A stretch of DNA of 36,111 nt from the IMG/VR virus record IMGVR_UViG_3300037882_000814, positions 1 to 36,111 of that record; one strand, written 5' to 3'. The notes beneath the pieces were generated by a model. It worked only from the letters and a program-made list of their open reading frames with translations, made no database searches and had not been told where the DNA came from. The position numbers were made by a program, and so were the translations under genes. The stretch is from a virus. This document shows, in pieces, positions 1 to 36,111 of the stretch. Numbering within the stretch: the first letter of the stretch is position 1; every line of letters begins with the position of its first letter.

Positions 1-97
1 AATCACCCGCTTGCCGCTGGTTATCGTTGCCACTGCATTCATTGCCCTTTGCGCACTAGGCCCGATTGGCCTTGCGGGATTGGTTGGTGTGCTGTGA
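1..97 (+). CDS. C-terminal part of the small membrane protein that starts at 35885
   Basis: The reading frame is open from the first base. It continues exactly the frame that runs off the right end of the window: the last two bases CA plus the first base A make a Gln codon. This piece encodes one hydrophobic segment (LPLVIVATAFIALCALGPIG and a few further residues) and stops with TGA at 95-97. That stop overlaps the GTG start of the next gene (GTGA). With the 35885-36111 part the protein would be 107 residues, with a basic N-terminal half and one C-terminal membrane segment. The function is unknown. The join depends on the genome being circular. Confidence 0.7.
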   Translation, partial: ITRLPLVIVATAFIALCALGPIGLAGLVGVL

Positions 98-291
98 GTA
101 CGTTTGCAGTATTAGTTTTGACGATCCTAGCGCTGGCATTTGGATTTTGCGCGGCTGCTTATGGCGGGGCTTCTGAAAAGTTTCCAGCAGGAAGCGGCCC
201 GAAGCGCGTTGCAATTTGGACACTCATTTGGTCGGTTTTTGTTAGCATCATTTGCGCCTTTGCCGCCGGTTACATTGCGGGGCAATCATGA
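94..291 (+). CDS. Small protein with two membrane segments
   Basis: This 65-residue protein starts at a GTG that overlaps the upstream stop (GTGA). A longer in-frame start at 49 exists, but it would overlap the preceding frame by about 50 bases and lacks the usual coupling. Residues about 2-22 and 42-62 are hydrophobic, with a short polar loop (EKFPAGSGPKR) between them, so it is probably an inner-membrane protein. It ends in a TGA overlapped by the next ATG. No family was recognised. The position at the start of the PL-like operon would fit an early host-interaction or superinfection role, but that is only inference. Confidence 0.6.
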   Translation: MSTFAVLVLTILALAFGFCAAAYGGASEKFPAGSGPKRVAIWTLIWSVFVSIICAFAAGYIAGQS

Positions 292-581
292 GTGCATTTA
301 TGGATACGCCTTGGAGAGTTGTTAAAAATAGAGACGGAAGCGTGAATGTCGTCTTCCACCCAGACGAGGAAGGAGAGACTTACAAGGTAGCGCTGGTCAA
401 TGGCGGAAATATTTTAGCCGCACACGCTATATCGGCATTACCCGATTTAGTTTTGGCATTAAAAATTGCCATTGCTAAATACGGGAAAGAAGGCGGGCCG
501 TGGAATGTTCCCACATCCCCCGGCTCATGGATTGCGATGGCTAAAGATGCAATCGACAAAGCTGAGGGCAAGCAATCATGA
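288..581 (+). CDS. Conserved phage protein of unknown function
   Basis: A 97-residue soluble protein. The ATG at 288 overlaps the upstream TGA (ATGA), so this start is preferred over a longer one at 252. The N-terminal part (MDTPWRVVKNRDGSVNVVF) looks like a small beta-rich domain. The middle (ISALPDLVLALKIAIAKYG) looks helical. It sits inside a chain of genes joined by four-base stop/start overlaps and is probably translated by coupling. No catalytic motif is visible and I do not recognise the family. Confidence 0.65.
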   Translation: MSAFMDTPWRVVKNRDGSVNVVFHPDEEGETYKVALVNGGNILAAHAISALPDLVLALKIAIAKYGKEGGPWNVPTSPGSWIAMAKDAIDKAEGKQS

Positions 582-811
582 CCTGCCCCATCTGCCATGG
601 TCTTGGCAAAACATCCACATGCCTTTTAGGCACTCACTGCTCCTGCCCCGATGGTGCGGCTTGCGGAAACGCAACATCGCACCCATGCGAGTGCCAAGGC
701 ATTGATGCTGATTTGGCGGCGCGACTTAGCGTTGAATTTGACAGGGCTTTTGAGGCTGAATTCGGCGCGGCAGTCCAATGCGCGGTTTCCGCGAACGAGG
801 TCAAGCCATGA
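578..811 (+). CDS. Small cysteine-rich, probably zinc-binding protein
   Basis: A 77-residue protein starting with an ATGA overlap. The N-terminal half holds many cysteines (CPICHGLGKTSTC, then CSC, C, CEC), which looks like a DnaJ-type or treble-clef zinc ribbon. The C-terminal half is probably helical (DADLAARLSVEFDRAFEAEF). Zinc binding is inferred from cysteine spacing only. Its place among recombination genes would fit a small nucleic-acid-binding or adaptor protein, but no specific role can be given. Confidence 0.6.
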   Translation: MTCPICHGLGKTSTCLLGTHCSCPDGAACGNATSHPCECQGIDADLAARLSVEFDRAFEAEFGAAVQCAVSANEVKP

Positions 812-1047
812 TGCAGGAAAAAACATATTATCAACGTCTCTTTAGTCTCATTTGCACCCTTCGCCGCATTGCCGCCGATCAAATTAAAAACGCCCGCAAA
901 TACGCACTGAAAGGCGACACTAAGACCGAGGCGTATTTCATGCTTAAGGCCCGCGAAACGCGCCGTGAAGCCCGTGAGTGGATTGCATACGCTCGCCGCT
1001 GGCAACCGGTATCAGCCGATAATCAAGATCAAAGGATTGCAGCATGA
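808..1047 (+). CDS. Small basic helical protein of unknown function
   Basis: A 79-residue protein. The start is ATG 808, overlapping the previous TGA, or the adjacent ATG 811. It is rich in Arg, Lys and Ala and predicted almost wholly helical (LRRIAADQIKNARKYALKG, ETRREAREWIAYARRW). The high basic charge suggests nucleic-acid contact or a coiled coil, but no known domain is visible. The stop overlaps the start of the next gene (ATGA). Confidence 0.6.
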   Translation: MMQEKTYYQRLFSLICTLRRIAADQIKNARKYALKGDTKTEAYFMLKARETRREAREWIAYARRWQPVSADNQDQRIAA

Positions 1048-1820
1048 ACATCAACGTTGAAGGCTTGTCCGGCTTTCATGCCCCAATAGCGGGCATTGGC
1101 GACAATAACCCGCCCGAACCTACGCCATATGAATTGGTAAGAGGTGAAATTGATGACTTGTTTGCTGAGGCTAAGCATTGGCTTGACGGCGAGCCCGTAT
1201 CAACGCCTGAAATGGCTGAGGCAATTCAAAAGCTAATGCGGCAAATTCAAGCGGCGGCAACCAAAGCAGAAGCCGCCCGCGTTGATGAAAACAAGCCTTT
1301 CGATGAAGGCAAGGCCGAGGTTCAGGCCCGCTATAACACACTGATTGGCAAAACCACAAAGATAACCGGCAAAACCGTCATGGCTGTTGATTTGTGCAAG
1401 CAAGCACTAACGCCGTGGTTGAATAAGTTGGAAGCCGAGCGCCAAGCCAAAGCAGAAGCCGCGCGGATTGAGGCCGAAAAAGCCCGCCTCGAAGTTGAGC
1501 GTTTAGCCAAAGAACGCGCCACACTTGACGGCAAGGAAGCGTTTGAACTTGCCGCTGCAAATGCCCGCAAATTGGAGGCAACGGCAAACAAGATTGAGAA
1601 TTCCACGGCCAAGGTTGGCGGTGAAGGCCGCGCAATTTCAATGCGCGATTATTACAGCGCGAAAGTCGTTCAACCTGTTGAATTTGCACGGTATTTGTGG
1701 CAATATCACAAGCCGGATTATCTTGAATGGCTTGAAGGTTTTGCGGCTCAATTGGTTGCCGCGGGCAAGCGTGACGGCATTGCCGGTGTTGAAGTTATTC
1801 ACGAAAAAAGACCAGTGTAA
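1044..1820 (+). CDS. Coiled-coil phage protein upstream of the recombination genes
   Basis: A 258-residue protein starting in an ATGA overlap. After an N-terminal GIGDNNPPEPTPYELVR stretch comes a helical part. Residues about 125-180 form a long Ala/Glu/Arg coiled coil (LEAERQAKAEAARIEAEKAR), followed by a compact C-terminal domain (about 200-258). Proteins of this type sit just upstream of single-strand annealing genes in many alphaproteobacterial phages, so a supporting role in recombination or replication is likely but not shown. There are no catalytic residues I can name. Confidence 0.7.
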   Translation: MNINVEGLSGFHAPIAGIGDNNPPEPTPYELVRGEIDDLFAEAKHWLDGEPVSTPEMAEAIQKLMRQIQAAATKAEAARVDENKPFDEGKAEVQARYNTLIGKTTKITGKTVMAVDLCKQALTPWLNKLEAERQAKAEAARIEAEKARLEVERLAKERATLDGKEAFELAAANARKLEATANKIENSTAKVGGEGRAISMRDYYSAKVVQPVEFARYLWQYHKPDYLEWLEGFAAQLVAAGKRDGIAGVEVIHEKRPV

Positions 1821-1837
1821 CCATAAGGAATTTGCAA

Positions 1838-2398
1838 ATGAGTGCACCCCCTACACATTCAAAGCGCTTGTATCGTAAAAAAGTTCAACCAATACGCATT
1901 GAAAATAATTTGGCATACATACCGCTGACCAAGGGATATGAGGCAATTATAGACGCGGCGGATGTTGTTTTGATTTCTGGTTTCCACTGGCATTCTGACG
2001 TTAGAAACCACACGGTCTATTCATCCCGAAACAGCACAGACGGGGGAACTCTAAGAAAGGTCTATTTGCATAATGCCATTTTTGGCAAACTAGAAGATAT
2101 GCAAATTGACCATATTGACGGCAACGGATTGAATAATCAGCGATCAAATTTAAGGTTCGCAACATCTTCGCAAAATTTACAAAACACTGGCTCACGCAAA
2201 AATAATAAAAGCGGGCTCAAAGGCGTTTCCCGTAAAAGTGGCAGGTTCAAATGGGTTGCTCAAATTAGAGCAAATGGCAAAAAAATATTTCTTGGTCATT
2301 TTGATGACCCTCTTATTGCACATGCCGCATACTTGAACGCCAGCAAAAATTATCATCGGGAATTTTCCAATAATGGCGAAGAAAGGAAGCCGGTATGA
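1838..2398 (+). CDS. HNH homing endonuclease with AP2 DNA-binding domain
   Basis: A 186-residue protein. The start at ATG 1838 is chosen because AAGGAA lies seven bases upstream; an in-frame ATG six bases earlier is possible. Residues about 75-125 carry the HNH nuclease core (QIDHIDGNGLNNQRSNLRFA). Residues about 128-180 form an AP2-like domain (SGLKGVSRKSGRFKWVAQIR, IFLGHFDDPLIAHAAYLNA). This is the usual build of free-standing phage homing endonucleases, which nick DNA at specific sites. It stands between two coupled operon genes, has its own ribosome binding site, and is noticeably richer in A and T than its neighbours. Together these suggest a later insertion into the operon. Confidence 0.9.
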   Translation: MSAPPTHSKRLYRKKVQPIRIENNLAYIPLTKGYEAIIDAADVVLISGFHWHSDVRNHTVYSSRNSTDGGTLRKVYLHNAIFGKLEDMQIDHIDGNGLNNQRSNLRFATSSQNLQNTGSRKNNKSGLKGVSRKSGRFKWVAQIRANGKKIFLGHFDDPLIAHAAYLNASKNYHREFSNNGEERKPV

Positions 2399-3102
2399 GT
2401 GGCGTTGATCAAGAGCAGCTTAAGCAGCTATTCGCAGAATTTCCGCATGATGATATTTCATGGCGCTCGCAGTCATTAAACCAAGCTGGCGATAGCGCAT
2501 TAGCGCTAGCTTACATTGACGCCCGCAATGTCATGGACAGGCTTGACCAAATTTGCGGCGCTCATAATTGGCAAGACCGTTATGAATTTCACGGCCCGCG
2601 CACGATTTGCTATCTATCAATTCGCATTGGCGAAGAGTGGATAACCAAAGCCGATGGCGCTGGCGATAGCGACGTTGAAGCCGAAAAAGGCGCAATATCA
2701 GACGCCCTGAAACGCGCCGCTGTCAAATGGGGAATTGGCCGTTACCTGTATGACTTAGGTTCGCCGTGGGTTCCATGTGAAAGCAGCGACCGTGGCGGCA
2801 AGCGATACTGGAAACGATGGACTAAAAGCCCTTGGGATTGCCTGAAAACGCCGCCTGCAATTCAGGCCGCTCCAGCTTCTAAAACAGATCGCCGCGAACC
2901 TTACAAGGCGCTGCAATCCAAAATCGTAGCGCATACTGATGCTGATAAACTTAGCGAATGGTGGCGCTCTGACGCAACCAAACAAGCCCGGTTAGCACTG
3001 CCCGAAGACTGGCGTAAAACGCTTGCAGTCGAGTTGGCGGATCATGGCAAGAAATTACGCGCCGCTTCACAACCCAAAGAATTAGAGGAAACCTTCGCAT
3101 GA
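2395..3102 (+). CDS. Rad52/Rad22-family single-strand annealing protein
   Basis: A 235-residue protein, ATGA-coupled to the homing endonuclease. Residues about 18-130 match the Rad52 annealing fold: the N-terminal YIDARNVMDRLDQICG helix, central strands, then the hallmark KGAISDALKRAAVKWGIGRY. Rad52-type phage recombinases anneal complementary single strands and work with an SSB, which is encoded directly downstream. The C-terminal 80 residues are a variable helical region. Family membership is clear; strand-annealing activity is inferred from the family. Confidence 0.88.
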   Translation: MSGVDQEQLKQLFAEFPHDDISWRSQSLNQAGDSALALAYIDARNVMDRLDQICGAHNWQDRYEFHGPRTICYLSIRIGEEWITKADGAGDSDVEAEKGAISDALKRAAVKWGIGRYLYDLGSPWVPCESSDRGGKRYWKRWTKSPWDCLKTPPAIQAAPASKTDRREPYKALQSKIVAHTDADKLSEWWRSDATKQARLALPEDWRKTLAVELADHGKKLRAASQPKELEETFA

Positions 3103-3500
3103 ATACCGCAATGTTTACAGGCAATATCGGGAAAGAACCAGAGTTCCGGCGCACCCAATCCGGTAAAGAGGTCTTGCAGTTTTCGCTTGGCGTCTATGAC
3201 GGCAAAGATAATTCCGGCGCGGCCAAAACTCTATGGGTTAAGTGTAACCTATGGGGTGAAAGTGCAAAGCGCAATGAAGGCAAATTCGCCAAAGGACAAT
3301 TCGTTGCTGTGTCTGGCATGGTTGGCGTTGATGCTTGGACTGACAAGCAATCCGGCGATGCTAAGGCCGCTGTGACGCTCATGGTCAATACGATTGATGG
3401 CGGGCCTTCACGCGACAACGGGCAACGTCAAGAGCGCCAAAGTCAAGCCGAAAAGCCAGCGGCAAGCTATGCCGATCTTGATGACGAAATCCCATTTTAA
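3099..3500 (+). CDS. ssb: Single-stranded DNA-binding protein
   Basis: A 133-residue protein with one OB-fold (about residues 1-105: MNTAMFTGNIGKEPEFRRT, then LWVKCNLWG and GQFVAVSGMV). A flexible Gln/Arg-rich linker follows, ending in the acidic tip DDEIPF that contacts partner proteins in bacterial SSBs. Its ATG overlaps the stop of the Rad52-family gene, so the two are translated together, as expected for an annealing protein and its SSB partner. Length and tail fit the bacterial family. Confidence 0.93.
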   Translation: MNTAMFTGNIGKEPEFRRTQSGKEVLQFSLGVYDGKDNSGAAKTLWVKCNLWGESAKRNEGKFAKGQFVAVSGMVGVDAWTDKQSGDAKAAVTLMVNTIDGGPSRDNGQRQERQSQAEKPAASYADLDDEIPF

Positions 3501-3535
3501 CCGCCCGCCAAAGCCGCAATGAAGGATAGAACACC

Positions 3536-3787
3536 ATGACAGACACAACTACAGAAAACGTGACAGGCGCTCAATTGAAGGCGTTTATCGAACGCATTGA
3601 ACGGCTCGAAATCGAGAAGCAAACCATTGCTGACGACATCAAGGAAGTCTTTGCCGAAATGAAAAGCACAGGCTTTGATACCAAGGCCGTGCGCGAAATC
3701 ATCAAAATTCGCAAGCAAGATCAAGCCGAACGCCAAGAGGCCGAAAGCATTCTTGAGCTTTATATGTCGGCGCTTGGAATGGCATAA
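3536..3787 (+). CDS. GapR-like (DUF2312) nucleoid-associated protein
   Basis: An 83-residue protein with ATG at 3536. GGA lies upstream but spaced more widely than ideal. Almost the whole length matches the GapR/DUF2312 pattern ([20 protein letters not shown], then [26 protein letters not shown]). In Caulobacter, GapR clamps overtwisted DNA ahead of replication and transcription and stimulates topoisomerases. The family is largely alphaproteobacterial, which supports the host assignment. A phage copy next to SSB suggests help with topology during phage DNA replication, but this is inference. Confidence 0.88.
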
Positions 3788-3788
3788 A

Positions 3789-4199
3789 ATGGCAAAGGAC
3801 AAACGCATATACGGCTTTGTCAGGCGTGGCATGTCTCTAGTGCCACAAACAGCCCATGACGCTCTATTGCTTGAAAGCATTGCCGAGGGTGAACTTGTGC
3901 GCACGGAATGTCACCAATGGCGCAACGGCAAGCGCAATTCAGCTTATTGGGCTATGTTGAAAGAGTGCATTGATGCCACCGGCTGCGCACTCAACACCGA
4001 TGTTTTGCATGACGCGGTAAAGCTGGCAACCGGGCATGTAAACCTTGTCCGGCTTAAGAACGGAATGACTGTCGCGGTTCCGGCGTCAATCGCCTTTGAC
4101 AAAATGACGGAAGCCGAAATGATCACCTATTTCCAAGCGGCTGAAAAGGTTTTGGCTGAGGAATATGGCTTTGTCAGCGAAAGGAAAATGGCAGCATGA
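3789..4199 (+). CDS. Conserved phage protein, possibly NinB/DUF1367-like
   Basis: A 136-residue protein from ATG 3789, one base after the previous TAA; a longer upstream frame merely shadows the GapR gene. The pattern of a short basic N-terminus, QWRNGKRNSAYWAMLKECID, then a region ending in MITYFQAAEKVLAEEYGF resembles small phage recombination accessory proteins such as NinB or DUF1367. The match is by general impression, not a diagnostic motif. Its place after annealing protein, SSB and GapR fits a recombination role. Confidence 0.6.
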   Translation: MAKDKRIYGFVRRGMSLVPQTAHDALLLESIAEGELVRTECHQWRNGKRNSAYWAMLKECIDATGCALNTDVLHDAVKLATGHVNLVRLKNGMTVAVPASIAFDKMTEAEMITYFQAAEKVLAEEYGFVSERKMAA

Positions 4200-4402
4200 G
4201 CCTCAAATCAGCAATACGCTCAATGGCTGCAAGGCTGTTTGCACCTGTTAAATCAGAGCCGGTTCGCCAGCCTATCACCGTTTATCACGTGGTCAACAAG
4301 CCCGTTGACTATGACGCCAAACGCAAGGCCATGAACGCAGTATTAGCACAGGAAGCCCCGCAGGATTTGGTTGAGCGGCTTAGAGCGCGGGGGTGCTTGT
4401 GA
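4196..4402 (+). CDS. Small protein of unknown function
   Basis: A 68-residue protein with an ATGA overlap to the upstream gene and a GTGA overlap to the HNH gene downstream. It is basic and helical at the N-terminus (MSLKSAIRSMAARLFAP), with a Pro/Val-rich middle and a helical C-terminal end (APQDLVERLRARGC). No membrane segment or known motif is visible. The double overlap supports that it is expressed. Confidence 0.6.
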   Translation: MSLKSAIRSMAARLFAPVKSEPVRQPITVYHVVNKPVDYDAKRKAMNAVLAQEAPQDLVERLRARGCL

Positions 4403-4806
4403 CCGCCCGTGCCGTTCCCGAATGGATTGGCAAGACGCCGGACACACGCCCGCCAACGCGCGTTAGAAGCCGCGTGTTTGATGCTCACGGCGGTGTTTGC
4501 CACATATCAAGGCGCAAGATTATGGCTGGCGAAGCGTGGGAATGTGACCATGTAATCGCACTAAAGAATGGCGGCGAAAACAGGGAAAGCAACTTAGCCC
4601 CTGCTTTGGTTGCGCCACACAAGAAAAAGACAAAAGCCGACGTGAAGGAAAAATCCATAATTGCCAGAGTTCGAGGCAAGCACATTGGAACAATAAAGCC
4701 GCAAGGCAAAATCAAATCAGCACCGTTTGCAAAGGCTTCACGGCCAATCAATGCGGGTAAACCAATGTTGCCCGCACGGCAACTGTATAGAGAGGCAAGG
4801 GAATGA
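4399..4806 (+). CDS. HNH endonuclease
   Basis: A 135-residue protein. GTG 4399 overlaps the upstream TGA (GTGA) and is preferred over GTG 4393. The middle holds an HNH core: FDAHGGVCHISRRKI, then WECDHVIALKNGGENRESNL, with the metal-binding DH pair and the Asn of HNH. The C-terminal part is basic (KKKTKADVKEKSIIARVRG) and probably contacts DNA. In phages such proteins act as nicking or packaging-associated nucleases. Here it sits in the early recombination operon, not beside terminase, so a recombination or host-DNA role is more likely. Confidence 0.82.
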   Translation: MTARAVPEWIGKTPDTRPPTRVRSRVFDAHGGVCHISRRKIMAGEAWECDHVIALKNGGENRESNLAPALVAPHKKKTKADVKEKSIIARVRGKHIGTIKPQGKIKSAPFAKASRPINAGKPMLPARQLYREARE

Positions 4807-5018
4807 GAGAAGAACACGCATATCCGGCTTATCCGCATTTGAAAAATTGGAATGGTGACGGCGCTATGCGTCCTGATTATCACGGAGGGTTAACTAAGCG
4901 CGAATGCTACGCAATGGCGGCTTTACCGCTTGCGCATGCCGACTACGATCTAACGGTTGGGCGGGGGCCAAAAAAGCGGTCTTATGTAGCAAACGCACCA
5001 AGGTGCGGACGTGAGTAA
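4803..5018 (+). CDS. Small protein, 3' end lies in the left inverted repeat
   Basis: A 71-residue protein, ATGA-coupled to the HNH gene and last in the plus-strand operon. The N-terminal part (GGLTKRECYAMAALPLAHAD) resembles small phage proteins with a GLTKREY motif. The C-terminal residues PKKRSYVANAPRCGRE are encoded inside the 35-bp inverted repeat at 4967-5001 and the bases beyond it. The natural 3' end was therefore probably replaced when the bracketed cassette arrived, leaving a truncated or fused protein. Confidence 0.55.
   Translation: MREEHAYPAYPHLKNWNGDGAMRPDYHGGLTKRECYAMAALPLAHADYDLTVGRGPKKRSYVANAPRCGRE
4967..5001 (+). repeat. Left copy of 35-bp inverted repeat
   Basis: The sequence begins GCCAAAAAAGCGGTCTTATG. 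Its reverse complement occurs at 8854-8888 with two mismatches (positions 7 and 9 of the repeat). The inner 26 bases (4976-5001) are identical. At 4994-5007 its inner end also forms a small palindrome (CGCACCAAGGTGCG) that the right copy lacks. Confidence 0.9.
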
Positions 5019-5070
5019 CCGGACTTTTGGCAAAGCCTGCAAAACGCACGTTTGTATTGGTGTGTGCGCC

Positions 5071-5988
5071 TTATTTTATTTCATTATTATAGAAGCAAGG
5101 GCTGAAAATCACTTCATCAGAAGCGCCGGAAAACCTGCGATAGCTGCACTGATAGGCGAATTTAGTGATGTGGTTTTTTCTAAAAATGTCTTTGTATTTA
5201 ATCAACCCCGTGACGACTACGTCAAACCCTTTCCCTTTAGCCGGTTCGAACTCTTCAACGCTGTTGGTGGAAAATTCTATGTCAAGCGAAGGGCCGATCA
5301 CAGTTCTTGGCGGATACTGGGGCGCTTCGGGGAAAACAGTATTTCTTCTTCGAATCGGGGATTCAAATATCTTAGCTTCTGCAAAAAAAGTGACATCGGT
5401 AGCAGGGCTTATGCCGCCATTGTGAATGGAAATGTTGACTTTTCTAGTTTTAAAATAGGCGGAACCTATTCCAATCTGCCTATCCTCTGCGCGCCAAACC
5501 CGCTTTACCGTCAGATAAGCGCGGGTTTGAGTTTCGCCAATTTGGCTTGTTACGGCACCAGCGCCACGAGACGTTATGTTGGCTTGGGCAGTCTGATACA
5601 GGCTTTCCCTAGTCAATCGAACGCTATGCAAAAGCAAAAGCAAACCTATTCCGCTTATAATAGTGCCGCCAAGTGTAAGCCAAAACAACCATTTAGCATA
5701 AAGCGCCATTTGCTCCTGAGCCAGCAAATCCCGTATTTCATTATCGTTTTGCTTATTAATTGCGGTTTGGCTTTGGGAATGTTCCGAGTTTCCAACTACA
5801 TTCTTAAGTGCAGTTTCATTTCGCAATGGAGCATCTGGAAAACTGGCTTGAACCTTACCATCGCGGTCGGCTTGAGTGTTGTTCTGATATTCACGCTCTT
5901 GTTGGTGACTGGTGGCCCGCTGGTCGATAGCATAAGCAGGGGCGGCTAATCCAAATGCAATGAAGATGAACCAATAGCGCTTGAACAT
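5071..5988 (-). CDS. Exported membrane protein of unknown function
   Basis: A 305-residue protein. Residues 1-20 are a signal peptide with an AYA cleavage site, followed by a polar Gln/Asn-rich stretch, one membrane helix at about 99-120 (WLFWLTLGGTIISGIGLLLL), a short coiled part and a soluble C-terminal domain of about 170 residues (QTRAYLTVKRVWRAEDRQIG). The RAYLTV pattern is common in small membrane proteins of phages and accessory islands. A longer-looking plus-strand frame (5011-5949) covers the same DNA but lacks coherent features. The start lies inside the DUF6471 gene (43-base overlap), so the two form one operon. A role in superinfection exclusion or host surface change is speculation. 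Confidence 0.72.
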   Translation of the reverse strand: MFKRYWFIFIAFGLAAPAYAIDQRATSHQQEREYQNNTQADRDGKVQASFPDAPLRNETALKNVVGNSEHSQSQTAINKQNDNEIRDLLAQEQMALYAKWLFWLTLGGTIISGIGLLLLLHSVRLTRESLYQTAQANITSRGAGAVTSQIGETQTRAYLTVKRVWRAEDRQIGIGSAYFKTRKVNISIHNGGISPATDVTFFAEAKIFESPIRRRNTVFPEAPQYPPRTVIGPSLDIEFSTNSVEEFEPAKGKGFDVVVTGLIKYKDIFRKNHITKFAYQCSYRRFSGASDEVIFSPCFYNNEIK

Positions 5989-6170
5989 TGTAATAAAAAC
6001 GCCGCCGTAAACTTGCCCCGTGCCAGCTTATTGCGCACGTTCACTTCCTTTTCGTCAACCCCAATTGCTGCCAGCCTTTCGACAAGCTGCGCATAGGTAA
6101 GCCCCTTGCGCTTAAGTTCTGCTTTCAAAAGGTTAGCAGCCTTCATTTCCCAGTCGGTTTTTTCTGCCAT
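5946..6170 (-). CDS. DUF6471 domain protein, candidate small regulator
   Basis: A 74-residue protein matching the DUF6471 pattern over nearly its full length: WEMKAANLLKAELKRKGLTY, then AQLVERLAAIGVDEKEVNVR, then NKLARGKFTAAFLLQC. The domain looks like a compact helix-turn-helix fold and is common in Proteobacteria. It is the first gene after a divergent promoter that carries four CGTTAC-type sites, which makes it a natural candidate for the protein binding those sites, but this is inference. The last residues (SSAIGSSSLHLD) differ from the usual ending, perhaps because the region also encodes the start of the next gene. Confidence 0.78.
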   Translation of the reverse strand: MAEKTDWEMKAANLLKAELKRKGLTYAQLVERLAAIGVDEKEVNVRNKLARGKFTAAFLLQCSSAIGSSSLHLD

Positions 6171-6258
6171 TGTAACGCTTTCACATATAAAAGTATCATA
6201 ATCGTTACATATGCCCTTGTCTTCGTTACGTCAATGCACTATATACGTTACATAAGTA
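6171..6258. promoter_or_regulatory. Divergent promoter region with four CGTTAC-type operator sites
   Basis: The 88 bases between the DUF6471 gene and the transposase hold CGTTAC at 6203-6208, 6224-6229 and 6246-6251 on the plus strand, and its reverse complement GTAACG at 6172-6177. Two of the sites extend to CGTTACATA. Centre spacings are about 31, 21 and 22 bases, close to whole turns of the helix, as expected for proteins bound on one face. The region is AT-rich and drives genes in both directions. Confidence 0.6.
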
Positions 6259-7236
6259 ATGGATATGATGACAATGGCCCAACACTTCCTCCTCTCAGCC
6301 GCCGCCCGCACACTTTCCCTGAAAGAAATCTTCAAGGCCGGTGAAGAAAAGGCTTATGAGACATTCAAAACAATCCGTTGGGCTTCAACCGAAGGCAATC
6401 CTGTTTGCCCTAAATGCGGTTGCTTAGATCACTATGCCATTACAACGCGCCGCAAATTCAAATGCGCAGCTTGTGGTTCGCAATATTCGGTTACGTCCGG
6501 CACGATTTTTGCCAGTCGTAAGTTGCCGTTCACTGATTTGCTTGGCGCAATCTCGATCTTTGTAAATGCCGTCAAAGGCTTGTCAGCTTTGCAGCTTAGC
6601 CGCGATCTGGACGTGCAATATAAGACCGCTTGGGTATTGGCACACAAGCTGCGTGAAGCCTTGTCATTGGAAGTTCAAGACAATACCGCAATGTCTGGCG
6701 ACGTTGAAGTTGATGGTGCATATTTTGGCGGTCACATTCGCCCGCACAACATCGCTGACAAGCGCGTTGACCGTCGCCGTGCAAAGCATCAAACAGGCTT
6801 GCGCCGCGTTGTGGTGGCCTTCCGTGAGCGTTTAGGCCGCACTCGTCCATTCGTTACCCTAGCCGAAGCCGAAGGCGTGGAATTGGCTAAGCGTCACGTT
6901 GACCGCATGGCAATCATGCATGCCGATGAAGCCACTCATTGGGATGCACTGCATGCTGGTTGGAATGTTGAGCGCGTCAACCACTCACAGACATATTCAG
7001 ACCACGGCAAGCACACCAATTGGGTTGAAAGCTATTTCAGCCGGTTGCGCCGCATGGTGACAGGCCAGCACCATTTCGTATCACCGCAGTATCTTTACCA
7101 GTATGCGAACCATGCCGCATGGCTTGAAGACAACCGTCGCAATGCAAACGGTGAAAACGCTGCCGAGATTATTGGTCTAGCAATGGCCTATCCGGTGTCG
7201 CGGGTTTGGAAGGGTTATTGGCAGCGGGCAAATTAA
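6259..7236 (+). CDS. IS1595-family (ISXO2-like) transposase
   Basis: A 325-residue protein. The N-terminal AQHFLLSAAARTLSL is typical of the family, so ATG 6274 is an alternative start. A zinc ribbon uses Cys50, Cys53, Cys69 and Cys72 (CPKCGC and CAACGSQYS). The ISXO2-like catalytic domain carries Asp152 (EVDGAYFGG), Asp223 (HADEATHWD) and the NWVESYFSRLRR motif at about 254-265. All key positions look intact, so it may be active. It is followed 32 bases later by the DUF3800 gene on the same strand. Transposases of this family move DNA by a cut- or copy-and-paste reaction with 8-bp target duplication. Confidence 0.92.
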   Translation: MDMMTMAQHFLLSAAARTLSLKEIFKAGEEKAYETFKTIRWASTEGNPVCPKCGCLDHYAITTRRKFKCAACGSQYSVTSGTIFASRKLPFTDLLGAISIFVNAVKGLSALQLSRDLDVQYKTAWVLAHKLREALSLEVQDNTAMSGDVEVDGAYFGGHIRPHNIADKRVDRRRAKHQTGLRRVVVAFRERLGRTRPFVTLAEAEGVELAKRHVDRMAIMHADEATHWDALHAGWNVERVNHSQTYSDHGKHTNWVESYFSRLRRMVTGQHHFVSPQYLYQYANHAAWLEDNRRNANGENAAEIIGLAMAYPVSRVWKGYWQRAN

Positions 7237-7268
7237 ATGCCAATGAAAGAAACTCAAAAGGCTTTCCA

Positions 7269-8084
7269 ATGCTCAGACCCTATACCTTTTACATGGACGA
7301 AACTGGAAGCCGTCACCCGGATAAGCAATCCGACAAGTCTAGACTTGGACGAGACTGGTTCGGCTTCGGCGGAGTTATGGTTAGAGGTGAAGATAATGAC
7401 GGCGTTCGTGATCGTGTAAGACATTTCTCAGATCGGTGGAAACTTAGTGGGCCCGCACACATTACAGACATGCGTTCTGAGAATAAGGCATTTTCATGGC
7501 TTGGCAAAATTGATCAAGTCACGCGCGAGCAATTTTGGTCAGATTGGCACCGCGTTCTTTGTGAATCTCCTGTCATAGGAATTGGGTGCGTAATAGACAG
7601 ACCCGGCTATCGAGCGCGGGGATATTTGGAAAAGCACCAATCGAAGTGGCTCCTTTGCAGGAGCGCGTTTGACATTACTATTGAGCGAGCTGTGAAAATT
7701 GCAATGATGGAAGGCCGAAAACTTCATGTTGTTTTTGAACAAGATGCAGGGATAAACAGCACTATTTCTGGGTATTTTCAAAATTTAAAAAACAACGGCT
7801 TGGAATTCGACAAAGAAAATAGCAAAAGGTATTCACCTTTAGCGTCATGTTGTTTTTCAACTACGCTTGGGCGCATCCAACACAAACCAAAATCACATGA
7901 ACTTTTGCAAGTTGCTGATAGTTATATTTATGCGCTGGCCCGGAAGGGTTATGACAGCAAATTCCCATTATACCGGCACTTGAGGGACGCAAAGCGCGTG
8001 GCGGAATTTTATCTGCCGCAAGAATGTTTGCCGCACATGAGTGTAAAATATTACTGCTTTGATAAAACGAAAAAACCGAGCTAA
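7269..8084 (+). CDS. DUF3800 protein, RNase H-fold, possible nuclease
   Basis: A 271-residue protein. The start at ATG 7269 is preferred because AAAAGG lies at proper distance; a longer frame from 7206 would overlap the transposase. DUF3800 features are visible: YTFYMDETG at the N-terminus, HVVFEQDAG in the middle and LLQVADSYIYALAR near the C-terminus. The acidic residues of these three motifs are the expected RNase H-like active site. DUF3800 proteins occur in prophages, mobile elements and defence-related islands, and their reaction is not well established. Here it is the last gene of the cassette and its stop codon lies in the loop of a terminator. Confidence 0.85.
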   Translation: MLRPYTFYMDETGSRHPDKQSDKSRLGRDWFGFGGVMVRGEDNDGVRDRVRHFSDRWKLSGPAHITDMRSENKAFSWLGKIDQVTREQFWSDWHRVLCESPVIGIGCVIDRPGYRARGYLEKHQSKWLLCRSAFDITIERAVKIAMMEGRKLHVVFEQDAGINSTISGYFQNLKNNGLEFDKENSKRYSPLASCCFSTTLGRIQHKPKSHELLQVADSYIYALARKGYDSKFPLYRHLRDAKRVAEFYLPQECLPHMSVKYYCFDKTKKPS

Positions 8085-8095
8085 GCTCGGTTTTT
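8071..8095. terminator. Strong intrinsic terminator at the end of the DUF3800 gene
   Basis: CCGAGC at 8076-8081 pairs with GCTCGG at 8085-8090 around a TAA loop, followed by TTTTT. A run of A lies on the other side, so it can work in both directions, which suits converging transcription. The loop TAA is the DUF3800 stop codon itself. The following 245 bases (8096-8340) are AT-rich, and I see no gene or clear signal in them. Confidence 0.88.
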
Positions 8096-8340
8096 CGCGG
8101 CTCCCATACGGTGAACCTAAAAGGCATTTCGGCCTCAATGCGGAAAATAGTATTTAGGATATTAAAGTCAAGTTAACTTATCGAAAGAATTTTCTTCCAT
8201 ATCCCGGCCATAATGAAATATAATTTTCTAAAGTCAGCAAATATGATGTCTGATCAGGGAAAGTCTTTCCGACGCCTCTATCGCTTTAGCCAAACCACAT
8301 TTCCATTGCCGTCTGCACCCTTGCGGCCGGAATTGTTTGC

Positions 8341-8811
8341 CTAGCCGGTTACCCGCCAAGTTTTGCACTGCCCGCTATAATCACACAACTCAACGCCGCC
8401 TTGCGCCTGCCAGCGGTTTAACACTTTGCGGATATAATTCCGCGTTGCATGGCCTTCGTGCTGGCATTCCTGATCAAGTGCAAATTTATCGATCAAATGA
8501 TGCACAATCTCAGTTGTGGTGCAGCCATTGGTTGCTTGGCTAACAAATGCCCAAATAGCCGCCCTGCGACTACGGGCCTCTATGCGCCCAATTTTGACTG
8601 GCTTTAAGCGGCGTATCGGGGTGAGTGCACCAAAGTCATTAAACCCAAACATTTGAAGCGCAGCGTCTAAGTGCTCAATCTGCATACCGATTTGATCTGA
8701 CTGCTTTAACAGATTCTCACGTTCACCAGCTAAATCACACCGCATGGTGATCAAGTCATTGACCGTGAATTGGTGATCTTTCGATCTTGATATGGGATAC
8801 TTGCGCGGCAT
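8341..8811 (-). CDS. Protein with coiled coil and winged-helix-like region
   Basis: A 156-residue protein, the last minus-strand gene inside the inverted repeats. The N-terminal 60 residues are mostly helical (NDLITMRCDLAGERENLL, then a likely coiled coil). After a basic linker (RRLKPVKIGRIEARSRRAA) comes a region that reads like a winged helix (TNGCTTTEIVHHLIDKFAL, then RNYIRKVLNRWQAQGGVEL). A DNA-binding regulator is plausible. It is not recognised as a named family. No strong ribosome binding site is seen before ATG 8811. Confidence 0.6.
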   Translation of the reverse strand: MPRKYPISRSKDHQFTVNDLITMRCDLAGERENLLKQSDQIGMQIEHLDAALQMFGFNDFGALTPIRRLKPVKIGRIEARSRRAAIWAFVSQATNGCTTTEIVHHLIDKFALDQECQHEGHATRNYIRKVLNRWQAQGGVELCDYSGQCKTWRVTG

Positions 8812-8911
8812 GCCGCAAACTAGTGAAATGCCGATAGATTTTCATGCAAATTGTTGGTGCGTTTGCTACATAAGACCGCCTATTTGGCTTTAGCGGCCCG
8901 GATAAACTCAT
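8756..8911 (-). CDS. Doubtful 51-residue frame across the right inverted repeat
   Basis: An ATG at 8911 opens a 51-codon frame whose residues PNRRSYVANAPT mirror PKKRSYVANAP at the end of the 4803-5018 gene, because both are encoded by the inverted repeat. It overlaps the start of the 8341-8811 gene by 56 bases in another frame. A weak GGA lies upstream. It is reported because the shared peptide could explain repeat conservation, but a non-coding repeat is more likely. Confidence 0.2.
   Translation of the reverse strand: MSLSGPLKPNRRSYVANAPTICMKIYRHFTSLRHAAQVSHIKIERSPIHGQ
8854..8888 (-). repeat. Right copy of 35-bp inverted repeat
   Basis: On the minus strand it reads GCCAAATAGGCGGTCTTATG and then the same bases as the left copy to CACCAA. 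It lies upstream of the 8341-8811 gene and 42 bases beyond the end of the secreted nuclease gene. Orientation is that of terminal inverted repeats, with outer ends at GCCAAA and inner ends at CACCAA. Confidence 0.9.
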
Positions 8912-8930
8912 GGATTTCCGGCGCGCATGT

Positions 8931-9362
8931 TCACTTGCACCAATCCGATTTGGTCAACGCGCCCGCTGTCAACCCATAGGGCCGTGACAATCCCGCTGCG
9001 ATCATTACCTTGGCAAAGTCGCGGCCATCGGGCAGCGTTACCGTGCCGACTATTCTGCAACTGTATTTATCCTTGGTGACATAAGTCACAATCACGCGGT
9101 CACCGCGCTTGATCAGGCCTTGTGCAAAGGCTTTGGCGGCTTTGCCCAACTTCACCTCAGCCTCGCATTTGGCGGGCGGCAGGCGGCTTTCGGGTGTGTC
9201 GATACCAAAAATGCGAACGCGGGTGTTGGCCGGGTTCCACAAATTGCACCGCTCTGCGATGATGATCGTGTCGCCATCGATTGCGCCATAGGTGATAAAT
9301 TCAGCAGCGCGGGCGGGCAAAGAGACCAGAATCGCGGCGAAGAAAAGCGCAAGTGTTTTCAT
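8931..9362 (-). CDS. Secreted thermonuclease (SNase-like)
   Basis: A 143-residue protein with a signal peptide (about residues 1-19, ending ARA) and one staphylococcal-nuclease fold. Visible active-site positions are IDGDT (Asp29, Asp31), Arg50 in RVRIFGIDTPE with Asp55 and Glu58, and Arg103 in KDKYSCRIVG. The family cuts DNA and RNA with calcium. AGGAAATT precedes the ATG. It is the last gene of the late operon, after the spanins, so it would be exported late. It might degrade released DNA or be a fitness gene unrelated to lysis; this is inference. Confidence 0.87.
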   Translation of the reverse strand: MKTLALFFAAILVSLPARAAEFITYGAIDGDTIIIAERCNLWNPANTRVRIFGIDTPESRLPPAKCEAEVKLGKAAKAFAQGLIKRGDRVIVTYVTKDKYSCRIVGTVTLPDGRDFAKVMIAAGLSRPYGLTAGALTKSDWCK

Positions 9363-9368
9363 AATTTC

Positions 9369-9776
9369 CTACTCGATATAGATGGTTTTTGAGATTGTAT
9401 GCTTCACGCCAGCATCGCCGGTGTATTCCCAGCTTGCGCGGGCAATGTCACCGGGCTGCAATGGCGGGCAATTGCCGCCCGTCCATTCTGACGGTGTAAA
9501 AACCTTTGCGCCGCCATCATATGGCGCGATGCCACCGCCAGAGCAGAGTTGTCTTTCGCCGCGCATGATTTCAGCGGCCCATTCGCCCCGAATGAACCCG
9601 CCGCGCGGGATTATTTTTTGAATGATTAGCCCGTCTTTATAATCCAAAACATCAACCGATAGTGACCGCGCTGGAAACGCAACGCTTTGCACAATGCCGT
9701 AACCGCCAGCCGCCAATGTCATGCTGGCAAGGCTCATCACCCCAACCGCAGCAAGATTGATAAGTGTCGCCTGCAT
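9369..9776 (-). CDS. Exported or membrane-anchored small protein in the lysis region
   Basis: A 135-residue protein. ATG 9776 overlaps the upstream stop (TAATG), so it is preferred over a much longer frame reaching 9911. Residues about 5-27 are hydrophobic (LINLAAVGVMSLASMTLAA) and act as signal or anchor. The rest looks like a small beta domain with two Cys residues (RGERQLCSGGG and GGNCPPLQPGD), perhaps disulfide-bonded in the periplasm. The family is not recognised. Position next to spanins and nuclease suggests a late, envelope-related role. Confidence 0.65.
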   Translation of the reverse strand: MQATLINLAAVGVMSLASMTLAAGGYGIVQSVAFPARSLSVDVLDYKDGLIIQKIIPRGGFIRGEWAAEIMRGERQLCSGGGIAPYDGGAKVFTPSEWTGGNCPPLQPGDIARASWEYTGDAGVKHTISKTIYIE

Positions 9777-10012
9777 TATATTAACCCCTGTGATTTTGCC
9801 CAGATACCGAATGCGGCGGCAGCCATGATCACCGGCCAACCTTTTGAAATCGCCGTGCCAATAATCGACACTGCCCTGAACATGGTATTCACGTTTTGAA
9901 GCGGCAACCATTCGGCGTTTATAGTGCGGTAAAGATGCCTCATTTTTGCATTTTCATCTTGCGAAAAGGGTTCGCGCGAAAAGCCTTCACCATCAAATTT
10001 ATCATCAGCCAT
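9776..10012 (-). CDS. Small membrane protein, possible holin or antiholin
   Basis: A 78-residue protein with GAGG seven bases before the ATG. The N-terminal half is charged; residues about 45-72 form a membrane segment (AVSIIGTAISKGWPVIMAAA), followed by the short tail WAKSQGLI. One membrane helix with a long cytoplasmic head and position in the lysis cassette allow a class III-type holin or antiholin, but no family signature is visible. Confidence 0.6.
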   Translation of the reverse strand: MADDKFDGEGFSREPFSQDENAKMRHLYRTINAEWLPLQNVNTMFRAVSIIGTAISKGWPVIMAAAAFGIWAKSQGLI

Positions 10013-10034
10013 GAGACACCTCGTTTAATTTCAT

Positions 10035-10226
10035 TCACGGCTTCCACCCGCATAACTTGACGCCGGTTTTATTGTGCACCAACAGCGCGTCAATTTCACG
10101 CTCAGACATGGCCTCAAATGCCGCCTTTGACGGGCGTAGCGGCTGTGACAGATCGCAGAACCCGCCGCGCGTTGTGGTGCAAGCCGTTAACGCAAGCACG
10201 GCAAGCAATGTTATGGTTTTACCCAT
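10035..10226 (-). CDS. Outer-membrane spanin lipoprotein (Rz1-like)
   Basis: A 63-residue protein with a lipoprotein signal: MGKTITLLAVLALTAC, lipobox LTAC with the lipidated Cys at residue 16. The mature part is short (47 residues). AAGGAAG lies eight bases upstream. Its start overlaps the end of the inner-membrane spanin gene by 16 bases in a different frame, an arrangement known for Rz/Rz1 pairs. Together the two subunits would bridge and fuse inner and outer membranes at the end of lysis of a Gram-negative host. Confidence 0.78.
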   Translation of the reverse strand: MGKTITLLAVLALTACTTTRGGFCDLSQPLRPSKAAFEAMSEREIDALLVHNKTGVKLCGWKP

Positions 10227-10465
10227 TGTGAAGCTTCCTTACGATTGGAGGCCGGATCATTGCCCGCAATAGCGCGTTCAATTTCATCTTGTGTGTGGCG
10301 GGCTTCCCACGCCTCATTGTTCTGGCGTTGGCGTTCGTCTTTTCGGCCCTTGGCAACAGCCTTAAAATAACCAATTACAAGCGCAGCAATCGCGGCCAGA
10401 ACGCCGCCAATGGCAACAGTAAACGAGCCGCCCGGAACGAGTAATGAAACGAGCGCGTCCATCAC
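10211..10465 (-). CDS. Inner-membrane spanin (Rz-like)
   Basis: An 84-residue protein. GTG 10465 overlaps the upstream stop (GTGA); ATG 10462 is also possible. Residues about 12-36 are a membrane helix (FTVAIGGVLAAIAALVIGYF), followed by a charged helical periplasmic domain (KDERQRQNNEAWEARHTQDE). This is the build of i-spanins. The partner lipoprotein gene overlaps its 3' end. The call rests on topology and overlap with the lipoprotein gene. Confidence 0.75.
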   Translation of the reverse strand: MMDALVSLLVPGGSFTVAIGGVLAAIAALVIGYFKAVAKGRKDERQRQNNEAWEARHTQDEIERAIAGNDPASNRKEASQWVKP

Positions 10466-10647
10466 GCGGCCTTATTCGGCACTTGATAGGCCGCCCCGCC
10501 AGTGATGGCCGAAACGATGGAAACCTTGTTGGATTCACCAATTTCAAACCCGAATGTTTGTTCTGCTGCCGTCAAAATGCCGAAGGCAATCGCGGTTGCC
10601 GCCGCCGCTGCAAATGCTTTGGCGCGGGCTAGGATAAACTCTTTCAT
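10462..10647 (-). CDS. Small membrane protein, holin candidate
   Basis: A 61-residue protein with the best ribosome binding site of the cassette (AGGAG, seven bases before ATG). A short basic start (MKEFILARAKAF) is followed by a hydrophobic stretch (AAAAATAIAFGILTAAE) and a second weak one (VSIVSAITGGAAYQV). It lies directly after the endolysin and before the spanins, the classical holin place. The family is not certain. Confidence 0.65.
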   Translation of the reverse strand: MKEFILARAKAFAAAAATAIAFGILTAAEQTFGFEIGESNKVSIVSAITGGAAYQVPNKAA

Positions 10648-10659
10648 AATGTCACTCCT

Positions 10660-11559
10660 TCACGGCTGAACGCATTTGGCCGCTAGGCCGGTGAAATCCA
10701 AAAGCCATTGCGGCAACGTGCAAACGGTCGAAAGCAACCAAAGTCCGATGGTCGTAATTAGCGCCATAAAAACCGCAGGGCTGCTTCTATTGGCCCTGTT
10801 ATCAACCGATGAAACACTAGGGTTTTTGTATATCACCTCTGGCGGTTTTTGAGATTCAACCACATCAACGGGGATTGGCTTTGGTTCAACTGTCAAGGAA
10901 TTCTTGACAACTGGCGGCACACTCAAATCCAATTTCAAAGCCCGCACATACGCCGCCTTCGCGTCGTCCAGCCCGTTTGTGCCGCCGTTCACTTTTTTGC
11001 GGCTCGCGGTAATGTCGGTGATTTTTGACAGGCCCTTGTCGCGCCAAAACACAAACGCCGCGCGAACCGCTGCATCAACATCGGTGCGCAAAATATCGGG
11101 CTTGTTCACAACCGGCAGGCCGGTGTCACGTTGCACCGCTTCAAAATTGGCGCGGCCTGTGGTTTGTTTTGCGCCCGAACCGCGATATTTCCAGCCATCA
11201 CCCGGCAAGATATTGCCGAGTTGCTTGCGCCCAAAATCGCCACCATAAATGATATTGGCAATTGCCTCTTTATTGGCAGGGCGTGTTTTTGTTCGCCCGT
11301 ATTTATTGGCGTCAGAAACCGAAATTCGGTGACGACCAAAAGTGCCAAGCAAGCCTTTAATGGAGTAATTCAGGTTTTCTTCGAGCGCGGTAAACCCCGC
11401 CGTTTCAACGCAAGAGTTAGCGAGGAACCGCGCCAAATCGCCCGATTCCATCACGCCATATTGCGCGGCATATTTGTTAATCGCAGCGGCAATGGGAGCC
11501 ATCAAAGCATGCGGTTTTGCGCGCCCGGCAATCGTTGCCAGCGTTTTATCGGTGATCAT
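10660..11559 (-). CDS. GH19 chitinase-like endolysin with C-terminal membrane anchor
   Basis: A 299-residue protein from ATG 11559 (AAGGA nine bases upstream), chosen over a start 12 codons earlier. Residues about 15-215 match glycoside hydrolase family 19, with catalytic Glu52 (FLANSCVETAGF) and Glu61 (ENLNYS), and GDGWKYRGSGAKQTTGR as substrate groove. GH19 endolysins cut glycan strands of peptidoglycan. A Pro/Val-rich linker follows, then a hydrophobic segment near residues 263-287 (VFMALITTIGLWLLSTVC). A C-terminal membrane anchor is unusual for an endolysin and may hold the enzyme at the membrane until holin action. Confidence 0.88.
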   Translation of the reverse strand: MITDKTLATIAGRAKPHALMAPIAAAINKYAAQYGVMESGDLARFLANSCVETAGFTALEENLNYSIKGLLGTFGRHRISVSDANKYGRTKTRPANKEAIANIIYGGDFGRKQLGNILPGDGWKYRGSGAKQTTGRANFEAVQRDTGLPVVNKPDILRTDVDAAVRAAFVFWRDKGLSKITDITASRKKVNGGTNGLDDAKAAYVRALKLDLSVPPVVKNSLTVEPKPIPVDVVESQKPPEVIYKNPSVSSVDNRANRSSPAVFMALITTIGLWLLSTVCTLPQWLLDFTGLAAKCVQP

Positions 11560-11600
11560 TTCATAATCCTTATTTTGGGTAAAACGGCTGTCCAAAAAGC

Positions 11601-11948
11601 CTATGAGTATTTATAAAAGGCGACGGCTAGGAACATCACCATGCGCCGCCAACGTGGAACGCCATCAGCCTTCAGGGCTTCGTGGAACACGGCGGCAGAT
11701 TCCGCTCTTGACCAACCGGCTTCAAGCATATGGTCATGTAATGCAGCGGCCTTTAGAAACCTCCGGTCGTGCGGGCTGAAAACCCGCTGCAGAATTTTAG
11801 GAATGGAAACATCGAATTCATAACCGGCGCTGATGCTATATGTCAGGCCGGAACCTTTCATTCCAACATCCCATATCAATTCATTTGTCAGCGCATATCG
11901 AGCACCCGCCACATGACGAACGCCAAAAGCGGAGGTGTACCCGCTCAT
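11601..11948 (-). CDS. DUF1353 domain protein
   Basis: A 115-residue protein with an ATGA overlap to the tail-fibre-linked gene. It fits the DUF1353 pattern: a beta-rich start (YALTNELIWDVGMKGSGLTY, ISAGYEFDVSIPKILQRVF), then AALHDHMLEAGWSRAESAAV and FHEALKADGVPRWRRMVM. The His-Asp pair is conserved in the family. DUF1353 genes are found between tail fibre and lysis genes in many phages, and their function is not established. Confidence 0.78.
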   Translation of the reverse strand: MSGYTSAFGVRHVAGARYALTNELIWDVGMKGSGLTYSISAGYEFDVSIPKILQRVFSPHDRRFLKAAALHDHMLEAGWSRAESAAVFHEALKADGVPRWRRMVMFLAVAFYKYS

Positions 11949-12637
11949 GACCAGTATTTATCATCCATATAATCGTCTGGGATTGGGTTCATGGCCTTTA
12001 GCACCCATGATGCAATCCGATGCCTTTGTTCATGCCCGGCGGCGGCTTGCCCAAGGGCAATGACAGTTTGTGCATCCATCGGCATGAACGTGTCATCAGC
12101 GGTTCGCCATGCAAAATCTTGTTCCCCATTATTCCAGCGTTTGTTACCCGCCTTTGCGCCAGCAACGATTGCCATGAAGGCCATTTGAGCCGCACCGCTG
12201 ATGTTGGCTTTGGATGAAGCATCGAAGTCAAGCAGTTTTCCGTTGAAAATAAACCCAGAAACAATGCGCTTTTCACGCTCGATATTGACTTGTTCAGATG
12301 TGACAGGATGCGGCACCCAAGACGTACCATTCCAAACATCATTTGTAGGCTCCGGCACTTCCACCGCACCTTCTGGGACAGCATCCCAATCACCATCTAC
12401 AAAATCACAAATTTGCAAGAGTTCGTTTTTATACCAGTAGAACTTGATGACCTGTTCACGCGGAGGGAGTGGCACTGTTTCAGCCGTCATCATTGCGGCT
12501 CGTTCTGCTGCTTCCGCCTCTAGGCGAAGGAGATCGGCTTCGCGAGCCTGCACTTGTTCCAATCGTTCTGCTTCTTGTGCTGCCACCAACTCGGCCAAAT
12601 GCTCAGGGGCGATTGTATCTATCAATACTTCCGTCAT
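11945..12637 (-). CDS. DUF4376-type protein, probable tail fibre assembly or tip component
   Basis: A 230-residue protein from ATG 12637 (AGGA eight bases upstream); a longer frame to 12700 only runs into the tail fibre gene. The N-terminal third is a charged coiled coil (AAQEAERLEQVQAREADLLR). The middle (FYWYKNELLQICDFVDGDWD) and the pattern EKRIVSGFIFNGKLLDFDAS to the C-terminal HEQRHRIASWVLKAMN fit DUF4376, often found directly after tail fibres. A role in fibre folding or attachment follows from position. Confidence 0.72.
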   Translation of the reverse strand: MTEVLIDTIAPEHLAELVAAQEAERLEQVQAREADLLRLEAEAAERAAMMTAETVPLPPREQVIKFYWYKNELLQICDFVDGDWDAVPEGAVEVPEPTNDVWNGTSWVPHPVTSEQVNIEREKRIVSGFIFNGKLLDFDASSKANISGAAQMAFMAIVAGAKAGNKRWNNGEQDFAWRTADDTFMPMDAQTVIALGQAAAGHEQRHRIASWVLKAMNPIPDDYMDDKYWS

Positions 12638-12645
12638 GATTTTTC

Positions 12646-13818
12646 CTATCTCTGAGCCACGATACGAATTCGCCAACTCGCGTTTGTGATCGCCGTCCAC
12701 ACGCCAGTTGTTTTATGGCGTGCCGAAGGCGATCCATTGGTAAGGCGCAATGATATAATCGTCGTCGCGCTTGCAGCCTCAGTGTAAAGCGAGCCAATGC
12801 TGAAGGATGCATCCCCCATTCCATCTGTCACTATGTCGCCGACTGCATAGCCAAGATTGGCAACCACGCATTCTAGCTGCACAATTGCATTGGATGGGGA
12901 TCGACCAAGGCCATGCGTGAACGATATAAGACCCGCTGATGTTATTGAATATTGGGCGCTCGTGGCAGTAGTGTTGCCATCGTGGTGAATTTTGTTGTTA
13001 TCAACTTTCGGCTCGTGCGCGCCCGTGAATACGAAAGGGCCTATATCTGATGCCAGATTGATTTGGTTCGTTGCATAGCCCATATACCCTATGCGGCCAC
13101 CACCTAGGGCGGCGGGCCGTGTCCATTCTATATACCCTGATGCAACCGTGCCACCACCAACCAGAGAAACATAGGCACTGCCTCCTGTCGAGCCTTGGGC
13201 ATACAGCGTCCCGTTGAAAATCGCTGTTGTTGTCCACGTGTTAACAGCGGTCTTCTGCCCATACCGCGCATCCAAATCCGCTTCGGCTTGGCGCAGTCTA
13301 ATCCAGCCCTGTGGGGTTCCGGCAATATACTCTTGTCGCCAGACCTGCGCAGTCGCACCTCCTCCATACGAGGTCACAGTTACAATATGGTTGGCGTTAG
13401 CAAATGACTTAGTTAATCCATACCAATAGGTGCCCCCACTCGGCCCATCAGGCGCACCCACAACACCATCAAGTCCCCTATGGGAATAGCAAAAGCCAGT
13501 CGCAGGGGCAGTATTCCAGTTGGTTACATTTTGCCCCGTAAGCCCTAATGACGCCCGTAAACTCGCCTCAACTTTAGCCCGCCACTCTGGATCAGTTGGT
13601 GTAATGTGTAGGTTAACTTGTGCCTGTTCGGCTTGGGCGTTCGTGAGGGCAGGAGATGCGACTGCTGCATAACCAACAGGCCCAACGGCGGCAATTTGCG
13701 CCATAATTTCGCGAAACGCATTATTGCCCTTTTCAACAAGCATTTGATTTTCACCAAGCGCAATTGTGCCAAGTGTTAAATTCAAATTGGCATTAGTTGA
13801 CCAGTCACTTACAGCCAT
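12646..13818 (-). CDS. Tail fibre with knob-like middle domain
   Basis: A 390-residue protein, coupled to the virion lysin by TAATG. The N-terminal 50 residues (MAVSDWSTNANLNLTLGTIA) are typical of podovirus fibres that attach to the tail. Residues about 95-185 (CYSHRG, GGTYWYGLTKSFANANHIVT, WRQEYIAGTPQGWIRLRQ) resemble the knob repeats of pyocin fibres. The rest is Gly/Thr/Ser-rich beta structure ending in IRIVAQR. It probably decides host binding. No endosialidase or lyase motif is visible. Confidence 0.82.
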   Translation of the reverse strand: MAVSDWSTNANLNLTLGTIALGENQMLVEKGNNAFREIMAQIAAVGPVGYAAVASPALTNAQAEQAQVNLHITPTDPEWRAKVEASLRASLGLTGQNVTNWNTAPATGFCYSHRGLDGVVGAPDGPSGGTYWYGLTKSFANANHIVTVTSYGGGATAQVWRQEYIAGTPQGWIRLRQAEADLDARYGQKTAVNTWTTTAIFNGTLYAQGSTGGSAYVSLVGGGTVASGYIEWTRPAALGGGRIGYMGYATNQINLASDIGPFVFTGAHEPKVDNNKIHHDGNTTATSAQYSITSAGLISFTHGLGRSPSNAIVQLECVVANLGYAVGDIVTDGMGDASFSIGSLYTEAASATTIISLRLTNGSPSARHKTTGVWTAITNASWRIRIVAQR

Positions 13819-15647
13819 TATATTTTCCTTGCAGTTTTGCCGTCCGGCGTCGTGATTGAAGTCACGCCAAACCGGTTAGTCCGTTCAGAATAACCGTTCC
13901 CATATGAAGTTGATGACCCACCGGCACTGTCGCGATAGGATTGTCCGGCGGGAGCCGAACCAGACCGAACATAATCAGAAGCATTTGAGGTGCCGCCAAA
14001 GCCAAGGGCATTATTAAAATCTCTGGCATTGACATAAGATTTTTCGCCATCAAACGGCCTGCCGCCACCTAGGAGGCCGGACAGAACGCCAGTTAAATCA
14101 GAACCTTTGCCAAGAATGTTTTCAAGCGGGGCCTTCCCGGTGAATAACGCCCGACCTAATTCAGCGCCTGCCATGCCACCAAACGGCCCCGCAACGGCTG
14201 AACCAGCAACACTGCCTGCAATAGCGCCCGCCGCGCCCTTCATCCAATCGCCCCATGTTGGCGTTTGTGCAGGGGTTGGAGTTACCGGACGTTGCGGCGG
14301 TTTTACAGGCGCGGTGGCAATGGTTGGCGAAGGAGCGATATATCGAGGTGCGGCCATGGTCGGCGTTTGTAGCGGCTGCGCTTGCTGCTGTTGGGGTGAC
14401 TGATAAGCCGCGTATTGCGCTGCTGTATTTAACTGTGGCGGTACAACCGGAACGCCCCGCCCTGCCCCATATTGCGCGTATTGATTAGCAACGCTTGATG
14501 GGGTGATTGCTTGTGAAGTTGGACGCTTTGTCGGTGTTGCCGTGTTTGGTCTTTGTGGCATTCCGCGCAGTATTGGTTGCGGCGTTGGCGTAACAGGACG
14601 GCGCGGCATTTCAACGGCGCGTTTTGTTGGCATTTGCGGCGCGGCCTGTGCCTGCGATACAAAGCCACCCACTCGCGGGTCAAGAATACCGCCCTGATCA
14701 AACGCTACGGCTTGATTGTATTGCGGTGTTTTTGAAATTGGCCGTTGCGGCATTTGGTTTGGGCGCGGTGTAGGGTCTACCCCGCCAACTGGTAATGTTT
14801 TAGCACCATACAGCCCAAATCTATCGGCAGACGTCATCGCGGCAATATCATTTAATTCAGATGGATTTTTGCTGAAACTGCCATTGCCACCCCACATAGC
14901 AACACCGGTCGCACCGGAACGCGGCCTAGTGTCCAAATGGATTGCGCCGCTTGGATACAGCCCTATGCCTCCTATTTTCGGGTTGTCATAAGCTGCTGCT
15001 AAAAGTTGCTGGCGCGTTGTGGCGTCTAAGTTTTTTGTGTCAAGGTCAATCGCCTTGCCGCGCGTATGCTGACTATTCCTAGCGCCGCCGACATTCCGAT
15101 TGTGCTCCGGCCCCCGATAGCCTGACTTCACCCCAATAGGCCCAAAATAACCCGTTAACTGATCATAAACGGCGCGTGTTTCAGGCGTAACTGTGCCAAT
15201 TTTACCAGTTGATGGCGCATCGGCGACTAAGTTTTCTAGACCAAGTCCCGATTTGATTGGGCGGCTTAAGCCTAAATCAGCCGTTGCTATACCGCGTTTT
15301 TGAGGGTCATCAAAATAAACATGGCCTTTGGTTTGTGTTACTTTATTCAGACCGCTCGGAAGGTTTTTTGTCGCTGAGGGCGTCGCATAAAATGTTGCAT
15401 TATGAACCGGCCCCTTTGCTCGAACGGTGGTAAACGCCTCCAATGCCTGCTTGCGGTATTTGTCAACGCCCTTGGGGAGCGGTTTACCATAGGCATTAAA
15501 TTGAGACCGCAGGGACACAACTTCGTCAGGCCGCTTGCCTGTTTGGCGGGCGCGGTTTTCAATAACCGATGCAATCGCAAGCATGTCGTCATAATCACCG
15601 GCCTTGGCTTCGCCAAGAATAACGTCGATTACTGATTTTGCGGTCAT
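13818..15647 (-). CDS. Virion-associated lysin with SleB-like and M15 peptidase domains
   Basis: A 609-residue protein from ATG 15647, or from a TTG two codons earlier. Residues about 5-125 match a SleB-like cell wall hydrolase (VILGEAKAGDYDDMLAIASV, then FYATPSATKNLPSG), with Glu13 as likely catalytic residue. Residues about 155-255 match an M15 D,D- or L,D-peptidase: SGYRGPEHNR, then NSQHTRGKAIDLD with zinc ligands His194 and Asp201, and IHLDTRP with His237. A long Pro/Gln-rich linker follows with repeats of the form PQRPxTPTP. Near residue 470 is a Gly/Ala-rich segment (AGAIAGSVAGSAVAGPFGGM), and the Gly/Ser-rich C-terminus comes last. It sits among ejection genes, so it likely opens the cell wall during DNA entry. 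Confidence 0.85.
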   Translation of the reverse strand: MTAKSVIDVILGEAKAGDYDDMLAIASVIENRARQTGKRPDEVVSLRSQFNAYGKPLPKGVDKYRKQALEAFTTVRAKGPVHNATFYATPSATKNLPSGLNKVTQTKGHVYFDDPQKRGIATADLGLSRPIKSGLGLENLVADAPSTGKIGTVTPETRAVYDQLTGYFGPIGVKSGYRGPEHNRNVGGARNSQHTRGKAIDLDTKNLDATTRQQLLAAAYDNPKIGGIGLYPSGAIHLDTRPRSGATGVAMWGGNGSFSKNPSELNDIAAMTSADRFGLYGAKTLPVGGVDPTPRPNQMPQRPISKTPQYNQAVAFDQGGILDPRVGGFVSQAQAAPQMPTKRAVEMPRRPVTPTPQPILRGMPQRPNTATPTKRPTSQAITPSSVANQYAQYGAGRGVPVVPPQLNTAAQYAAYQSPQQQQAQPLQTPTMAAPRYIAPSPTIATAPVKPPQRPVTPTPAQTPTWGDWMKGAAGAIAGSVAGSAVAGPFGGMAGAELGRALFTGKAPLENILGKGSDLTGVLSGLLGGGRPFDGEKSYVNARDFNNALGFGGTSNASDYVRSGSAPAGQSYRDSAGGSSTSYGNGYSERTNRFGVTSITTPDGKTARKI

Positions 15648-15699
15648 GGACAAACACCATCGGCCCGCTTATCGTTGCGGGCTTTGAAGGGATAAGATT

Positions 15700-15876
15700 A
15701 TGGATGACGAAAAAAATATTGACCTTGAACCGCACGAATACGGTTACGAAGGGAAGCATGAACCTATCTTTGGGTTCGGGCTTTTCCCGTTTTTAATTTA
15801 TAGCCTTAGCGGCTTGTTTTGTTATTTTGTGGTTGCTGTGCCTGCAAGAGTAATCCTAGACTATTATTTCCCGTAA
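15700..15876 (+). CDS. Small membrane protein encoded against the late operon
   Basis: A 58-residue protein on the plus strand, in a 152-base gap between two minus-strand virion genes. Its last 71 bases are antisense to the 3' end of the 15806-17521 gene. GAAGGG lies about eight bases before ATG. The N-terminus is acidic (MDDEKNIDLEPHEYGYEGKH), followed by one membrane helix (FLIYSLSGLFCYFVVAVPA). A GC-rich hairpin (15663-15682, GCCCGC pairing GCGGGC) precedes it. It could be an independently expressed gene in the prophage state. The function is unknown. Confidence 0.6.
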   Translation: MDDEKNIDLEPHEYGYEGKHEPIFGFGLFPFLIYSLSGLFCYFVVAVPARVILDYYFP

Positions 15877-17521
15877 GGCCAAGCGGTGCACCAAACGGTG
15901 CTATTCTATTTGGCAACTGTGGCGCGACATGTCTGCCGCCACGCGCGGCCATGTCTCGAAGGCCCATCATAGCGCGCAATGCGTTTCTGTCAGCCACTCT
16001 TGCAGCCACCGACCCAACCGCCCCCGGAACAGCAGCACCAACTGCCGCGCCAACCGGCCCCGCGACCACCGAACCAACGGTTGCGCCAATACCAACGCCC
16101 GAACCTGCCGAAACCACGCCGCGCGGTGCGAATTTAGCAAACGCATTCGTAATGGCCGAACTGGTTTGGCCCTTTGCCATCGTGCGAATAAGCTGAATTT
16201 CTTCTGGGCTAAAAATCTTTTCCTTGCCCTTGACAATTTGGGTGTAAAGTGCATTGGCCTTTTGCCGAATAGTGTTGGCCATACCAGATTGCGTATATTG
16301 CCCAGTTTTGACATCGGCCAAATCAAGCAACTCTTCAACTAATTCTGTTTTTTGTTTACGGGCATAAATCGCCCTTGCTTCCTTTATGTAATCCAGCCCG
16401 CGAATATCGCCAGTTACTTCGCGCGCACCTGCGCTGTCGGCAAAATTATCAAGTACAGTTTTCATTCTTTGCAAAGTGCGCACATCTTGCGGCTCGGCAC
16501 GTTTCATGGATTGGCCAATCATTTGGCGCAATTCGTCAACGGTTTGCAAATCTGCAGGCTTGCCGCGCATCGCCGCAATATCATCAAGCACGCCCGCTGT
16601 TTTTGAACGTAATTCAGCGTTTACCCTACCCCCGGCTAACGTCATGTTAGCAACCAAACGATTGACTGCATTGGGTTTGAAAGCAACGCCAGATTTGCGA
16701 GCCGCGTCATATAAAGCGCTTGACTGTGACGCTAATTCATCAACCGCAGGGGTAGCTTTTGCCGCAGCGCGGTTTGCAATGACGCTTGAAACTTTATCAC
16801 CAAGTTTAGAAGCCCCCGCCCCGGCTAAAGCGCCAATACCAAAGCCCTTAGCGCCTTCATACAAACGATTGCCATTGTCGGCGTTGCCTGATGCATTTGC
16901 GCCGGTGTAAAGGCCTGATTCAAGGGCCGCCCCGCCGGTTCTCGCCAATGGTGTTGCCCCCTTGCCTAGGAGCGTCATGCCGCCCTTGGCTAATGTGCCT
17001 CCGGTTAGTAACCCGCCGCCAATTTCACCAACTATGGATGCAATAGGCGACCGTTCCCGGCCCTGTTCTTTTAATGCGCGGGCCAACTCAACGGAACGCG
17101 CATATCCTTCACTAGGGCCAACGCCGTCTTGCAGCATTCGCATAGGGGTATTCAACCCACCCATTATTTCGTCATCATAGCCAAACATTACGCCTGAAGC
17201 CGTCGCGTCGGCACTATCGCCAAACGTTCCCTGCCCGCGCAAGCGCTGGATTTTATCTGCCTCCATGCCCGCCCGCATTTTGCGGTCAGCATCTTGGTCG
17301 ACAATCTTTGGCGCACCGTTGTTGGTGTCAAAGCGCTGCGAAAGGCTGGATAATTCAGCCATACCAGATTGCATTTGAGGCAAGGGCTGTTCTGGTTGCC
17401 CTGCAGCCATACCCATTGATTGAGCAATTTCGTCAACGGTTTGGTTTTGCTGTTCTGGCGTCAAAGCCATGAAGCTGTCATCTACCGTTACACGCTTGCC
17501 CTGAATGTTGAGTGTTGGCAT
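15806..17521 (-). CDS. Large virion protein, probable internal/ejection protein
   Basis: A 571-residue protein. The start MPTLNIQGKRVTVDDSFMAL is seen in many podovirus virion proteins and probably forms a docking segment. The middle is long helical (SSALYDAARKSGVAFKPNAV, SMKRAEPQDVRTLQRMKTVL). Around residues 160-240 and 470-510 are Gly/Ala-rich segments (SGVGIGATVGSVVAGPVGAA) that could insert into membranes. This architecture and the place between coat/adaptor genes and the virion lysin fit a DNA-ejection protein like those of P22 or T7 cores. The start overlaps the upstream stop (TAATG). Confidence 0.7.
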   Translation of the reverse strand: MPTLNIQGKRVTVDDSFMALTPEQQNQTVDEIAQSMGMAAGQPEQPLPQMQSGMAELSSLSQRFDTNNGAPKIVDQDADRKMRAGMEADKIQRLRGQGTFGDSADATASGVMFGYDDEIMGGLNTPMRMLQDGVGPSEGYARSVELARALKEQGRERSPIASIVGEIGGGLLTGGTLAKGGMTLLGKGATPLARTGGAALESGLYTGANASGNADNGNRLYEGAKGFGIGALAGAGASKLGDKVSSVIANRAAAKATPAVDELASQSSALYDAARKSGVAFKPNAVNRLVANMTLAGGRVNAELRSKTAGVLDDIAAMRGKPADLQTVDELRQMIGQSMKRAEPQDVRTLQRMKTVLDNFADSAGAREVTGDIRGLDYIKEARAIYARKQKTELVEELLDLADVKTGQYTQSGMANTIRQKANALYTQIVKGKEKIFSPEEIQLIRTMAKGQTSSAITNAFAKFAPRGVVSAGSGVGIGATVGSVVAGPVGAAVGAAVPGAVGSVAARVADRNALRAMMGLRDMAARGGRHVAPQLPNRIAPFGAPLGLTGNNSLGLLLQAQQPQNNKTSR

Positions 17522-18618
17522 TATGGCTCCACTTTCCAGCCGATACCGGACGATGTTTTGTTGCCCTGCGCTTGGCCTGCATTGTTGGCGCGATCAAGCG
17601 GCGCATTGATTGGCGATGAAAGGCGTGACTGTGCCCGTTCTTTAGCCCGCTCAACGATAGCGCGATAATCAGACACGGCTTGCAAAAACGCTTCTTTTGA
17701 CGTCGCGGTGTCCATGCGGTTAATGGCTGCCGTCGCTACGGAACCCTCTGCGTTCGAAAGTGCGCCAAGCCCCTTCATCTCTTGAATAGCCGTCAAAAAT
17801 GCGCCCGATTTGGCTTGATCAACTATGTTTTGGAAGTCCTTGCCGGGGCTGCCGGGTAGTCCGTTAAAAATAGATGTTCCGCCAACACCCATATCAATAT
17901 TTGGGCTTTGCGTGATTTGGTCAATAATGCTCAAAGCGGTATCAGCTGATGACATATTGCCCGCTGCAGCGTTTAAGCCCGCGCCCTGCGCCTCACCTAA
18001 TTCACGGCCAACGGCCTTATCATATTCCGCTTGGGTATTTCCCTTTGGCACTTGCCCAAGCATTTGGCCGGTGCGCTTGTCGATAAGCTGATAATGAGTG
18101 CCAACATCGACGCGATCAACGCCCGACGCAACATTGAAGCCACCGGTATCAAGTTGTTTAAATGAACCATCGTTGCCAACAGCCCCCATTACGGTGTTGC
18201 CGTTAGCGTCTGTTCCATAAACCGGCGTCATTGAATATTGGGCTATTTCTTTTGGCCGCTTGGCCTTTTGTGTTTCACTCCACGCCGTTGCGGGATCAAT
18301 TATTCCAGCCTCGACCGCCGCGAATTGTTCCGGCGCGTTGACCTTAAGCCATTCCATCGTTTGATTGCGCTTGGCTTCCTCTTTTTGCTCTTGGCGCTTT
18401 TGCATCCCGGATTGACCCGCAACCCCAAACGCGTTGCCAAGGCTTTCGCCAAGGTTTTGACCTTGCATCATGGCCGCGCCCATCATAAGGCGCGTCATAG
18501 GGTCAGATAATGGGCTGTTGCCAAGCATTCCCTGCATCCCACTTAAAATGCCACCCTGTGCGGGCTGCGGCCTTGATGTTGGAATAGGCCCGCGAATTGG
18601 AAGGGGTGAATATGCCAC
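17521..18618 (-). CDS. Probable ejection/internal virion protein
   Basis: A 365-residue protein starting at GTG 18618 with AAGGG eight bases upstream. The N-terminal 80 residues are rich in Met, Gly and Gln (GGILSGMQGMLGNSPLSDPM, MMGAAMMQGQNLGESLGNAF), followed by a helical charged part, a beta-like middle and a helical C-terminal domain (IQEMKGLGALSNAEGSVATA). Met/Gly-rich starts of this kind are common in podovirus proteins injected with DNA. The assignment is by composition and context. Confidence 0.62.
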   Translation of the reverse strand: MAYSPLPIRGPIPTSRPQPAQGGILSGMQGMLGNSPLSDPMTRLMMGAAMMQGQNLGESLGNAFGVAGQSGMQKRQEQKEEAKRNQTMEWLKVNAPEQFAAVEAGIIDPATAWSETQKAKRPKEIAQYSMTPVYGTDANGNTVMGAVGNDGSFKQLDTGGFNVASGVDRVDVGTHYQLIDKRTGQMLGQVPKGNTQAEYDKAVGRELGEAQGAGLNAAAGNMSSADTALSIIDQITQSPNIDMGVGGTSIFNGLPGSPGKDFQNIVDQAKSGAFLTAIQEMKGLGALSNAEGSVATAAINRMDTATSKEAFLQAVSDYRAIVERAKERAQSRLSSPINAPLDRANNAGQAQGNKTSSGIGWKVEP

Positions 18619-18623
18619 TTTAC

Positions 18624-19001
18624 TTACCCTTTATATGTTGTTGTTCTAAAGTGAGGCGTGCCGGGGCTAAACCCGCCCATATGCGGGTCTGCCGATTTTT
18701 GGTCTGCCGGTTTGACTGCGCCGCTAGGCCCAATTCGTTCTCGAATATCCTTCGGAAGGCTTGCCAATAATCCAGCCATATCAGTAGAATTCTGGATAAG
18801 CGGCATCGAAACATCGCGATTCAGCCCGCTAAGCATTCCCATGTTTTCCGAAACGGGCGCGCCATATCCAGCGCTTAGTTGGCTCGCTATCGCTTCCTGT
18901 TGCCCCGGCATAAATGCTGAGAATTGCAACGGCGCTGACGTTGGTTGCTGCGCAACTGCAGCTTCAGTTGCCTTTGCCGCTTCTTTGTTTTTCCCGCCCA
19001 T
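18624..19001 (-). CDS. Small virion-module protein of unknown function
   Basis: A 125-residue protein between two larger ejection-type genes, two bases after the preceding stop and five bases before the next start. It begins MGGKNKEAAKATEAAVAQQP and is Ala/Gln/Pro-rich, with a helical middle (MAGLLASLPKDIRERIGPSG) and a flexible end (FSPGTPHFRTTTYKG). There is no membrane segment and no known motif. It is likely a minor structural protein or chaperone. Confidence 0.55.
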   Translation of the reverse strand: MGGKNKEAAKATEAAVAQQPTSAPLQFSAFMPGQQEAIASQLSAGYGAPVSENMGMLSGLNRDVSMPLIQNSTDMAGLLASLPKDIRERIGPSGAVKPADQKSADPHMGGFSPGTPHFRTTTYKG

Positions 19002-19003
19002 GA

Positions 19004-19849
19004 TTATCTCCCAAGCATTCCTGTTAATCCCAATAAACCACCGCCGATTTGGCCGAACAAATTAGACGGCTGGCGCGACGTTCCACTTGATGTTTCGCCT
19101 AGAGAGCCGGAGCCGGAAGCGATTGCGTTCATGCGCGCCAAGTTTTCCCAAGGCCGGTTTTGAGTTTCATCAAAAATTCGGTTCCTGTCGTCGATTTGAC
19201 GGCCCGCTAAATCTTCATACGCGCTGCCAACCTTTAACAAATCCTGATTTGGCATATTGAGGCCCTGATAAGCGCTGCCAACATTCCCAAACCCTTGCTG
19301 CCCCATACTGAATCGTTGCTGATTAGCGTTATCAGCGCGCCCGATGTTGCTTTGGATCTGCCCCATATCCATTTCTGTTCCAACGCGACCGAGGCCCGTC
19401 GCCAATGCACCGGAATGCGCGCCTGAACCGTATCGGCCCGCCGCAGAGAATGAACCGTTGGTTTGGTTAGCCACATCACCCAAAGTATCCGAACGATATT
19501 TGCCATACGCTGGATTGGCGCTTAAATCGTAAGGATTAGCATCTGCTACCTTATTTAAATACGACATTGAATTTTTCTGGTCGCCAGTGAAGCCCCCGCG
19601 ATCAATAACACCCTGCATTTGGCCAGACAGCCCCTGACCGCCCATATTGGCGCTAGCGTTCGTCTGCATATTTCCAAACGCTTGCGTCGATTGCCGAGCT
19701 AATGGCACAACGTTTGACGATGTATTCACGCGTGAGCCAACCCCGCCCGCATCCAATGTTTGAGCGTCTTTAAGTCCTGTTTCAAGGGCTGGCTGCGCTG
19801 GCTTCCAAGGCTCGCTTGACGAACTCTCTGTGGTTTGCTGCTTAGGCAT
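19004..19849 (-). CDS. Gly/Asn/Gln-rich podovirus virion protein
   Basis: A 281-residue protein rich in Gly, Asn, Gln and Ser, with long helical stretches (MGQIQSNIGRADNANQQRFS). Near the C-terminus is the motif NRPWENLARMNAIASGSGSL, then a Gly/Leu-rich end (GQIGGGLLGLTGMLGR) that could insert in a membrane. A PWEnLArynai-type motif near the end recurs in virion proteins of many short-tailed phages encoded between adaptor and ejection genes. A part in the ejection apparatus is inferred. Confidence 0.65.
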   Translation of the reverse strand: MPKQQTTESSSSEPWKPAQPALETGLKDAQTLDAGGVGSRVNTSSNVVPLARQSTQAFGNMQTNASANMGGQGLSGQMQGVIDRGGFTGDQKNSMSYLNKVADANPYDLSANPAYGKYRSDTLGDVANQTNGSFSAAGRYGSGAHSGALATGLGRVGTEMDMGQIQSNIGRADNANQQRFSMGQQGFGNVGSAYQGLNMPNQDLLKVGSAYEDLAGRQIDDRNRIFDETQNRPWENLARMNAIASGSGSLGETSSGTSRQPSNLFGQIGGGLLGLTGMLGR

Positions 19850-20246
19850 TTTTTTGCACCTTTATGAAAAAATCATCGTCTTTGGTTTCAGGCCTCAACC
19901 GTCTCAACCAGCCTTTGCGCCCTCCTGCAATTAAGCAGGCCGCCCCTTGTTCAAGGGCAACTTGATTAGCCCATCGATGCATATCTTCAGCCCATGATTT
20001 GTAGTCGTTTCCGAATAAAACTAGGCATCGGAACGTCATCGCCTCAAACCGCCAAACTGACGCTGATTTGATTTCCACGCCATCAAAGACGAGAACTAAG
20101 AACCCATTGCCAGATCGGCACATTTGCCAATATAGGCCAGCATTCCAACCGCAGCCCGGCACTTTTTCACAAGCATGTTGGATTCCGTCGCGGATTTCTG
20201 GCCAAATAATGTCAACTTCATGCACCGCACAAATGCCGATTTTCAC
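19842..20246 (-). CDS. GNAT-like acyltransferase fold protein of the head module
   Basis: A 134-residue protein with ATGA-type coupling to its neighbours. The order of elements fits the small GNAT-like proteins often found among podovirus morphogenesis genes: VDIIWPEIRDGIQHACEKV at the start, GFLVLVFDGVEIKSASVW strands, and the C-terminal CLIAGGRKGWLRRLRPETK, where GRKGW is the conserved turn. The family may modify a virion protein or may have lost enzymatic activity. The substrate is unknown. Confidence 0.68.
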   Translation of the reverse strand: MKIGICAVHEVDIIWPEIRDGIQHACEKVPGCGWNAGLYWQMCRSGNGFLVLVFDGVEIKSASVWRFEAMTFRCLVLFGNDYKSWAEDMHRWANQVALEQGAACLIAGGRKGWLRRLRPETKDDDFFIKVQKNA

Positions 20247-20587
20247 GATTGTGAAACGCCTTCAGCCACTACAGCGATAAAGCTGATAGAAGCCCCCGCG
20301 CCCGCGAGCGCCTTGATCAACGCGCCATCTTTTAGAATGATTGGGTGACCTTCAAATAGTACAGTCTGGCGGGCCGGGATTGATACTTGGCTCCATATCG
20401 CGAGGTCAGAACCCGCGTTGTAAATCACGGTAATGGCTTGAGCCGACGCCGTCAGATTTGCGGCGGTAAAACTGACCAAAACACCATTGCGCTTCGGCGC
20501 GCTTTGGTAAATTACGGTTGCGCCCGTACCCAAAGTAAGCCCAATCGTTTTTAATTGCGCGTTTAGTGGGATTTGAACGCCACTCAT
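20243..20587 (-). CDS. Small beta-rich structural protein
   Basis: A 114-residue protein whose ATG overlaps the stop of the preceding gene (ATGA). It is almost wholly beta-type and rich in Ala, Ile, Val and Thr (VPL-type strands such as AQAITVIYNAGSDLAIW and ASISFIAVVAEGV), with few charges. This profile fits a small decoration, head-surface or tail-tip protein. No family was recognised. It belongs to the head-tail joining block by position. Confidence 0.55.
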   Translation of the reverse strand: MSGVQIPLNAQLKTIGLTLGTGATVIYQSAPKRNGVLVSFTAANLTASAQAITVIYNAGSDLAIWSQVSIPARQTVLFEGHPIILKDGALIKALAGAGASISFIAVVAEGVSQS

Positions 20588-22029
20588 TGCTTGCCCTCCG
20601 GTATGACATCAATCATTAGGCCGCTCACAATATCCCATATTTGGCCAGCCATGAGCTTCAGCGTGAATTTATGAACTCGCCCTGATTTGCCGATTGGCAC
20701 AATCCGCGTTCTTGTGCTTGGAGCGCAGCCATCTTTGACGCCATCTAAAGCCATCCCATAAGTGGCAGAATATCCAACCGAAACGGTATAATCAGGCGCG
20801 GCGATACTGCCAACGACTTGCACGGCGCGCACATAAGAACGCCTATCGGGAATGAGGTGCATCGTGTTTGTTTCGATTTGAGCGGCCAAATTTGGGCCTG
20901 TAGCAAAGCACAGCCGAAACAGGCTATCGAACCCCGCAAAGAAGAAACGCCCGCCCTGCAGCGATAAATCATCGTATAACAATGGAACGCCGTCCATAAG
21001 CGTATATCTTAACGCAAGTGCTTCAAACGTGACCGGCTGTGAAGCGGCTATTCCGTGACTTAGCGCCGCCGTGTCTGAATACATCCACCGGTTGATTTGG
21101 TAGTCAAAGCCGATAAGCTGAACGACCCCGGTTCTGGTTGTGAACGAAAACCAAACTATATTGTCATAAAAATCAATTGCGCTTAAGATTTCATTGATCT
21201 TGCCAGCGTCAACCTTTTGGCCAAAGAAGTTGTCTACAATCTCCATGCCAATTGGAGTGGCGCTTGGCCCGCGCTTAAAGCCGGTATCAGAGTACCAGAT
21301 GAAATCGCCAGCACTTAATGACGCCACCGAATAGGGGGAAATGCACCCGATTGCGTCGTTAATTACGCCAAAAGTAAACGTGAACCCCGACGTCGGTGCG
21401 TATTGCATTTGGCGAATGCTATAGCGCTGTAAAATGTATGCGCCGCCCGGATAAGGAACGACAGCCATAATAGCCCCACCATCAGGAAATTCGTTAACAT
21501 CTGAAAGGTTCTGCCCTACCGTCCATTGCTCCGAATTGTTAATTCCAGACCAGTGTATTTTGTTTTTTGCGCCTAGCAAATCAGCCAAGACGACCATGTC
21601 GCCAACTATCGAAACATATGCAGCGCGCGGCGGCGAGCCGGGTAAATCTTGAAATACGGTTGAAACGCCAATGTCATAATATTGCGGGTTTGATGCCGAG
21701 TTGACTGCTATAATGCGATTTCCAAAACAACAAAATGACCAAAAGGCGTTGAGTGGCAGGGCATATGATCCGGTGCTTACGTCATCCCAATTATTGGTCG
21801 GGCTGAGTTTGTAAAGCTTGGTCGCCGTGCCAACAAATGTAAATTTAGTGCCGTCCGCAGCTTCTTTGGTAAACATACCGCGCGGTTTTGCCGGTAATGC
21901 CGCCGTGAACGGCACGAGGCTGCTGATTGGTGACCAGCCATCAAGGCGCGGCTTAGCATTGAGAACCATAGCCGCCGCATTGGTGTTGTATATCGACTTG
22001 TCTGGTTCCCACGCTGGAAAAGGTGTCAT
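20584..22029 (-). CDS. Head-closure/tail hub protein (P22 gp10-like stabilisation type)
   Basis: A 481-residue beta-rich protein with repeated blade-like segments (FTFVGTATKLYKLSPTNNWD, MVVLADLLGAKNKIHWSGIN, AYILQRYSIRQMQYAPTSGF, VVQLIGFDYQINRWMYSDTA). Such a beta-propeller-like build occurs in packaged-DNA stabilisation or tail hub proteins of P22-like and related podoviruses. It follows the adaptor gene, overlapping it by four bases. Order and size support the role; the exact equivalent in P22 is not certain. Confidence 0.7.
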   Translation of the reverse strand: MTPFPAWEPDKSIYNTNAAAMVLNAKPRLDGWSPISSLVPFTAALPAKPRGMFTKEAADGTKFTFVGTATKLYKLSPTNNWDDVSTGSYALPLNAFWSFCCFGNRIIAVNSASNPQYYDIGVSTVFQDLPGSPPRAAYVSIVGDMVVLADLLGAKNKIHWSGINNSEQWTVGQNLSDVNEFPDGGAIMAVVPYPGGAYILQRYSIRQMQYAPTSGFTFTFGVINDAIGCISPYSVASLSAGDFIWYSDTGFKRGPSATPIGMEIVDNFFGQKVDAGKINEILSAIDFYDNIVWFSFTTRTGVVQLIGFDYQINRWMYSDTAALSHGIAASQPVTFEALALRYTLMDGVPLLYDDLSLQGGRFFFAGFDSLFRLCFATGPNLAAQIETNTMHLIPDRRSYVRAVQVVGSIAAPDYTVSVGYSATYGMALDGVKDGCAPSTRTRIVPIGKSGRVHKFTLKLMAGQIWDIVSGLMIDVIPEGKQ

Positions 22030-22658
22030 GTGCGATAACTCGCATATGCAGTTAAACTACCAAGTGCCGGGTCAACCTGAAGAACCGAACGCTTATTCTG
22101 CGCTGTTTCATGGTTTGCCTCGAAAACAAATTCATCCCATGCTGATTTGTATTGCGCAATCATCGCATCATCACGAATAAAGGCGCCGCCCCAAACAATT
22201 GCAGCGGAAAGGTAAATGTCTGGATTTTTAGTCAAAAAATCATTGGTTGGCGCGGCGTCAGAAAGTTTCAACCTGCCGGAATATCTGACGCGAAATTGAT
22301 ATGCCTTCGAAAGGAGGCAATTAAAATCTATCCCGCTACCATCTATAGCCCATTGGTCAGGCTCCCCGAATGTATCGGCATATGGGAAAGTGCCATCCAC
22401 TTTCGGCAAAAGAATTCTTTCTTCACCCGCATCAATAAGTATTACGGCCTTTATTTCGTTAAAATCTATCGCGGCTAAGGGCAGCCGCCGTGAACCAATA
22501 GTGCCCGCTAAAATAGCATCAGCCTCAGATGCATCCACAATGCGGTTCAGGCGAGCCTCTGCGAGGGCGATAAACTGCTCAACATCGCCAGACAGCTCTT
22601 GCCGTTCCATAAAATTTAAAATGGCCGTTTTTAGTTCGGCATAATTCGTAATGGCCAT
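22026..22658 (-). CDS. Head-to-tail adaptor protein (P22 gp4/SU10-type)
   Basis: A 210-residue protein. The N-terminus MAITNYAELKTAILNFMERQ and EQFIALAEARLNRIVDASEA is the typical start of phage adaptor proteins that dock below the portal. A beta part (FNEIKAVILIDAGEERILLP) and a C-terminal helical part (YKSAWDEFVFEANHETAQNK) follow. It is the first gene after the coat-protein terminator, and its stop overlaps the next start by four bases. Confidence 0.78.
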   Translation of the reverse strand: MAITNYAELKTAILNFMERQELSGDVEQFIALAEARLNRIVDASEADAILAGTIGSRRLPLAAIDFNEIKAVILIDAGEERILLPKVDGTFPYADTFGEPDQWAIDGSGIDFNCLLSKAYQFRVRYSGRLKLSDAAPTNDFLTKNPDIYLSAAIVWGGAFIRDDAMIAQYKSAWDEFVFEANHETAQNKRSVLQVDPALGSLTAYASYRT

Positions 22659-22674
22659 TTCATCCCCTCAAATT

Positions 22675-22696
22675 GCGAAAGGGGGCCGAAGCCCCC
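22675..22696 (-). terminator. Intrinsic terminator/attenuator behind the coat gene
   Basis: On the minus strand GGGGGC, loop TTCG, GCCCCC (22696 down to 22681) is followed by TTTCGC. The stem is perfect with a very stable UUCG loop, but the T run is short, so partial termination is likely. It would let coat protein be made in excess over the adaptor and tail genes downstream. Confidence 0.7.
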
Positions 22697-22708
22697 AATC
22701 TGTGGTTA

Positions 22709-23950
22709 TTAGGCTGTGCCGGAAACGCGATGTGCCAAACGCGGGTCGATTGCCTTAACCCCGTAAAGAATATCAAGACGCCAGCGTGAAATGTCGTTCA
22801 CGAAATCATAGCCGGGAATGACGCGAACATTGGTTCCTTTGTAGGATTGGCGCGACACATCAACCGCGCCCGGAGGGGACACAAGCGGCACTGATACCAA
22901 TGCGAACGCGCCCTTGGTAAACATCATATTCTGGCGATAACCTACGCCACCTGTGCCGACTACCGTAATTACAGCATTATCGGCAGGAGCCGCCGATACA
23001 GTTGCAAATGCAGTGCCGACGATGATCGCGGGCGAAATAGTCAACGTGGCAGGGCCGGTTGTAGCGCCAGAGTTAGCATCAGAAATGACTGTGAATTGTC
23101 GCAAGAACGGCAACGCTGCTTTTGTCACAGAATTAACCGCAAAAACACCCGCAATCGTGAACACGTCACCAGCCTTTAAAATGCCGGTGATAGAGTTAGT
23201 CCAGCCGTCCGTGACCAAAGATTGTGTGTTTGTGTCTTTCACGGCGTCATAAGTAACATTCTGCCCCGCCCCATTGACCAAGGGCGTTCCGGTTGCAACG
23301 CCAACAACGTGCGTTGGAACGTTTTGAGACATGTAAGTGTCCACGCCGCCAATCTCACCGAGAGAACCCTTGCGATAGGCTGACTTAGCGACGTCCTGCA
23401 TGTAGAGTTGCGTTTGTGAGCCAACCAACGCATTATTGTCGGATGGCGACAGCACCGCGCAACGGCCATCGGACGGGTTGGACATTTCGTCCATGCGTTC
23501 CGTGCCTTTGGTAAAGTCGGCGTAAGAGTTAATCAGTTGGCCGGGCGTTCCGACCCACGACGGGACTGAGCGATAAAGCGCCATCAGATCGGCATCAACT
23601 TGGTTGGCAAGCTGCACCATTGCAGGCTTAATCACCCGCTCAGATAGTTCGCCAATGTTCAAGGTCAAGTCGCGTGAAGTAAACGCGAAATCAACGCCTT
23701 TATATTTGTCGATAGTGAGCGATGTTTTGCCCTCCACAACATCCTGCGTGTTCATAACAGGGCCGTCGCGCACAACAAAATCAGTAGGCTTACGGATCGA
23801 AATGGTTTCACCCACTTCATAACCATTCACCTTTTGATTGAAGTCGTTTTCATACCCGCGAAAGACTTTTTTCGCCATTACAAGTTCGTTTTCCAGGATC
23901 ATGATGGCTTCTTTCGCCACGATGTCCGCAGTTAAAGTACGATTAGGCAT
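22709..23950 (-). CDS. Major coat protein, P22 gp5 family
   Basis: A 413-residue protein matching the P22 coat family: MPNRTLTADIVAKEAIMILE, VFRGYENDFNQKVNGYEVGE, SIRKPTDFVVRDGPVMNTQD, then LANQVDADLMALYRSVPSWV. It would build the icosahedral shell around the scaffold encoded upstream. It carries an inserted domain in the middle, as P22 coat does (about residues 220-340). Flanking scaffold and terminator fit a highly expressed gene. Confidence 0.92.
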   Translation of the reverse strand: MPNRTLTADIVAKEAIMILENELVMAKKVFRGYENDFNQKVNGYEVGETISIRKPTDFVVRDGPVMNTQDVVEGKTSLTIDKYKGVDFAFTSRDLTLNIGELSERVIKPAMVQLANQVDADLMALYRSVPSWVGTPGQLINSYADFTKGTERMDEMSNPSDGRCAVLSPSDNNALVGSQTQLYMQDVAKSAYRKGSLGEIGGVDTYMSQNVPTHVVGVATGTPLVNGAGQNVTYDAVKDTNTQSLVTDGWTNSITGILKAGDVFTIAGVFAVNSVTKAALPFLRQFTVISDANSGATTGPATLTISPAIIVGTAFATVSAAPADNAVITVVGTGGVGYRQNMMFTKGAFALVSVPLVSPPGAVDVSRQSYKGTNVRVIPGYDFVNDISRWRLDILYGVKAIDPRLAHRVSGTA

Positions 23951-23976
23951 AAGCCTATCCTTTCATTGACGCTGGC

Positions 23977-24888
23977 CTAGCCGCGCGCCATTTCTTTTTT
24001 TCGATGTGCCGCGTAAGTCGCCATGTCAGCGCTCGCATAGTCAAAGTCGCCGCCAGTCGCGCCCTTGCCGGACACGGTTGATGTTGGCTTCAACGGGATT
24101 GCTGCAACCGGCTTAGCGGCGGTTTGCTGTCTTTGAAGGGTTTGCTGGCCAATCCATGCAAGATGAAGCGCTTTGTAAATCGAAGGATTGTAACTCTGGG
24201 AGAGTTGTTCCCTTGAAAAACCGAGGTCTTTTGTGGCAAATTCTGTCACTTTTGCATCGACTTCAGGCGTCCAGCCCTGAATATTTGTTTTTGCATAATC
24301 CAACGTTTCCTGAAGGCGCGTGGCGGTTTCCCGCTGCACCAATTCATTCCGCTGGCTTTGCATTTGGCCCATATAGGCTTCAACGTTGCCTTTTTCGCGC
24401 GTCATCTCTTGATACGCAATATAGGCTTCATTCGCCCCGATAGGGTCTTGTGCGAGATAAGCTTTCCAATCGACTTGTTGGTATTGCTGCAAATCGCTGT
24501 TTAGCCGCATGAGATGAGAGCGCGCCCCCATTTCCTCATTTGTCACTTCGCTAAGCCTCGTTACATCGGCAATCTTGGCCTCATAGGCCTTTGCCATTTC
24601 AGCAGTCGCTTGTGTCTTGCGGGTATAGTCAGCCTGCCGAAGCAAGGCGTCTTTTAGCTGCGGAGGGACTTTGAACGTCTCCCCGTCATACTCAACATCA
24701 ATCAGCCCGTCGTTTTGTTCTAACGGCTCTGGCTCGCTGGTTTCGATTTCGGCTTGTTCAACCGGCGTTTCGTCTTGAACATCGTCAAGTGACACCGGCA
24801 TTTCTGGCTGTGGCGTTGTATCGGCTGGCGTTTCGATTGCAGCGCTAGGCTGTTCGGCGGCAAGCGGGTTCGATCCCTCGTTAATCAT
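23977..24888 (-). CDS. Scaffolding protein
   Basis: A 303-residue protein between portal and coat, the P22 order. The N-terminal third is strongly acidic and Glu/Pro-rich (TPQPEMPVSLDDVQDETPVE). A helical, Gln-rich coiled-coil region follows (YLAQDPIGANEAYIAYQEMT, VEAYMGQMQSQRNELVQRET). The basic C-terminal tail (YAAHRKKEMARG) is where scaffold proteins bind coat. Function is given by context and composition, since scaffolds are poorly conserved. Confidence 0.82.
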   Translation of the reverse strand: MINEGSNPLAAEQPSAAIETPADTTPQPEMPVSLDDVQDETPVEQAEIETSEPEPLEQNDGLIDVEYDGETFKVPPQLKDALLRQADYTRKTQATAEMAKAYEAKIADVTRLSEVTNEEMGARSHLMRLNSDLQQYQQVDWKAYLAQDPIGANEAYIAYQEMTREKGNVEAYMGQMQSQRNELVQRETATRLQETLDYAKTNIQGWTPEVDAKVTEFATKDLGFSREQLSQSYNPSIYKALHLAWIGQQTLQRQQTAAKPVAAIPLKPTSTVSGKGATGGDFDYASADMATYAAHRKKEMARG

Positions 24889-24972
24889 GCGAGAGCAATC
24901 CTTCCGGTTGTTGCTGGTTATTGAGCGCCGCTAACCCTTGGCGCTTGGGATTTCAGATTATGCAAGCGGCAT

Positions 24973-26934
24973 TCAAAATGCGGGTTCAGCTTCAAACTGG
25001 AGCTTCATCGCCATTTCACGTTGCTTAAGATCAAAATCCAAGTCGAGTTTGCGATTGGCAACATCGTTGGCGTTCTCGACCCTCTTCATTTCGATGGAAG
25101 CGTCTTGCTTCATACCTTGGTTTTCAACTTGCAGCTTCTGTATTTCGGCTTGCATTTGCTGCATTTGCTTTTGCAGCTCTGGGGGGATGCCCTTGTCCTG
25201 CTTCATCGGATTCATTGCCTCAAACCGCTTGGCAATTTCGTCAGCGCCCGGCCAATCAAAATTCTTAGCCATCAGGTCAGCAACGTATGGAGCGGCTTGC
25301 GGGAACACCCTGACAAGTTCAGTCATTTGCGTTGCAGCCTCTTCGCGGCGGCTAGTAAACGACGGGCCGGATTTAACGACAAGATCATATTTGCCCGTTG
25401 TCAAATCACGCATAGCCATTATAGCCGCGCCATCTCCATCAACGACGGGCTGGCCTTGATCGTCAACTTCCGGCACTTGCTGATTTACTGGCTCGTTTTT
25501 TTCGGTTCCATCCTCACCGATAACCCGCAAAACGCGCGGGGTGTCGTAAACTTTTGGAATGAGGTCAATTAAAATGCGCCCGGCGTGTCTAATCGCGCGA
25601 TTCAGGTTATCGATGAAATGGAATGTCGCTACATCGCCTTCACGTTGGCGCGCCATAATGGCCTTGCCGCTGGTTTCATTTGAGCGAGCGCCTAATGACG
25701 CGTCATACAGCCCGATAGACGCCTTCATATCGTCTGCGGCGTTCATAGCCTCTTGTAATGCGCCTGCAGCCGATCCACTGTCTAATGGCTGGCGCTGTGG
25801 TGGCGTGTTCCCGTCATACTCCAGATACGAATGGCTTGTGGTGTTGGCAGTACCCCATCGCGCGGCGTCGGTGTTAAACGCTCCCTTCGGCCCGATAAAC
25901 GGAACACGCGGGGCGAGCGCGACCAATTCGGTGCTGGTTGAGCGCCAATAGTTAAACATGCGTTGAGCGTCTTTGGCGTGATGAATTAGGCTGCGCAAAT
26001 AGCGCTTGCCCTCAACATCAAATTCATCACCATAGACCGGCACAATCGGGATAAACCGGCCCGGCCATTCATTTGTTTCCAGCACCTCAATGCCGCTGAT
26101 AATGCGCTGCGTGACCCTGTGAGACGGCGCTACACGTTCTTTTTCAATATTGATAACGCCAGACTGGATAAGTGTCTGCAGCTCCATATCAGCTTCAAGC
26201 GCGGCCTTATCCATAACACTGCCATTGGATAGTAGAATAATCGCTTTATCAACTTGTTCGCGGGTCCACCATTCGGCGACCATGACACTATCTTCGTCAA
26301 GCCACGGCTCAGAGACGCCAGACCATTCCGCGCTGTCAAAATCGCTTTCGGCCTTGCCCTTGTATTTGCGCTTAAATTCAGCCTTTGACATTTTATCAAT
26401 GATAAAGGCTTCGTTCCAGTCTGAACTATCAGCAGCCGATGAATGAGGGTCAGGATAGACCGCGAATGCGTTAGCCATACGTTCGATCATAATATCAAGA
26501 TCAAAAGCGTCCTCGAAGGCATAATCCAGATTGATTCTGAAATACCCGAAACCGGATGACACTGCCGCCTCGATAGCTGTGTCATAGGCGACATCGGCGT
26601 TTGACGTGTATTCAATGTTCCTAATCAGCCCATTTAGAATTTCAGCGGTCTTTTTGTCAGAACCCGACCCAACCGGCATAACACGAATAGTAGGTTTGTT
26701 TTGCCGCGCGTCGTTCACTACTTGACGCATAAATGCGGGTTGCCGATTGATAGTCAAACACGGCCTGCCATCACGTTCGCGGGCTTTTTTAACGGCCTCC
26801 GGCCATTGATCACCAAGGCGCGAGAACCGTAGATCCTCCAACCCCATTTTGTGATTGTGCTCGAACGCCGACTTGCAGCGATCAAACGCGGCGCGGGCGT
26901 CTTTCATGTCGGTGCTTGATTTGCTATCAGTCAT
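24973..26934 (-). CDS. Portal protein, P22-like
   Basis: A 653-residue protein. ATG 26934 overlaps the terminase stop (TAATG) and is preferred over a start four codons earlier. Typical portal segments are seen: MGLEDLRFSRLGDQWPEAVK, RDGRPCLTINRQPAFMRQVV, DARQNKPTIRVMPVG, ANAFAVYPDPHSSAADSSDW and YLRSLIHHAKDAQRMFNYWR. The C-terminus is a long Gln/Met/Glu-rich helix (KQMQQMQAEIQKLQVENQGM) that could form the barrel-like extension known in P22. The ring is the DNA gate of the capsid and binds terminase. Confidence 0.93.
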   Translation of the reverse strand: MTDSKSSTDMKDARAAFDRCKSAFEHNHKMGLEDLRFSRLGDQWPEAVKKARERDGRPCLTINRQPAFMRQVVNDARQNKPTIRVMPVGSGSDKKTAEILNGLIRNIEYTSNADVAYDTAIEAAVSSGFGYFRINLDYAFEDAFDLDIMIERMANAFAVYPDPHSSAADSSDWNEAFIIDKMSKAEFKRKYKGKAESDFDSAEWSGVSEPWLDEDSVMVAEWWTREQVDKAIILLSNGSVMDKAALEADMELQTLIQSGVINIEKERVAPSHRVTQRIISGIEVLETNEWPGRFIPIVPVYGDEFDVEGKRYLRSLIHHAKDAQRMFNYWRSTSTELVALAPRVPFIGPKGAFNTDAARWGTANTTSHSYLEYDGNTPPQRQPLDSGSAAGALQEAMNAADDMKASIGLYDASLGARSNETSGKAIMARQREGDVATFHFIDNLNRAIRHAGRILIDLIPKVYDTPRVLRVIGEDGTEKNEPVNQQVPEVDDQGQPVVDGDGAAIMAMRDLTTGKYDLVVKSGPSFTSRREEAATQMTELVRVFPQAAPYVADLMAKNFDWPGADEIAKRFEAMNPMKQDKGIPPELQKQMQQMQAEIQKLQVENQGMKQDASIEMKRVENANDVANRKLDLDFDLKQREMAMKLQFEAEPAF

Positions 26935-28475
26935 TAACCCATCCATCCACCGGCAGCGCTTGCGCGGGCCTCAATTCTTGGCTTTGTGTCGATTACCGGC
27001 TCTGCGAATGTTAGCGCGACCGCGTCCCATTCGTCGGGCGAGCGTAATCCGCGCCTGCGAATATCGTCTTTGCTTTCAAGCACTAGCCTTGTCAGGCTGT
27101 CGTATTTATAGCCCGGGGCCGTTGCATCAGCTTGGATTGTGTCGCTGTCTGGCAAATCAACGCCCGCGGGCTCTTCTAGCCACTCTTTTGACAGCATCCA
27201 CATCTCAGCGCGGCGGTTTAACGCCCCGCCCTTTGGTTTGCCATAATCATCTAATCGTTGCGGCTCAAAAGGCGATGAACCAAAGTTGATTGCCTTAACA
27301 ATCTCGCCGTACCCCATTTCTAGAAGTCGGTCGTAAACACCAGCGCCAACACCGCCAACGTCGATAAACATTCGGGCGGGCTTATCGGTGTCAATAACCT
27401 GCTTAGCCCATCCTGCGCCTTGCATCGTGTCCAACTTAGACCGGCTATCAACCTTGGTAACCTTGCGCCCGCGCCGGAAAGCCATTGAATGCCTGTCCGA
27501 GCCTTTCCAAGCCGGATCATATCCAATGACAAGCGGCCCTGATGCCTCGCAGGTTCGTTTGCGGGCTTTCACAACCAAATCAGCCGGGATATAACTATCA
27601 TGGCCGGACATTTGAAACGCTTCAGCCGCCGTTGCAGGGTATTCCTGCTTAAACAGCAACGGGTCTTTTAAATCGGCAATCTTTGCCCGCCGCCATGCGA
27701 TTTGTTCAAGCGATAGGCCGTAAGCGGCTTGGTATTCCAATTCCTCGGTTGTTGGTTCGAAATCTACCGAAACGGGCCTTGTGTATTCATCCTGCCAAAA
27801 CCACGGAATAAATATCGCTTGATAGTCGCCTTCGCCACGCTCAGCCTGTTGCCAGCGCTCGTGAAATTCACCACCAACACCATTGGCTGTGCTTTCGAGA
27901 ATGCTTTCAGTACCGTCTAAATCCGGTATGGCTTGAACAACGCCCGCAAAGTGCGTTGGTGCATTAGGCCAGAAAGCAACCTCAGAGCCGTGAAACAATT
28001 GCAATGTCTGAGATCGGCCAACGGCTTTAGAGCCAGCCGTGCCAACAGCGTAGCTGCTTTCCAACTTAGGGAACGATAGTTCTTTTGCGTTAGACGCGCC
28101 GGTTTGCGGCTTAACCAATTCAGGACAATTTGAGTGATAACGCTCAACCATGCCAAAAAGGTTGTCCGTCGCACTCTGCTCATGGGTTAGAATGAATACC
28201 CGCAAGCCCTTGGAATGCGTTGCCCTGTGATAAAAGCGGCCCTCGATGTAGGTTGAGATGCCTTGCTGTCTGCCTTTTAGGACTAACGCGCGAACTTTGC
28301 CAGTCTCAGCCTTTTGAGCCTCTAGCCTTTCGTGCAAATATTGTTGCGCTTTGTTTAGAGCGAATGGCGCGACTTGACCACTCTTTTGGCGAATGAAAAG
28401 GCATTTGCTGGCATAGTGAGTAAAATCATCGCGTAGCTTGCGACGTATTTCAACTTCCCTATCCAAGCTGGTCAA
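26934..28475 (-). CDS. terL: Terminase large subunit
   Basis: A 513-residue packaging motor. The ATPase domain has a Walker A-like LKGRQQGIST (67-76), Walker B region LFHGSEVAFW with Glu165, and coupling motif ESTANG (194-199). The RNase H-like nuclease domain has Asp320 (VIGYDPA), Asp372 (IDVGGVGAG) and Asp484 (DEWDAVAL). All core residues are present. It overlaps the small subunit gene by 17 bases. With a P22-like head, headful packaging from a pac site is likely, which agrees with a circularly permuted genome. Confidence 0.95.
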   Translation of the reverse strand: MTSLDREVEIRRKLRDDFTHYASKCLFIRQKSGQVAPFALNKAQQYLHERLEAQKAETGKVRALVLKGRQQGISTYIEGRFYHRATHSKGLRVFILTHEQSATDNLFGMVERYHSNCPELVKPQTGASNAKELSFPKLESSYAVGTAGSKAVGRSQTLQLFHGSEVAFWPNAPTHFAGVVQAIPDLDGTESILESTANGVGGEFHERWQQAERGEGDYQAIFIPWFWQDEYTRPVSVDFEPTTEELEYQAAYGLSLEQIAWRRAKIADLKDPLLFKQEYPATAAEAFQMSGHDSYIPADLVVKARKRTCEASGPLVIGYDPAWKGSDRHSMAFRRGRKVTKVDSRSKLDTMQGAGWAKQVIDTDKPARMFIDVGGVGAGVYDRLLEMGYGEIVKAINFGSSPFEPQRLDDYGKPKGGALNRRAEMWMLSKEWLEEPAGVDLPDSDTIQADATAPGYKYDSLTRLVLESKDDIRRRGLRSPDEWDAVALTFAEPVIDTKPRIEARASAAGGWMG

Positions 28476-28848
28476 GCATTTCCTCGTGTGTCAGCTTCAT
28501 TGTGGCTTGCACCTTGTCAGTGATTAACCCATTCACCTTGGCCTTGCCCATGATAGCCGTGTTGGCCGGGGCTAGGTCGTCGTTGGCTATTGCCCTTATG
28601 CGAACCTCTTCCAGCTCGCGCGTGATGCTTTCAACCGTGACCAACGTGCGGTTGCGAGCGGCTTCCTGCATTTCAAATACGGTTAGTGCGACGTTAGTGT
28701 CAGACAGCAGTTGCGAGGCATTGACCTTAATCCAGTCGGCAGCCTCGTTTGTTACGTCATACGCCCTGCGATAAGCCTCACTGGCATTTCCAGTCTCAAC
28801 ATATGCCAGGGCGAATGCCTCTTGCTTTTGAGTGAGTTTGGCTTTCAT
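28459..28848 (-). CDS. terS: Terminase small subunit
   Basis: A 129-residue protein from ATG 28848, which overlaps the stop of the upstream membrane protein (ATGA); a longer frame to 28896 is not used. The N-terminal domain (MKAKLTQKQEAFALAYVETG, NASEAYRRAYDV) is the helix-turn-helix of the Terminase_2 family that binds pac DNA. The middle helices (SITRELEEVRIRAIANDD) oligomerise, and the C-terminus (LTHEEMLDQLG) would contact TerL. Confidence 0.88.
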   Translation of the reverse strand: MKAKLTQKQEAFALAYVETGNASEAYRRAYDVTNEAADWIKVNASQLLSDTNVALTVFEMQEAARNRTLVTVESITRELEEVRIRAIANDDLAPANTAIMGKAKVNGLITDKVQATMKLTHEEMLDQLG

Positions 28849-28976
28849 CCAAGCACCATAATGGCTGCAACAAACAGTCCGATCGCCGCAACGCAAAGCG
28901 CCAAAAACACCGCCGAAGTGAACAAAAACATGTAGTGATTAAAATCTTCTGCAGTGAGTGTTGACGGCTTAGCCAT
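28845..28976 (-). CDS. 43-residue membrane protein upstream of terminase
   Basis: The start ATG 28976 overlaps the stop of the preceding gene (TAATG), and its TGA overlaps the small terminase ATG (ATGA). A short polar start (MAKPSTLTAEDFNHYM) is followed by one long hydrophobic helix (FLFTSAVFLALCVAAIGLFV). The double coupling strongly supports translation although the gene is very short. The function is unknown. Confidence 0.7.
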   Translation of the reverse strand: MAKPSTLTAEDFNHYMFLFTSAVFLALCVAAIGLFVAAIMVLG

Positions 28977-29182
28977 TATTTGCCCGCCTCACACTCATAA
29001 AGGACTGCACGCCAAAGAATGACTTCTTCAGGGCACGCGTCAGAATTAGCAATAATCCCGCTGCAAATGCCTTGGCTGTGAAAGCGCAAATTCGTAATCC
29101 CAGAATGGTCTAACCTTACAGCATCACACACGCCATAATCAATCAATGTGCCTTCACCGGCGCTAATGGCATATTCAAACAT
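28976..29182 (-). CDS. Small soluble protein of unknown function
   Basis: A 68-residue protein with GGGGTAA before the ATG and a TAATG overlap to the small membrane protein. It has four Cys (VCDAV, GICSG, DACPE and YECEAG) and a beta-like layout (FEYAISAGEGTLIDYGVCDA). It is the first gene after the intergenic hairpin at 29243-29266 and so begins the late transcription unit. No family was recognised. Confidence 0.6.
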   Translation of the reverse strand: MFEYAISAGEGTLIDYGVCDAVRLDHSGITNLRFHSQGICSGIIANSDACPEEVILWRAVLYECEAGK

Positions 29183-29242
29183 GGCTTACCCCGAATTGGT
29201 GCGGACAATCACGCAATCCGCTTGCGATAGCCCGAACGCAAA

Positions 29243-29266
29243 GCCCGCCGGATTGCTCTAGCGGGC
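29243..29266 (-). terminator. GC-rich hairpin between middle and late genes
   Basis: On the minus strand GCCCGC (29266-29261) pairs with GCGGGC (29248-29243) around a 12-base loop, followed by TTTGCG. It lies in the only sizeable gap (29183-29311) between the early/middle genes and the packaging genes. It could be a weak terminator acted on by an antiterminator, or part of a late control region. No late promoter was recognised there. Confidence 0.35.
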
Positions 29267-29311
29267 GGGTCTAAAATCTGGGCGCAATAATAGCATTACA
29301 GCAAATCACCC

Positions 29312-29839
29312 TTACGCCGCCTTTCTACCGGCGTCAATGCCAAAATGATCAATCAACACATTTGCAACCACCTGCAATTCGCCATTGGGGAATGGTGTTG
29401 CTTGGTCAGACAAAGCGCATATGCTAAACGCATTCCATAGGTTGATTTTAAGCCGGTTGGAAGCCTTGGTAATGTCAAGCACAGCCGCGCGATAATCGGC
29501 CCTAACGTCTTTACACCAACGTTCAAAGCTTTCAGCGTCGCCAGCCGATGCGCCGTCTTTCGGAAAGCGTGGAATACCCGGCGTTGACATGGCTTGTGAG
29601 TATTGAGCGCAAAGGGCAATCATGCGTTGAAGCCCGTCATACTGTTCGCTTGCGAGTTCACCGCGCATTGTCATGCGGCCAATGTGCGTCGCAGCCCGTT
29701 GATCTTTGGCTTGCTCTTTTGTTAGCCCATACATAGCAGCGCGGCGCTCCAATGCCAGTTGATCGGCTGGCGGTTCATGCGTAGCAACGTTGGCGACCTG
29801 TATTCTGGCCTTGCGGTTGCGGTTTGTTGCCTTACCCAT
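29312..29839 (-). CDS. Conserved phage protein of unknown function
   Basis: A 175-residue protein from ATG 29839, overlapping the stop of the upstream gene; a longer frame to 29902 would run through that gene. It has a basic N-terminus (MGKATNRNRKARIQVA), a helical middle (QLALERRAAMYGLTKEQAKD, GELASEQYDGLQRMIALCAQ) and a C-terminal helical part (NLWNAFSICALSDQATPFPN). Similar proteins lie shortly before terminase in other alphaproteobacterial phages, where they might act in late control or packaging. That is context only. Confidence 0.6.
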   Translation of the reverse strand: MGKATNRNRKARIQVANVATHEPPADQLALERRAAMYGLTKEQAKDQRAATHIGRMTMRGELASEQYDGLQRMIALCAQYSQAMSTPGIPRFPKDGASAGDAESFERWCKDVRADYRAAVLDITKASNRLKINLWNAFSICALSDQATPFPNGELQVVANVLIDHFGIDAGRKAA

Positions 29840-29999
29840 TTGATCTAGCCCTTTCGAATGTCTCAACGATTTGCCGAGACACTTCATAAATGCCGTTTTC
29901 ATAAGCGGCTTTTGCGGAGCCTTTCGGGGCGATAAAAAATGCCAACATGAAAAGGCGGTTCACGACGCGCCAGCGAAAATCCCCCCAAATCTTAGCCAT
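29832..29999 (-). CDS. 55-residue protein with a hydrophobic middle
   Basis: The start overlaps the upstream stop (ATGGCTAA) and the end overlaps the next start (ATGGGTAA). The N-terminus is basic and aromatic (MAKIWGDFRWRVVNRLF), with a short hydrophobic run (MLAFFIAPKG) and a helical C-terminus (YEVSRQIVETFERARSNG). It may associate with the membrane. No family is known to me. Both overlaps support that it is expressed. Confidence 0.6.
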   Translation of the reverse strand: MAKIWGDFRWRVVNRLFMLAFFIAPKGSAKAAYENGIYEVSRQIVETFERARSNG

Positions 30000-30315
30000 T
30001 GTCATCACCTTTGGTTAGGGGTGGGTTTGGAAACGGCATCCAGTGGGTTGGCTTAATCCTCTCGGAATTTAGCGATGACCAAATATTGTCTTCTTCATCT
30101 GAATAGCCCTGCAATATGTCATAGCCGCCGTCGTCGTGCTCAACGTAAAACAGAGCGCCGTCGCGTATAAATGTTTTGAAATACGTCTCCATTGACTGCC
30201 ATGTGGTAGCGCGGGCAACGGCTTGATCAATGGCGTAGGCGATACACTGGTCATCGGTGCCAAAGATCGGAGTTTCAATATCCTCACGTTCCTGATCTGT
30301 TAAACCACGCATCAT
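29992..30315 (-). CDS. Acidic small protein of unknown function
   Basis: A 107-residue protein. ATG 30315 overlaps the TGA of the shifted frame upstream (ATGA), which fixes the start. It is acidic (REDIETPIFGTDDQCIAYAI, EHDDGGYDILQGYSDEEDN) and mixed alpha/beta, ending PTHWMPFPNPPLTKGDDNG. The phrase THWMPFPNPP is typical of DUF551-like phage proteins, which supports a link to that family with moderate trust. Function is not established. Confidence 0.6.
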   Translation of the reverse strand: MMRGLTDQEREDIETPIFGTDDQCIAYAIDQAVARATTWQSMETYFKTFIRDGALFYVEHDDGGYDILQGYSDEEDNIWSSLNSERIKPTHWMPFPNPPLTKGDDNG

Positions 30316-30540
30316 GCGCCCTCTTTGAGTTGAAAGTATTGGCCAAACTTCCCGCACTTATCGAAAAACAACGAGTTTTTTCGTTCACGCCAAGCCGGAA
30401 CTTGAAGGACAACATTAAACCCGGTAACTGGATTAACCGGCCCTGTTTTTCTATTGCAGCCCCCCAACCGAATTAGGCACACCTGTGTAGTAAATCGCGC
30501 CTATTTCGTAATGTTTACAATCCTTGCAAAACTTCATCAT
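30312..30540 (-). pseudogene. Cys-rich small phage protein split by one extra G in a run of six
   Basis: From ATG 30540 (ATGA overlap with the upstream stop) the frame reads MMKFCKDCKHYEIGAIYYTG and VPNSVGG, then hits TAG at 30451-30453. If one G is skipped at 30460-30465 the frame continues CNRKTGPVNPVTGFNVVLQV and ends FFDKCGKFGQYFQLKEGA, with a TGA that overlaps the next start (ATGA). The whole protein would be 75 residues with Cys pairs CKDC, C and CG, a common pattern of small phage metal-binding proteins. A homopolymer sequencing error, a real mutation, or +1 frameshifting could each explain it. Confidence 0.75.
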
Positions 30541-30809
30541 GCGCCCTTTCCAAAAACCGTTTCGACCGTATGCCGCTTGGCAATGCCATCCTGCGTTCCG
30601 GTCATTTTATTCCAACCGTAGTTCGTGATTTGGTCAATCGCGCCAAACGCAGCATCAATGCGGGTGCTGAATATCCTTGGTGCATCGCCTTTCATAACCG
30701 GCGTGTAGTCAATCTTGTGGCAGGGCCGAAACCATAACAGATAGCCGCGCCCGTTTGGGTTTGGTTCAACGCGAATGGCTGGCGCTTCGTTCACTGTGGA
30801 TCGCCCCAT
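30537..30809 (-). CDS. Small phage protein of unknown function
   Basis: A 90-residue protein from ATG 30809; TTG 30827 is an alternative. The start lies inside the preceding gene (19-base overlap). The sequence has a basic, beta-like first half (RVEPNPNGRGYLLWFRPCHK) and a helical second half (IDAAFGAIDQITNYGWNKMT). It ends in an ATGA overlap with the split Cys-rich gene. No motif was recognised. Confidence 0.55.
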   Translation of the reverse strand: MGRSTVNEAPAIRVEPNPNGRGYLLWFRPCHKIDYTPVMKGDAPRIFSTRIDAAFGAIDQITNYGWNKMTGTQDGIAKRHTVETVFGKGA

Positions 30810-31036
30810 GAATAAACCACGTGCCAACGGCCAGCAACAATCTCACGCCGTGATGTAATTTTAGGCGCATTAGCCCGTTGCGCGGCATTAAACCGATTGA
30901 TTAAATCCCTGCAATACTGCATTGATTTTACCTTGGATTGACCCGCGCAAATCGTAGCATTTATTTCGGTCATTGTCATAGGCTTTTGTTTTAATGCCTC
31001 GATCAATTCACCTGTTTTTGTCAGTAAAACGGCCAT
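30791..31036 (-). CDS. Small DNA-binding-like protein
   Basis: An 81-residue protein whose ATG overlaps the stop of the DnaA-like frame (TAATG). The pattern LTKTGELIEALKQKPMTMTE, INATICAGQSKVKSMQYCRD, LINRFN, then a beta hairpin (GRWHVVYSWGDPQ) looks like a winged helix. Position beside the DnaA-like gene suggests replication or control, but no named family applies. Confidence 0.6.
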   Translation of the reverse strand: MAVLLTKTGELIEALKQKPMTMTEINATICAGQSKVKSMQYCRDLINRFNAAQRANAPKITSRREIVAGRWHVVYSWGDPQ

Positions 31037-31299
31037 TATGAAGCCACCACTTGTTTGCTGATTTGTTCAATTTTGGCCGCGAAATCCGCATCGGTTTCTA
31101 TCCGGGCGGTGATTTTGCGGACGCCGTGCAAAACCGTAGTATGGTCACGGTTCCCTAGCCGCCTGCCGATCTCTGGGGTAGACCTGTTTGTCAATTTTGA
31201 CGCCAGATACATGGCGACTTGACGCGGCTCGACTATGCGCCTCGCGCGACGTGTGAAACTGGCGTTCTGTCGCCAACGTAACCGATCTGGGTTATGTCG
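31036..31299 (-). pseudogene. DnaA domain IV (origin-binding) segment without its own start
   Basis: The frame is open from 31299 to the TAA at 31036. It encodes the DnaA C-terminal domain: [20 protein letters not shown], then [20 protein letters not shown], including the signature [15 protein letters not shown] that contacts DnaA boxes. The only ATG (31212) would cut off the first conserved helix and has no ribosome binding site. The upstream gene (31233-31502) ends inside this frame and needs a -1 shift to continue into it. The intact protein would then be about 150 residues. Phage-encoded DnaA domain IV proteins are thought to act at the replication origin or as regulators. Confidence 0.8.
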
Positions 31300-31502
31300 T
31301 CAGTATCTTTGACATAGTCAACTATTGGCAATTCAACGCACGGCGCTATTGTCAATCCCGCTTTCTTTGCGATGATTGCGGGCAATGCAGCAATCGGCTT
31401 TTGCACCGGGCGCAAATTTCGGAATTTCATGTCAAGTATACGTCTAGCGGCGATCATATCAGCTGCGCTTGTGTATTGTTTTACTGCTACAATATGGTTC
31501 AT
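31233..31502 (-). CDS. N-terminal part of the split DnaA-like protein
   Basis: An 89-residue frame with an ATGA overlap to the upstream gene. It has a helical start ([20 protein letters not shown]) and a middle, [18 protein letters not shown], that would suit the helix before domain IV. The last residues [12 protein letters not shown] stop at TAG 31233-31235, precisely where the DnaA frame reads [11 protein letters not shown]. No canonical slippery heptamer lies in the overlap. It may be real as a short protein, or more likely is the front half of the gene described at 31036-31299. Confidence 0.65.
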
Positions 31503-31906
31503 TGCAGTGCATCCCCTTCTTCACGCTTTTGGGCGTTCCACTTTCGTAGGAATGATGTTTGGCCTGCGGAACGATGCTCAACGGGCGTTTGCATAGCCAA
31601 TTCAATTGCTTTTGTTTTCCGTTCATCTGCATCGCGCTTATCGTCCAGCGCATCGCGCCATGCACCTTTACTGAGCCATGAAGCTGCCAATGGGTTAAAC
31701 CTGCGCTTTTCAGGGTCGTCTTTTATGCCATCTATATAAAACCGAGCGCCCTCAATAATTTCTTGCGGGTCAGCGCCTTCCAAAACACATAGTCCAAAGC
31801 GACGGGCGGCGTCTTGCCTGCCATCGGTTTGGCGGCGATATGGACGCCATATATCCCAAAATTCAGCAAACCCTTCCGGCTCTACCCTGTTAACGGCTTT
31901 GACCAT
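31499..31906 (-). CDS. Phage replication protein-like C-terminal domain
   Basis: A 135-residue protein with AGGT five bases before ATG. The pattern FAEFWDIWRPYRRQTDGRQD, then DPQEIIEGARFYIDGIKDDP and NPLAASWLSKGAWRDALDD is that of a domain found at the C-terminus of many phage replisome organiser or helicase-loader proteins (FwdxWP...WL...W.D). Here it stands alone without the N-terminal winged helix. It lies directly upstream of the DnaA-like gene, so both likely serve replication. Confidence 0.7.
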   Translation of the reverse strand: MVKAVNRVEPEGFAEFWDIWRPYRRQTDGRQDAARRFGLCVLEGADPQEIIEGARFYIDGIKDDPEKRRFNPLAASWLSKGAWRDALDDKRDADERKTKAIELAMQTPVEHRSAGQTSFLRKWNAQKREEGDALQ

Positions 31907-32090
31907 TTACCTGCCCCAATGCTAACGGTTCAATTATGTTCAGCGCGCTTTCCAGCACTTCCAGCGCGTTTTCCTGTGTTGAAATTTCATGTTCAGGCCT
32001 TTTCTTTTCGCGCTTAGTGGCAATGAATTTGCGCTTCATAGAAATAAGCGATTTGAGGCCAATGGCTGTTTGTGCCGCTCCAAGTGTCAT
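31890..32090 (-). CDS. Small basic protein of unknown function
   Basis: A 66-residue protein. ATG 32090 overlaps the upstream TGA (ATGA) and is preferred over a start six codons earlier. It has a Lys/Arg-rich centre (SLISMKRKFIATKREKKRPE) and an acidic helical end (ENALEVLESALNIIEPLALG). A 17-base overlap joins it to the replication-like gene. No family is known to me. Confidence 0.55.
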   Translation of the reverse strand: MTLGAAQTAIGLKSLISMKRKFIATKREKKRPEHEISTQENALEVLESALNIIEPLALGQVNGQSR

Positions 32091-32470
32091 ATCAGCGACC
32101 CCATCCATTTAATCGCGGCGCGAGCCATTGCGCTTGTGTCTGCTTTTCGTGAAAGCCGTTCAGTTAATTCAACGGTTGCCAATGCCAAAGCATCTTCCCG
32201 CGATGCCGCTATCCGGCCAAAATCCACCGGCCCGCCTTGGCCTTCGTGTTCAAGGTTATAACCCGTTGACCAATGCCAGCCATTTTGGCTTTGAACCAGC
32301 CTTATCTCTGCGATAGGGCTGCCGTGCCAGTTCTTATCTGGCCTTTGAAATTCAAGGCGTTCAACTGGCAGTGAGCGCAAGGCCAGCATTTCAGGCGATC
32401 CCCATGCGGGGTATGGCGCGAATTGAGGAGCAACGGGCGCGACTGGCGCAAATTGTGAAAGTTGCGTCAT
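32087..32470 (-). CDS. Phage protein of unknown function
   Basis: A 127-residue protein, ATGA-coupled at both ends. The N-terminus is a flexible Ala/Pro/Phe-rich repeat (FAPVAPVAPQFAPYPAWGSP). A compact beta-rich part follows (RLEFQRPDKNWHGSPIAEIR, LVQSQNGWHWSTGYNLEHEG), then a helix (SREDALALATVELTERLSRK). The middle resembles small phage proteins that sit next to RusA genes. The function is unknown. Confidence 0.58.
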   Translation of the reverse strand: MTQLSQFAPVAPVAPQFAPYPAWGSPEMLALRSLPVERLEFQRPDKNWHGSPIAEIRLVQSQNGWHWSTGYNLEHEGQGGPVDFGRIAASREDALALATVELTERLSRKADTSAMARAAIKWMGSLI

Positions 32471-32847
32471 GCTGCTACCGCCTCATATACCGGCGACACG
32501 CGAACCAAAACGTGACCGATTTCTGATTTAGGCCCAAACGTGTCAGGCCATTTGGGTTGATTAAACACCTTGTCATCAACCCCCATTGCATCGGCAATGC
32601 CGTCGATTGCCGCCTTCATCGTGGCTGGCATATTTTGAATGTCTGTGGCGCGTGACCGATTTGGCGGGTGAAACTCAAATTCAAGATTGGCACTGATTGC
32701 GCCCAACCTGTGAAGCGCGGCCTGTTGGGCCAATACGCAAGCCTCACGACGGGCGGCTTTGGTTGCCTTAGCCTTGGCCGCCCAATGTGCGTGGCTGTTC
32801 TGCCATAGTGGACGTGCTGGCCATGAAAGTATGAGAACAACAGTCAT
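32467..32847 (-). CDS. RusA-like Holliday junction resolvase
   Basis: A 126-residue protein, ATGA-coupled to the neighbouring gene. The RusA pattern is visible: an N-terminal strand, LWQNSHAHWAAKAKATKAAR, then EFEFHPPNRSRATDIQNMPA with an acidic residue, and MKAAIDGIADAMGVDDKVFN carrying the remaining catalytic Asp residues. RusA enzymes cut four-way DNA junctions made during recombination and replication. The length fits the family (about 120). It would resolve branched DNA made by the Rad52-type system before packaging. Confidence 0.82.
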   Translation of the reverse strand: MTVVLILSWPARPLWQNSHAHWAAKAKATKAARREACVLAQQAALHRLGAISANLEFEFHPPNRSRATDIQNMPATMKAAIDGIADAMGVDDKVFNQPKWPDTFGPKSEIGHVLVRVSPVYEAVAA

Positions 32848-33719
32848 GCTGCCACCTCATGCCTTGCGTTTTGAGGATTATCACCTTGTGCTTCCAATAT
32901 CGCGACGCGGCATTGATCTACTGATTTTTGTATATTTTCGATTGCGGACATCATCCCATAATGCGGGGAATCAAAACCAGCCGCTCGTAACTTTTTGACT
33001 GTTGCAACCGCATCAAAGAATTTAAGCAATTCCCAATTATCAGCATTGTGCCGCAAGTCCACGCCAGACAAATCTTTGACACGCTGAAAGTTGTTTTCTA
33101 AATTTGTCGCTGATTTAGTGCGACGCTCAACCTCCGCATTGACGCGGGCGTCAATGGCATCACGTGCATCCTTGACGGCCAAATCAGCGGCATCGCGGGC
33201 ATTGCGTTCAATTTCAGCAATCATCTTATGTGCTGTGTTATCAGAGCCGCGCAACATGCTGGCAACAAAACCGCGAGTCATTGGCAAAGATTCGGTTATT
33301 TTTGACTTTTTAAGAGTGCGAAATGCCTTGCCGTCGAACTCCTCGACACCCCAAGCGGGTGGCACGGCACCCAAATCCTTGACTACATTAGGGGCAACAT
33401 AAAGCACCCAACGGTCACAGAATTTCGCAATCTCTTCGGCTTTAGACGGGTCTTTAGACTCCCTCAAATAATCGGAATGCGAAACTTTTATTTCAATGCC
33501 GGTCAACTCTAACCCGCGTGACGGCCACAATGACATTACTACGGCGTCAGCATACCGGGATATGTTTGATCCTGTAGAATTTGCTACCTCAAACATAACA
33601 GCATATTCTTTTTGGGGAAAGCGGGCCGTAATAGCGCGTCTAATATCTGTTGCAGTAACCCGCTTTTCAGGCACTAACGGCTGAAATAGGGGCTGTGGAG
33701 GCGTTGCTGTAAGTTTCAT
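32844..33719 (-). CDS. MmcB-like PD-(D/E)XK nuclease domain protein with helical tail
   Basis: A 291-residue protein with GAAGGA six bases before ATG. Residues about 22-130 look like a PD-(D/E)XK fold of the MmcB type: FEVANSTGSNISRYADAVVM, then LTGIEIKVSHSDYLRESKDP, with Asp in YADAVV and the E-x-K of IEIKVS as metal site, and KFCDRWVLYVAP after it. The C-terminal half is a charged coiled coil (ARDAADLAVKDARDAIDARV), not part of MmcB itself. MmcB is a damage-response protein of Alphaproteobacteria. The phage form may process DNA ends or recombination intermediates. Confidence 0.72.
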   Translation of the reverse strand: MKLTATPPQPLFQPLVPEKRVTATDIRRAITARFPQKEYAVMFEVANSTGSNISRYADAVVMSLWPSRGLELTGIEIKVSHSDYLRESKDPSKAEEIAKFCDRWVLYVAPNVVKDLGAVPPAWGVEEFDGKAFRTLKKSKITESLPMTRGFVASMLRGSDNTAHKMIAEIERNARDAADLAVKDARDAIDARVNAEVERRTKSATNLENNFQRVKDLSGVDLRHNADNWELLKFFDAVATVKKLRAAGFDSPHYGMMSAIENIQKSVDQCRVAILEAQGDNPQNARHEVAA

Positions 33720-33824
33720 GGTTTATCCTTCAAATGTGTGCCGAGCTTATCAGCCCCCCCCCGGCTGGCGTCATGCGGTGCTGGGAAGCGGCCCGCTCTG
33801 ATTTCAGTCGTTCAATTCAGCTAA

Positions 33825-34103
33825 CTAAACACGGATTTGAATTGCATTGACCTGTCTTGAAATACTGTCAGCGAAACGATGAACATGCATCGCCATTGTT
33901 TCCACTTGGTCTAAAGCTGACTGCGAGGAGCATGGCGTTTTGTCGGACTCTGACAAAGCTTCAGGAAGGCTGCCTATCAATATATTGCTCAATTCATCGA
34001 CCGCGTGGGACGCTTTTTCTAAGACGGCCATTGCATTCCCAAGCCTTTCGATCGCGCCCATATTCTGTGGTGGCAAGACATTATTTGATCCACTAATATT
34101 CAT
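33825..34103 (-). CDS. Small helical protein of unknown function
   Basis: A 92-residue protein with AGGAAC about eight bases before ATG. It is polar at the start (MNISGSNNVLPPQNMG), then helical (AIERLGNAMAVLEKASHAVD, ELSNILIGSLPEALSESDK), with a second helical part (DQVETMAMHVHRFADSISRQ). It resembles a helical bundle without catalytic features. The 105 bases behind it contain a run of nine C (33754-33762) inside a CAGCC/GGCTG hairpin and no gene. Confidence 0.58.
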   Translation of the reverse strand: MNISGSNNVLPPQNMGAIERLGNAMAVLEKASHAVDELSNILIGSLPEALSESDKTPCSSQSALDQVETMAMHVHRFADSISRQVNAIQIRV

Positions 34104-34106
34104 TTT

Positions 34107-34250
34107 TCAGTTCCTTTTTCGCTTGAAGCCGCGTGTCAGTTGCTGAAACAACTGGACGCTAAAGAAGGTGGCCGGAACGCCAATGGGAGTGAACACGTTC
34201 CGGCCATTGCGCGTGGAGTGCCGCGCAATTTGATTTGTTTGACCGCTCAA
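34107..34250 (-). CDS. Possible 47-residue gene with TTG start
   Basis: TTG 34250 overlaps the upstream stop (TTGA) and the frame is open to TGA 34107. It encodes a basic peptide (SGQTNQIARHSTRNGRNVFT and LTRGFKRKRN at the end). There is no other sign of coding, and TTG starts are rare in this genome. It is listed because the gap is otherwise empty and the coupling pattern matches neighbours. Confidence 0.3.
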   Translation of the reverse strand: MSGQTNQIARHSTRNGRNVFTPIGVPATFFSVQLFQQLTRGFKRKRN

Positions 34251-34528
34251 AATGACAACTCCCTAAAGTCGTCAAATGAACCGGCTGATTTAATTGAACG
34301 CCTTGAGCGGGCTTTTTCTGATAAGCGCTCGTAAGCGATTGTTTTGTCACTTCCAGCAAAGGAAAGGCCTGCCGTTGATGCAAAAGATCGAATATTTTCC
34401 GGCTTTGTGCCAAGCAAGAGCGCCGTTTCGCGGGCAGTTAACCGCGCTTCAATCGCGCCGGAAAGCTGTTCCATTTTGGCTTGCCGTGAAGCGTTACGCC
34501 ACCAGCCGGTTATCACGCGGGCAGTCAT
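34247..34528 (-). CDS. Small helix-turn-helix protein, GcrA-like
   Basis: A 93-residue protein whose ATG overlaps the TGA of the preceding small frame. The segment LSGAIEARLTARETALLLGT and KPENIRSFASTAGLSFAG reads as a helix-turn-helix similar to the N-terminal domain of GcrA, the alphaproteobacterial cell-cycle regulator. The rest is basic. It sits early in the PR-like operon, the place of lambda cII and other regulators, so control of phage or host transcription is likely. The family call is moderate. Confidence 0.6.
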   Translation of the reverse strand: MTARVITGWWRNASRQAKMEQLSGAIEARLTARETALLLGTKPENIRSFASTAGLSFAGSDKTIAYERLSEKARSRRSIKSAGSFDDFRELSF

Positions 34529-34662
34529 TTGCTCAATTCCTCATGCCTTGCCGACACCATGGCCGCGCTGTTCACACTCATGCCGGAAGGATGTTTAACA
34601 TCGCCAACAATGCGCGGTGCTATCTGCACGCGGCCTGTCGGCGGGCTCACTGGAAAGGCCAT
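34525..34662 (-). CDS. 45-residue frame overlapping the preceding gene
   Basis: ATG 34662 lies inside the 34595-34744 gene in another frame, with GGAAGG three bases before it. The frame encodes MAFPVSPPTGRVQIAPRIVG and ends ARHEELSK with a TGA that overlaps the next ATG (ATGA). Ribosome site and coupling support translation. The overlap of 68 bases is larger than others in this operon. It could instead be the shifted 3' half of the upstream gene. Confidence 0.5.
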   Translation of the reverse strand: MAFPVSPPTGRVQIAPRIVGDVKHPSGMSVNSAAMVSARHEELSK

Positions 34663-34744
34663 ATCCCTTCCATTCCTTTACGTAGGAGGGAAACTTGGCA
34701 ATTTGCTCTGGAGTGAGACTTTCGATTTTGCCTTGAGTGTTCAT
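34595..34744 (-). CDS. 49-residue protein with a conserved EPADRP motif
   Basis: ATG 34744 follows the stop of the Cro-like gene by two bases and has GAGG seven bases upstream. The protein MNTQGKIESLTPEQIAKFPS, with VKEWKGYGLSSEPADRPRAD behind it, matches a short motif (LTPEQ...W...GLSTEPADRP) seen at the start of longer bacterial and phage proteins. Here it ends soon after, at TAHCWRC. It may be a naturally short version or a truncated gene. No function is known. Confidence 0.55.
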   Translation of the reverse strand: MNTQGKIESLTPEQIAKFPSYVKEWKGYGLSSEPADRPRADSTAHCWRC

Positions 34745-34746
34745 TG

Positions 34747-34962
34747 TCAGGCCTCATGTGGACGGGGTGTGGGGAGAAGCGCCTCAACGGGAACGTTAAG
34801 TTTGTTTGCAACGTCAACAAGCAAATCGTGCGGAATGGGCGTCACGCCGTTTTCCCAACGCGAAACCATGAACTTGCTAACGGGCGTTGAAAACATGGCT
34901 GCAAACTCATCAAGAGTAAGCCCGTTATCCTGCCGATACTGTTTTACTGGGTGCTTTTCCAT
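34747..34962 (-). CDS. Cro-like helix-turn-helix repressor
   Basis: A 71-residue protein from ATG 34962; an in-frame ATG at 35001 exists but would place the operator inside the gene. A helix-turn-helix is clear: YRQDNGLTLDEFAAMFSTPV, then SKFMVSRWENGVTPIPHDLL, with VSRWENG as recognition helix. It is followed by a short dimer region (VDVANKLNVPVEALLP). It is divergent to the CI-like gene, and the operators lie between them, so it is the likely first gene of the lytic PR operon. Confidence 0.82.
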   Translation of the reverse strand: MEKHPVKQYRQDNGLTLDEFAAMFSTPVSKFMVSRWENGVTPIPHDLLVDVANKLNVPVEALLPTPRPHEA

Positions 34963-35057
34963 AACCAATGAAATTGCATATTGTGCAACTTGTGTCAACA
35001 TGAAAATTGCAGATTGTGCTAAAGACTTTGAAAAAGGTAAGATTGTATAGAAACGCC
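34963..35057. promoter_or_regulatory. OR-like operator/promoter region between Cro-like and CI-like genes
   Basis: It holds TTGCATATTGTGCAA at 34974-34988 (the TTGCACAATATGCAA palindrome in reverse) and a weaker copy, TTGCAGATTGTGCTA, at 35007-35021, with centres 33 bases apart. On the minus strand TTGACA (34998-34993) stands just before the perfect operator, as a -35 element of PR would. On the plus strand TATAGA at 35046-35051 ends seven bases before the CI ATG, so the repressor mRNA may be leaderless. Confidence 0.72.
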
Positions 35058-35390
35058 ATGGATGACGTATTGAGAATACACCACGGCAAAACGCCCGTCC
35101 GCATCCACTTCATTGCGGAATGGGCAGCTTTGCGCGGGCTAAAGGCGGTCGATATTGTAAACGATTTGGGTGCCGACCCGGCGACTGTTTCGCGCTGGTT
35201 TAATGAGGGGAACGTGCCGTCCGCAAAATACCTGGAGCCGCTTGCGGAATATCTAGGTGCACCGGATGCAAACGCGCTTTTCCACGACCCGCAAGATGAC
35301 TGGATAGCTAGGCTTTTCCAAAATGTGTCCGAAAATCAAAAACAAAAGGCCATTGATGTCTTAACCATATTGTTCTCAGCTTCATCTTAA
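35058..35390 (+). CDS. CI-like repressor (helix-turn-helix, no peptidase domain)
   Basis: A 110-residue protein from ATG 35058. A long frame to 35007 would include an operator and starts at TTG. The helix-turn-helix is LRGLKAVDIVNDLGADPATV, with SRWFNEGNVPSAKYLEPLAE behind it, like many small phage repressors. The C-terminal part (DDWIARLFQNVSENQKQKAI, DVLTILFSASS) forms a helical dimerisation region. There is no LexA-like Ser/Lys peptidase domain, so induction would not go by RecA-stimulated self-cleavage. It is divergent to the Cro-like gene and flanked by operators on both sides. Confidence 0.8.
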   Translation: MDDVLRIHHGKTPVRIHFIAEWAALRGLKAVDIVNDLGADPATVSRWFNEGNVPSAKYLEPLAEYLGAPDANALFHDPQDDWIARLFQNVSENQKQKAIDVLTILFSASS

Positions 35391-35785
35391 ACTCTAAACC
35401 TTAGTATGCTTTTTTGAGAGTGTTGTTGTTTTAAGACAAAGAACGACTAAGCCCCCTGCTTTTCAGCATCAAGGGCCGTCTCTTTGCCTTAATACGATCT
35501 TGCATGCTTTTCCGAGCCGTGCCGCCGTATAAGACCCAATGGACGTTTTTGCGCCATTGATTGCCACTGCTTTATAGCACCCCAAAAAAAGCGCTGGCGA
35601 ACCCCCTTGGCATAGAACTGGGGCTTTCTTTTATCGCCGCCCAATGGTAAGAATATACCACATCCCCTGTGGCTGCGCCGCCATCGTCTTCAACCATCCA
35701 GCGCATTTTTTATTTAGAACGGCTCGCTTCACACGCGGGCCGTTTTGCTTATGCGCACCAATCTTAAAACACGTCAATAAAATAA
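35391..35785 (+). other. Gene-free immunity segment with hairpins, possible regulatory RNA
   Basis: No convincing gene is seen. The plus strand has a hairpin TGCTTTTCAGCA (inside AAGCCCCC...AAGGGCC, about 35447-35475) and further GC-rich inverted segments (ACCCCC near 35604 with TGGGGC near 35621). On the minus strand a frame without a start codon reads AINGAKTSIGSYTAARLGKA, a phrase I recall from frames predicted over phage immunity loci of the C4/ash type. A structured antisense-type RNA transcribed downstream of the repressor is therefore possible. The segment ends with the terminator at 35718-35750. Confidence 0.35.
35718..35750 (+). terminator. Intrinsic terminator behind the repressor transcript
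   Basis: AACGGCTCGC (35718-35727) pairs with GCGGGCCGTT (35735-35744) over ten pairs with one G-U, loop TTCACAC, followed by TTGCTT after the closing TT. It would end transcription from the CI-like gene and the segment behind it, just before the OL-like operators. Confidence 0.72.
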
Positions 35786-35834
35786 TTGCACAATATGCAA
35801 TCTTTTCTCTTGCTTGCAGTTGCACAATATGCAA
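35786..35834 (+). promoter_or_regulatory. OL-like region with two perfect operator palindromes
   Basis: TTGCACAATATGCAA occurs at 35786-35800 and 35820-35834, with centres 34 bases apart. The second copy shares 19 bases (35818-35836, AGTTGCACAATATGCAATT) with the operator next to the Cro-like gene. A TTGCTT (35810-35815) precedes it as a TTGACA does there. Both promoters thus seem to carry the operator in the spacer between -35 and -10. It would control the plus-strand operon starting at 35885. Confidence 0.75.
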
Positions 35835-35884
35835 TTGTCACCCCATACCGCAACGCCAACGGGCAGCGGAATGGAGCAGGCAAA

Positions 35885-36111
35885 ATGCAAACCAAGTCAA
35901 AGTTCCAGCGCCGGTTAGAGCGCATGTATGGCGAAAGGCTTGATGCGGTTGCCTATGCCTTGGCGGGCCGGAATGACGCGCAATCCAACGCCATGCGCAT
36001 TGCCGTAAACATTGAACGCGGCACACATTACGCGCCATTTCAATCGGGCCGAACCTTGCGTGACGCTAACCGCGACCGCCGTTCAATGACGCTGGCAGAC
36101 AACGTTCGCCA
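35885..36111 (+). CDS. First gene of the PL-like operon, N-terminal part (continues at 1-97)
   Basis: ATG 35885 has GGAG and AGG shortly upstream. The visible 75 residues are basic and helical (MQTKSKFQRRLERMYGERLD, NAMRIAVNIERGTHYAPFQS, DANRDRRSMTLADNVR). The frame stays open to the last base and continues without a break at base 1 into one membrane helix, stopping at 97. It is the first gene behind the OL-like operators, the place of N in lambda, but has no likeness to N. The function is unknown. Confidence 0.68.
   Translation, partial: MQTKSKFQRRLERMYGERLDAVAYALAGRNDAQSNAMRIAVNIERGTHYAPFQSGRTLRDANRDRRSMTLADNVR

Follow-up and report, generated by a model that had tools for sequence, protein, structure and literature searches.

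The 3,902 bp between positions 4977 and 8878 of the window (the whole 36,111-nucleotide virus record IMGVR_UViG_3300037882_000814 analyzed here) very probably form a complete, passenger-carrying unit transposon of the IS1595 family, with a gene core, two cargo slots, and flanks that we attribute to rearrangement. Elements of this kind are already known, and what is notable here is the conserved three-gene core, the cargo slots, and the location in a phage. A passenger-carrying IS1595 transposon was one of the two readings offered in the initial annotation, and it is upheld by dozens of relatives that share the terminal inverted repeats (TIRs), the core genes, and 8-bp target duplications while lying at different sites. 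We predict that the element is probably competent for transposition. The features of the element and of its immediate phage surroundings are collected in Table 1.

Table 1. Features of the IS1595-family element and its flanks (window coordinates; a dot marks features without strand).
Feature	Position	Strand	Remarks
Phage early ORF	4803..4976	+	reads into left TIR, fused ORF end 5018; weak phrog_2201 match
Left flanking 8-mer CAAAAAAG	4969..4976	+	scores in the top 2.5% of window 8-mers (target matrix built from the relatives); no copy on right
Left TIR CGGTCTTATGTAGCAAACGCACCAA	4977..5001	+	25/25 match to right end
Cargo slot 1, membrane protein, 305 aa	5071..5988	-	N-terminus resembling a signal peptide, hydrophobic segment further on; DLxAQxxMA and QxRAYL motifs conserved
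DUF6471 protein, core	5946..6170	-	PF20075 E 1.8e-29; overlaps start of membrane-protein gene
Shared divergent regulatory region	6171..6273	.	between DUF6471 and likely transposase start
Dyad CGTTACATAAGTAATG	6246-6261	.	just upstream of likely transposase start; sequence inspection
IS1595-family transposase, core, intact	6259..7236	+	zinc ribbon and DDE domain; likely start 6274
Cargo slot 2, DUF3800 protein, 271 aa	7269..8084	+	DUF3800 E 3.2e-7
Palindrome with A-run and T-run (AAAAACCGAGCTAAGCTCGGTTTTT), intrinsic-terminator-like	8071..8095	.	at DUF3800 end; sequence inspection
Coiled-coil and winged-helix protein, core	8341..8811	-	coiled coil aa 14-54, winged helix aa 76-154; adjoins right TIR
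Right TIR, CGGTCTTATGTAGCAAACGCACCAA on minus strand	8854..8878	-	25/25 match to left end
Right flanking 8-mer CCTATTTG	8879..8886	+	top 1.2% of window 8-mers on the target matrix; differs from left
Phage nuclease gene, SNase-like	8931..9362	-	PF00565 E 8.8e-10; terminal gene of opposing operon, 52 bp beyond right TIR

The longest inverted repeat of the window pairs positions 4967–5001 with 8854–8888 (35 nt, 33 identical, 94% complementary) and contains a perfect 26-nt core, for which a hand estimate gives an expectation of ~1e-7 per random 36-kb sequence. The repeat is not due to chance, because the same 26-mer, exact or a few bases off, lies beside IS1595 transposases in unrelated contigs. 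An exact search of IMG/VR found it in one further contig, beside a decayed IS1595 transposase, and near copies flank transposase relatives in three others. The 35-bp repeat with its 26 perfect bases was thus correctly described at the outset, but the TIR proper is only 25 bp long, because the target duplications of relatives start immediately outside the CGG at its end. The outer 9 nt of the repeat, considered as part of the TIR, were rejected: they are absent from relatives and are part of the phage flanks. Positions 4967–4976 and 8879–8888, which adjoin the TIRs on the outside, are partly inverted copies of each other (GCCAAA/TTTGGC), a likeness that is perhaps due only to palindrome-like target sites.

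Placement in the IS1595 family rests on the DDE_Tnp_IS1595 domain (PF12762, E 6.5e-35), the N-terminal IS1595 zinc ribbon (PF12760, E 1.6e-14), a match to NF033547 above its cut-off (E 1.7e-44), and matching TIRs at both ends. Translation of the transposase probably begins at ATG 6274 (MAQHFLLS). Scanning bacterial genomes with an alignment of the transposase returned at least 541 relatives. We kept 80 of these, picking loci by transposase alone, and nearly all belong to Alphaproteobacteria, the closest (84% identical) being from a Hoeflea MAG. Seventy-four relatives, 2.6 to 6.6 kb long, could be delimited by their TIRs, and with the element of the window added the comparison covers 75 elements. 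Members of the IS1595 family are usually flanked by an 8-bp target duplication (PMC8101967). This is also found for the present kind of element, which has the same ends: a perfect 8-bp duplication lies just outside the CGG in 67 of the 73 relatives in which both flanks are readable, 7/8 positions agree in one, and five relatives are mismatched, as is the copy in the window. The target sites of the relatives are AT-centered, roughly S-R-N-A-T-N-Y-S.

Three genes, unchanged in order and orientation, are common to all 75 elements: the transposase on the plus strand, a divergent DUF6471 gene on the minus strand, and a minus-strand gene for a winged-helix protein by the right TIR. This core was found by single-linkage clustering of open reading frames followed by profile searches of all frames. 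The transposase, DUF3800, DUF6471, membrane-protein, and winged-helix genes had all been recognized from the start, but DUF6471 and the winged-helix protein are part of this conserved core rather than passengers. The model of DUF6471 has a pLDDT of 91, and its residues 5–74 align best to C.Esp1396I (rmsd 1.3) with a Z of 9.9, the Cro/CI-type (XRE) fold extending over the whole chain. Foldseek E-values are weak, and Z values below ~13 can be common for helical bundles. We predict that DUF6471 is a Cro/CI (XRE)-type HTH regulator, and its gene and that of the membrane protein likely form one operon. For the right-end protein, AlphaFold2 gave a coiled coil and a winged helix (pLDDT 88), and Foldseek gave weak matches to Fur- and PadR-type winged helices. 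The other members of this family are only 12–25% identical to the protein of the window, which itself helped to seed the third profile and whose assignment leans on profile, position, and orientation together; used alone as a query, it had no match in IMG/VR. No meaningful match came from sequence searches of the PDB that used the winged-helix profile, DUF6471, or DUF3800, and no paper on the DUF6471 domain was found in the literature searched.

Judging from fold and position, DUF6471 and the winged-helix protein most likely regulate expression of the transposase or assembly of the transpososome. Among 298 genomes of one family, a related transposase is present in 28 and as a single copy in 27 of them, and 26 of 29 transposase copies have the winged-helix gene no more than 2 kb downstream, two of the three exceptions being less than 1 kb from a contig end. 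The combination of few copies and two core genes resembling regulators suggests that transposition is controlled. Both DUF6471, a domain of unknown function, and the winged-helix protein, which has no name as yet, are fixed partners of the transposase and can be tested as regulators of transposition. The stretch separating DUF6471 from the transposase contains a 6-4-6 dyad with a match of 5/6 or better in 57 of the 75 elements, compared with 26% in shuffled sequence, and the dyads have 26 different arms; the automatic scan stopped at 6258, so the dyad of the window (Table 1) was not scored by it. The TIR-core motif TACATAAG was considered as a common binding site in the transposase promoter and rejected, as it occurs there in only 13 of the 75 elements.

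Cargo varies in two slots, one to the left of DUF6471 and one, the more variable, between the transposase and the winged-helix gene. The family of the membrane protein occupies the left slot in 32 of the 75 elements, that of the window included (window E 1.9e-67), and other genes are found there in the rest, among them IrrE, a Clp-type protease, and an MmeI-like restriction gene. One 6.6-kb element (L067, 2569–9191) has as its cargo an MmeI/Eco57I-type restriction-modification gene of 1,063 codons. In the second slot we found SocA/Panacea (8 of the 106 proteins scanned), HicB, ParE, RelE, MqsA, IrrE, KilA-N, NYN, and two DUF3800 proteins, one of which is that of the window, where the gene probably starts at ATG 7269. 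DUF3800 has been predicted to be RNase H-like (PMC10910872). By these families, the cargo is often toxin-antitoxin or defense-like, and the matches of cargo in a defense library are candidates only.

Several relatives are inserted at recurrent sites. Nine elements, L067 among them, lie at one homologous site and four others at a second, and where checked these two sites are family-2 glycosyltransferase genes. Another four are inserted at two positions of a ComM/YifB-like gene (Mg-chelatase ChlI domain; Pfam-checked in two of the four), and comM is also the hotspot of AbaR islands in Acinetobacter. Five insertions fall in the same codons of an HNH-like gene (..LLHQI/CHNEIHA..), the fragments of which that were tried had no Pfam match, and three others share one site, which in one of them is the 3' end of a uracil phosphoribosyltransferase gene. 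In eleven elements (many Rhodobacterales copies), the insertion lies in a GC-rich stretch that is met repeatedly and continues with GATATTT or GTATTT; these stretches are possibly terminator-like intergenic repeats.

Genes for P22-like portal, terminase, head, endolysin, exonuclease, Erf, HNH, and RusA proteins are found in the window, which is a linear virus record. Its rightward gene block ends at ~5.0 kb and its leftward block spans from ~33.7 kb to 8.9 kb, with the element at the point where these operons converge. Insertion into a phage early gene had been proposed, and the left TIR does lie within an ORF (4803–5018) whose final 14 codons, stop counted, are transposon sequence, but cutting of a gene is not shown by this, since without a relative that has an empty site a truncated early gene is indistinguishable from a naturally short one. 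We searched IMG/VR using Erf, HNH, SNase, the major head protein, and a late protein of 390 aa, and GenBank phages using the portal and the fused early ORF; only distant phages that lack the junction were returned, and no empty site. At 8880–8933, the SNase frame continues open past its stop (TCAPEIHEFIRAAKAK) until it meets another stop immediately outside the right TIR, and a stop codon may have deprived the nuclease of its C-terminus. In tetranucleotide composition, the left and right phage parts are alike (distance 0.170, within the 0.117–0.194 spanned by blocks from the right part), and it is the element that stands apart (0.222). From this anatomy we infer that the element inserted into the phage, which probably acquired it from an alphaproteobacterial host.

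The copy in the window has no 8-bp target duplication, as had been observed at first: CAAAAAAG on the left and CCTATTTG on the right differ. We built a target matrix from the relatives and ranked all 8-mers of the window on it. Both flanking 8-mers rank high (Table 1), and both flanks score best at the exact offset of the TIR. That each fits the target preference, yet the two differ, indicates two separate target sites. The five mismatched relatives, which come from other assemblies, also have target-like 8-mers on both sides. Such flanks are expected from adjacent deletion or inversion by intramolecular transposition, or from recombination between copies, whereas point decay or random breakage would not produce them. 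Rearrangement of the locus during or after insertion is the most likely account, either through an adjacent deletion made by intramolecular transposition or through recombination of two copies. The same core occurs in a second phage-borne element (L004), which lies close to HNH and exonuclease genes of phage type. Its flanks are mismatched as well, so that both viral elements with both ends, but only 4 of 72 genomic ones, are mismatched (Fisher p 0.006, in a post hoc comparison on a tiny sample).

Could the unlike flanking 8-mers have arisen in another way? That the element is real and the contig mis-assembled, the transposon having joined two different sequences, seems to us improbable. The record is metagenomic and shows no duplication, and elements longer than reads can create false joins, but the phage parts on either side have the same composition, complementary gene content, and a convergent layout, and mismatched, target-like flanks recur in the five relatives from other assemblies. 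We give slightly less credit to the decay of a former target duplication by point mutation, with no rearrangement. The two 8-mers agree at 4/8 positions, as such decay might leave them, but four substitutions in 8 bp are unlikely against none in the 50 bp of the TIRs, and each 8-mer separately fits the target matrix. The other reading of the initial annotation, an invertible segment, would make the 35-bp repeat the boundary of a phase-variation cassette that is inverted site-specifically. This is hardly credible even though a few genes flanked by a long, nearly perfect inverted repeat and the missing duplication outside it would suit such a segment, because no site-specific recombinase domain is found inside the segment and the same repeat elsewhere is a transposon end, bounding elements at many unrelated sites with 8-bp duplications. 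A rare inversion by homologous recombination between the TIRs is possible.

For the IS1595-family transposon, we propose the following course. The transposase would act on the 25-bp TIRs and generate 8-bp target duplications at AT-centered sites, as seen in the relatives, while DUF6471 and the winged-helix protein may hold the element at about one copy per genome. Cargo is exchanged in the two slots, here filled by the membrane protein and DUF3800. The element probably entered the phage from an alphaproteobacterial host and now lies where operons converge, and the two different target-type flanks most likely arose, with or after the insertion, via adjacent deletion or recombination between two copies. 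On a broader and rather doubtful reading, the element would represent a widespread, self-regulated IS1595 class in which the pair of additional core proteins governs how many copies there are or which targets are chosen and toxin-antitoxin or defense cargo is exchangeable; it would ride phages, which would act as cargo carriers, and rearrange them by adjacent deletion so that the packaging limit is kept.

In phages, transposases are very rare: they make up <0.4% of the recombining phage genes examined in one study (PMC10879196). That a small podovirus-like genome contains a complete transposon with cargo suggests that such units can be acquired and handed on by phages. A phage-borne element is also a route by which viruses may carry passenger genes of toxin-antitoxin or defense type, and finding one in a virus genome is rare.

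Passenger-carrying IS1595 elements of the ISNha5 type were reportedly described by Siguier et al. in 2009 as 'transporter IS' (tIS). Elements of the ISNha5 group have CGG at their ends and are ~3.4–7.9 kb long, and the element of the window fits both. It also holds passenger genes besides the transposase between its TIRs, the mark of this subgroup. Transcription regulators are among the passengers known from tIS elements such as ISNha5 (PMC11891212, PMC8101967). Judged by description, the ISNha5 type and the present element share an IS1595-family transposase with a zinc ribbon, 8-bp target duplications, and passengers that include regulators, but no description of a fixed core of DUF6471 and winged-helix protein was found in the literature searched. 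The IS1595 family proper has the same transposase domains (PF12760, PF12762, and NF033547), but its members are single-gene elements of ~1 kb without regulators or cargo. Controller (C) proteins of restriction-modification systems, such as C.Esp1396I, resemble DUF6471 in predicted fold and in the dyad of an adjacent promoter, but C.Esp1396I has 15% sequence identity to DUF6471, which adjoins a transposase gene and whose binding to the dyad is putative. Tn3- and Tn7-like unit transposons differ in their unrelated transposase, 5-bp duplications, and resolvase or targeting proteins, which the element of the window does not have, and are like it in combining core genes with exchangeable cargo between TIRs.
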